From Cloeon dipterum (Eukaryota; Arthropoda; Insecta; Ephemeroptera; Baetidae): 64,000 nt of DNA. The stretch's first letter is position 1; each line of letters opens with the position of its first letter. The position numbers and the translations under genes are program-made. Location of the stretch: contig NC_088788.1 of the NCBI RefSeq assembly GCF_949628265.1, positions 30,552,335 to 30,616,334 of the forward strand, written 5' to 3'. Below are positions 1 to 64,000 of this stretch, one piece after another. The notes beneath the pieces were generated by a model. The model searched no databases, had not been told where the DNA came from, and worked only from the letters and a program-made list of their open reading frames with translations.

Positions 1-356
1 AGTCATCATCGTGGACAACTTCTTGTCATATTTAATCCTGCCTTAAACGAATAGCTCTTTGAAAGCTGAACCAGCCGTAAAATAAACAGCTAGCCGCAAA
101 CTGCTGAACGAGCCGTAGAGACTCAGTGATCGTTCAGTCGTGTGTCTGCGTCTATTGCATCAATTAGCTACAACTTCATCTAGCTGTCCCCAGGCGTTTC
201 CTTGACCGAATCGAGCTGAATCCACCCGCGCGCCAACCTATTTGCATATCAGAAATGCCCATGTTAAAGCATGAAGTGAGACAATAAAAATCACGGCATC
301 TGTTTTCGGCCGCGGAGCTGGTCCTGTTTCTACATTAATGAGCTAGATCGAGAGCG

Positions 357-474
<118 letters not shown>

Positions 475-3314
475 ATTCAGTTGCTGCTGGAAAACGAGAG
501 TGCTGCTGGAAGAAAGGAGGGGCGTGGTGCATTGTTGGTTGGGCTGGTGCTCCACTTTGAGAGACGATTCGCACGTGCTGCGCGTGGCCCCAGGGCTGCT
601 CCGATTGTGAGTGCAGAGAGACTGACTCTCTTTTCTCGGCAGCAGCTCACAATTACGGCCGCGCGGTTGCGTCACGCTGCTGCCGCGCCGCACGTTCGTT
701 GGGCAACGCCACCGCCCCGGGGCTCCCGGCCCCATCCTCTCATTAGCCACAGGATCGCCCCCTAACCTGCAAATCATTCTGAAAGCCGCCGACCACACCG
801 AACTGTGCTCATTCCTTGCATTTTTAAGCAAGCATTACATATAACACGCTTTAGGTCATCAAATAAATTAATTTTAAGTCCCTTTGAATCCGGATAGAAG
901 CAAATTCCGAAAATTCCCGAAAGGACTCTAAAATTCTAGATAGTTAGCAATTTAGTTTTTCTATGTGCAAGACATGATTTAATTCAAAAGATTATTTTAA
1001 AATGAAAACTATTTTCAAACCGTACAAGTTCAAGTGTTTTATTTAATATTTTCTAGTTTATAGCCTATTCAGGTGAATTATCTAAATATAGGTTTTAAAA
1101 TTTGGACTGCAACACTCCAAATTTATTCTAAAAACCTGTATTTGCCACTTGCTTCCGTCCTATATGCCAATTATATTGAATCAAACATTACTTTCCTGTA
1201 ATAAGCCTCGAATTGCAGCACGTTTGGAGAAACGAAAAAAATCAGGAGTGACTTGATTCACTGCTTAGTAGAGAGTAAAAGTAAAAAAGACAGCGATACG
1301 GGCGTTTTGTGCATAAATCGAGCACTTTGTAAGTGAAGGCCTCTGCATCGTCGATAGCACACCTGGCTGCGGCAGTGTTGTGCATTTTTCGCTCTGCTTG
1401 CGCGTGATTACGTGAGTGTGAGTGTGTGTATTATTGTTATTAGCACGGCGTTTAGGCGAAGAAAGAAGCCGTTTCGAAAGGCAGTGGATCGATTTTGGCC
1501 GAGGGGCGTGGCGATTAATTATTACGCACGCCGGCAGCAGATGATGAGGAAAGCAGTGAAAGTGGATCTGGAGCATCTCGATCGGTCGGTCGCCCAGGGC
1601 CGCTCGCGGAGACCAGCTCCATGCAAATAACACCGCTTCCGTCCTTCCAGTTACCAAATGCGTCCGCAACAATCAATTGCAGATGGCTTTTGTTCGCGAC
1701 TCTGCAGAGCGGAAAATTGGCCCAAGGAATTTCTCGGTCTCTCTCGAGTGCCAATTTTGCTAATGAAATTTATCACCGCGAGAGGTGTGTACCATATGAA
1801 AAGTGCGGTCACACATCATCTACCACGCATCGCCTTTCTCTCTCAAATACCTGCCGCAAGAGAGCGCGCCGCCGCGGAAAATTCGCAAATTGTTTTATTC
1901 TTTGATAAAATAAAGCGCTTTTCGATGCTAGAGGCCGACGCCCAATCGGGTTGTGCAACTAAAATGTTTTGATTCTCACTCTCTGGGTCAGCGTGCACAC
2001 GAATTTCGCATCAGATACACCTTTTGAGCAGCCAGCAGCTTTGTCTGTCTAGATTGCAGCCAAGTACGGGTAGAGAACAAAAACCACTGTTCTGAACTGC
2101 ATCTCAAACGAATCTTTTGATTTCAAGGATCGCACTTCCATTCACCAAAAATTTTCCGGTGATATAAAAACACCACTTTCATTATTGGCATAAATTGCTA
2201 TTTTTAATTTACTTACAACAAACATGCCGTTAATGTCTAACAAATTTTAAATTTTATGGAAACAATATCCTTCTTAGTCGCATAATATATAGCCTTCAGC
2301 CTCATAAAGAATTGAACGAAATCTTTTCGAGTCGTCGCCTGTCGAGAGGAGCCGTAAAATCAATTAGCCAGCTGCGAGCCTTGAGGCGGCCTCCAGGGCT
2401 TAATATAACTTACGACTGAGCTCGATTAATTAAGCTTTAGTACGAGTAGCATGTAAAACGCTTGGTTAAAATCTCTCGAAACAAATTTGCTGCAAAAAAA
2501 TTAAAGTTTTGGCATGAAGTTTTTTTAACATAATCATACGCCTCATACCTCATATACGCAATAAATACGTCTGCACAATTCAGCTCTCGCTATTAAAGTT
2601 GAAAACATCTTGGGAAATGTAAACAAAAAATTCTTTGCTCATTGTAATATATAGTTAGGCGTTTTACAATGTTACGCACAGTATATACAAGAAAACATAG
2701 ATTTAAAAATTGGCTTGTTCAGGAGAAGGTTGTGTGTGTGTATCAACGAACGTCTCAATCTCTCAGTCGGTTAATTTTGGGCCAGGTCATTGAAGAGACG
2801 CTCGACGCGGGGGAGAGAAATGGAAATTTGAGTGTGCTGCTTGCTTTTCGCGACCACGCCCGTACGAGAAACTTATTTCGATGCTGCCTCGGCCAGACAC
2901 GCGCAATATTTTTGCAGCCAGAAGGAGAGACAAAATAAATAAAACAGTCTCAGTCTGGCACAAAGAGCAGCGGCTGCAGAGGCTCTCTCTGTCTATTTTT
3001 TACGTAACAATTAACAATGGGAGCAAAGAGTCAATTGTTGCGCGTGTGATGCAACGGAGGGAAAATGCAAGCAAGCAAGCAAACAAACGGCGCCAAGAGC
3101 GAAAGGTCACTGCCAAATCGGTCCTTCCTTGCAATCTCGACCGCTGCGCACCAGATCGTGGTGCACGAAAGACCCTATGTTTGCAGCAGCTTCCAGCTCT
3201 CGCTGTTTTCTTTTTGTGTGCAAACACTACTCACACCAGAAAATGGTGTATGCGTAGCCTCTTAATATGCGCGTGCATAACATTGCAGATCTTTCTATTT
3301 AACAAGTAGTGATC

Positions 3315-3348
3315 AACTTTTGTCATATGCAAAACATATGCAAAAGTT
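3315..3348. other. Near-perfect hairpin next to an AT microsatellite
   Basis: The left arm AACTTTTGTCATATG and the right arm CATATGCAAAAGTT pair over 14 positions with a single bulged base around a five-base loop. It lies about 30 bases before the (AT)n tract. No polymerase III boxes or U-run were recognised, so a function is not claimed. Confidence 0.7.
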
Positions 3349-3378
3349 TCCATTCAAATTTAAATTAATTTTAAAATT

Positions 3379-3380
<2 letters not shown>

Positions 3381-3459
<79 letters not shown>
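3381..3459. repeat. (AT)n microsatellite, about 39 units
   Basis: Uninterrupted AT dinucleotide tract in AT-rich non-coding DNA. It is self-complementary and able to form a cruciform. Such tracts are length-variable and prone to assembly error. Confidence 0.97.
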
Positions 3460-3462
<3 letters not shown>

Positions 3463-6400
3463 AAATTAAATCTCTGCTATTATATTTTCCCTCCTTAAAA
3501 ATTTTGCTACCAGTCTAAGCTTATTTTCCATAAACTTCCCAAAACTGGAATTTTAACAAGTAAAATTCATGTTGCAAATAATGATCCTTTCTTAAAATCA
3601 AACTTGATTTTGCATTTAACTCAAATTTCGTAAATTATTTACAACCTTTATTCTAGAACTTTATAAATCATGACTTTTTCATTTGAACGGCTTGTGCTCA
3701 CGTTATTGTGTACATATATATTTTTAACACATCAATAGTGGGTATTTAGAAGTGATATAAGGAAAAGCAATTTATTCGAATGAAGAAAAGCGAGACCCAA
3801 TTTCTGCTAGCATAATAGTCGTTATGCGATCGAAACGGGGCCGACTGAGAAGAATGCAGGAGCAGAGATAGTAGTTACGTGTTGTGTTAGTGGTGTTTTG
3901 ATTGATGCCACCGCTCGACGCGCGCGTGATTTTTCTGCAACAATTGTTGTCTAATTGCAGAGGAGAGGTCTGCATCGCAGGTTGCGCAAACGGTCGAATT
4001 TTTCTCTTTCTCCGCTCGCAATAGGCTGCTTTGTCGCGCCGACACAAAAGCCGAATATGATACTGCAAGGAGCTGCTCTCACTTCGCGGCCCTTTGATTC
4101 CGTTCGACTTGAAAGTGAAAAATCGCACTTTTGCGAGTGTTAACTCTTATTGATATTAATTCAGCCCCGCGAGGATTCGCCGTTCGAGGTCAACTCGCTT
4201 GACCTTTGCGCGGACACGCCCATTGAGTGGGTGATTTTGTTCCTTCGTAAATATTGCTCCTGCAGGCATTGCGGTCAGGCTGTCTGCTTATTATGAGAGT
4301 TCAGATCTTATTTCTTCTTCGGCGCGGTATACGTCGAAATAAAAGTACCTGTGTAGCTTGGAATTGATTGCTACACTGCTGGCCGTCTAACAATGCGTAG
4401 TAAAGTGTTTTAGTGTTGAGAAAGGGTCGACGGCCATCGGATTCTGCATTGCATGAGATGCAACAAGAACATTATTTGACCCTCTCAGAGTTAAACATTT
4501 TCAAAAGCGAGCTGAATTCGTCTGCAATTAAAAGTAATGCCTTCAATTTGCTGAAGATCAATCTAATTGTACGTGAATCAATTTCCTGCCTTCCTTGACT
4601 TCTTTAGAAGCAAACACGCCGCTTTGCGGTAGTGTCGCATTGTTAGCTTTATTTATCGCAGCCTATTGGCCCGACAAGAACAAATTGTGTTTATATTTTA
4701 TGAAGTCGTTTCAGTAAAGCCAGAGGTAAAGAAAGGTCGCCATTGTCTTTGCGCTTCTGATGTCTCTTTTTGTCTTTGCACATCCTGCAGAGAATCCCTT
4801 TTAGTAACAGGGCTAACAAGAGAAATATTCCACCGTTCAAGTCTCCTCTGCGCTGGCAGCTTTTCGAGTGAAAAACGGCGTGCGTCGGGCGAGTTGCCTA
4901 CCCGGACAGGCGTTTCAATGGCCCACCCACACGCGATTTAGTGCGCGCTTTATCAGCCGCGCGCAGCAATAACAATAATTCTGTGGCCGCAATTCGATCC
5001 GCGCGAAGCAATTTTTCCAGCAGGCGATAAATCTGGGAGCGAAATGCGATATGCATCTCTGCATTTTGATTTTTATTCGTCGGAGAAAAAGATGATTCGG
5101 TGCAATGCACGCGGCAGCGTCATAACCCTGGCAAAGGTGAGTGCATTCTTCCTGGTCACTAAGTAAGTGTACGTATCGATCGGCTGGAGGCGGGCGTCGC
5201 GCGTGGGCGGCCACTTTATTTTATTGGCGATGCATCTCCGGCTGTTACCGACTCTTTTTCTGCTTCTCTTTTTCGCTGCTGCCGTTGCTGCTGCTGCAGC
5301 CGCCGAGATTTATGGCTGCTGGTGTGAAAAGTGCTGGAGAGTGAGATGAGAGAGCCCGAGAAACAACGTACCAGCAGCACTCTTTTGGGTGTTTTCCTTT
5401 CGGCCGCAGCCGTGAGTCGCGTGGGCAAAATTCCTCATGGTACAAACCACCGCGGAAAAATCACCAGTTTCATTTCCAAAGTGCATCGATTTCTTATATA
5501 AAAATAACATGCATTTCATGATACTCTCGGATTTGTTATATAAATTTTATGAAGTAAAAAGCGTGGAAAATCAAGCAAAACAAACAACGTGGAATAATAG
5601 TACAGTTTCACTTTTTACATGCTCTGAGGAGTAGCCTGCGGCCCTTGTGTCATTGGTTGTGATGATTCATTACAATTCAAACGGAGCTCACATAGTTTTT
5701 TGCTAAATGTGTGAGAAAGTCGTTTGTATCAATGAAATTGCCGCGATTGGCTAGCGCTGCGGACAAGCAAAGTGCATCAGCAGCTTCGCGTTTTGACGGA
5801 CTCGCAACGAAATCGATCGCTTCTACAGGCAATAAATCAACTGAAGGGAAACCCGCCCATTTCGATTAGCGCTTAGAATGGCTAATGATGTTTCTTCTTT
5901 GCGAACAATCCGCGTCCATCTTCGCGTGACTCGTCGCCCAAAAAAGCATTTTTGCCAGCGCCGTCAGCAGGAGAAAGTTCCGCAAAGACGATTTATATTT
6001 AGACATCACATGCTTTTTGTCAGAGCAGCGATGAGATGTAGCAAAAACGTACGATAAATAACGAATCATTGTTCGGAGAAAAAGCTTTTATCGCCGTCGA
6101 TGCGCTTCCGTTTTCGTCAAATTGCTACGTGAAATTGCCGCTTTTAAAGAGCTAAAAGCCAACAAAACGCACTTTTGTGCAGAATCAAAGCGAACGAGAC
6201 CAAATTCCGGTCAAGGTGGCACTTTTCGCCGTGTCCGCTCTTCCATTTCTCAACGAAATCAGCTGGACCGAAACCATACGGTTGCAAAAGTAAGAAAAAA
6301 TTCTCCTTGTGGACGATTCGTCGCGCGAAATAAGAATGTTTGGTTGAGCGGTCAATACGTTAGCATCGAAGGAAAACACAAAAACTGTTATATGGTTAAT

Positions 6401-6893
6401 AGTTATCTTGGTTTTACTTTTATTGCTTAAGAAATTTACGACTTGGCACTTTCCACATGTATCATCATCCTCAGCGTGTCTGATGTTGCTTTATTAAATG
6501 TAAATAAATGCTCTACGCTTTAATGATTCATATATTTTATGCAAAATTTATCTCTGTTAGCGATAAAATAGGTTCATTGTGGAATCTGTGGTGAATAAGA
6601 CATCAGGGTTTTTATTTTAATTTTTGGCATTTTCATGCTTTTTTATTTGATACAATTATCTGTCTACATTGATGGAAACGAAGTACGCAAAAGATCTTTC
6701 TATTTATGCGCCGACCTGTTGTAGGTCGACGCTGGAGCAATTTTCGTAAAGTCGACGCAGCACAAAAAGAAGAATTAAATGCTTAAAAAAATTAAGGGGG
6801 AAGAAAGAGGGGTATAGCAAAAGCTCTAACAATTTATATTTACACACACCATTTATATGCTTAATTTTCACAGAACATAAGGAGAGCGAGGAA

Positions 6894-6899
6894 TTTATT
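6894..6899 (-). terminator. Candidate polyadenylation signal for hamlet
   Basis: The minus strand reads AATAAA about 780 bases beyond the hamlet stop codon, with no other minus-strand gene between them. The distance is reasonable for the 3' UTR of a regulatory gene, but the surrounding DNA is AT-rich and chance matches are common. Confidence 0.3.
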
Positions 6900-7675
6900 T
6901 TTAAAAAATTTTACAGCACGATCCAAAGTGACTAGCAGGTCAAAATAATAATCAAATTACATAAAATACGCTTCATTTTTTCCTTTGCTAATTCAAACCG
7001 ATTGTTCATTGCCAATTAAAAACTAGAATTTAATTTTACTTTAACAAAGCATGCGGCAGTTCCTTCAACGAAACCGATCCGAAATTTGTTGAACTAAAAT
7101 TGCACTCGTTGCTAGGAACAAATTACATATGAACGAAAGAGAGTTTGAACAAGGGGCAGCGCTGAAACGTTTTGTCGCTCAAAATTTGTGTGAAAAATAG
7201 TGACAGCCGCTCGAAAACCGATGGAAACGTTTGGCTATGATCATGAAATATCCATTTTACTCAAATTTCACCTAAATTATTTTGAGAAGTAAAAAATCAG
7301 TGTAGACCAAATGCCAAACTAACTTCAGATCGGTTTTGGAGAAAATTGATCACAGCTCGCTGGAATGATTGGAGTTTCCGAGTCTCGAGAGGGGAGAGGG
7401 GCGCGTTGGCAGTTTCGTCGTCTTCTTTGTTGTGGTAGGGTATGAACGGATGGATGCAACATACAATAAGTTAGGTGACGCAGCGCGGGATGATGATGGT
7501 TAATGAGGATGAATTAAATTAAATTAGATGATGAAGGCGATGAAACGCAAAAAATAACCTTAAGCCTATACGAGAATGAAAACGGATGAAGTCAATGAAA
7601 CAAGCTGGTAACTCGAGGTGGAGGGGCACAATTCAGGGTGGTGGGGGGCGCTCTTCAGGTACGCTGGTCGTAGCG

Positions 7676-8882
7676 TCACTCGTGTAGGGGAGGTGACGCG
7701 GAGGCGGGCGAGGAGGCGGCGCTGGAGGCGTCCGAGAAGCGACGCCGACGTGCGCCTACCTTGCCCATAAACGAGCGAATTTCGTCAAAGTAGGCGTCGT
7801 GGGGTGCCCGCGGGGCTCCCACCATTCCCGAGGGACCCCTTGGGTCCAGGATAGTCGGTCCATCGGCGTCGTGCTTCTTGAGGTGGCGGTCCAAATTAGT
7901 CTGCTGGCCGAAACACCTCTCGCAAAGCGGACACTTGAACGGCTTCTCCTTGTTGTGGATGTTGCGCACGTGGCGCTGCAGGTTGGACGAGATGCTGAAC
8001 GAGCGTTCGCAGTACTTGCATTTGTACGGCTGTTCACCTGTGTGCGTGCGCAAGTGCCTCGTCAGGTTGGCGGAGCGAGGAAAAACCTGGAAGCAGAATC
8101 CAAGAAAATACGTGAGCATCAGCACGTTTTGACTGTTCGTGATAAAGTCCACTAATTGGATTTGGTCGGGGTTGGAGAGTTTTGAAATAAAAGAGTAACT
8201 TACCTTTCCGCAAAATTTGCAGGCGTAGCGGTCCCTAGGCTTGGTGCCTGGCACTCCGTTAGGGGGAGGGGGCACATTGTGGTTGGCCGCTGAGGGGCTG
8301 TTATTGTTGTCCAGCACCTTGGGTTGGGGACACGGCTGAGGTGGTGGTGGCAGGAAGGGAGCGGCGTAGGGCCGGAAGCGATGTGGCTGCATTGCTTCCA
8401 GCACGATGGGGTAGAGCGCAGCCAGGGGCGGTGGCTGGGGAGGGGAAGGGGTGCGCATCACGAGGTTGCGGTTCTCATCGCGTCGTGTCTTCTTGTGTTC
8501 CATGCGCAGGTCAAGCGGCTGCTCGTCTCTTGAGTGGTCACCGCCGGCCTGCTGCGGCGGCGCCGCCGGTGGCGAAGCCGTCACCTGCCGCGACGACAGG
8601 TCAAACGGCTCGTCAACGTCGGCGGGCTCGACGCGGTGCCGCGCCGACTCGATGGGGTAGACAGCCGCCTGCTTGGGCGAACCGCCATCGGCGCGTGAGC
8701 TGTAGCGGCCGATCATTTTGCGCGGGCTCGAGTCCTTCTCGCGCATGCTCACCACAACATGGCGGCGCCCCGGCGCCGGAGGGGGGCTGGACGGCGGCTG
8801 GTGTAGGGGGGCCCGCGGGTAAAAGCAGTACCACGGCAGCGACGCCCCGACCACGCTCATCTGGAGTCCAGGCCGACCTCTG
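7676..8882 (-). CDS. ham: Hamlet / PRDM3-PRDM16-type zinc-finger factor, C-terminal exons (partial)
   Basis: This is the C-terminal part of a nuclear sequence-specific transcription factor of the Hamlet/MECOM/PRDM16 family. Hamlet controls dendrite and olfactory neuron fates in Drosophila. Two exons are seen, 8882-8204 and 8086-7676, joined across a 117-base intron (donor AAG|GTAAGT, acceptor TTCCAG|GTTTTT). The upstream exon begins at a TTTCAG acceptor with one base left in the codon, so the N-terminal part lies elsewhere. The first exon is proline-rich and carries two CtBP-binding-like motifs, EPFDLSS and QPLDLRM. Three C2H2 fingers follow (CKFCGK...[13 protein letters not shown]...[14 protein letters not shown]...HLKKH), with the spacing and linker typical of the family's second finger cluster. 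After them comes [11 protein letters not shown], a family hallmark, and then a short Arg/Ser-rich tail ending in PPLHE. The PR domain and first finger cluster were not found in this window. Confidence 0.9.
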
Positions 8883-11800
8883 CTGAAACACAAAGGCAAT
8901 TTGCAACGTTAGTTTGTGATTGTTGATCTGGAAAATCGATTTCCATGCTAAATTAGGCGTCAGTTTATTATTAGACTCATGATATCTAAATCTAAACAAT
9001 TTCCTGTTACTGGCATGAGCTCAACGAAACGGATCAACGTAATCGCAATTCTGCAATCTACGTCTCATTTTTTTTATTAATGGTACTTGGAAGACAGCAG
9101 TTTAAACAAAAAAGCGTCACTTGCTTGATTAAAAACAGTTTTGCGACTTTTCTATGCACATCGCGATCTGGTGGAGCAGGAAGCATGGCCAGTTGGCCTC
9201 GCGATTGAATGTGGGGCAGAAGACTCTTTGTCGGAATAAGGAGCGAAAGGTGTGGCCCGAATCAGATCACACAGGCATGCTCTCATCATCTGCTCGCCGC
9301 TTTCCCGTTTTTTATTGTTTTACGGCCGCCAAGCGCACCGTGTGTCAAAGTTGACTTTTGCCAGTCGGCGTTTACGACCCCGTCCATGCTGTGGGAATCT
9401 CCCAAATTAAAGAGCCCACAGACGGAGCGCTTTTTAATTTCCTTCTTAGTCGGGTATAAGGCAAGGAGAGTTACCCTGACTCGAGAGATTTATCGCGGCG
9501 AGCGGAGAACATAACGGAGGCGCACGTGACACACCATCGAGCGCGAAACAAAGCGTAATTGCCTACCGCACCAGCTGACACAACACTCTCGCGCCGAATT
9601 TTCGCGTATCGACGACACGCGCCACCGGCTTTGCTACCAACATTTTGGGTCTGAAAACCAGTTTTCGCGTGTCAATTCGGAAGCTGACCCGCGAGCTGAC
9701 CCCAGGAGGCGGAGCCTGTTTGTTTTGACGCCGCGCGTTTTACTTTCGGCGCCCACTTCGTGTGCGTGGGCGAATTAATTGCCCTTTCTCTCCTAATTGA
9801 CAGCAGCGCGAGCCGTCGGGTGTGAATAAGCTGAGTGACTTCATTGTGAAATTTCGCGTCGCTCCACCGCTCTACTTCAGTTGGGAACATTTTGGTGACC
9901 CTCCAAACCTTGCCTCGCTTTGGCATCATCTGCTGATTATTATATTTTCTTCTTAAGTGTGAGGAAAAAACGAGAGTTTAATCAACAAATCCGGTACTCA
10001 TTGAAACGTGAAATTAAAGCTCCAATATTATAAATATCAATTTCTAAATTGAGAGTAAAATTTGCTTTTAACATTAGAAATACACGGAAACTGTACTGAT
10101 GAAAGTGTTATTAAAGTTGTTAATTTAGTTTGAGATTGACTCATTTTAAATTTGTGTGGTTTATACACATTTTAATTTGTTTTAACCAATCAACGTTTTA
10201 TTTCCATGCACCAAAGGTGGTCTGCACATTTTCATCAGAGTGGAATTTGGCGGGCGGGAAGCAATTGCAGAAATACAATCCTAGCAAATCATTAAATCGT
10301 GATAAATGCACATATCTCCCTTTGTTCCACGGCGGCGAAATATGCGTAGAATGCGCAAGTCGACGCGGCTCTCATCTACAATTCGGATGAATGCATTGAG
10401 CAGTTTTGACGAACGATTGGGCGTCGATTCGCGTGCGCGTGGTAAGAATGCGGAGATGAATTCACTGCTCGCTTGGATTGTTATTACACTTCTACCTGTG
10501 TAGAGAGCAGTGGAATTAAATACGATTGACGTACGCTCGACGAAGCGCATCTCACAACAAGCAGCGTAGCCAGCAAAAATTAGAAATCGAGCAACACATG
10601 CAAACAGCCGCAGCCAGCAAAGCGGCAAATCCATAACTTTCGTCGTCGATCGAGAGAAGCAGCAAAAAATCGAATTATCGGTTCTCTGCTCTCGCTTTGC
10701 GGTTATGTCATTCGTAGTGTTGAAAGAACTCCATCCGATTGTCGCGGTCGTGATTTTCGCGCCTTTGTTTTCGGCTTGCACGTAATCGAGAGGAAAATGG
10801 GCCGACAGAGCCTTGGCTGCGAATTAATCGCCATTGTACAACCGTTTTCGCGCTGACCGAGCTTAAGAAACAATTGTGCCAAGCAAATCAAGAGCGTCTC
10901 GTCTCTTTCGGCCTCTTGCTGAATGAATCCAAGGACCAATCAATTGGCCCGCTCTCCTGTCTCTATTAATCCGGAGAAAAAGCCACTTTCGGAGAGCCAA
11001 ATTAAGTCGTCAATTATAGCCGGTTTCATTCTAAACCAGCGATTCATCGTAGAAAACCTTTAATTAGCGGAAGCGCTGATTTCCATTTGCTACTCTACCG
11101 TGGTTTAGCACTGTTATAATGTGACTATTAAGAATGGAATGATATCATTTGACTGTCAATGAGTCACTTAATTCCAACGAAACGAGCAATTATTAAACTA
11201 GCATTAAACTAGGATTACATTTTTTCTCTTATTTGAAAGTTTTAAATTAACGATTAAACCAGGATAGACATTGTACAAAAAGGATTTTTAATTAAAATCT
11301 TTTTGTAATACTTCATTTATCCATTTCATTCTACTATATGAAAACTATGATCAATTTTTGTACCTTTTCCTTTGGAGCGGTTGTAAAAGATCGCAACCCT
11401 ATATTTATATCAAAAGCGATCGTAGAAAGGCAAAAATTTCCTCTCGCAAATTATCCACTTTTAGAGCCTATAAATTGTCAGATTCCCGCGCGCAGCTAGG
11501 GTCTCTTTCACCGAATCGGAAATTGTTGTGAAACGGCAGAGTGGATAAACACTGGCCGGTTTAATTGCACTCACGGATTGGAAACGAATCGATTTGTGCA
11601 CCTGTGTGGGGCTGGGAAACGAAACGATACTCGGCGCGTTGTGATGCTCCGAATTTTATTCCTAGACTCAATCAGCTGCTGCAGTTCCTTTGCGGTAACC
11701 GTAAATGTATCAATAGCGGCTGGAAAAAACGGCGGCGTGCCTCCCGCTGGGCAGATTTTTCGCTCGTCTCTTTATTATTTTCTATTTTGAGGCCGCGGCA

Positions 11801-14800
11801 AAAATGACACGGCGCTTTTACGAAAAACCGATTTCGATCCCGCTGCGATTCTCTCTTATTCAGCCGGCGTGATTCGTTTTCCAATCGAGTCAAGGCTAAT
11901 TACGCGGCGCCGAATTCGCCTATACGCGACCGATGTATACACATGTATACAAATTCTCGCGATCTGGGTCACTTTTTGTGCTGGCGAGCGAAATAAATCG
12001 AGAGAAAGTGAAATGAAACGCCGCCGCCGCCCGAGATCTGTCCCTCGCTCCGGCTGCAGCAGATGACCACCTCCGGCCGCGACCGGCCCCTCCCCGCCCT
12101 AACACTTTCGATTATTCCGCAAACGAGCACTTCCTCGAAGCAAAACTGGAACCAGAATCTGTTAGCACATCGGCTACGCACGCAATCACGTTTTATGATT
12201 TATGCAGATCGCGCTGGTGACGCAATTCTTTCGTTTTGACTGCGAATTCGGTTTTATTGACCCTGAAAACCTATGTTTAGACACCAAACACTGCTGTCTA
12301 GTTCGTGACCCGGCAAATGAAAACTCTTTCTTTCCTGTGTGCAAAATTCGCTTACGTAGATCTTTTATCTCCATCAGGCACGTCCCCTGTTGTCAATTGA
12401 CACATTTTTCAGGTCGGATTTCAAAGGGCATCTCGGGTCGGATCGCATGTGCTAAACTTTGTTTTGCCCAATTTTAATGGATGTAGTTCGCATTCTCAAA
12501 GGTCGTCTTATTTCCACTTTGCATTTTCATAGCTGCGTGTTTCCCACGATACAGAGCACTTCTTGTGACAGAGCATAAAAATTCGCTCCATTTTTCAAGA
12601 TTCGCACCGAGGAATCATTAATGGATCTAGCAAAGAAATAGCTGTCATTCCGCGCGCATAAAAAGAAGTTTTCTATATCTTCGTTTCAATTAGCAACAGC
12701 CTTGGATTGGATGCTGGTACCGCGTCTCAAGAACTGACCAACGGAGTCAGCACTTTGCTGTATTCTCTCTATTGATATTTGTTTTATTCTCGCGGCGGAC
12801 AAAAGTCGTTCAACTTTGATTAATTCATCTAATTAAAAGTCGTCCTCGACACGAATAAATCTGTTGTTTGAGTTAGCGACGAGTGCCGCAGAACGATCGG
12901 CCGACTTGCTGCTGCTGCTGCTGGAAATACAAGGGATAGGGTGTTTGGTCAGCGAGAAAAGGAGAGAAAGAAAAGGCAACGGCCTCATTTGCATCGGCTT
13001 ATGAGCGGCTAATGATGCCGCCAATAAATCAAATCGCGCGCGCCACAATGACGTCGTAAATCTCTTTCCGATCGCCAGTGAGCGCATTTTTTGCTCTGGA
13101 AAACGACCTGAAAGGATGCCGCGAGTTGCCGTGATGCTCTCGAACTTGACGAGTGAAGATCAGTTCAATTTGCGACGAGTTTGTTCGTGACCAAATTGGG
13201 TATTTTCAATAAAGCTGCTCTTCCGTTTTATAAAAGAAAATGTCTTCCTTAGCAAAAGAGGTAAAATTTTACTCTCGATGAAAACAGCCAGATTGTATTC
13301 CTGAATTTCAGGTTCCCAATTAAATGCTGACCTGCGTATAACCTCTTGTTGAAACTGCAAAGGGCAGATTTAGGGTGGAAAAAGAAATGCTGCAAAACCA
13401 GAAAGTCCTGCGTCTCGTTATGTATGTGTATATGTAGAGAGCGCGCGCGCCTTTCAGCAGCTTTATGCATTCTAATCTGCGCACGTCCATTTTCGAATTG
13501 GTGCTGGCGAGTGTTGGAAAGTGAAATCCGTCCATCTCGCATAATAGGCGTTGTTTTTATTGTTGCTCGCATTAAAATGTTCCGGTCTATCGGAGAAGAG
13601 CTCGACAAGAGGGAAAAAGCAGGGACGTGTGTGTGTGTCGTGTCGAGTTGTGCCGAGCCGCAGCGAACGAGACCTCTGGTCAGAGAATTTTCACTCTCTC
13701 TCTATCTCTCTCCGCGCGCACCGCAGCAGCAAACGCCGCCGCTATCTGGAGCACTTTGGAGTTAATTAGCGCACTCGCAGAACATGTCGAGCCGCGAGAA
13801 TTAATTATTCGTCGTAAATCTCAAGTCGACAGCAGCTGCTTGTTTTTAATTTTTTCCTTCCAAACACGCGAGACTTTGCGCCTTTTTGGAGTGCGAAGTG
13901 AACGCCTTCCGTGAAGAGGAAATTAAATTTATAACTGAAAAATGATTAAGGTTGCCCCTGAAGCATCTATCTCACTTGACTGATGAGCACCTTTCTCGGG
14001 GTGTGAGTACCCTTTTCAGGTCGAAGGGAACCGGTTCTTTCGATTTGTCGTTGGCGACAATTGGCTTCGGATCAAAACATTATAATCTCGATGTCAAAAC
14101 AGCACACTTATTCTGCTTTCCCCTGCACATTTCAGGGTATACTCCTAACAAGTCAGGATGAGTTTTCTCGCTCCGCTTCTTATTCTCTTACACTAAAATA
14201 TGCAATTTTTAAGACTTCTAATCTATAGATTCAGCCGATCTGAATAAACTTGCCACTGTTCTCAAGACGGCTAATGACGGAGGCGACCCAAAATGTGAAT
14301 GGAGAGCGAGAAACACATGTACGTGTTTGGAAAAGCGTGCGCGCATTTCTCCTGTTGTGTGCTCATGTGGAAAACACTTCGAATTTGGCTCTGTTGCTGA
14401 TACTCTTAACGTGAGAGATGCAAATCGACCGAGAAAAGCTCTAGCTGGCTTGCTTCGATTCATTTATTTATTATCGGCCGCTTATCTCCAGGTATGTACA
14501 GGCAACATCACTCTCCTTGCACATGCGAGAGTACTTTCTTTTGTGTCCCGGATGCTCTGCTCTGCACACACACACACATTATAAGTCGAAAACGGCGTTT
14601 ATTTTTCCTGATTGATGGCAGCAAAACGATTGATCCGTCTCGTCCATTAGTCTTTTTCGCTCTCCTCTTGATCGTTTCTAATTAACCTTTCGGCCAGAAA
14701 ACGGGCACCGCAGCGAGACGATTCGGTCCCGCCGGCAGAAATATTCATATAAATCTGCGCTGATCTGGTCCCGCTGCGGCCGGCTCGCGCGCGCGCCACA

Positions 14801-15593
14801 CGGAACGAGCCAGAGATAAGAATGCAAATTCCGCCGCGGTCACGAGAGTGACCTGAGCCCGAGCGAGCTCTCAATCAGCGGCACGACCTTTTTATGCATC
14901 ATTAGAGTAATGACGCGGCCGCGTGCTCAGCGCGCGAGCCAACGAGCTCGCTCGACTTTTTACGGCTCGTTTTCAGCGGCGACTTGGCTGATTTATGGCC
15001 AAAGGGTCACTCTCTTCCTCTCCCGACCTGAGCTTCTCCGCTCCTGGCGGCACATTCGGCTTTCTATCGCTAGTTAATCGCTGCCCGCCGTACTTACCCC
15101 GAGTCAGGTCAAGCACAGATTTGCCACGTTTATAACGTCCGCGTGCGGTGTGGAATTCTTACTCTGAATTTCCGTCTGAATTGACTGATTATTTCGATTT
15201 TGATTCTGAAAGGTGTGAAAAATCGGGGCTGCGGCAACCGACTACATGAAAAAACGATCAGCACGGTTAAGTACTTTTTTAATGTCCTTTTACAGCTCCG
15301 GTTGTTGGGCAGTCAGGTCACTACCCTGAACCTGGACTCGGGTCAACTTCTCCAGACTGGGCGTGTTTGGTGTCCATCAGTACGCTTTCCAACCCGGCGA
15401 AAGCGATTCCGCGGTCAGAGAGGTCGAAAAGCGCGTCCCTTGCGAGGTTCTGGGCAGCTGCGGCTGGAATGCGATCTCAGGCGGGGGCGGGCGAGAAAAA
15501 AGGGCGCAGTCGCCGGCTTTATTTATTTGCTTTTATTTGTGTCGCCCACGGCACGTCGGCTGCTGTCCAGCTTCAGAGAGAAAGAAGACAAAC

Positions 15594-15633
<40 letters not shown>

Positions 15634-18600
15634 GCATTTGCGTTGAAAGAAGTTGTTTGCAGCGAGGAGAGAGAAAAAATGGGCAAAAAGTAACGACTAA
15701 TAACTTTTTTCAACGGACCTTTATGGGAATTTTTCTCGCTCCGACCGTCGAGATGGGAATTCGGTGCGCTTTTCTTGCCGGCCAAATTGGTCATTGTCCG
15801 GCAAGATCAGCGCGCGCAAAACGAAAGAACAATGGCCAGCCTCGGGGCGCAAATGTGTTCTTTCTCCAGCGCGGAGCGTGCCATATTTTGCAATAAATCG
15901 TGTAATGAGAGCTGCAAGTCGGGGGTCACGCGCGTCCGCGGGGGCCCTCGTGACCGGCCCCGGGGCCCTGTCGGCCGCGATTCACCGCGCAGCCTCTCTC
16001 CACGCGCTCTTCGTCCAGACGGGACCGCGCCTTTTTGCGTGTCCCTTGTCAAAAAGAGGCAGCCGCGCTCATCCTCCGCGGTGCGCTATCTGATGGAAAA
16101 AGTGAGTGACGGACAGGTAAGGCAGGCGATTCCGGCACACTGATCGCAAGTCACTCAGCAAGGAGAACAGGAGCGGACACTCGCCGCTTTTCAAACGCAC
16201 GCTTTTTAATTTGGCATGATTCGCTCAGCCTTCGATCTTTTTTCGTTTCTCCCGAGGGAGTGCACTAAGCAATCTCACACTGTCTCTCGTGCTGCAGATT
16301 TGAATTAGGAAGCCTTGGAACTTATCAGTCGACACCCAACTTGGCATGATTTGCTATACATGCTTCTTACAATACCGCATACACGTACCCACCCCAAGTG
16401 CATGAATTGTTTCAATGTCAATATATGTACTAAATTTGATTGTTCCAATTAAAAGTTGTTATCTACAAATATTTTTCTGGTTCATGTCGAGTTATTAAGT
16501 TAGTAAATTAATTAAAATAAAAAATAATCTTTCCCTCTGTGCTCTAACGGTATTAACCAAAATGTTTTTACTGATTCAACAGGTTTTGCTGGTACAGAGC
16601 GTCAAACATACGGTTGAAATATTTTTTGCCTGGAGAGAAACTTCTGCCGAACTCTTTTCTTTGAATCATTGAAGCGAACGGTGCGGAGGCGGACATAAAA
16701 ACGCAATGTTATTGCTGCACAACCTGCAGAAAGAAGCGGAAAATCGATTTGGCCCGTGCGAAGTGCGCTTTATTCCGAAATCGGCCGGTAAAGCACCTGA
16801 ATGGCCGTCTGCCGCTGCTAATTTGTTCTGGGAACGTGCTGCCGATTAGTTTTTAATTTTACACGTGAGCTTTGATTTGATGTATGGAATAGCCGCGATC
16901 TGTAGATGCAGCTGCAGAAGGTAAAAAAATAACAACAAGGATAACTGCGCGTGCGGAAAGGAATCAATCATTTTTGTCGTTGGTCGAGCAAAATAATAAA
17001 GTGGTGCGCGCGGCGGATCGGATGGAGCGGCGCCAAGAGAAGAAAGAGAGAGATGCCAGATAATGTGCGGCGGGCGCGCGCGCGACAATGGCAATTTAAA
17101 TGGCTGCTGGCTCGCTCGCATATGCACACTCGGTTGCTCGTGTAAAGCAATAAAGTTGCGCTTATTTATCTGTGGCTCGTTTTATTAAACACACGCATGC
17201 ACACTCGATTAAGCAAATAAATAAATATGATGATGGCACGACCTTTGCCTTCCGTTGAGCGCATCTCGTTTTGCCTTCGTGCTCGCACTTTGCCGCTCAA
17301 GCTAATTGGCGACAGCGATTTCAGAGCTAAAACGGTACGACTCAATCAGAAGGTGATTGAATTGATAAGAAAATGAACAAGTTTTATGGTCATAAAATGA
17401 AATTTAAAATTTCTTATCTAAAGCCTTGTAATATATCATGCCTCTTAACTTAATTTTTTATACTCCTTGATCTGAACTTTGTGTAAAACAATCCAGACCA
17501 ATAAATGGTTCATTTTTTCACTGAAGAATAAAAAGAGTTAAGCTACCGATGTCTGACATTGAATGCTGATAAAACTCTATTTTCGTACCATCCTCGACGT
17601 TTGACACTCATTTTTAGTCGTTCTTAAAGACTGTTAGAAGATGATGTGTTTCACCCACGTCATGATCATTTGACCGAATCGCCATTTTTTCGCTCAAATT
17701 CAAATGTGAAAGCGGCTTTGCGGCGGCGGCGCATCGTTTGACGAACACATACAGCGATATCGACTAACAAAGAGCGACGGGAAAAATATTGGGGAGCAGA
17801 AGAGCGATCGCCACAGTCAACTTTCATCTTGGGCGGGTGATTTGCTGGCAAGCCAGTTTATAAATATGCTCTAATCGCGCGGCCGCAAGTGTCAAATGTG
17901 GATTTTTCAGATCGAGTTTCACTTTCGTATTCGCAGCCGTCGTCGTGTCGTTGCGAACGCATGCAGCACCCCCCGGGCCAGAGCGCGGACCAGTTTTTCT
18001 CGCGCGCCACATCTCGTCGTCTCACTCTTGATTTTGTTGTGATCTGCTCCAAAAATTCTCACACTCTTACACCGGTGAATATTAACCGCGCACACATAAT
18101 ATCTAGTCTTCGTAAGAACAAATCGAGCGAGAACTGGTTTCAATTGTTGAAAGCTTGTCCGTGGACTTCCCTTGTTACGGCGAAGGTGGTTCGTGCACTC
18201 GCTCGCTGCGGAGATTTTAATTGTCATCGCTCGGCCTTTTTGACGAGCAAGTAAAAGCTGCTGTTGCGAGTAGCAACGCGATTATGCAAGGCGTGGCCTT
18301 TTTCATTTTTATTTGCGCTCATTATTGTCAGACGCACGGACGGTGGAGTGCGATCATTGTTGCTCTCAATCGCCGCCGCGCACAGCCAAAATATTTGCCT
18401 TCGCAAAAAGCAGACACGCCCACGCACCTGATTAATTAGGCGTCCCGCAAGCCATAAATTGTTCGGCTCGACCCAATTCGTCTTCGCCTCGAGATAAACA
18501 TGATCGATTTGTCTGTTACAGGAACGTTTTTTGCTCGCAGCATTTACATTGATAATTTTGCGCTCTTTAAGCACGAATTTCAGCTTCCTGACCGTGAAAA

Positions 18601-19404
18601 TTTTATGTTGGACACCTTATTTGGTAACGGTGCGTTTTCAGACTTGGCAAATAGTTGGAGAGCGGTGAAATATCGTCATTAGATTCATAATTAATTACTT
18701 TTTGGGTCGTCCCAAAGTCAAAGTCATCATATTTATTGTTAAATTTCGTAACAAATAATCATTTGTCTTTTTTTTAATAGTTTTTGTAATTAGCAACGTA
18801 CGCGTTCAGATCAAAAAGGCATAGAGGTGATCATCGGCCTAAAAAGGTATCTGAAAATTGAGATTTCACGTGATGTGCGCGCGGAGGCGATTCGACGATT
18901 TTATATTTTGTCGACGGTCGGGCCCGAGTAGCGTGAGCGCCTTAAAAATGTTGAAACCTGATCCGAATCGGCGTCGAGCGAAAATTGGGTTCGAGGCGTG
19001 GCGTTGGAGAAAAGATGACACTGACAATGCCTCATTAAAAGGGCCCACCTTTCATATTTCTCGCGACACTTCTTATCCCAACGCCCATAAGCCGCTTTTT
19101 CATCACGCGGAGGCGAAAATCGGACCGCAAAGTTGACTTTTTACGCTGAAAATAGTCGATTGCTGGCAGAAAGACATTCAGGGAGCGGCTGCAGGGCCGA
19201 TTTCACGCAACACCCCGAAAATTCATAATGCTCCGCGAAGCTGTTCCGTTTTAAAGAACGCACCCAACTGCATGAATGAGACAGGAGGATCCATTGAAAC
19301 AGTCCCACGTGTGTGGCGCGAATGTTCAGTTGAACCTCCAACATTGACAATTTGATTTGACGACCAAATGAAGAAATAAAATTTTGACTTCGTTTTCATT
19401 TCAG
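8883..19404. other. Long non-coding stretch upstream of the hamlet exons
   Basis: No exon can be supported. The sequence alternates between AT-rich stretches and GC-richer blocks, for example about 9150-9900, 10300-10950, 11480-12160, 12860-13110, 13400-13900, 14280-16140, 16670-17140 and 17650-18480. The GC-richer blocks contain clustered homeodomain-type TAATTA words and GCGCGC runs. Because the hamlet exon at 8882 needs an upstream exon on the same strand, this is best read as a hamlet intron carrying candidate cis-regulatory modules. Short open frames on both strands look spurious. Confidence 0.5.
15599..15631. repeat. (GA)n microsatellite, about 16 units
   Basis: Perfect GA dinucleotide tract inside a GC-rich block of the presumed hamlet intron. 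It is the second long GA tract in the window. Confidence 0.95.
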
Positions 19405-19421
19405 GTGCTGTTCACTTAAGG
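19405..19421 (+). other. Candidate 17-base microexon (non-coding?)
   Basis: A 17-base segment is bracketed on the plus strand by a strong acceptor (pyrimidine-rich tract ending in TTTCAG) and a consensus donor (GG|GTAAGT). It contains a TAA in one frame. No flanking plus-strand exons were recognised, so it may be part of a non-coding transcript or simply chance. Confidence 0.25.
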
Positions 19422-19559
19422 GTAAGTGTCATCTTCCTCATCATAGCCAAATGACTTAATTGAAAAGACACCGTGCGTCGTGGAGACTTGAACGCGTGAC
19501 ATAAAGATAGTGAGAAAATATGTCTAAACAGACCTGGCGAGAGGGCGTGCGAGCCGGGC

Positions 19560-20000
19560 TGGTGTATCGTCGGGGTCCGTGGGGCACTTGGCGGGGCTGC
19601 TGCGGCTGGGCCACTGAAGCACCGACTGACTGAAGACGCTGGAGCGCGCGTCCGCCGGACCATCGGAGTGGCACCCACGCCGCCGCCCCCCGAGCCAGCC
19701 AGCGCACGCTCTTTCCCGTTAGCGCGCGCTGGCGGGGAGGGAGGGGCCGTCAGGGCGAAGGGGAGGGGCGCCAAACACTTTTCCTTTCTAAACGCGCGCG
19801 TCGCCTGCTAATTGTTTGTTACGCGATCCGGCCGTTCTTTGTTAAGCTCCCGAGGCCCTTTGAGCCGCCGCCGAGCACGACCTGGAAAAGGGCCCGCGCG
19901 TCACTGGACAGCTTGGCTCGGCATGTCGTCTCGCTTCCCTTTGACCTAGGTCGCGGTCTTCCTGTATTTTCGTTAGGCACGACGGCGGAAGTGTAATCGA
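19560..20000. promoter_or_regulatory. GC-rich block, possible promoter or 5' exon region
   Basis: Markedly GC-rich and CpG-containing compared with its flanks. It keeps long but unrecognisable open frames on the minus strand (to about 19774), as GC-rich DNA often does. It could hold a hamlet promoter or first exon on the minus strand; no start codon plus splice donor combination is convincing. Confidence 0.3.
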
Positions 20001-20019
20001 GTGACAGCCTCCATTCTAC

Positions 20020-23000
20020 TTTTTTGGTTGACTGAAGTGGTTGATAAATGATTGGAGTCTCAAATTTCTAACAGTCTTAAAGACGATAATTAAATTTGCA
20101 TAAACCACCAGTAAAGGCCGAGCTATGGACCCAAATTTAACTAATGCTCAATACTCTAGCCTCAGCTCAATTCTTTTGATACTTTTTGCGGCACAATTTA
20201 GCAATAGATCGGTTAACTATTTGAAAACTAAGGTTAAATTAACCCTTTTAGCCTGGACAAGCTGTTACAAAAACTCTCTTTGATTATACGTTTGACTTCT
20301 CAAAAGAATTGATCCTTGCATATTGAATGCAGCAATGAGCAGATCGAAGCAGAGAGCTTTTTTGTGTAAAAAAGAGGTAGCTGAGTACCTGCGGCGCTGA
20401 AAATTGGTCTTGGGTGTATAATAAATATGCTCTTGCTCAATATGCATTACAGAGGGGAGTGTCCAATGCACTCAGTGTAGTAAAAAAACTCGCACCGAAT
20501 AAATAAGGCATATAGCCATAATAATAATAATTGAAACGGCCTTTCTCAGGTACATCTCACGCGGTGGCGTTTAATTGAGCTCCTCTTTAAGGAAAGGCAC
20601 GTTATTTTCCATTCGACACCGCTAAGTTGGAGGTTTGGAAACGTCTTGAGCGGTTTTGTGAAACGGAGAGAAGCTGAAAAGATATGATTTCAAGCCTCGT
20701 TACTTTTCATTTCGCCTGCGATTGTTGTCCAATCTGCAGCGAGCTAATTCGGTCAATCGTATCAATTTGGAAGCAGCTGCTGAAGCAATTTTCGCTGGCT
20801 CACGGCGGCGCTCGCCCCACCCTGGCTGCTGCTCGCCTAAAAAAATGAGATGCTGCGCGCTCACCGTGCGGAGGTAATTAAGCGGCGCGCGAGGAGCAAA
20901 TGAAAAGCAAAAGTTGGATCCGATTTCGCAACCTTGATTGCCGTGGATCGATTTCGTTTCGATCAGCAACATCTCTCGACTTTTTTCCACAGGCTATCGC
21001 ATTTTTTAAACATTTCGTCAGAAGCATACTATAAAGCAAAAAGCTAACTGGGCCAGTCGCGTCTGCCCTCAGGAAGAAGCCGAAAAACACATCGAATCGT
21101 GAACAAAAAGGACATTTTGCTCGTTTACTTTTACTCTCTAAGAGCGAGCGGGTTTCGAAACACCTAAAATAAGATTTACAAGCTTGCGGAAAAAGTGTAT
21201 TTTTCACTTCCAATAAATCAGAAGCTACGCCAGCTATTAAAAACAAATAAAAATGGTTTAGCCCAGGCCAGCGCAATGCTACGCTCTCAGATCGATATCC
21301 CGAGAAATGCGAAACTTAAATGACGGATGATTGAGGTTGGTTACAAAGATTTAAAGCCCATTAATATTTTTAAATTCCATGACAGGCTATGAACAAACCG
21401 TTTTCAGATATACGCATGTAAAACAGATTGCCTAAGAAGCACCGTCAATAAATATTTCAGAAGAGTATACCTTCGCAGCTTCAGATTCTTCAATTGAATA
21501 AATATATTTACAAATTATTACTTTAAAACAACAAAATATAATTATAGAGCATACTGAATAATTTAGAGTAATAACTCGGCTTTGATTTTAATATTAGCGA
21601 TACACGATGCCAAACGGAATAATTGATCTACTGGTTTATGAAAAACTTCACCAGGGTGCTTCGTTCACATTTATCAAGAATGCTCAGGGTGACATCTGTT
21701 TCGTAACGAAGAGCCCGAAATCATTTAATATTCTGTATGTGTGACATTAATAACAAGATTCTGTCTATGTTATGGGCGGAGCTGTGCAATTGACCTTTTT
21801 CAGGTCGCCGAAGGCATACTTCTCAGGTCAAACGCGAGCTTCGCCGTGAGATAGCCGTGTTTGGTATGCGTCTTTGGTATTTGAATGGCTGCGGTGCCGA
21901 ATTCGGCCTCGAAGTCGAGCGAAAAATAAGCCCAAAGGAGACTCTGGGCGTTTCGATACGCTTTTGGGTCATCTGCCCAATGCGTGGTGGCTCGAAATCA
22001 ACCGCGGAAAGTGAAGGTGAGCTTGGAAAAAAAGAGAATCGTATAATAATTTTGGGTGGAGCAGGCGCGGCTGTTTCGAAATAGAAAGTGGATCTCGTTC
22101 GCTCGCTCGGCCGAGATGCTGCGGCCGGATCGCGAGTGGGAGGGGAAGTGAGTCAGTAACGGCACCCTCCCCTCCGACCCTGAAGGCCGCCGCCCCCTCC
22201 CCGGCCAGCAGCGAGCCCCACCCGGCCTCGCCTTTCTTTCTTCCGTCCATCTCGAAACTAGATCAACTCTCGACCGGTTATGAAATTCTCTCCGCGCGCG
22301 CTTCGGCCGAAAGCAACACAACTTCTCTTCGAGCATCGAGTCCGACCGACCGACCGACCAACCGGCCACCGATGGGCGACCCTCTCGGCGGTGCATGTGC
22401 CCTGATTGCGCAAACACCTTTCCACAATCGCCGCGCGCGATTCAATAATGCCGAAAATACTCACTCAGTGATTTAACACTTTCAATCTCGTTCAGCCGTG
22501 AAATATTTTTAAACAGCGACAACAACAATAATCGTTGTTTGCTTCTTTCCGCTCGTAAAATTAAAGCGCAGTTCACGCTTCGATTAAGCGATCTGGTCAT
22601 ATGATTCGGATAGCCCAGAAATAAACAAAGGGCGTGCTAAAGTGAAAAGGTCAAATGGTTTCCAGATTAATGCTTCAACACCTCTGGAACTTTTAAGATG
22701 GCCGCGTTGCGCAAGGAAATATTTCATTAATGAGAACTACATACAAGTTATGTTCATGCTATAATGTGGCGCAGTTCAAGACGTTTTTAAATTAATGTTT
22801 TGGCTGTAAAATATTAAAATAATAATCATTTTCGCAATTTTTCTTTCCATGCATTTCTCTCTTATTCATTTCACCAGTACTGTCTCTAAATTTTCTGTTC
22901 GGTTTACGCATTCTCCATTTTCTTCAATCATTCAAACAAATTTGTGTCAGCTGAGTGAGCTATTATTTATTATATGTATTATATATTTATCCTTTTACTA

Positions 23001-26000
23001 TACCCATATCACAAAAAATGTTAAAAAAAAACACAACAATAAACATGAACTCTTAGAATCGTCTGATTATAATTGGTGTCAAGTGCGAGGAATGTGTATA
23101 TGTGGACCGCATGCAAAAAAGAAGCAAATTTACATAATGAGAAAAGAGCCACGGCTAATTTCGTCGGATCTTCGCTCGCATTATAATTGCGTGATAGAAA
23201 GTTATCGCTTAATTTATGCGTCTTGGCTGCGACGCCTGTGCTTTGCTCGTCGTGAAAATAATGTCAAACAGATGTTCGCCGGCAAAAACGAGGAGAGGCG
23301 CCTTGTAGTACACCGCAGCGCCGGCAAAAAAGGAATTCGGCGAGCTGAAGACTTTCTTCCTAGGTGGGCATTTCTTTCTTGATTTAATTAATCGCTCGCT
23401 CGCATTCTTGAAAACATTTTATATACGCTCACCCAACACAAAGCATTCTCTCTCTATATTTTATCGCTGCGCTCGCGTCCTACGTCCTTTTTTCCATCGT
23501 CCGGCAGCCCGAGCGCCGTGATTAATTAACCATTTCTTCTCTCTTTCCCTGCATGCAAGCCGGCCAATTAATTAATTAATCGTGGAGTGTGTGGCGAGAA
23601 GCGGTCATAAACACGCGAAGGCGATGCATTCTGTGGCTTATTTTGTGGCGAGGATGCAATTAAAAGGTCCTTAAAGATTTAGTCTAAAACACGCAACAGC
23701 ATCTCGATCTTACACTCATTTTCTGTCCGCACAAATTAGCCAAACAAACATGAAAATTATTTTATTGCTATACCAGGAAAACACGCAAAAAATTATTTTT
23801 GCATCGACCATAAAATCCTGATGTTTTCGTTTACATTAAAAATGAGAACGGTCAAAAGTTATTAACGTATGACTCTTTCTCTTAGAATATTTTTATGCTC
23901 CTAAATCATTCAGTAAGCAAACTTGTGATAAATAGGTCTTACTTGAAAATTGTTTAATTCGCACTCGCTTTATCATAAATTTTAGGAATGGTTTCTTGTA
24001 ATTTCTACTGAGGTGCTGGTTAATCTAAAATTCATTATGTTATTAATTGATTTTGAATCATAATGCATAAAAGTTAACTGCACGAATTATTGTGTGTAGC
24101 TTTAACTAAACCCTATTGCGGCCGTTAGACTACATGCAATTGGATCCCAAAACAACTTAATCTTAGGAAGGCTCTTTCTTAAAAGAACAACATTTCTCTG
24201 AGAATTGAAAAAAGATCACACCTTGCGTCAGTTATGGAAATAGCAGGACAAGTGGTGCAATATGTGTTTATATAAAAGCGAGATTTAAAAAGCGAGTGTG
24301 AATGCAGCAGTATACACTTTGTTTGTTTGTTTGTCTGCTCGCCGCACCATACATCGCGAGCAAGCCGCGGCGGCTTGGAATTGAGAAAAGAGCTAGCGCT
24401 AACAATGCGCGAGCGTTGGTGCAATATGCCGTGTGTGTGAACGAATTCTTCCGCGCGCATCCAGCCGCCGTGTGTTTTATAATACTGCATACATGTCCAT
24501 TTATAATGTGTGTTACGCGCGCGTGCGGCGCTTCTTTGGAGATGCTCTTGGCAGCTGGCGTGGAAACGGGCGCGTGGGACCCGACGCACAATTTGATTAT
24601 GTCAAACGCCACGTGCATAAATGAGAGAGGCATACGCCACCGAAACGCCGAGTGGCTCCCACGCCTTGCCTCATCCTTTCTGTGCAAATAACAAAGCCTC
24701 TGAAGATGCAACCTTTGTTTTCGACGCCCATTCTGCTCCTCCAGTGGGAATCACGCTCACTTTAGGATTTTCAATTTCATTTAGCCCAAATTGCAGGCAC
24801 TTCGCATTTAATTTTTTTTTAATATGTTTGTGATAGAAAGCTCTAAAATTGGAATTATAAAAATTTAAATTAGGAAAAAATATGCTAATTATTAATGTGT
24901 TTTTAAATCAGGACTGTATAGTTTAAATTGTAACGGAAAAGCCTTTTATCACATATTTTTGTACTGGACAGCAGCTGCTTCGCCCTTTTAGCTATACAGG
25001 CCTCGTCAGCAGTGCTCAACCTGCGAAAAAAAAACAGGATCGATGTTACAGAGTCTAACTGCAGAGGATTAGAAATCAGCAGGCGTTGAAAACGATTGAA
25101 TGCACTCATTGCTAAGTGAGTACAAATCAAAACGAAGATGAGTGACGAAATGCTGTGGATGTCGCCACTCGTCCTTCTATGGTGTCTCACACAACTTCCT
25201 CTTACCAAATTCACAAGCCCAAAAATCCATCTAATATTTGATGGTCTTTGCAGTTATTCAGTTGTTTCAGATTTAATTCTGCAAGTTCAAGTCCTACTGA
25301 TGAAGCCGTAAGGTTCGAAACACAGGCTGTTCAGCCAGAGCAAAAGCACGTATGATTAATCTGTCCTCTTCAAATTTTTATAGTTTGGTCGCACATCAAG
25401 CAGAGCCATTATTTGTTAATTTTGTGAGATTTTCTTGCTATTTTAAGTTAAAAATTTCACAACAGAAAAATCCCACGTTGCAGAAATTTTGAATTTGATT
25501 TTTAATCGTCTGGCGCTCATGTCACACTTTTTACTCTTTCCAGGCATCCGTAGAAATTTAAAAAATGTATATTTTGATAATTTCATTTTGAGGATTTGTA
25601 AAAATTTATATTTTACCAATCCTATAATCAGTGTATTGAAAAAAAACAAATTGGAAAGGCTAGGAAATCAGCCGAAAACACTGATGGAAGGGCCTGCAAG
25701 CCTATTTTCTGACTGACTGCATTCGCGCTTTGTCAATCGTCGTCGAAAATGTGTGTCGAGCGCGCCGATGGAGCGTTGCCAGCGCCTAGAGAGGACAGTG
25801 GTGAAAAAACGGCGAGTGTTTTCACGCCGATCGGCCTTCCTCGCCGGTTACGTCCTTTTGGTTTCAAAATCGGAAACCAAGAGGATCGGAAGGTGGCGCG
25901 GACGCGGCTGGCGAAAAAAAGCCCAGGATCACTTTCACTGCGCCGCTGCTCTGTATATGTGTGCGGAGACCACTTTCGATTTGCAGCTTTTGCATCTGGG

Positions 26001-27048
26001 CGGCGAGAGAAACTCGGGCGGCCCGAGGCCTCCACACCCGCGCCGCGCTCCAGCATCTTTCCTCGGCTATCACATCCTCGCGACGCGTCCGCTGTGCACA
26101 CACGCTGCGCTGACCACCTCGACGGTCGCGCTCCACTACACCCGCCAGACATCTCAACTGCATAACTGGAGCGATTTCCTCTTGCACACATACACACACG
26201 ATCTTTCAAAACGGAAAACCGCTCTTTCCTCTCAACATATGCATAAAACTATGCAGTGCCACATTTGTCTTTTAAGTGGAACAAAAGTGAATCCGTTTTT
26301 CTAATTAACAGCGTGCAAAGACATTATTTTCTAGAGGCTAATTTTAATTGCTATATTGAGAGATGCTTTTTCAATCAATTTCTGTCCAACCTAATTTATG
26401 CTCTTGCATTTTTATTGGAAAGTCGATCATTAAAGCATTAAACACACAAACATAACTACTCAATCAAGATCTCATTAGACTATAAAAAATTGATTGATAA
26501 TGTGCTGAATAAAGAACAAAAACATTCGATTGTTTATTGCTTGCATATTTGAGAATGTGATGAATTCCGTGATGTAAGGTACACTAATAATTATTATTAC
26601 GAGATGAAATCAGTCTCGGAGAGCAATTAGAGGCAGGCATTAATAAGACGCATTCACGGCGTTATAGTATGTAATAGTAACATGCGCAATCAATCGTGGA
26701 ATTTCTAGCTATATACCTCGATTTGGACGTCTGATTAATTACTATCTTCTTTTTAGCACTTACACATTAAAAGAAATATGAAAAGCGTATGAAAATTTAT
26801 TCATTATTTTTTATTATCTTTTCAACGGTTTCACTAAGTAAAATAGTAATGTGACCCCAAGCCATGTGCTTTCCTCTATTTCATCGTTTTTTAAATGCTA
26901 TCTTTTCAATCATTCCTAGCCATTTAAACTAGCAAGTAGATCAATATTTTTAAGAAACACGCTTAAAACTATGCACGTTACTAAATTTTAATCAATAAAT
27001 CGCTTAGCATCTAATTTTCATCAATTAATATTTTTATAAGGTAACGTG

Positions 27049-27097
<49 letters not shown>

Positions 27098-30000
27098 GTG
27101 TGAATTTATTGCTCTTGTAAATTCTATTATTTCAAAATCAAATAGTTAACTATTCTCAGAGATTTTTTTGATATGAAATGTTTTAAATTTACATTTAGAA
27201 ATTAAATATCACTTATGTGTAAACAGTTAAAAGACTCAATTCTATATGCTATTTTATCATTGCGATAATATAATAGAAATATTATAGCCATTACATCAAC
27301 CAAATTACAACAAATTTTATAATTTCCAAAATTGTAGTTTCCAGTGGTTAGATTAATTACTGCTAAGATTCCTAATTCAGCCAGAAAAGAAAAAAATGGA
27401 GACGTTTTCACTGCTGAAGCCGTGACATATCCTCTCGTGCAAATCGCATTTTTTCTGCAAACTAGCTGACTTTTTCGCAATTCTTTCACTTTTGCGCACG
27501 GCTAAAGAGCGTGAGTTCTCTGTCTCCGCGTCGTTTTTGCCCCGGCCGCACACCTTTGTGCCGTACTGCGAACCGAGGGCACAACTAAATGCATATAAAT
27601 ATTACACACTCAGAAAATACAATCTCGCAGCGGCAATCGCAATTAATTTTTCAGGGCGTCGGCCAGCCAGCAAGGAGCAGGAAAATTACTCGATTAATTT
27701 ATTCATTTTCGCTCGCCGTGTGTGTGCTCTCGGAAATAATTTTCCCATCGGCCACGCTCATCACCCGTCCTCCGTAGGATGGAATTAATAATCGAGCGCA
27801 GAGAAAATGTAATTTTTTCCAAGCGAGAGATGCAGGTCGCGAATTTGCAGCTTGGACTGGTCGTCGGAAAGCGTCTCTCTGTCGATATGTATCGCATTAA
27901 TTTTCCGAGCACGCGGTTCATTCGTCGTGCAGGCTCATTTGAGAAAAAGGCCTCGTCTCGCGTTTTTGACGAGGGTCGACCGGTCGGCTCGAAATTGCAG
28001 CCGCATGTCCATTTTTGGCGCGATGACCAAAAGCTGAAGCGTCTCGCGCCGCTTTTTTGCACCCTCCGCGCACGCACTTCTCCCTTTCGCTATACCTCCA
28101 GTAGTTGCCTTTGTGTTTCCGCGAATCCGCCGCCCGCGCGAAAAAAGCAGCCTTGCCGATGGACACTGGTCTCGTCGGTGCCTTTTTCGGACTCAAAGTG
28201 AGCCTACCACCCTTCCGAAAATGCAACGGCCAGACTGCCTTTTCATATATCCAATAAGGGTGCACGTTTTTACACCAACGCAGTTTTAATTTTTTAATAT
28301 TGCTGTTCGCGTCCTGTTATCAACAAAATGTGGAGATGCACTCAATTTTATTTTTAAAATCACAAATTTCGTTACTAGAGCGTTTTCAGTTCTTCAATAT
28401 TAAATTATTTATATGCCTGCAATAATTATCGTGGTTAGTCTCTACACAACTTTTTACCAGAGTGAATTTAATCCGCAATTCGTGGGGATAATTTTGTCTC
28501 TTAAAATATTATCCATAAAAATTAGGTAAAAGCTTAAGTTTGCCTTCAGTTCCGCTTAAATTTATTGTTAATTGTTTTCTTGCAAGTTGGTGTGCTGATC
28601 AGTACAGCAGGTACAGTCTCCCTACTGAAAATCATGATTTATTTCGCCAAAAGGACAACTTACATCATATTATTCGTCAAACTATTAGATGATCGTGACG
28701 CAAGAGGATTCGAAATCAAACGAGAAAACATTGATAAGGTAATAATTTTTTAGATATTAGGAAAACCTTGATTTTATTTTATGCTTGGTTCTGATTCGAC
28801 TATTGAACATTGCATCAATAAATTTACATTAAATTTCACTAACAATTAAGTCAATATACTACTTACTTTATTGTTTCTCCTGAAAACGATCATCACTAAA
28901 TTGGATTCTAGAAGACAGTAAAATTTCATTGATCATAGCAGTCATTTGGTATTTTCAAACCATGCCAATCCAAATCTATTAGTGTGGCTCGCCCTTTGAT
29001 ATATTTTATTTTTCACAATAACTATTACTCCTATATACCTAAACTAAAGTTATTGATTACTAAATTTTCCATATCGTTACGGTATGTATAAATTTGCGTT
29101 ATAGTGAAGCTCATATTGTCTATGAGGAACTCTTTTCAGCATCCCCTTCAACCTTAAGAACCAAATGCTAAATCCTCATGCAGCATATAGCGGCAAGTGC
29201 AAAGAAAGCTCGTGGCTGGGCGGTCAAGGAATTTGACCCCGCAGCTTTTACCGCGAGGGCGGTCTGATTTGTTTTCGCGTTTTAAGAGCGATTTGCGTCC
29301 GACAACAAAGAGCGGAATTTTTATATGCGCATTTTATTGCCAAGTGCCTTACTTTCGCGATCGATTTGCTGGCTTGCGTCGATATTTCTCTCTCAACTTT
29401 GACCCGTGCGCGGAATTGTTTCCACCTCGACATCGGTAGGGAATTTTTCTCTCCGACCTTTGAGTTTTCTGACTGCTGGGAGCAGTTAAAATATGTGTCT
29501 CGAGTGGACAGCTGGTCGGCAGATGCGACCAATGCTGCTGGTCGTTTCGCGGATTGAAAATCGAGAGGATTTTCAGATGATGACCCGCATAGCCGAGAGC
29601 GAATTCGCGCAGATGAGCTGCTCGTCACGTCTTCTTTGGTGATGCATGTGGCACGTGCCCCAAGAAATCATTTTCCGGAGACTGCTGGTGCCCGCATATT
29701 ATCGAGATCTACGAGCATTTTTTGGCAAACGAGCTGCGCGCAGGTGAGCGGAGAGAAAAAGGGTAAAAACTAGCAGAGGCCGTGACTCGGTTGCTCAAAA
29801 TGCGCGGAAACCGATGGAGCGTCTTGCCAATGCTCAATGCTTTGAATATTGATAAAAACTTGGCAAATCGGCATGGCCGCACTACTATTTGCAACAAAAA
29901 GGTCGAGAGACCAACAACCATGGAATCGAACAAAAAGAAATATTGTTTCTCAATTATGAAACAAGATCATGAGACACTGTTGCCACACGTAAAATCAGAA

Positions 30001-32340
30001 GCAAGTAAATTATGTCTAGTAGTTCCATTTAAAAATATCCTTTTTAGAATTTGCTTTTAAATTAATTTTAAGGAAAATAAAATTCTTCAGTCAATGAATA
30101 AAACCTGTTATATTTTATTCTACTTAAATCGACAGACTTTTCCAGTATTTATTTTTGCCACAAAGACAATTAAATCTGTTAATGAGAGCTATATGCTCTA
30201 AACAAGGATTATTGTTCTGTTCATTACCCACGCTTTTAACTTCTAATTAATTGTTTTCAATGTTAATAACGAGCAGACAATTGAGCTCCATTGTTAATCT
30301 GAAGAATTATATCAAGCCACCAACAGACATCCGTTCGGAATGCAATCGAGTAAGGATGAGACAAAAGCAACAATATCGTTTTATAGAACATAATCGTGAT
30401 ATTTTCCGTTTTTTCTTCTGCAACCATGAGGCACATTGATGATGATGTTTTGATGTTTGCATCAGAACACACATAAATCAAATTGACATCACTGCTGAAA
30501 AACACTTGCTCTTTTTGTAGCAGCTGCAGAATCGAGCCGCGTTTCCTAGAAAACGCGCTGGATTAACTTTTTATGGTATCCTAAGTGAGTGTCTGCGGCA
30601 ATTTGGAGAGCGGAGCAGAGCAAACGAGAGAGATGCTCTCTCACAATCAGCCAGCCGCGATTTTGGTCTAGGTCGGGAGCAGGAAGCAATAAAAGTAAAA
30701 AGCTCTCCCGTGTGCTCCTCTATCTAATAAAAACGAGTCGGAATGGATATTAACAAAACGAAACGACGAGTCACTCTTCTTTGCCCGTCCGCCTCCGCAC
30801 TGCAACATCTCCAAACCATTTCAATGGGTGGTAATCGACTTAAAATGTTCTCATTCTCTGGAAATCCCCTGAACTGACTTTGCCGAGTTTCCATCATCTG
30901 TTTGAAAAACTCATAGAAATGATGATTACGATTAACACATTACAATAATTTAGTATACTAAAATGTGCACCATTCTTTGTCCACAATTAAAAAAGTCCTG
31001 GATAATATCTCATCTGAAATAAATTAGTTGCTCGCTCCTGAAATGTGAATTGGAGATTTTCCTACAACAAGAAGATTTTTAACAATTCAACTTCTCAGAA
31101 TTACTATCTCTACAGCTGTTGTATAAGTCATTGATTATTTTAAAAGCTATATTGATAATCAGTTTTAACCACTCGGCTCTACTGTAGAAGGAACTTCAAA
31201 TTGATGCAAGACCAATAGCCCTGAAAATCTTTTGTTTTTGAACTAAAAAATGTAAGCGAACAGATCTCATTGATACTCATCCAGTTCGTCATAATCGCAG
31301 TTTGTGTGTTGAATAAGTTTGTGGCAAACAAAGGCTTCGCCATTAAACCGGCTCGGAGCGCACCAATCTTTTTTCTGCCACTGTCCTTCAGCAAGCAAGA
31401 ATTTCAATTAATGCGAAAGAGAGACGCGTCGCCAAATAGGGGATGATGCTGCGGAATGAATCTTTTTTGCTGACAATAACCAGCTCTTTGTCGCCAAGCT
31501 GTCTCTCGGCAAAATCAACCACTCCAGTTTTCACGTGTCAAGGTATATCATGCATCCCTTCCTCTCGCAATAAGCGTTGATAAAACTACACATGTTACTT
31601 TTAATTTGCAGGCTTTTCTTTGTGCATATTTTAGATTTTGTGATTTACTTTTTAAATTGAGATCGTTGGCCAAATATTCAGTACGATAAAATTACAATAT
31701 ACAATGTTAACCAAATGCCCCATAGAAGTAAATAGCCTCACGATACGTGTATTTTCGATCATTAACACATTTTTTTAAATTTTGATTTTTCCAGTACAAT
31801 ATTAAAGTCCTTTTACAAAATAAATAATACGTGTCATATCCGAGTATAATTAATTATAATTAATTTATAATGTTGAACATAATAGTGCCTTTTCAATATT
31901 TTTGTATTTTATTTAATAATTTTTGCGCGCAATCATTTCATAGAAATAAATTTAAGAGGTTTAATAAAGTGCAATATATATTATTGCTGTTTTTGTGACT
32001 CTGCTAGAGCACTCAAATTGGATTAATTCTTGTCATTTTAATTAGTCTGCGTTAAATACTTCCTTTACGATTCTCCTAATTTTCTTATTTTTCTGTTTGA
32101 AATATTTACAAAGTTGGAACATGTCCAATGAAGTACCATCGACTGACGATGAAAAGGCGTATTAACTTTAGTAAGAAAGGTTAAAAGGCGCCATCTAGGG
32201 TTTCTCATCCCAAGCTATTATTCTTTCATTTCAAGTTTTAATTCAGGCGGGAAAGAGGCGAGGAATAGAGCTAATTTTGCCATGCATTTTTCATATTGCG
32301 TTGAATTCGATATTTTACATGACATTTCACTTTGTCAGTT
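20020..32340. other. Non-coding stretch between the hamlet region and the His-rich gene
   Basis: No gene is supported. GC-richer blocks lie at about 20700-21000, 22080-22460 (containing four CCGA tetranucleotides in a row near 22343), 23080-23640, 24300-24730, 25740-26230, 27480-28240 and 29190-29780. They are separated by AT-rich DNA. The longest open frames, near 25750-26300 and 21998-22417, exist on both strands of GC-rich blocks and match no domain I know. Parts are likely intronic or regulatory DNA of hamlet. Confidence 0.5.
27054..27094. repeat. (AT)n microsatellite, about 20 units
   Basis: Uninterrupted AT dinucleotide tract in a very AT-rich stretch. Confidence 0.95.
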
Positions 32341-32344
32341 CGAT

Positions 32345-32478
32345 TGGTAGTGGCGATTGCCACTAACCTCCGACAAAAGGTTGAATTTTGATTTTTGAAT
32401 CAATTGTAGAGTGGTTTATGCAACACTCAAATTTGTGTTATACATATTGTGATAAGTTACTGGCAATCGCTGCTACGA
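32345..32478. mobile_element. Small inverted-repeat (MITE-like) element
   Basis: The 22-base segment 32345-32366 and the reverse complement of 32457-32478 agree at 18 of 22 positions, with the shared core GCGATTGCCA. They enclose about 90 bases of AT-rich DNA without coding capacity. Each end is also partly palindromic by itself. This is the architecture of a miniature inverted-repeat transposable element, but a target-site duplication was not identified and no second copy was seen in the window. Confidence 0.45.
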
Positions 32479-32656
32479 CAATGAGGTACTCTTTTATTTA
32501 GATTATTTTCAATTGTATGGGAATAAATTCCTGAACACCAATAGGTGTCAACTTTTTTGGCGTTGTTTTAAATATAGCAGAGAAACCTTAATTGTTACAT
32601 GGATGCAAAAACTCTTTAAATAAACTTAAGCTCGTGTCGTTTTAAAATTAAAACAC

Positions 32657-32662
32657 TTTATT
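32657..32662 (-). terminator. Candidate polyadenylation signal of the His-rich gene
   Basis: The minus strand reads AATAAA about 200 bases after the stop codon at 32863, a normal 3' UTR length for a compact insect gene. Confidence 0.5.
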
Positions 32663-32862
32663 TCCACCTATATTTACAATCAATTCAGAAGTTACAATAT
32701 TCCTTACTATAATAAACTCAAACTTGTCATGGTTTTGGGGTCATATTTTTACATGTGTTTGGAGTCTCTAGTGATGAAAAAGCAAAACAAGTGACATAGA
32801 GTGAAAGCCAGAGCTGGCCAAAAAAGTGATGACTCGTTTAAGTTGTTTAACACAATGATAAA

Positions 32863-35847
32863 TCAGTACACTGGACTAACGCATTGGTCCCATGCCCTCT
32901 GCGGGCACCTGTAGGTTAGTTCGCACTGGCCTTTGCGCCCTGTGGAGGCAGCCAATGCAACCTTCTTGCTCAACACTTTGGGGATGGCCGGGTGAGTTAC
33001 TAACTGCCGCACGACTCTAAAACATGCACGAACCAAAGTAAATTCGATATCACGAGAGCTAAATTTATTACTCACATCCTGAGCACCTTCATCTCCAGGT
33101 CAGGCAGCTCGGTTGCAGGATCGTAGGCTTCACATGCAATGCGTTGCAAGCAGCCTAGGTTTTTAGGGTCAGCCAGACCTGAGCAGGTGAAAATAGACGC
33201 TAGCAAGGCTTCTCCGCCATTTGATCTTTGGGGCAGTTTATGTTGCTACTCAATTTAAAAATTGACGGTTAGAAGGAGATTATTACGTTATTGCCATGTT
33301 TGATTACCTCTTTGAGGAATTCCTGCAGAATAGCAATCTCTTGCATTCTCGACGAGCCGTTGCTCTCCTTCCTGAAAGGCGAGATTTCGTCAGCACGTGG
33401 TCCCAGATCTTCAAGAGCAGCCACGTCTTTTAAGTCGAAAGCTGGTGCCTCCCTGCGACGACGCCCTGCAACCCGCCAAACGTCTGCACAAACACCAAAT
33501 AATTTGGACCAACATGCTAGTCTTAGTAAATACAAAATTTTCCAGAAGTGCGATCTGGGAGAAGTGAAACCGATGTTTTAACTTTCCATCAAAGAATTTA
33601 AACAAGCTTTCATTGAACTGACCTGAGACAACGCCAAGCTGGAGCAGGATAGGGTTGGTGGCAAGGGCGGCAGCCGCGCCGAGCAGAGCGATTCCCGCCA
33701 GCGGCACCAGCACCCGCTTCAGGTTTTGATCCCTGGTTGGCACAAGACCATGGGGATGATGATGGGGGTGAGGATGGGGGTGCGGATGAGGATGAGGATG
33801 AATTTGTGGCTCATGTACCTCAGGGAAATGCACGTGGTGAGGGCTTCCTCCAGCAATCAGTCCCGCAGCGCCTGCTTCGTGATGAGGCAGTCCATCTGCT
33901 CTTTCAAGAATTACTTCATTCGACGTTTTAAATTTAATTTTAGAACTCACGCGACGGCAAGAACTGCGTCTCGTACTTCACGGCGGGAGCATGGCCATGA
34001 TGGGCTTGGTTTTCAGGCTGTGAGTAGTGCTCAACATTTTCAGGGGCTGCTGGGGCTTGCGCGTGCGCCACGGGCACGTACTGAATCGGCACATACTGGT
34101 AAGCAACCCCGTGTCCTTGCGGGTGGGGGTGGTGGTGACCCATCGTCGCCTCGTGGGCCCCATGAGATCCGGCGCTGCTACCAGGGATCACATGGTTTGC
34201 GTGCATCTGTAAGAAAATGAATTAGAATCAGATCATGAGAATTATTCATTATTTAGAAAGTTGATTTTCATAAACTATCAGTTATTTATGCATCACCCAT
34301 TTTTTTTAAATTACAAAATGGATTTGGAAGTTTTATTTTATAATTCTCTTTCATGATAAATTAAATCTAAAATAATTTATGTATAACACACAATGTTAAT
34401 AAATGGCAGAAAAACTAAATGCTCTACAAATATTATCAGGAGAACATTATTTCTTGAATCTAATTATCGTAGGAAATATCGTAACTAGGTAGGAGGTAAG
34501 CTTTTTTTGCTCTTTTTATCCCTGTCCTCTCGGACCGGGAAGGGCGCGCACTGCACTATCACGAATGCTGAAACCCGGGTCCCAATAACACCGCGAACGG
34601 ATAACATGGGCGCACCAGGCCGCACAGGGACCCAGCCCACTCAAGGGAACAAATAAGTTGGTTGTGTAAATGTGAACTGATCGTTAAGTATCTAAATCGA
34701 TATTGGTGCATGTTTCTTTCTGCTTTGTACAATTAAGTTTTAATTTGATTGAGGCGTAGTAGGCGCCTTGGGCATCGTTGCCGTTAATGTTTTCGCACGC
34801 AAAGGCTATTTGTTGAAACAAGGATTTGCCCTGAATATGTTTAATTGGCTGTACTCCAGTTCCGTTCTAACTCTCCTTGAACAATCAATTATTATCAGCT
34901 AAGAATAATTAGATGATTGATGAAAATGTACTTTGTGACCAAAAGTGGGCTGCCGCGATCTTGTGCTCTTATTGAAAAGTTGGAAATATACACAAAGTCC
35001 ATAGCGTTAATGAGAAAGTTGCGCGGTGAGTTAGTGGATTTTCATTTGCCGCAGCGTCATGAGGTAAATTAATGTGCCGACCGCTTTTATTTGTATCGTA
35101 CAGAGCGCGAAAGCATGAAAAGTGCTTTGCTGCTGGAGTAGAGAGACACACAGCGACTCACAGTAACGAATGAGTGCATTTGAATGAATATCACAAATCC
35201 CCTCCTCTTCATATTCAAACGCGCTGGCTGATCATCCTTACTTCTATTAGCAGAGTGCAAGATTTCGTTTTCTCTAAAATAATATCACTTATTCATAGAA
35301 TGACCTAGCTTTCCACTCATAAAATTTTAGAGCAAATTCTCATTAAATCGTCATCGCAATCTAGTTCTCAAACATTCTGCTTGCTATTCTTCATATTGGT
35401 TAATAACTTTTACTGGGGGAAGTTTGAAATAAAAAATTAGGCAGTTTGGTCTAATCAATGAATGTGGTATTCTAGCTCACAATCAGGGGTTTGCCCAAAT
35501 CAAATTAAAGAATAAAAATCGGTAAATTGAAAAGAGGAGAGTAATACCATTAAAGAAGAAGTTTTTCTGCAATTTGAACCTCCATTCCTAATTTTTTTAT
35601 TTTTCAAAGTTAAATCTATAGAGCGGAAATGCAGTTTTGAATCAACTGCTCTCACCTGGTGGTGGAGGTGCTGGTGGAGCGGCTGCGGCAGGTGAACATG
35701 CTGCAGACGGACATGTTCCTCAGGGAACTGCAGCTGAGCCACCCTGGGCTCGTTCCCTGTTGACTGGGGCTCCTTGTCCTTCTTCTGCACCACCACGGAG
35801 GTGGCGCCGGCAACCACGCACAGCACAACAAACGACCGCGTCCACAT
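32863..35847 (-). CDS. Histidine-rich secretory/membrane protein with a six-cysteine C-terminal region
   Basis: Six exons: 35847-35656, 34206-33951, 33898-33623, 33483-33308, 33245-33076 and 33016-32863. All junctions are GT-AG and in phase, giving 407 residues. Residues 1-20 look like a signal peptide (MWTRSFVVLCVVAGATSVVV). The region to about 200 is rich in His, Pro and Gln and includes a run of alternating His-Pro at 183-199. A hydrophobic segment covers about 209-230. A tetra-arginine at 249-252 resembles a furin-type site. The last part has six cysteines (321, 332, 338, 388, 394, 402), suggesting three disulfides. I do not recognise the family; the C-terminal Cys pattern suggests an arthropod-specific extracellular domain. 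Metal binding by the His runs is possible but only inferred. Intron 2 is just 52 bases and its exact acceptor (33899) was chosen to keep frame. Confidence 0.82.
34500..34650. other. GC-rich insert in intron 1 of the His-rich gene
   Basis: About 150 bases of GC-rich sequence sit abruptly inside an AT-rich 1.45 kb intron. The segment has no open reading frame of note and no clear polymerase III boxes. A short interspersed element or a retroelement fragment is possible. A regulatory island is the alternative. Confidence 0.3.
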
Positions 35848-37100
35848 GTCGCGGTGAAATGACTACTGTTGCCACCACGCGAGCCTCTTTATTTGATGCC
35901 TCTTCCTTCCTCTCTTCGCTCTGGAGACGCACGCGAGATGAGCATCTCCTCCGCATCCTACCACCTCAATTGCTTAACGCCACATAGCCTGTGCAATGCC
36001 CTCGAATCGGAAATGAGGATTAAGCTTTTTTCTTTTAGCATGCGCCTTTTCCACTTTTTTTAATGTTGATATCAGTGAAATAAATAAATATAAACACAAA
36101 GTTAAATATTTGAGTCTCAATAAAGTATGGACAAAATCTTTTTCGGTTTCTTGGAAGCATGCATTCTAAAATGTTTTTACACATTCCATTCATTGCCGTA
36201 TATTGTAAAAGTTGAGATAAATCGTAATATGAACAAATTAGTAGGTTTGATCAAAAACAACAATACCTTGCAACAATTTCACCCTCAAGATTCTCATCGC
36301 TTGTGGAAAAAATTGAATTCTTAAATTGTATTTTCCTTTCGATTTCAGTTTGTTTATCAAATTTATTTGTCACATTTTAAGATTAAATCGAGGAGCATTT
36401 TTAGCATATTTGCACTTTCAACGCAGTAAGTATTCCGCTATGCTTTATTTTGACAAAAATTCACGGAAGTTGGCCGGCCCGCTCACTGCGATTGTTCTGT
36501 GGATTGACGAGCGATGTTTTGGGAAGAGGCACTCGCGTTTGTCTTATTGTTTGCGTGACCGATGAGCACGCTGCACATTTCTTGACACTTTCCCTTATTG
36601 TCGCGCAACGCACAATGAGCAGACATAGTTAACGGGACGCGACACGCACGCGACTTTGTCGCTTCGCCTCCCTCACAACTTCACATCTTGCGCAATCCGC
36701 TTGAGTAATTAATTTCCTCGTGCAGAGGTAATCTTAATCAGCGCAAGTTATTTTGCAAAGAGAATGTAATGAGAGGGGAGGTCATTAAACTTTCAAAAAT
36801 TTTGGTTCAATTTTTTATCTGACTAATTTCCAAATCTAGATTTCGTCACGCTTCTATGAAAATGGTATTCACAAATGTACCGACTTATACTCATTTGTAC
36901 ATGCAACAGTCCCTAAACAATGCACAAATGGTTAAAAAATTCAACTGTGCGCTAAGTTATATTTTGCACATGTGTATTTTTATCACTTAAACTTCATTTA
37001 AGTTTTGTGCATCTTCAAGCCAAAATAAAACATTATACAGTTACGACCTTAATTCTAAACAATGTCTTTTTAAAATACATATATTACTGATTGATAGATT
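35657..37100. other. Spacer between the His-rich and SIAE-like genes
   Basis: The last bases before 35656 and the region 35848-37100 contain no supported gene. The 36450-36720 part is GC-richer and could include promoter elements of the His-rich gene, which starts at 35847. Short plus-strand open frames here have no recognisable domain. Confidence 0.5.
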
Positions 37101-37106
37101 TTTATT
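37101..37106 (-). terminator. Candidate polyadenylation signal of the SIAE-like gene
   Basis: AATAAA on the minus strand about 115 bases beyond the stop codon at 37220. Confidence 0.5.
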
Positions 37107-37219
37107 TTTCAATATTATCATGTTCAACAAACACAAATGTATATGAGTGATAAATATAATTTCTGAAAATAAATGTCTTTTTAAAATAAAATTTTTAGAA
37201 CAAAAATAGATTTGTAATT

Positions 37220-39803
37220 TTAATTTGCTGAATTTGAAATAATTACGTAAACTGTGGTTATTAAGAGGATGAATTGATGAGAATCGAGCGCCATTGTAGT
37301 GCGAGGGGAAGACGATGGCAAGGGAAGCACCCAGGGATAAAGTGGAAGACCATTAGAATCGTAGACAGCGCATTGCAGGTGCAAGCAGGGAGTAGTATGA
37401 ATGGCATAACCAACAACTTTCGCTTCAATGGGTGGTGGCTCCAAGAGCACTCTCCTCCCTTCACCCCCAACAACTACAGCCTCAGTCCAGTTTCCGTCAT
37501 CCAAACTTGTTGCATACTGAAGATAGCACATGCACAGCTTAAATAAGATCTTAAATGTTTCTACCACTTCAAAATACCGCAAAACCGTGGGATCCGTTAA
37601 GTTTAATATCACCGGAAAACTCCAGGATTATTTGTGCCTTGTCTGCTTTCGAGATTTCCATCTGTAAAACAATTTTTCAAATAAATTTCATCGTTTATTT
37701 AACCACTGATTGGAATTCCCTCAAATCGTTAATTTTAAAAAATGATTTAATCTTAAAATGTTTTTTTAAGAGTCCCTAAAGAATTGAAAATATATTATTT
37801 GAATTTTTTTCCAACTATCTATCATACGAATTAAACGTCGTTTTTATTGGACCTGATTGATTGAAACAGTTTTTACCCTGAGATTGGTGGAATTTTCGTC
37901 AGAGAAAACAACTTCTTTGGCCGAGGTGAAGAGTCTGTGCGCTACAACCCTCTTTGCTTGAAACATTTTCCTGAAATTAGATCAATTCATAAAAAAAAAG
38001 ATTGAAATGAAAAATTACATAAAGGCCTTCTTACGTAAACATGTCTTTGGTTGAGGAAATGTTATCAACCAAGTCAAACGTAGCCGCCGTAAAAATCTTG
38101 TACATTGCCGTTTTAGGGTAGAGGGGATCGGCGAGTTCCATCTGAAAAATTCGCACGGGCGCCATTCCTTCAGCTACAGCGACGCTCGAGTCAGGTCCCA
38201 ACTAAAACGAGAGCAACCTTTGTAGCTTGAATGTGGAGCGGGTTGCATAAACACCTGCACGAGACCGATTGGAAGATCTCCGGCAGTGGAATCTGCGAAG
38301 TTGGCGCGCCAGTGATCAAAGAGACCGCGCGTGGCACAATGGAATTCGCTTCGATTCATTGCGTCACTGCCGCTAATGCTGTCACCTGAGCTTTCATTTT
38401 CAGAATTTTAATTATGCTATTCATATTAGGGGCACGTATCACTAGAGATTTTTTCAATTAGCAATAAAATACCCTCAGCTATAACGAGCTCTATATTCAA
38501 TCTGCTTTTCTCCACCATTTTAACAAAGCAGGTAAATTTATAATTGTTAAAATCTGACCTTATTTACAAGGATGTCAAATATGGTAATAAATACTATATT
38601 TTTATAAATTTCTAGTTTTGTCATTCTAAATTATCTGGTTGAGTAAAATTGTCATTTAAAAAAATCTACGAGTAATTTAATCGCTAGGTTTAAAAAATCT
38701 CGATGGCCAATAGTTTGAAATCCAAATGAGTTCTTTACCGTGGTCCCAAAGGACTCCTCGCACAGTAAATTTACTCAGAGGATGCATAATAGCGTTGTGA
38801 ATTCCAGAAGAAGGGTGAGTGTTCCTAAAAAATATCCAAGAAAAATTCATATTCAGATAACAATGAGTATCTCGTACTCTGCTTCCCGAGTTTGACATTC
38901 TTCAATGACTTGTTTCGGCATCCACGACTGCAGGCTGGTACCCGTCCACGCGAACTCGATTAAGCCGATGGGCCTCGCGGGAAAATAATTCGATAGCATT
39001 TGTCCAAAGAAAAGACACTCAGCAGAATACCACTCAAGCACACCTAACCTTGGCCAGGATAAAATATTCTCAATAGAAACGCAAGTAGTCCGCATTCGAA
39101 CCAACCTTCATAGAGTACTGTCCATTGCTGCTCAATGTTGGGACCAATTTCAGGCACCTCCTCGGTAGCTTCTCCACGACCAACGTGGAACAAACGCATT
39201 CCATAGTATGTGCTAGCAATGTTGACCTCTTCTTCAAAATTATCGAGCTGGCAAATTCAATTCCCCATCATTTAGTCAAAAGTTTTCTTCGAAATTCCTG
39301 TTCTCACACTTCCCATGAAGAACTCCATGTTCCCTTCGCCCAGGCAGAGCCAGACGTCACCAAAAAGCACTCCAGCCACGTTAACTTTGGTGAGCGGTCC
39401 TCCAGAAAGCTCTTGATGCTCGAAGTGCAGAATGTGGGGCCCCCCGGCCTCCTGCGCTGGCAACCACAGCTCCCAAATTTCACTCTCTTCTTCAAATTAA
39501 TTAATTGTTAAGTATTTTTTTTTCAATGATTTACCCTGGACGGTGGTGTTTTCGCTGATTTGGTCAAAGGTGAGCGTGACTAGCGCGTCCGGCACACCGT
39601 ATCCCCAGAGGTGTGCCCTTTTCGGAGCCATCTGCAGGACCATCTGGGCGCCGTAGCCTCGAGCCAAGCGAAATGGAGCACTCGAGACTTTTAAAATCAC
39701 TCAAAACCATCTCATAACAACTAAATATAATATTGGAATGTTTTATACCTTCTAAAATGAAGAACACAAATTGGACATACCCGCAAAGTAATAATTTTTT
39801 CAT
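37220..39803 (-). CDS. SIAE: Sialate O-acetylesterase-like protein, probably catalytically inactive
   Basis: Eleven exons: 39803-39749, 39687-39535, 39486-39308, 39247-39106, 39043-38878, 38824-38739, 38385-38255, 38201-38035, 37970-37877, 37661-37578 and 37516-37220. Phases agree throughout, giving 517 residues, close to the animal enzyme's length. Active SIAE removes O-acetyl groups from sialic acids in lysosomal or secreted compartments. An N-terminal signal peptide (MKKLLLCGYVQFVFFILEG) is present. Family blocks appear in order: MVLQ...WGYG, IWELWLPAQEAGGP, VLFGDVWLC, PIGLIEFAWTGT, NAIMHPL...GVLW, PIGLVQ, RVVAHRL and WTEAVVV...VGYAIHTTPC. The nucleophile motif GQSN is GEGN (serine replaced by Gly121). 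The HPRDK block carrying catalytic His/Asp aligns with MFQAK (362-366). The WYQGES block reads WDHGDS. The reading frame is intact and the introns are normal, so this looks like a maintained pseudoenzyme rather than a pseudogene. The C-terminus ends in a hydrophobic stretch. Confidence 0.88.
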
Positions 39804-41707
39804 GATTATGCGTGCGGTTCCAAAAAATAAATCGTGTTCAGATTATATTTCAAGTGGTTTTGGAATTTCAAGTGCGTCATCTGATTAGCTGCCGTGATAT
39901 TGAATGATGGATAAGATGTATAGAACGAGATCATAGTCAGCAACATGAGAGGCTTGAGACTGTGTGGGTTTTGAGGATACTATATTATAGCTCATTATAA
40001 TTTTGTTATTATATATAGTCTCTTTAATTGATGAATCGAACATGCGACAAAACAATGAGAAAAGTTACATAAGCATGTTGATATTCCATTCTCCTCCTTG
40101 TTATCTCTATTTCAAATTTACTATTTTCATTGGTTTGTCGAGTATGCGATTAAGCGCACACGGTGAAAATGCGTAAATGTAGTTTAATGTAATTAAGTAT
40201 CTCACATTAAACATGATAATATTTGATTAATATGAATTTTTGAGTTTACCTGTTGTTATATTAAACTGTTTATTGTTATTAACAGAAATTTAAAAACATC
40301 TCAATATATTTAATTGTTCGTCAAGGGTTTCCATTTCATTCACAAAATTATATTTCCAATATTATTATAGTTCCTAAATTACAGTTCAGTTGCTACTGTT
40401 GTTACTTGTATGTTATTTTGTGGGTTTGACCATCTAGAATACAAGAACACTAATTAGTCCTTGCTATCTATCTTGACGAAGAATATGATTTTCCAACGAA
40501 ATGGATTTCACACTAGCAGATCGAGATTACTAGAAAATAAGGCAAGTCCATTGTACCATATTTAAATGCCTAAACTGTGTTTGCTCAATGCTAATGTCTG
40601 TCGTGAATAAGAGTCTGATTATATTACACAAACTAATATACTAACTGAAATTTACGATAACTTGGATTAAGCTAAAATTATGACGAAAAATGCAATCGAT
40701 TTAAATACATACCCATGCTCACTGATTTTCAATTATGCAAGATGCTTTACTTTCGTGATCTGCAGGTTGCATATTCGCAAGCTCATGGTTTCTCAACTAA
40801 TAATATTTTCAAGCATTGCAAGGCAGTTTAGTTCTAGAAAGATACCACTCTCAAGGCTTTACTTAGCTACAAGAACACTGATTTTTTTAAACGGGGTTCT
40901 TCATAAATGCTTTGTTGGGTTCTAATGATTATTTTTTATTTTTACTACTGGCGAAATCTTTATTTTAGCGACTCCTTCAGATCGTTCATAGTGCATTAAA
41001 ACAAGGAGAAAAATGGTATTTTCACAGCCGTCAGCCCGGCCATCCATTGCGGCAAAAGCATTATTTTGATATGCTTAAAGTAGAAAAATATGTTTTCGAA
41101 AAATTGAAAGAATAATTGTGCAAAGAAAAAAGAGGAAAATTTTAAAAAGAAAAAAGTCGTTTATATTTGATGCTGATCACCAGTTTCAAAGTGATAATCG
41201 CTTTCACAGCATCTTGGAAAATCTGGAGAATTTCTCCAAATGTTAATTTGTTCGTGTCTCCCGCTATCAGGAGCTGTATCACAAATTAAAACCTGCATTT
41301 TACACGCGATAAAAAACAATGGGTCATTAGTTTTGAAGTGTTGATGAGCGCATCCTTTGTTCTCGCGGATAATATTAGTTGGCATTCTCTCATTAAAGGC
41401 CTGAACTGTTTTTTTATTGTCTTTCACTGTATGCTGTGTCTACCAAAGATGCGTTCAAAGGTGCGAATTTGCGGTCTGTACCCTGTCTGCCGTTACAGCT
41501 CCCTTGACACGAATTAATAAATATGTAGAATCGTCAGTGTCAGAGCAAAGTGGCAACATGCCGTGTCACATGCAATTTAACACGAAACGCAAAAATAAGT
41601 CAACAGAAGTGTTGGTTACATGAAATCAGAGACAAAATCAGATTAAATCAAGAGTAAGCCGCGACGTTCCCATTGTGTCTTCTTAGTTTCTCTTCGTGGT
41701 CGCAGCG

Positions 41708-41747
<40 letters not shown>

Positions 41748-43090
41748 CAAGTAGGGAGCGGTAAAATAAGCCTATTTTCAGCGATTAAATAAGTTTTAAC
41801 GTCGTTTTACTTTAACAATCACGTTTGCACTTTGCGCACACTTTCTATTGATCAAGCAACTCGTTCTCGTTTCGTTTTTAAATGACTTTCCTGATTGAAA
41901 AATATATTTTACATAAATGCGGTCAATTTAACAAAAATCGTGCATTAGAATTTGTTTCTTTTATCTTTAAAATTTTAATTTTGATTTTAATCATTGGAAT
42001 TGTCTTCTTAGAAATAAAATTGTAAAATATTTAGTGGGGGCTCTGAACAATTAATTCGTGAAATTGAATGCGAGAGAACATTCCTATACACGATACAATA
42101 GGCTGCATTTGTTTGGCTTGTGCAATTGATTTTGCATTGAATTTTGCTTGACACGGTCCGTCGCATTCTTATGAAAGGCGCTTCAGTTTCCCCATGTTAT
42201 ATGTATTGCCGAGGCAATTGTTCAATTTGCACCAAGAGTTTAATGCCCGCGATCGATTTTCGGAGCCATCATGTTTGCTTGCTCTACGCTGATAAAAAAT
42301 GAACCGATGATTCGGTTTCGTGGGTAGAAAATTATCAGCACCCTCGAATTGATGAGTAATACTTTATCAGAAACTAATCAAGATTTGCACTAATGCTTTT
42401 TGTGCTCGATTTACGTAATATTGCTTCTGGCAAATTCGTTTTTGTATCCCCACTGCAACAATTCTCCTATTTTTAATGGCTTGATTTGTAAATTATTCTA
42501 ACAAGATAATTTATTTCACTCGCCTTTTCATCATCGCATTGCGTGAGTTCTGAAAATTCAACTCTCACTTTTTAAAATTTTAGTTTCAAAATTTAAGTTT
42601 ATTATGAGCTGACAATTTTATGTTGCTGATTTAGGATTTAAAATTATTTTGTTCTATTATATTAGTACCTTCATGACTTACAAAAAATATCCTAAAACTT
42701 GTTCTAGGTTTTTAATAAAATAGTTGTTTCAAAAGACGAGACTTAAAATCATTCTAGATTAAACATAATTTTACTTGTGCCTATACTTCCAGGTAAATAA
42801 CTTTAAAATGTAATTAAAGTGAAGTTAAACACGTGGTGAAGCCTGCAGTTAGAAATTCATCGCTCAGCATGGCTTGTATTTATTGCTTAAACAAATTCAA
42901 ACTTGAATAGATGCGCAGCAACTATTTATACTCTAAACGCTTGCGCAATATTTCCCATTAACCCATTCAATGCAACTGCGCTTGCGCAGGCTCATTTCGG
43001 GGTAAAGCCAATTATTCTATATATGTAGAGTGTCATTGAAATAAAACAAACTTTAATTCCACAATCATCATTTATTTTTAAATCTCTTAC
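39804..43090. other. AT-rich intergenic stretch
   Basis: No gene is supported. It contains a (GT)n tract at 41711-41746 and only short frames without domains. The first few hundred bases are the upstream region of the SIAE-like gene, but no clear TATA box was recognised. Confidence 0.6.
41711..41746. repeat. (TG)n microsatellite, 18 units
   Basis: Perfect TG dinucleotide tract in intergenic DNA. Confidence 0.95.
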
Positions 43091-43179
43091 TAGAAAGGCT
43101 GAGCGCAAAAATCACGAGCGTGGGAACGAATAAAAAAATAAGCCAACACCGAGATAAGAAGGTGCTGGGTTTGCAGGTC

Positions 43180-43561
43180 GCGGAGCCCACTGAGTCACTC
43201 ACTCATTCGCTCAGGTGAGCGGGGGAAGGGGGATCTGCCGACGATGCCAACTCACCTGTGACCGCTCGTCCAAGGCAGGTTGAAAAGATAGGTAGCCCAT
43301 CTCAGGTGAAAGGGCCCTTTTGGGGGCCCTCCTCCTGTCGTCCCTGAGGGACCCTGCGCCCCCATGGACCGGAAGGACCACCAGGTGCCAGGAGCACGTC
43401 CTAGCGGCAGAAAGGACCGGCGAGGGGGTCGCGGATGGGGTGGGTGGGTTGCCTCTCCTCTCGATCGCAGGCGCCGTAGCCTCCGTCGAGCCGCGCTGTG
43501 GGCGGCAGTGCGAGTCGAGCCGAGCTTGTGAGAAGAGGGTGCTGTTGCCGCCTCGCCCCAG
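43180..43561 (+). promoter_or_regulatory. GC-rich block, candidate distal promoter/first exon of nuf
   Basis: A sharply GC-rich block in AT-rich surroundings ends on the plus strand in a consensus donor (CCCCAG|GTGAGT at 43562). It contains several CAGGTG/CACCTG E-boxes and a TGAGTCA (AP-1-type) site at 43191. The next plus-strand gene is nuf, so a non-coding first exon is a reasonable reading. Open frames exist on both strands but none is recognisable. A donor-like CAG|GTGAGT is also present on the minus strand near 43254, so direction is uncertain. Confidence 0.35.
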
Positions 43562-46500
43562 GTGAGTCCCGACAACGGTATTCCTGCCCACCGAGGGCAA
43601 CCCGAGTGCAATCAGGATGAGATTATCGTCCTACAAGTGCGGAGAATATATTATCTTGGACCTGATTCAGAACTGCGTTAGAGTGGCGTGGAATATTTAT
43701 TATTCCAAAGTGTTTCCCCGTTCGAGGGCTGTGTTTGGTGATTTTCGTTTTACGTGCAAATCGTGCCAGCGCATGGCGAAATTTGGTCCGATCTGCGAAC
43801 TTAGTGTGCTGACCTAAAAAACGAGCATGGTTTCGCGTAATCTTTCTCTGGCTGGCTGCATTACAAGCGCGGCCATGATTGTTTTCTTTTTCTCTATTTA
43901 CCTGTCGCGGACGCCGCGGACGTATATTTTCTCCGTACTGAAAGCAGCTGGTACCGATCGAAAATCAGAGTTTTTCTTGCTCCTTCTCCGGATTTTAGCA
44001 TTTTGTTGCATTGAGACTTTATTGAATTTGTCAGCTGAAATGGTTTTCGTCTAGAAGCTCAATTAATTTGTTTTTTCCCGCTAGGTTATAGCATTATTTA
44101 TTACTATGTTTCGAAGAAAAACACCTGCATTTGGAAATGGCCGCTAGCAGGTGGATGATGTTTTTGTGGGGGGTGAGGATCCCACGCACCCTCTCGTGAA
44201 TAGTGCACACGTAAGGTGTGTATTTGGCCCACGTAGTCGCCTGGACGACAAAACTTTGTAGGGATAGAATTTCTGTGCACCTCTCCCTAAATCCTAAAAG
44301 CTTTTAAGAATGAGAGCAACTGTTATGGAGCTAGAATTTCTACAGCTCTTTTATCATTCCGTCTAATCTATCTTAAAAATTCATACTAGCCTACTATGAT
44401 TCTCTTAAATTTTTGTCATAGTCACAATCGATAAATTAAAAAAGTAATAATGACATACCATGTAATTTATAATTTTTGGAAAATAAATTCGCAAAAAAAC
44501 AGATCCCAATTTTGTAAAGTGAGAATTAAAAGCTCTGCCATATATTGAAAGTTGTATAAAAAATATCATTTAGCCTTTTTTGATGACAAAATATGCTCAT
44601 GGCCAAATTTGCTGCCCAGTTTCATTGTAATTCTGAAAGCTCAAAAGTACGATCACAATCTGATAGTCTGAAATCCTTGCTTGTTTTCACGCATAATTCT
44701 CTTTGTTCACACCGCATGACAAAGGCTGTTGTTGTGTTTTCATAAAAATTCAGCGCTTTCGCAACAAAAACAAGCTCATCCATTTGCCAGGTGCGGGATC
44801 GTGCATATACATATATATGTGTGAGTTCACAAAATCCTTGAGCGTGCAAGGATAATTGCCACGAGCAAAGCCTTTGTGCCAATACCACACACTTTATTCC
44901 TCTCGAAAGCAGATTTTACATCCAGCCTCGCTGGTTTGGATTTCTGGGGGCGAAACAGGATAGTTTCCGGTCTGGTCTGCTTGCGCTCGAATGCACTTAG
45001 GAAACGAGACAACAGCAAGAGGGCGACAAAACAAACGGGGCTAAAAATACCTCACGTTCTGTCTGCACAGAGAGAGTTATTTTCGACAGACAAAACCTTC
45101 CGATTTTATCTTTCAAGATTGCACCAAGGTTGGAGGCACGAAAAATAAGGGAACGCCGTGTTTGCGGGGATTAAGATGTCCTATTCTATGAGTTGTGGGA
45201 AAAGCATATTTGACGGCAGTAAAAATTCCGTGCGTGCCGTCCCAGGTAAATATATGATAAAACCTTTTATCGCGGTGATTTATAATTTATACTCTCACGT
45301 AGTACCGTGCTAAAATATACTCCTATCTTCTAGAGTATACTTTGCCCTAGAAAAACAGAGCAAATAACTCCGCTTGTTTTTTTGCAGTTTTAAGATTTGC
45401 AAGTGTTTATATTTTTATGAGATTCTAAACTTGGAATTAAACTAGAGTTCAATAAAAGCTTGTTCTTTATTTTGCTAAATGTCTATATTTTGGTAGAAAA
45501 TTTAGTTTTTATGGAACAACCGTTATTTTTACAAATAGAATATAGTGCCTGCTGGAATAGAAAGAGTCGAAGGTAAAGAGCACGCAAGGCCTCGTCGCTA
45601 ATAAATCCCTGCTGTTTACAAAACTCTAGAGCAAAAAGGCTCACGCCTAATCGAGCTTTTGTGTGAGAATCCTTTTGTTTCTCGTATTATTGCGTTCCCA
45701 AGCCTTCATTTCCTGCGCACGAGAGGAAGCAACCCTGCTGCTCGCGGCTGTTTTAAAGTAAAACAGGTTTTTATACGTAGGAAAGCGTTAAATTTTTCAA
45801 ATCGTGCTTCTGACTGATGGAAAATACTGGCAAAGTTCCATACGCAGACACATACTGCGGATGTTGCGTCGAGGGGGTTGGGGGTGGTCGCAGGCAAAAT
45901 GCAGGTCACTGAACGCCGGAGACAGATCGATTCGCTGCCGCCCAATCCGCTCTTCTGCCACGTGAAATGACATGATGGAGCTATTTTCGGTGACACTACT
46001 TTCTAAACCTCAGGATTGAAGCAGCTGATTAAATAATGAGAGAAAATGTTAAGTGAAATTATAAAATGTGTCAGCTCTTCATGATTCCTAAAATCCTTTC
46101 GAAAATTGTATTACTCGTACTTACTGTTAAAAGAAATCTATTTTGAGATATTATGAAAAATCTTAGATAGTAATGAATTTTAATTTATTGCTGATTGATG
46201 TTAATGTTCTAATTTTATCCGTTCGCGAGTGAGGTAATAGAATTTTACCTTGATTGATTAAGAATGAAAAGAGATTTTAAATGAAGCAAAAGAAAAATTC
46301 CACCTTAAACTTGGAAATTTTTACAATTTTTATCACCTTTTCAATCTACGATTGATTCTTGAAATTATTTTTTTCTAAAACCATGTCACGAAAGAAGCGT
46401 TTGTAAATACATAAGACTTTTGAACAACACAAAAAAACACCGTTGTATGATTCAGAGGTTGTAAACGAAAAAGTTAAAACATAATTTAAGCCTGCAATCT

Positions 46501-47036
46501 AACACTGCATCTTCAGTTTAGAAATATTGCCCCGTTTGTTTAAAACCATGGTACTGGCACCAGTTTGAACATCGCAGCGCCTCGATTTTCCAATGTGAAA
46601 TCGATGTGTCAGCCTTGAAGTGGCGGTGCCACAAGGGGCTTCCTCCCCTTCTTGCCCATTTAGGCATTTTGCACAACAAAGGGGGCGTGCGATCTGAATC
46701 AGCAGAGTGACGCAAAGCTGTGTTGCACTTGAGGCTTCTCTGTAGTGCTTTTCACCACCTCTTTGGGCCGTTAAAGAGACCGGTTGCTACTCGGTACACT
46801 ATAAAAAACCACTACTCATCTTATTTTGAGTTTTTTCTTGTGTCTAAAAGCGCCAAAACTAGCCAAAGCCCACAACAAAAATAATAAATAAATAAATCTA
46901 CAAATAATGCCCTCTGAATAATTTCCCCCAGACGAGTGGGACGAAAGAAAATGATGATGACCTTTCCAAGCACTTCGCAGTGCTGATATTTATTCTTTAT
47001 CAAAAACCATTCTGATTGTTATTGTATTGATTGCAG
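43562..47036. other. Stretch upstream of nuf without supported exons
   Basis: Mostly AT-rich. Short GC-richer blocks occur at about 43620-44060, 44140-44300, 44860-45140 and 46520-46780. They may be intronic or upstream regulatory DNA of nuf, or remnants of repeats. No coding exon was recognised on either strand. Confidence 0.5.
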
Positions 47037-47101
47037 GCCTTCGAAAGCCGAACGCCTCCAAAAACGCCCTCGCAACCGCCCCTTGGAGCAAAGCGCGGCA
47101 G
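47037..47101 (+). other. Candidate upstream exon of nuf (5' UTR or coding)
   Basis: Sixty-five bases are flanked by a good acceptor (ATTGCAG) and donor (CAG|GTTAGT), 61 bases before the next nuf exon. All three frames are open, so coding status is undetermined. If joined to the acceptor at 47162, the nuf frame has a TAA at 47167 before the first ATG at 47185, which argues that this exon is 5' UTR. A less likely acceptor at 47171 would join it in frame. Confidence 0.5.
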
Positions 47102-47184
47102 GTTAGTTTCTATCCAACATAATCTCATTTGAGGTCTGACTCATTTTGTCGCTGTCACTCAGAGCATAAAGAAGCAAGAGGGCG

Positions 47185-50100
47185 ATGCTGGGTTCGTCGG
47201 CACCGTCGTTCGTCGTCACCACTGAACCAGCCGGTGGCCGCATCCCCTCTGACCACCAGAGTCCCCCGGCGAGCCTCGAAGACATGGACTCGGCTCTCGG
47301 CAGCCCCTCCCTCAACCAAAAGAACACAAACAGGTGCGTCAATTTTTCAGGTTTACGACAAATTCGAATTCTGAAGTTTAAAATACAAAAACGAATACAA
47401 CATTGTGTAGAGCTTTTATTATTTTATATACACGCTTTGCAAATTTGCTCTTCAATGACAATAATGACACTCATCTCAAGAGACAATTTCACCACTTTTG
47501 CTGTCTTGGCACAATGCTCGTAGCGCTGATAGTGCGAAAACCTGAAGCTAAAAGCGCTTGATTTTCTCGTAGTAGCAGCAGCCAGTGTTCGAGCATGTCT
47601 GACGGGGAGAGTTACGAGTGCCTTGGCGAAGGATCGCCTGCCCCGTCGCCTGTTGTTAAAGGGTTAGTTTTCTTCAATTTAAAAAAAGCATTTGATTCAA
47701 ACGATGTCTTATTTTTGCAGAGAGTCGCCCGGGAACCTACTTAAAAGGAACACTTGGTCCAGATCCAGTTTGCGCCGAACGCCTACAAATAATAGGTACT
47801 ATTTCTTTTTGTTAATTGAAATGAATTTGAAATTAAACTTAATTACACAATCAGCAACAAATTTGCTATTGAATGAAATTTTGTACCTTGAAACTTACAT
47901 TTTTTCTCAAATTTGAGTAGAGATGACTCCAGAAGGGACATAAAAAATTGAGAACATTCCGTTGTATGTTTTATATATATAATATATATTAATAATCGGT
48001 CTAGGCATCATTCCGTAAATTTCCACGCGAATGGATAAAATTGGAATATTTAGCTTCAATTTAACAGAAATATTCGTTCAAACTACAATCTTAAAATTTT
48101 AAAATAAAGGTTAGAAATCCCAATTTATCATTTCAGCTCTGGTGGAGACGTCGCTCTTGGTCGCAGATGGGGATCTTTAAGGCAGTGAGTAAAATTTTGC
48201 CAATCGCAGAAATTTTAATTGAAAAAATTGAACCCCAGGCCGGTCTTAGCAGAGGAAACTGAACAAAAAGTTGAACAATGCGACGATCTTGAGTATGTCC
48301 TTGATTTACAATTGGCACATTTCTTTGATATGACCTCACATTTTCCTCTCATGTATTCATTAACTCGCTATGGGTCATCACCAAACCTTCCTTGCCATTT
48401 GATATATTATACGTATTTGGAAAAATCAGGTTTTCAGTGAAATCCGAGAGCACTTGACTCGCAATGGCGCATTTTTTATTTTAATTTTATTCAGCGTGTC
48501 GATATAAAGGAACATAGCGGCGGATGGAAATAATGCCAGCAGTCAAGAGAGTGAGTGGCCTCTTGCCCTGACGGCAGTGGCGGGAGGGGAGGGGAAGATG
48601 GGACAGAGGGGAAACGGCCGGTCAGGAGGCTCTCCAGTTATTTATTCGCTCGCGCTCAGGTCGCCTCTCGGGCGGATCTCCTCTCCGCCTGCCTTTTCTT
48701 TCCTGCACTTTTCACCATTTCCCGACACACTTCAGGTGAGTCCCTTCAGGGTGACTCAGGTTCAGGGTTGGTTCACATTCAGATTGGTCCACCAAATTCA
48801 AGTCGCTTTCCCGGCTATAGTCGACCTACTTTTCGGAAATTGAACGGATGCTGGAAATTGGGCCAGCATGCATTTTAGCATGTGACTTGCCAGATTTTTT
48901 TACATTTTCCAAGGTTTTTGTGACAGGTGGTCACAGGCGTATTTTTTGTAATGGGTCAGGTGAGTCACTCGCATGCTATGTACACTCTAAGGACGTTAAT
49001 CTGTGCGGGCGTGGCCTACGCGGGCGAGAAAGGAATGAAAGAAAAAGGGCGCGTGATGCAAATACAGAGATGAAGGCTTCGTGACAGAATCTGCCTGGGG
49101 TTTCAAACACAAGTTACTCGCATCATATACACAATTGCATTGCGTCACCTGCATACGAATCGCGCGCTGCAATCTCTCCTTTATTCTCTCATCGCGCAGC
49201 ATCATCCGGCTTGTTCCCACACAAAATGACATTTTCTGAGAAGTAAATTTGATCCGCAGTTCTCATAATTTCGAGACGTTTTTAGAGGCTAGCAAACAAC
49301 AAGCGTGTCCGAAAACCTATTGAGAGACGTCAAGCATGAGTTTAACCCGGGGCCAAAATTGCTCAGAAAAAAGCTGACCTCGTTTGCATTTGGTTTATTT
49401 ACTGCAGGCAGAACCTACTATATTGCTAAAAATATATATAAAAAGTTGTTAAATTTCTTTCTTCCTGCAAGTCAAGAGACGCAGCTTGTGTAAATAATAA
49501 ATTAATGCACATTTCACAGTGATTAATTGCTGAGGAAGTTAGCCTTGTTTAAAATGTACTTCACTTTTACTCGGGTCGTGCCCTGACAGGTACAGACCCA
49601 AGTTGTGCCAAAGATCGTCAGCATGTTGGATATATCGATTGATGATCGTTTTTGGGTCACGCGAGTTGAAAAATTACCATTCCGCTCAGCACTTCGCTGT
49701 TGTGTGCTGCATTGTGCTTTTCAATCGTAAAATGCGCTTTTTGGCGGATCGAAACGCCGCCATTCCTCATTTTCTTGTCCAGTGAGCAAAAGTTTTGCAC
49801 CGGGCGCGAACACAGTTTTTACGTGGGCGGCACTTCGTGCAGCGGAGAGAGCATAGAGAGAGAGTTGCGCGGCGCAAAAGTAAAAATTTCTTAATAACCA
49901 ATATGACGCTCGTTTGTTCTTTTTTGCAGCTCAAGTGGAAAGAGAATCAACGCGAATGGTGCATCGGTGCCCAGGTAATTAATTTGTTTAGTATATTAAA
50001 ATCGACGGCCGAAACATTTCTCCCAATTAGCGATGGTGAGCAGCGGTCGCATTAAAAAATGCACTCACGCGCATCCAGTGATTTTGTTTCCATCGCAATC

Positions 50101-53100
50101 ACCAGACCAAACCCAATTTAGTAAATTACTCCGCTTTTTTCTTTGAATGTTTTTCGAAAGTAAAAGTTTGTTATCGATGTTCCCAGCCTAATTGTTAACA
50201 GTCAGTCTAAATAGCGATTTTTCTTTTTAAAGAGAACCGAAAGAAAACAAAATAATTTATTATTTAAATAATTTTTTCGATTGTTTAAGCTTAAATAAAA
50301 AACACAAATCAAAACCAACTAGAGATAACATAATTGTTATATCTCGATTTAAACCCTATAGTGGACTGTGCCGGAGTGCGAGTTTCAACTCGAGCGGGCG
50401 CAGCTCCAACTGCGGCGACCCGGACGATATGTACTGCTCGGATGCGTCCCTCGAAGAAGACGTCATGGGCCTCAACCGAAAAGTGAGAATCCGTTCTAAA
50501 TTTTAAATATTCCTCCTTTTATCACACATATCTCTGAGGTATTTTTATTGCACTGGAAGCTTTACTGTTGCCGCAAGATTAGGGGATTGTTAATCATCCA
50601 TTCGTTTATCTCATTGATCTGACTCAGACATGTCAAAACAACACGCAACTGAAAGCTTTCCTCAAATCGCTTGATTTCCACACAACTGATAAGCGTGTAA
50701 AACCAGGTTTTGTAAGGCCTGGTGTTGTTGTGTCTTCATCTAGTACGCAAAACATTTTTCAACCTAACAAAATATGTTTAAGGGATATGGAATTTTCAAT
50801 TTTACATAAAGAATTTAAAAGAAACTCCGTCATAGAAATACCAGCAACCCATTTTAAAAGATAACTCTGACGTTTAAATGCTTCATCAATCCAATTAAAA
50901 GCTCGTCAATTCAATGTTTTGTCCTTTGATTGAGTTACGTGATGCAAGTAGTATTCCATTACTAGTCTCATAAGTTCTTTCCAGTGTAGGCTTCAGGCAA
51001 TGATGAAAATTTAGTGAAGCCTCTAGTACACCACACAGGCACGAACGATTTATTTAAGAACCACGCAGTAAAGTACGATAGTTACATGCACGGGATATTG
51101 TTATGGCAACAGGCGTTTTCACGAGAGCGGGCAGATAAGAAAAGTAATAATTGTTAGCCGCGCAGTGAGCTTGTTTCTATTTGCGGACGTGAGATGAGCG
51201 GCGCGGCGCGACACTAAAAGTGAATCACGCAAAAAACAAAGCCCCTTTTTTCCCTAATACAGCTCTGTTCTCCCGCCTCACGCACTCATCTTCGTTAGCA
51301 CGTGCACGCGCGGGCCCACGTGACCCCTGACCCAGGGGAACGGCGGCGGGGGAGGAGCCCCTCTCTCCCCGCTCGCGGTAAGCGCCTCAGTAGTGTAGAG
51401 AGCGACTGCCGCGAGTGACGAGTGGCATGTCGGCGCCGCCGCCGCCAAAGCCATGGACGACGCCGACGACGACGCCGTCCCTGAGATGGAGATGGACATG
51501 TGGGAGGGGCAGTTCGAGTTCTTCGGGCCCCTCTTCCCCAACGTGCCCCCGGCGCCGGGCGCCAACGGGGGTGCTAAGGCGCCGCGCCTCGCCCACCAAG
51601 TGAGTGGCGGCCCGCCGGAAGCGGCTAATCGTGAATCGTGACTCCTGAAAATTCGTGCATTTCCTCTTTCCTTCTGAAATTATAGTGATTGGCTTAATTC
51701 AATTTTAAAAAATAGCTTATCGAAAAGGGGCAGAAATTGGATTATTTTGAACGGAAAGACTGGTGAAAGGAAAAACCGAAATTCATTATTAGTCTTAACT
51801 TTGTGTGGGTGGTTGATTCATGATAACGTCTTATTATGAAAAACTACATTTTAGTTTCGCTCTTAAATTTTTTGTTGAGCTGTCAAAGAAATCAAAATAT
51901 AAATATTAGACATATATATTAGAAGAATGGGCTATTCTTGACAGATGACAAGAAGGCTTCTGAAATTTCTCATCGCAGCTTGAAATGAACTTTGAGATAA
52001 TTTTTCATTCTTATATTTTATCATTTTTGCACAAGATTAAAGTCCAATGAAATTATGTTGCTGACGTTCGCTCTACTTTGCAGTTAAAAATTATTGAGTC
52101 CATTTAATCTATTTATAAGCGTGAGATACACTTTTTACTAATAGCATATCTGCTCAAATCTCGGTTTGTGTTTTGACTCGGGGAATTTTATTTGTAACGT
52201 CCTTGGGCCCAATTGAGACGCTTGGCTCTCTGCACTCAACGCGTCACACTCACTTCACTGACATCATCTTCCTCCCCGTTGTCTGCTGTCTGTACTCCAT
52301 TACTTGCGCGCCTCTTGTACAAATGCCTAAAAAATGCCTGAAATTTTCCTGAAGGAAAGCAGTGCATAATGTCCCTGCTCCTTTGGTGCCTGTCCATTTT
52401 GTTGTTCCTGTTAATCCTGATTTTCAAACAATCGCGGAAAATTGTGAGACAATCTCCGGCCTCTATGGAATTCTAAATTTATCATTTTCCTCATAGTGGT
52501 GTTCATCGTTGAGCTTACTAACGCAGAAAATTTGCTCCCTCGTCATCTCGTCTCGAGCCACGTGATTATTTTTATCTCTGCTCCATGTGTGCGTACGAAC
52601 AGTGTATTTGCTGTATGCGCAGCGGTATGGCCGATTTTGATGCCAACTTGCTGACTTGAAGAGCGCCGCTCGAAGCCGCGCATTAACAACCCTTTGCCAA
52701 GCGCTGCGGGCTTTGCGTCAAAACTTCAACGACTTCTAAACACACATGTTGGAGAAAATAGACCGGCCTGTTCGCTTCTCCATTTTTAATCTGAGCCAAC
52801 TGAAAATTCAACATAGATACTGCTGCTCTGAAAACCAATACTTTATGGTTTTAAACTGATGATAAATGAGTACAACAGCAACCGTTTTTCCATTTAAAAC
52901 AAAGCTCTCTTAATTGTCAACAAGATTATTTTTCGTAAACCTCGTTGAAGTTATTTTTCTGTTAAATTTATTGATGATAAACAAAATTTGGGGAAATATC
53001 ACAATGACAGTGTTAGCTAGGAAAATTACCTTCTCATAATTAGGAATTAAAAGCATTTTTTATTAATGCCCAGTTAATAAATTGACCAATAGCAATATTT

Positions 53101-54875
53101 TCTTTGTTGTACACGTAATAGTGATAATAAAAATGATTGATTTTTTGATAACCTGTTGGCCTTAAAATCAATGTTCCTAAATTGTGCGAATATTTCAGGT
53201 GCATATGCTGCAGCAACAAGTGTCGGCACTGGCAGACACGCAGAATACGAGCGACGACCGGTACGGCAGGGTGCGTCACGAGAACGCCCTTCTGCAGGCG
53301 CGCCTCATGATCCTGGAGGAGCAGGTGCGCGAGGAGCAGGCCAGGTCAGAGCAGCGTCTGCAGGAGGAACAGCGCCGCCACAAAGACCTCGCCTCCCGTC
53401 TCGAGAGGGAGAAGCAGCTGGAACTCGAAAACAGCGCCATCAGGTAACTTTCAAATAAATAAATAAAATGTACAATCGTCAATTTTTAAATTCAATGCAT
53501 ATTTCTAGATTCATATTTCTCTATATCTAATAAAACTTTTAAAAGCACAGCATTGTATGCTTTAATTAATTAATGTAATGATCAAGCTTTTTTATGAATC
53601 TTACAATTTGCCCAAAATTTCGCTCTAGACAGCATAATACTCCCATTCATTCCTGTAGTTTTTAATAATAGCCAAGTTTATCCTGCCAAATTTTGCATTT
53701 TAAAATTAGTATTAGTACTATGTGAATGCTATTTAACTAAGTGAAAGTTTATGTTAAATAATAAAACTTGTTTGTTGCAGACTGCAGGCGGCTGAGAGGC
53801 GCGTGGAAAGTTTAGATGAGGAGGTCAAACGACTGCGGGCCCAATTGGAGCGGGCAGCTGAGAGCCGCCAGGTTGCTGAGGATGCGTCCCACGAGGCGGA
53901 GATGAGAGCCCAAACGCTCAGAGAGCAGCTTCTGGAGACCCAGGAGGCAGCCGCCAAAACGAGAATCGCCCTCGAGCAGCAACTCGCCGACACAGCTCAG
54001 GTATTACTCGCAGTACAAAAACTAAAAAATAAACCCCATCTCTCAATTCAATTCTTTTAAAACCTTAGGCATAAAGTTACACAAACAAGTAAGCCATCTC
54101 AAAAGTTCTTTCTTATCAACTATTTTTTTCAACTATAAATTAAACATTGGTATGCTTTTTTTGTAAATAATAAGTAACTTAGCTATCAGAAAATCAAACT
54201 AAATAGAATCATACTCTTCTGTAAAAATGGCTTGTAGTTTGAAATTGTCCTGCTTTCCAGAGTTTAGAGGAGGCGCGGCTGGAGGCAGCAGAGACAGCTC
54301 AAGGGCGGCCTGTCTCGCCAGGGCGCCACCCTGAGCTGGAGGAAGAAGCCCGCTGCCTGAGGGAAGAGGTGCGTACCCTGAAAGAAGCGCTGGAAGAGGC
54401 GCAGGCCCAGCTATTGGGCCGAGGCCTTGAGCAGGGACGCAACCTTCTTGGAGAACCTCAAGGGGGCCCTTCCCTCGCTGATGAACTCGACGAAATGTCC
54501 TCAGACAAGGTTTGTTTCTTTCTTTGTTTGGAATTTGGTATTTTTTTAACTAAACTTTATTTGACTCAAAATATATTAATTTCTTTAGTCAACAAAAATA
54601 CAATTTTTAAAATCTTCATCAACTTCCCAACGGCTGATTAGTTTAGACACTTACCACACTCCCATTAAACCATGCTGAAAAATGCAATGTAAAATTTTTC
54701 AAGTAACGCCAGTCTTTAATTATTATTTTTTGCTATGCAGGTGCGATTAGCTCTGAGGGAGACGCAAGAAGTGAACATGCAGCTGCGTGCCTACATCGAC
54801 GGCATGTTGCTGAGCATCGTTGAAAACTACCCCCAATTGCTTGAGGTCAAGACTGCCGCGGGGTCACTCAAGTGA
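47185..54875 (+). CDS. nuf: Nuclear fallout, Rab11-FIP3/FIP4-type effector (long isoform)
   Basis: Exons: 47185-47333 (exon starts near 47163), 47573-47662, 47721-47795, 48137-48184, 48239-48292, 49930-49974, 50362-50482, 53199-53443, 53781-54000, 54261-54509 and 54741-54875. This gives 476 residues with consistent phases. The protein is expected to bind Rab11-GTP and carry recycling-endosome vesicles, as Nuf does during cellularisation and cytokinesis. The N-terminal part is Ser/Pro-rich and low in structure, with [13 protein letters not shown]. Residues about 155-194 carry the family block [10 protein letters not shown]...[14 protein letters not shown]. From residue 195 a long heptad coiled coil runs to about 410. 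The last 44 residues contain the Rab11-binding domain signature [19 protein letters not shown]. The ATG at 47185 follows an in-frame stop at 47167. EF-hands found in vertebrate FIP3 were not seen. Confidence 0.9.
51180..51452 (+). promoter_or_regulatory. Internal promoter and 5' UTR of the short nuf isoform
   Basis: A GC-rich block within the 2.7 kb nuf intron ends at the ATG of the alternative first exon. No TATA box was identified. The call rests on composition and on the splice-compatible coding exon that follows. Confidence 0.5.
51453..54875 (+). CDS. nuf: Nuclear fallout, short isoform from an internal first exon
   Basis: A separate first exon at 51453-51599 encodes 49 residues starting [20 protein letters not shown] and ending at CAA|GTGAGT in phase 0. 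This is the phase needed by the shared exon at 53199. Joined to 53199-53443, 53781-54000, 54261-54509 and 54741-54875 it gives 331 residues. The product would keep the entire coiled coil and the Rab11-binding end but replace the Ser/Pro-rich N-terminus and the SFNSSGRSS block with a short acidic, aromatic leader. The surrounding 51180-51600 is GC-rich, unlike the intron around it, as expected of an internal promoter. Confidence 0.72.
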
Positions 54876-55154
54876 CCCCCGCCCCCTCTGAAGCATCACA
54901 GCCTGAGGTGCCGGACTGAAGGGCCAGAATCTCACTCCCGAGTGCAAAAGCAGTGATAAGAAAGAGTGACATTTAATATAAGGATTCTTAAAAGTAAAGA
55001 ATACCAGTGAGTACCTTTTTTAACACGATGAGCGTTTCCGTTCGAAGAACTTGGAAAAAGAAATCGCCAAGAGAAGACCGCAAAAAGTGCAACTTATTTG
55101 ATTAATCAACAAAGGTAACAGCTATCGTTCGCGCCCTGTGTACTGATCAGTTGG

Positions 55155-55160
55155 AATAAA
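55155..55160 (+). terminator. Polyadenylation signal of nuf
   Basis: AATAAA lies 280 bases beyond the nuf stop codon, and a GT-rich stretch follows. Confidence 0.6.
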
Positions 55161-55513
55161 TTAGTTTATCTCTTGTTGATGATGAAATATAAAAGCAAAC
55201 ATTTCAAATGCAGTGTTTGATTTGTCAAATATACACCGCAATGTTTTTCTTATCAAGGAGAAAGGTGTGGTTGGCTTTAAATTTTTATAATTTTAAATAC
55301 TATCTTCTTTCCAGTGAGGAAATGTAGAGTTTCTCATCTTTGCGCTTCTTGCATTCCATTCTGACCCAGAACAATCTCTTCAGAATAAAAGAAAGCCGTT
55401 TTACTTTCTAAGTTTCAAAAAATATGACAGATAAGAGGGGTTTTCATAGCTCTTTTGGGAACTGCAACTTTAAGAAATTACGGAAATTATCTCAGTATGT
55501 ATATTACAACATT

Positions 55514-55519
55514 TTTATT
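55514..55519 (-). terminator. Polyadenylation signal of the cuticle protein gene
   Basis: AATAAA on the minus strand about 90 bases beyond the cuticle gene stop. It faces the nuf signal at a distance of about 350 bases, so the two transcripts end tail to tail with little or no overlap. Confidence 0.55.
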
Positions 55520-55604
55520 CAGACTTGCATAAAACTGCAAAACATGTCAGATCCCAGTCTCGTATGTCTGCTGCGATGAATGCGCGCTTGATATCCCGTT
55601 CCAC

Positions 55605-56916
55605 TCACACCCTCTGGTCGCCAGGTATGACCCTGAATCCGAGGTGGTCAGCTACGTACCTGACGCTGATAGTGTTTCCCTCTGGCGTGATGTAGCTGTA
55701 AGCGCCCCGTTTGACTACCACCACATCCTTGCCGTCAGTCGTAGGCACCAACTCACCCTCCATATAGACCTGAGTGCCGTCAGCGCTGCGGAACCTACAA
55801 GAAATTTCAAGAACTAAAAACGGTACCTCAAAGGACGTGATCATCAATTCTTTGAATTAACTAAAAATATATTCAACTAAAAAAACTCGTCAGGTATAAA
55901 TGAGTTTTTATTGGGAAAATTGGAACAGCATGTGTTACAGTATTGGACTCTAATTGTATGAAAAGGCCATCTTGATATTTTATTTTCTGATTTGATGATT
56001 TACCTGATTTGTGCTAACCATACATATTAAAAATAGAATAACAAATTTTTCTAATTCTTACAAAAACTAATAAGGATAAAAAATTTTAACGTTCATTCAA
56101 ATAAAAAAATGGAAAAACTAATGGGATAGAGTGTATACCCTGAGGAAAATCGTCCTTCCGGAGTCTTATCAAAGAACTGGTCGCCTGGGTTGATCTGCGG
56201 CGGTGCCACCGGCGCTAGAGAGCCGACGCCAGGAAGAGTAGGTACCAGGCTGGGACGGGGTCTCAGGCTCGGCAAGAGCGGCAAGGGGGCTAGACCTGGT
56301 CGGGGGGCCGCATTCGGTGAGGGGACGTCACTCGGCCTCAAAGGTACCACTGGCAACTGTGGGGTCGGCTGTAGCGGAAACTGACGCCTTATTGGAGAAG
56401 ACTCCGAAGATCGCAGCTTCTGAGCTGCTGTCTCGTGCTCCACGGCAGGCGCCGCTGCGCATACGCTCTAAAAGGGTTTAAATCCTTTCGATGTATTTAA
56501 AGGGGATACATTTGTTGGTACACTAAAAAAGCCTGAGTAAAATAGTTGTTAAAATGGTTTAGGCATCTAAATTATTTTATTTTGCTAAGGTTTTAAAATA
56601 TTGACGCCATAGCATTATATTATTCTACATAAAAAAACTACTTTTAAGTACAATGAAGCGTAAGTTTATTATTTATAAAATCTTAAGGAATTTAATCTCA
56701 AAAGAATAACTGTAGGTTCTTCTCGAGAGATTGATGCTAAATCAACCCAACAAGTATCCTTGCCAAGATGGTCTAAAATTAAGTATGTTTTTAAATTTGA
56801 GAAAAAATTTGCCAGAGTTTAAATGATTTCTCTCAATGTTAAGAAATAAAAATGGAAACATTTACACAAAAACTCACAACAAGAGCGACGACGAGAGAGC
56901 ACTTTGCGGCAAACAT
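55605..56916 (-). CDS. RR-1-type chitin-binding cuticular protein
   Basis: Three exons, 56916-56878, 56467-56139 and 55794-55605, give 185 residues in consistent phase. It is a secreted structural protein expected to bind chitin in the procuticle. Exon 1 encodes only 13 residues of signal peptide (MFAAKCSLVVALV), and the second exon continues with SVCAAAPAVE. This tiny first exon is the usual arrangement in cuticle genes. Exon 2 is proline-rich (about residues 40-105). The chitin-binding (Rebers-Riddiford) domain occupies about residues 110-185. Its core GAYSYITPEG, six residues, Y-V-A-D, two residues, G-F matches the RR-1 consensus, except that valine replaces the usual Ala/Pro after the last aromatic. 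There is no long tail after the domain. Confidence 0.9.
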
Positions 56917-56955
56917 CCTGCAGACGGAATGAGTGTGACGGCCTCCGGGGGCGGC

Positions 56956-56963
56956 CTTTTATA
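56956..56963 (-). promoter_or_regulatory. TATA box of the cuticle gene
   Basis: The minus strand reads TATAAAAG 40 bases before the ATG. An initiator-like CTCATTC with its A at 56930 lies about 33 bases from the start of the TATA box. This spacing predicts a 5' UTR of only about 14 bases. Confidence 0.75.
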
Positions 56964-57485
56964 TTTTTTGTGGTCCTGCTGCATTGGCAAACTAAAGAGG
57001 GAGAGGCGGCTCTTTCTCTTCTCGCGGCCGGTGCATCGCATTTCGCACACGAGCAACCTTTGAACTAATTATAAAATCGAGAGAAAATTTGGCTCTTCCT
57101 ACAATTAGATAAGCACTTCTGGATAACAGCTAGAATGTGTAAACATTCTGGCTCGCGTGAGTTCAGCCAAGTGCTAGAGCCCAAGGTGGTCTCACTGCAG
57201 TTGCATGCTTACACTTGTGCAGCCTTGCATTCACATTTTTTGACAACCGTAGACGTCAAACTAATAATTATTATGCTCTTTTGCGTGCGCGCATATAATT
57301 AATTCTGATAATCGTTTTATTTGGTGTTTTAAATGTGAAATTTCACCCAGTTAAATGAAATTTTTTCTTAACCATTTTCATCACAATGTGGGATTTCGCA
57401 GAAAAAAATTGGTTCATATTTAATAAAATTCTCTTTTATTTTTACAACATAAAAACGCAAATTCAGCAGCTGAAATTAGAAGAGA

Positions 57486-57491
57486 TTTATT
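57486..57491 (-). terminator. Candidate polyadenylation signal of the JmjC gene
   Basis: AATAAA on the minus strand about 440 bases beyond the stop codon. Another copy lies at 57435-57440. The intervening sequence is AT-rich 3' UTR-like DNA with no other open frame of note. Confidence 0.4.
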
Positions 57492-57926
57492 CATCTCTTT
57501 AACTTGACACATAAAGAAAACCAAATTATTTCCACATAATTGATGTTTTTCGTCCAACAACTTTATAAAATTGACAAAGTACAAAAGTCACAGCAACAAT
57601 ATGCAATGTATTTGCAAAGTGTTTTATCACTCTTTCAACTTTAACATATAAAAGACGAAAACAGTAGGAGGATTCTATCGGACATAAAACTAATATAATA
57701 CTAAGCGAAGTTAGCAACAGTCTAGGAATATAAGCTACAGTCGCGGCCTTGATCGGCGGCAACAGGTTGGAACAATTTATCAGACTAATTCGCGTTTGAT
57801 TACATTAATGCCGTTTTCGGCGCTTTTGGCACTCGCGCCCATCTTCATTTGGCACTTTCTTTCACTGCAGTTTCTTCTTATGGAAGCACTTTGGCTTTTT
57901 TCTTTCCAGGCACGTAATAGTCGTCC

Positions 57927-60900
57927 TTAGCCATATTCAGAGCCTATGGTGATGCTCAGCTCACCTGGATTTACAAAGGTGTCGTGGTACCATTGATTTG
58001 TGTCTATTAGAACTGGAACCAAAGAAAGAATCAGTTTACATTTTTCTCTTAAACAATTTGGTTAAGTAAATCTCATAGAGTAAAAAAATACTTTTTTGAT
58101 GTAAAGCTTTCAGCCGTAATTGGTGGAAAATGTATTTACTACGATAAAACATTAAATGTTAATTCACAATTTGCTGTGTTTTTGTTTAAACTTTTAGAGC
58201 TCCTAGGTCAAAAAATACTTAATTAATTAATTAAAAAAACAGAAGAAGACAAAAATAAAATTTAGTTTCACTCAACATCAATAACCATTGAAAAAATGAC
58301 ATTAGAAGAAACACTACTAATTTGGCTTATCCCAATTTGCATTTATGTTTCATCTTGTAATTTTCTAACTCACCTATGTCTCCTTTGTTAACTGTTAAGT
58401 TGAATGAGGAGCACAAGAGTTCACACTCAGGCGGTGGCGCTAATCTCCACGTTTTGCTGCCTGAAATCTGCGCCTGCCATGATGGCCGAGAGACATAGTC
58501 CAGCTGCACAATAATCCAATAAAAATATGCAATTATTAAATCAAGAAAAGTGATTCAAAGTTGGTCACTCAATAAAAAATTTGATCTCTGAACATTGAAC
58601 AAGAAAATTATTTTACGCAGCACATGGTGCAAGAATCGGTACACAAATAGATATATAAGCAAAACATATTTTCTATATTAAATCTCATTTCAAACAAGTT
58701 TTTTTAAGCAGTAATTTATGATAATTTTTTATTAATACCATTAATCACGCAATAGACGTTTCTTTATTAAAAATATAATAGTCACTACTTGAAACTCTGC
58801 TAATTCTTACATGCATAGCTGCTCCTGGTCCTGGTCCACCCATGAAAATCCAATCAGTGGCTGAAATGTCCTCTGGCAAAAATTCCGGTCGCTGATAGTG
58901 GCGCCTCAGTTCCTCAGCCACTCGTGGGTCGCAATTGCTCCTAAAAACGCAATTTAAAAGGAGCTTTATTATTTTAAATTCAATTCACACGGCGCCTTTT
59001 TACGAGAAAACTAAAACAAACAAAGCGTAGCGTTTTATCGAAATCGCAACTGTGCACTGTTTATTTCCAATCTTTCTGCTCTCTAAACATTGAAAAGTTT
59101 GCTGAGGCACGATAGAGTTGTGTTTATTAGTCTCCCGCGAGTGAAATAGATAATCTGTGCGTCCGAGATGGACAGATTTGGTGTAAGAGTTGCCCTTGCA
59201 ACCGCGCTGGAGATGAACGGCGGCGAGAAAGCAATAATACGTAAATTCGCTATTTTCATTATTCTGACGCGCCACACACACGTCCCTTTTTGGCCGCGGC
59301 GGCGTTATTTCTTATTCATCTCTGCTTCTCCACGTCACATGGGCACACACACTCACTGATCGCCGCCAACGAGTAGTGTGTGAGCGCACACACAAACGTC
59401 AAGCACGATGACGCAAGCCGGCGCTTTTGCTCCGAAGCAAATTCGTGTGTTCGCATATACATACAATAAAATGCAAACTCCTGCAGCGGAAGTTTTTATG
59501 GATGCGTTTTGGCTCAGATTTCAAAACGGATGTTGCATCATAGAGGCGGAGAGAGGTGCTTGCACTAACAATGATTGTCCCCGCTACATAAATAATGTCA
59601 ATCCTTTAGTTCCGGCGAATTTAAACAGATTCTTCACGAGCGGAATATAAAAGTTGACCGAAATCCGTTTCCAGATTATTTTCGTTATTTTCCATGCCCA
59701 CAGCATATTGCGTATTTTTTAGCAACCGGATATTTATCTTATGGTGACCACGATGCTCGAAAAGGAGACGGAAGCCCTTTGAAATCAGGTGGTTTTACGA
59801 GTGGTTTTGGTGTCTGAAAAAAGTAAAGACGCAAATGAGGGGAGCTGTTGAAAAAAGAGGGCTGCTACTTCCTGCTTCTCCTGTTTCAAATCTCGAAGCG
59901 TACGCAGAGAAACAATTTTCAAAACAAGCAGCGCTGTGAGCCATGTGCAGCTGAGGGTGCTTTCAAAGCAAGTCTATGAATGGACGAAAAAACTCTCCGG
60001 GCCTGATTATATGTAGCTTCCGGGAGCGTGAAAAAACCAGCAGCTTTTAATTTTCTAAATTTAGAGCTTCGACCGACGAGAATCAAATCAGCGAAGGCTG
60101 TTCAAGCTATTCGGCCGTCATCTAACTGTAAAGGCGAGTGACGACGGCGAAATATTTGCTGTGCGCTCCACGCCCAGCAGCGAGACTAATTAGCTGCCGC
60201 CTTAATTAGCATTGCACGCACATTTTTGTCAACTGGACACGAGTGCTGAATATACAAGTCTGCCTTTTCAGTTCCTATGGGATCATTGCACTTCCTACAA
60301 GTTGTTTTGAAATTGAATGTTCAATAATGCACCAACTCTTGGCACAATAAAAGTTAAGTCACAAAAATTTCTAGAATTTCGTAAATTTCAAATTACAATA
60401 GAGAAAACACAAACGCAATCTACAAGACACCACTAACAAATTGTTTGTCTATACTCTTTTTAAGTTTTTATAATTACAAATATTGAATGTTTTTATATTA
60501 CCTAAATAGCAAAAAAAAGCTATACATACTTTGATTCTGTTTCTGCACTGATGTTTAAGCACAAAAACACTAGTTTAATTTCAAAGCTTAAAGTACTTTA
60601 CAGATAAATAATTAAACTTATCTACAAAATAAATGGAGTTTGTTTTGAACTGAAAAATTAAATTAAAAAAATACCCGAGAACACCGCGATATTGATAAAA
60701 AATTGAAACCAAACAATTTTATTCAGTTTTACGTCAACCTCTCAATAAATAGATGACGATGATAAAAATAACCCTCAAAATAAATTTATTTCCCATGTTG
60801 ATAGCTGCTGAATCCCACGAGCAAAAATATTGAGCAGAAAAAAATGAACTCCAATAAATAATTATTTAATAAGTTTTCGTCAAGCGAAATTTCCACCCAG

Positions 60901-63107
60901 AGGTCTGCAAGTGGCGTGTTTCGGCTCAGTTTAATTGGCCGTCAGACAGTGCAAAAGTTTGCCAGTTTGGAAACACAGACGAGCCAAGTTGGGCGATATG
61001 AGGAGTTGCATTTGGGGAGCAGGGGTGCTTGATACGGCCGGCGGGTTAGGGGGTGGGTCGATGTGAGTCGCGACCGTCGGACCGACCGCAGCAGCAGCAG
61101 CAGTCGCCATAGCAACCGCGAACCACGGTCGACTGCTGCTTCTTCTCCGTCGCCCTCGCAGACTTTCGTCTTCTTCCCTCTTTCCACGCCAAAAGCAGGG
61201 AAAAGAAAGAGCCGAATTTTGGCCACCGGCCAGCCGCCGACCTGTTTTTCTGTTCTAGTTTCGCGTTCGTGGCACCAGGCAGCCGGCATTTCAACTGGCG
61301 CACACGAATTTGCATTGGAACGAATTTGGCTTTGCATATTTTTTAGTTCGAAGCCTTAATTTTCAGCTTCCGCCTCGTCTCCGCGCACTGATTATTTTAT
61401 CGCGCGCCCCGCAGTGTATCGCACTGCGTTGTTATGTGCGGGCGCATCGTACTGATACGGCATCACGTCACGCGCGTTTACAGTTTCGAGAATGTTAACA
61501 AGCGCAATTAGTATGACGAAGAGTAAGCACTTATATCGTTTTGAAAACAGTTAAAAGCAGGAGCTACACTCACTGCCACTCCTGCCAGTGATCGACCCTG
61601 AGTCTTCAAGCACTTCCTTTCGACCCAAAATTTATATAGTTTTCAAATGAAACAATAGCCATTATGTTTTATTTCAGCCTCGAAAAACGCAACAGAGAAA
61701 TATAATTAATGTCATAATTAATGAGAACGAGACATGAATTTTAACCTAGCCTAGCGTTTTTTTTTAATTAAAGCAATGAATTAATTTCCTCAATTGTCGC
61801 ACTATCTTGAGACTCTGTCATCAAGACTCTGTCATAATTGGGGTTCTCAGCATGCGAAATGCCAATTAATCAATACAACGTTATAAATGAAATTTTAAAA
61901 TATAAAAATTTGTAACTGACCATCCAATGTACCACGGCTTGGTGTCTGGCGCTAGGGAGACTCTGTCAGGGTCCATGTTGAGGGCGTCGCGTAGTGTGGA
62001 GAATTCTGTGCGGAAAGGGAAAAACTGGCAGTCACTCTCGATGGCGCGGTAGGCGTCAGGATAGGCCTCGTAGACGGAGCGGAAGAAGGCCGGGCTGAAG
62101 ACCCTGAGGGCTGACCAGTCGGCGGCGGCACCTCGCACCACCACTGGGCGCGAGGCATACGCCAGCATGGCGAACTGGGCTCTGGTCGGAGCGTGCAGCT
62201 CGTGCGCTGCGTCGACGCCAACGCACACGCTCTCGCAGTCAGTCTCCGTGCGCGACGCCTCCATCAGAAGAAAGTTGTTGGCCACCACGCAGCGACTCTC
62301 AAAAGCACTCTAAAATCAGTTGGGCCGCGAAACATAAAAATTCCTTAAAGGATAAGTGACAGTTTAAGTCAGGACCTGTGGTGATAAGGGATTAGGCGAC
62401 TCACATTCCACAAGGATTGAAAAAATAGAACCAACATTTTTGTCAGGTTAAGCCGTGCTCATTGTATATGAGGCATTGAGAAACAGTTTAGAATTCATTT
62501 AATGGATAGTTCAATGTCCCAAAAAATCACGTCTTTTGTTGGTAATTGTAAGCTTTTGTTACAATTTATCTCACCGTTTTCTTCCTAATCTCCGCTTAAA
62601 AATCCTTTTGTAATGGTCACGTAAAAGTCAAAATGAGGAAAGGCAAAGACGGGAGGGAAACGTATTTTTTAAAGAAAAAAACTGTTCAGTGGTACAAATA
62701 GAGTAAGTATAGGAAAAAACGCTGCTAAAAGATCATACAATACAGAATATAAATAAATTAGAGTTCCACGTCGACTTCACATGTGGACGATTAAAGTGGC
62801 AGTGTGTCGTCATTTAGAAAAAACTCATTGGTCTCAATTTCACAACCGCGTTTTGGACGAAAAATGGAAGTAGTGGAGTTACCCTGAGAATCTCATCCTG
62901 CAGGTTAGGCACAGCGAGGACAATGGCCAGGAGCAGGACGATAAAAGCGCCGACCACTCCGCAAATAGCACGGCGCGCCCCGTGACCTGGTGGAAGGTCA
63001 TGCTTCGAGGCAGGGAGGCATATGGCTCTCAGGTCACTGACGCTCAGGTCTGTCCTGAGCAGGAGGCGGCGGTGCAGGGCGCGCAGTTCGACCTGCCGCC
63101 GCTCCAT
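57927..63107 (-). CDS. Membrane-anchored JmjC/cupin-type 2-oxoglutarate oxygenase
   Basis: Five exons, 63107-62883, 62309-61921, 58940-58811, 58503-58374 and 58012-57927, give 319 residues in phase. The ATG at 63107 is the first in its frame after a stop. Residues 48-66 form a single transmembrane segment without a preceding cleavable leader, suggesting a type II membrane protein with the catalytic domain in the secretory lumen. The JmjC-like domain covers about 125-319. It contains RPVVVRGAAADW, KPWYIGWSNCD, DWIFMGGPGPGAAMHLDYVS, SGSKTWRL and NQWYHDTFVNPGELSI. The Fe(II) facial triad is present as His248-x-Asp250 and His301. The family uses Fe(II) and 2-oxoglutarate to hydroxylate or demethylate proteins; the substrate here is unknown. 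I do not recognise a specific orthologue. Confidence 0.83.
58941..61920. other. Large intron 2 of the JmjC gene
   Basis: About 3 kb of intron without recognised exons. GC-richer blocks lie at 59160-59420 and 60940-61500; the latter includes a (CAG)n-like run near 61088. An 80-codon plus-strand frame at 59408-59650 has no known domain or splice context. The GC-rich blocks may be regulatory. Confidence 0.5.
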
Positions 63108-64000
63108 CCTCCGACGTCCGCGTCCCACAGCATACTGAAATTTCGCTCAGCTCGGCCGGCGCGCAGCCCACTCGCGCTCCCGCCCGCAAGCTTCGCCGCT
63201 GTGCCGTCAGGGCGCATACCATTCAGCCAGAGTCCAAAGTACCGTTCAAACTGGCCCTAGAGGGTAGAGCTGCAAACTTAAACAATGAAAGGGGTTAAAA
63301 ATTTTTAAAAGATTAAATTAGTCTTCTGGAAAAATCCTTGAGCACAATTAATGCCCAAATTAAATGGTGTAAATAATGTTTAAATAAACAATTTGAATTC
63401 TAAACGTACCCTCACGCTAATATCTTGAGCCACTTCAATGGAAGCTATATATTAAGATAAAAGGGATCTAGGATATTAAAAGAGTATAATGATTTTTTTT
63501 TTAAGATTACAACCCACAGTCTTTTATTGGTTTAATACATGATCAACAAATCCACAGGGTGAAATTCTGTCGGTCTAGGATCTGCTTTGCAAAACTTCAT
63601 GCGCCTGCCTGCACTGATGAAAAGCTATTCATCGAAACAATCTATATACTTGCATACATGTATAGATACATAAGGAGTATACATAATATAACCATAATAA
63701 CTGTGTAACTTGGTATAATACACTTTTCAACTTTTGATGGGTCAGAGTATACAAAAGATACAGTAAAAAACCGAAAGTGCGCGTATAAACTGAATTATTG
63801 TGCACTCAAGCAACCGATAATCACAGAGCAAAAGGTAAAAGTGTCGATTAATAAATACAAAAGAGCTGATTAGTCAAGGAAAATCGGTTAAATGCACGAG
63901 CAGATTTCAACATAAAAATGCCCTTTGGAGCAATTCACAAGTTAGTTTTAATCCGGGCGAAATACTTTATGGTAGGTAGGCCTTCATCCAAAAAGCTGCA
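63108..64000. other. Upstream region of the JmjC gene and window edge
   Basis: The GC-rich 63108-63260 is the likely promoter/5' UTR of the JmjC gene. Further right the DNA is AT-rich. A minus-strand AATAAA at about 63513 could be the 3' end signal of another minus-strand gene lying beyond the window, whose 3' UTR would then fill 63540-64000. No coding exon is visible. Confidence 0.4.

Follow-up and report, generated by a model that had tools for sequence, protein, structure and literature searches.

A SIAE-like gene was found in the window, i.e. the whole 64,000-nucleotide stretch of Cloeon dipterum DNA that was analysed, and its product is quite probably a pseudoenzyme of the animal SIAE (CE20) family that is secreted, goes back to an old duplication and may serve as a non-hydrolysing binding protein. 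The gene joins lost catalytic residues to an intact frame and to retained structural residues: the residues of an active sialate O-acetylesterase, namely the Ser and the Gln of GQSN and the His of the IHP block, are all three missing from the protein. An earlier note on this DNA had proposed a secreted SIAE homologue lacking the esterase residues, and this picture was upheld, since the spliced frame is intact, the N-terminus is hydrophobic and Ser, Gln and His are gone. The features are collected in Table 1.

Table 1. Features of the SIAE-like gene (positions in the window) and related loci elsewhere in the genome (positions prefixed C1 to C4).
Feature	Position	Strand	Remarks
SIAE-like window gene	37220..39803	-	11 exons, 518 aa; splice model and homology to 8f9o
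Exons 1-6	39803-39749, 39687-39535, 39489-39308, 39247-39106, 39043-38878, 38824-38739	-	
Exons 7-11	38385-38255, 38201-38035, 37970-37877, 37661-37578, 37516-37220	-	
Putative signal peptide, residues 1 to ~22	39677..39803	-	split by intron 1; hydrophobic N-terminus; putative cleavage site
Block I, GQSN to GEGN (Gly120-Glu121-Gly122-Asn123)	39329..39340	-	oxyanion Gln and nucleophile Ser lost
WYQGES to WDHGDS, first part	38739..38748	-	split by intron 6
WYQGES to WDHGDS, second part	38378..38385	-	
Block V, IHPRDK to KMFQAK	37952..37969	-	Met363 at the place of the catalytic His; aligned via phase-2 intron 8
Hydrophobic C-terminal tail, residues 502-516	37229..37273	-	without counterpart in the five paralogues
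Paralogue A	C4:28408533-28411706 (28.41 Mb)		487 aa; GQSN, WYQGS, IHFRDK; keeps Ser and His
Paralogue B	C4:20621025-20624168 (20.622 Mb)		near E; canonical-type site, WYQGENN; frame change
Paralogue C	C1:8.89 Mb		483 aa; GQSN, WLQGEQN, IHPRDK; keeps Ser and His
Paralogue D	C3:14307600-14310500 (14.31 Mb)	-	498 aa, intact; GEGN, WHQGESN, VYFRDK; His to Tyr
Paralogue E	C4:20613700-20616900		483 aa, intact; GQSNMEMT, WYQGESN, IHPRDK (canonical)
NeuB family match	C1:29.29 Mb		E=1.2e-18
CMP-sialic acid synthetase cytidylyltransferase family match	C3:11.08 Mb		weak; 24.6 bits, cut-off 22.6
GT29 sialyltransferase family match	C2:14.90 Mb		E=4.4e-9
CASD1-type Cas1_AcylT family match	C3:4.51 Mb		E=4.8e-47

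The exons, their phases and the stop codon were rebuilt from the sequence. All 10 introns are of the GT-AG type and 518 residues are followed by a stop; the phase-consistent, intact frame of eleven exons described earlier was recovered, its length being 518 and not 517 residues. The G+C content was about 0.49 in the exons vs. 0.28 in the introns. In a search of solved structures the best match was the mammalian SIAE structure 8f9o, which covers residues 24-483 (E=2.3e-46), and the homology is far above chance level. The Pfam family SASA (PF03629) was matched with 26.4 bits (cut-off 24.8), and NCBIfam returned only matches far below their cut-offs. Judged by homology over the SGNH core and the C-terminal region, the protein is a member of the eukaryotic SIAE/CE20 family. 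Its hydrophobic N-terminus directly precedes the first SIAE-homologous residue, an arrangement found also in the five paralogues, and the protein is probably routed into the secretory pathway. The hydrophobic C-terminal tail may anchor it, either in a membrane or through GPI. All six cysteines common to 8/8 animal rows (the window protein is one of these rows) are present, and they are the only Cys of the mature protein.

The changes in the active-site blocks were read as follows. GQSNM has become GEGNM, so that Glu121 stands for the oxyanion Gln and Gly122 for the nucleophile Ser; the Ser to Gly exchange had been recognised before, under the number Gly121, which has to be corrected to Gly122. 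The change of WYQGES to WDHGDS, also reported earlier, was read at residues 259-264, and KMFQAK occupies residues 362-367. The alignment of the His block is ambiguous from sequence alone, as MAFFT sets Phe360 against the catalytic His. In 5/5 paralogues a phase-2 intron lies just before this block, three columns off in the MAFFT alignment. Its phase and order suggest that it is the same intron in the window gene; in that case the His corresponds to Met363 and the Pro to Phe364. The earlier note had paired HPRDK with MFQAK. Paralogues A and D also have Phe at the Pro position. Under either alignment (Met363 or Phe360) the catalytic His is absent; the nearest His lies in VAHRL, where the relatives carry Arg, Asp, Thr or Tyr. 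The oxyanion-hole Gly is kept as Gly212, mapped via the alignment from Gly199 of Fl8CE20_II.

It is very improbable that a wrong exon choice or sequencing errors lie behind the altered motifs. Only one assembly was used, and paralogue B shows a frame change at a nine-A run in the exon carrying WYQGEN, so small assembly errors are possible; the change in B may itself be an assembly error or real. However, GEGN sits inside an exon of the window gene, many changes spread over separate exons would be required, and paralogue D has GEGN at a different locus. When the three minus-strand frames of 36900-40100 were scanned, neither GQ(S/A/T)N nor WYQG was found, and HP(R/K/L/T/D/N) gave 3 matches only: NAIMHPL, which is not catalytic, and, close to the 3' end, two HPL that are out of frame. 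An alternative exon restoring the Ser or the His, which would have contradicted the previous reading, was thus not found in these frames.

The weight of the single residues was judged from what is described for active enzymes. In an excerpt of PMC12313940, mammalian SIAE is described as having a Ser-His dyad, the His being held by the main-chain carbonyl of a Phe, and the CE20 oxyanion hole as consisting of the Gln of GQSNM and the main chain of a Gly. Human SIAE becomes inactive if S127, T132 or H377 is changed, according to an excerpt of PMC8319020. Since the animal enzyme is a Ser-His dyad and S127, T132 and H377 are the residues needed in human SIAE, these blocks contain no catalytic Asp; the earlier statement that they carry the Ser, His and Asp of the esterase stands for the Ser and the His only. 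It is barely conceivable that the window protein is still a SIAE which performs the same reaction via other residues. The family sequence and the secretion signal are retained, and CE20 and other SGNH enzymes differ in the third member of the triad (excerpt of PMC12313940), but the places of human S127, T132 and H377 are occupied by Gly, Phe and Met (or Phe), changes of the positions at which the human enzyme is inactivated. The T132 place is in itself weak evidence: we rejected T132 as a family marker, as T occurs in 10/82 reference rows (best 80 of 117 prokaryotic relatives and 2 mammalian) and the paralogues vary there (Arg in A, Ser in C, Pro in D). As the bacterial rows vary there too, weight was given to Ser, Gln and His only.

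The reference set of 82 rows comprised the best 80 of 117 prokaryotic relatives and the mammalian 8f9o and 8f9q. Peptides of the MVLQ and VLFGDVW types served as seeds of its scan, and because these lie outside the active site the residue counts were not forced. In these rows (best 80 of 117 prokaryotic and two mammalian) both the nucleophile Ser and the oxyanion Gln occurred in 82/82 and the catalytic His in 81/82, the sole miss being the truncated row L056; in WYQGE, Y was counted 81, Q 81 and E 78 times. Changes in the latter motif alone are no proof of inactivity, as paralogues A and C, which differ there, retain Ser and His.

Positions inside and outside the active site were compared at 52 columns whose conservation reached 93% or more among 81 reference rows (from the best 80 of 117 prokaryotic and two mammalian, with L056 dropped). 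In the three active-site blocks, which were those the earlier note pointed at, the window protein kept 5/12 of these columns vs. 33/40 elsewhere (Fisher p=0.0095). In a first version (82 rows, 49 columns) the losses were 7/12 in the active site vs. 5/37 elsewhere (p=0.004). For D the values were 7/12 and 31/40 (p=0.17, not significant), and for the other paralogues 11/12 and 32/40 (C), 10/12 and 33/40 (A), 12/12 and 35/40 (B) and 12/12 and 34/40 (E). Outside the active site the window protein is thus as well conserved as the active-type paralogues (33/40 vs. 32-35/40), whereas these keep 10-12/12 inside it.

In order to be a pseudogene the window gene should have lost its function recently and be drifting, its frame still being open for want of time. 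This we consider unlikely. The terminal branch is long and an open frame by itself would fit a very recent loss, but a minimum of three nucleotide changes leads from His to Met and two from Ser to Gly (GGG), and in 19 codons (57 nt), chosen for lying in the active-site blocks, at least 18 nucleotide changes separate the gene from the active motif, which is not recent on a neutral clock. Some of these changes may predate the loss, as WYQGE differs in A and C too. When the CDS of E was subjected to a neutral simulation limited to substitutions, 24, 4, 1 and 0 of 300 frames remained open at 0.05, 0.1, 0.2 and 0.3 substitutions/site, respectively, so that at 0.1-0.3 nearly all neutral frames were closed; with the window CDS, also simulated free of indels, the median was 11 substitutions before the first frame break. 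The retained splice sites, hydrophobic N-terminus and six cysteines likewise speak against a pseudogene. dN/dS was not usable since the synonymous sites are saturated (pS 0.74-0.83 for pairs with the window gene); of the 10 pairs among five CDS (B was excluded for its frame change), 8 had an infinite dS and the other two values of 2.4 and 3.6. Support for purifying selection after the loss is indirect and comes from the conserved columns, the codon changes and the neutral simulation.

Protein searches with the window protein and with D revealed at least six SIAE loci, the window gene included, in the 190 Mb genome of 10 contigs. The search with D gave at least 36 matches, all within the six loci; that with the window protein gave one further very weak match (E=4.4), which was left aside. 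The gene models of A-E were built from homology and splice rules. No further SIAE copy was detected elsewhere within the window below E=1.5, nor any tandem copy in 200 kb of flanks, where one match with the dog query (E=0.53) was at chance level. No relative was found when viral contigs were scanned with the aligned window protein, D, E and C. The activity of A may be altered, given its WYQGS and IHFRDK. In A the intron between FPFGIFQ and NGPAERG (1711-2137 of the stretch C4:28408533-28411706) contains three nested inverted repeats with arms of 66, 54 and 67 nt that are 86-91% complementary, perhaps a small transposon or foldback element. On the minus strand of the window lie also a C2H2 zinc-finger open frame (7679-8908, Pfam), which by eye we take to be of a MECOM/hamlet-like type, and two open frames (33414-33977 and 35500-35862) with many His and Pro or Gln residues, for both of which Pfam gave no match; the start of the second looks signal-like.

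In the tree the genome's six genes fall into a single clade (100/99), within which A, B, C and E group together at 86/96. The window gene and D are sisters in the best tree with weak support (64/59), on branches of 2.34, which is very long, and 1.24, respectively; an earlier tree that lacked C, D and E placed the window gene with A and B at 98/96, again on a long branch. The length of the window branch is also compatible with relaxed constraint. All 10 introns of the window gene have a counterpart of equal phase, no more than 4 alignment columns away, in at least one paralogue: eight of them in all five paralogues, one in A, B and E, and one in C and D; one intron common to the five paralogues (columns 104-107) is missing from the window gene. 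E and B have the intron places and phases, the six cysteines and the hydrophobic N-terminus in common with the window gene, to whose protein they are 30.7% (E) and 29.9% (B) identical, but they carry GQSN, WYQGE and IHPRDK.

Among the six loci two intact genes lack Ser, Gln and His, and one of them is the window gene. The other, D, had not been foreseen in the earlier note; it resembles the window gene in its GEGN, the lack of the catalytic His, the intact frame and the intron at WxxG|(E/D)S, which C also has, and differs in the exchange of His to Tyr and in keeping WHQGESN and RDK, the two proteins being 30.0% identical. There is a small chance that the two genes form a distinct GEGN subfamily of secreted pseudoenzymes, with the active site rebuilt as a ligand or metal site (Glu121, Asp260, His261 and Asp263 in the window protein), acting as receptor or regulator of O-acetylated glycans in an animal whose genome would provide for sialic acid synthesis. 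Somewhat less probably, the same four residues could form an acid-base or metal site that is catalytic in a new way on another substrate. Three of the four are acids or His at places occupied in SIAE by Gln, Tyr and Gln, within conserved active-site blocks, and the oxyanion Gly212 is retained; the cluster is, however, not common to the other GEGN gene, as D reads WHQGES.

Our preferred reading remains that of a secreted binding protein. In an old duplicate of an active SIAE the signal peptide, the core sequence and the six cysteines would have been preserved, and selection on the Ser-His esterase machinery would have ceased. Its product should be unable to hydrolyse O-acetyl esters via SIAE chemistry, and it would bind without hydrolysis, either extracellularly or within the secretory pathway. 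The ligand could be a glycan held in the remodelled pocket, or the window protein could regulate an active paralogue; binding of either kind appears the most likely mechanism. Two acidic residues were gained in the former active-site blocks (Glu121 and Asp260) and Asp263 stands for Glu; the added acids would speak mildly against binding of an anionic sugar. The earlier note had found such a protein notable because insects make very little sialic acid. That remark lends weaker support than it seemed, since the families of NeuB, CMP-sialic acid synthetase, GT29 and CASD1 type all have matches in the genome. At the level of family matches the sialylation pathway appears to be encoded in this genome, and it is plausible that the animal has O-acetylated sialic acid.

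The closest known systems are the mammalian SIAE structures 8f9o, named as dog SIAE in an excerpt of PMC12313940, 8f9q and 8f9r, which are CE20 members without ancillary domain. The window protein covers the same span, with 30.0% identity to 8f9o over 446 aligned columns, and has in common with mammalian SIAE the six cysteines, VLFGDVWLC, PIGLI and the HPL block. It differs in that the Ser, the oxyanion Gln, the T132 equivalent and the His are all replaced, in its hydrophobic C-terminal tail, and in three additional residues both after WDHGDS and before the His block. Bacterial CE20 esterases (Fl8CE20_II 9h4u, XacXaeA 7kmm, 9ega) are matched in parts of the core; their ancillary domain insertion is absent from the window protein, as is the water-mediated Ser-His-Asp site given in an excerpt of PMC12313940. 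Dead members occur in the GDSL/SGNH superfamily: 3/116 Arabidopsis GDSL sequences were called dead, one of them with a new cellular function (excerpt of PMC4757993), and dead members are also mentioned in an excerpt of PMC10779480. These plant proteins resemble the window gene in that they belong to the SGNH superfamily, have lost catalytic residues and are retained in the genome, but GDSL lipases are another branch, not SIAE/CE20. Among animals, neuroligin-type cholinesterase relatives and the insect chitinase-like IDGFs are binding proteins on dead hydrolase folds. Like the window protein they are secreted or surface proteins with an inactivated hydrolase fold beside active paralogues; their folds and ligands differ, and the likeness is an analogy only. 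In a literature search limited to open-licence papers no inactive member of the SIAE/CE20 branch was found, and CE20 occurs 0 times in the main text of the arthropod CAZyme paper PMC11543626. Dead members being already known in the wider superfamily (plants), only the SIAE branch may be new.

If the proposal is true, the SIAE branch would join the hydrolase families which are reused without catalysis. Automatic annotation pipelines would probably label both dead genes sialate O-acetylesterase, which calls for caution. Sialic-acid editing in this animal would then be the task of a family of six genes, some of active type and some inactive, and this would offer a direct handle on what the system recognises.
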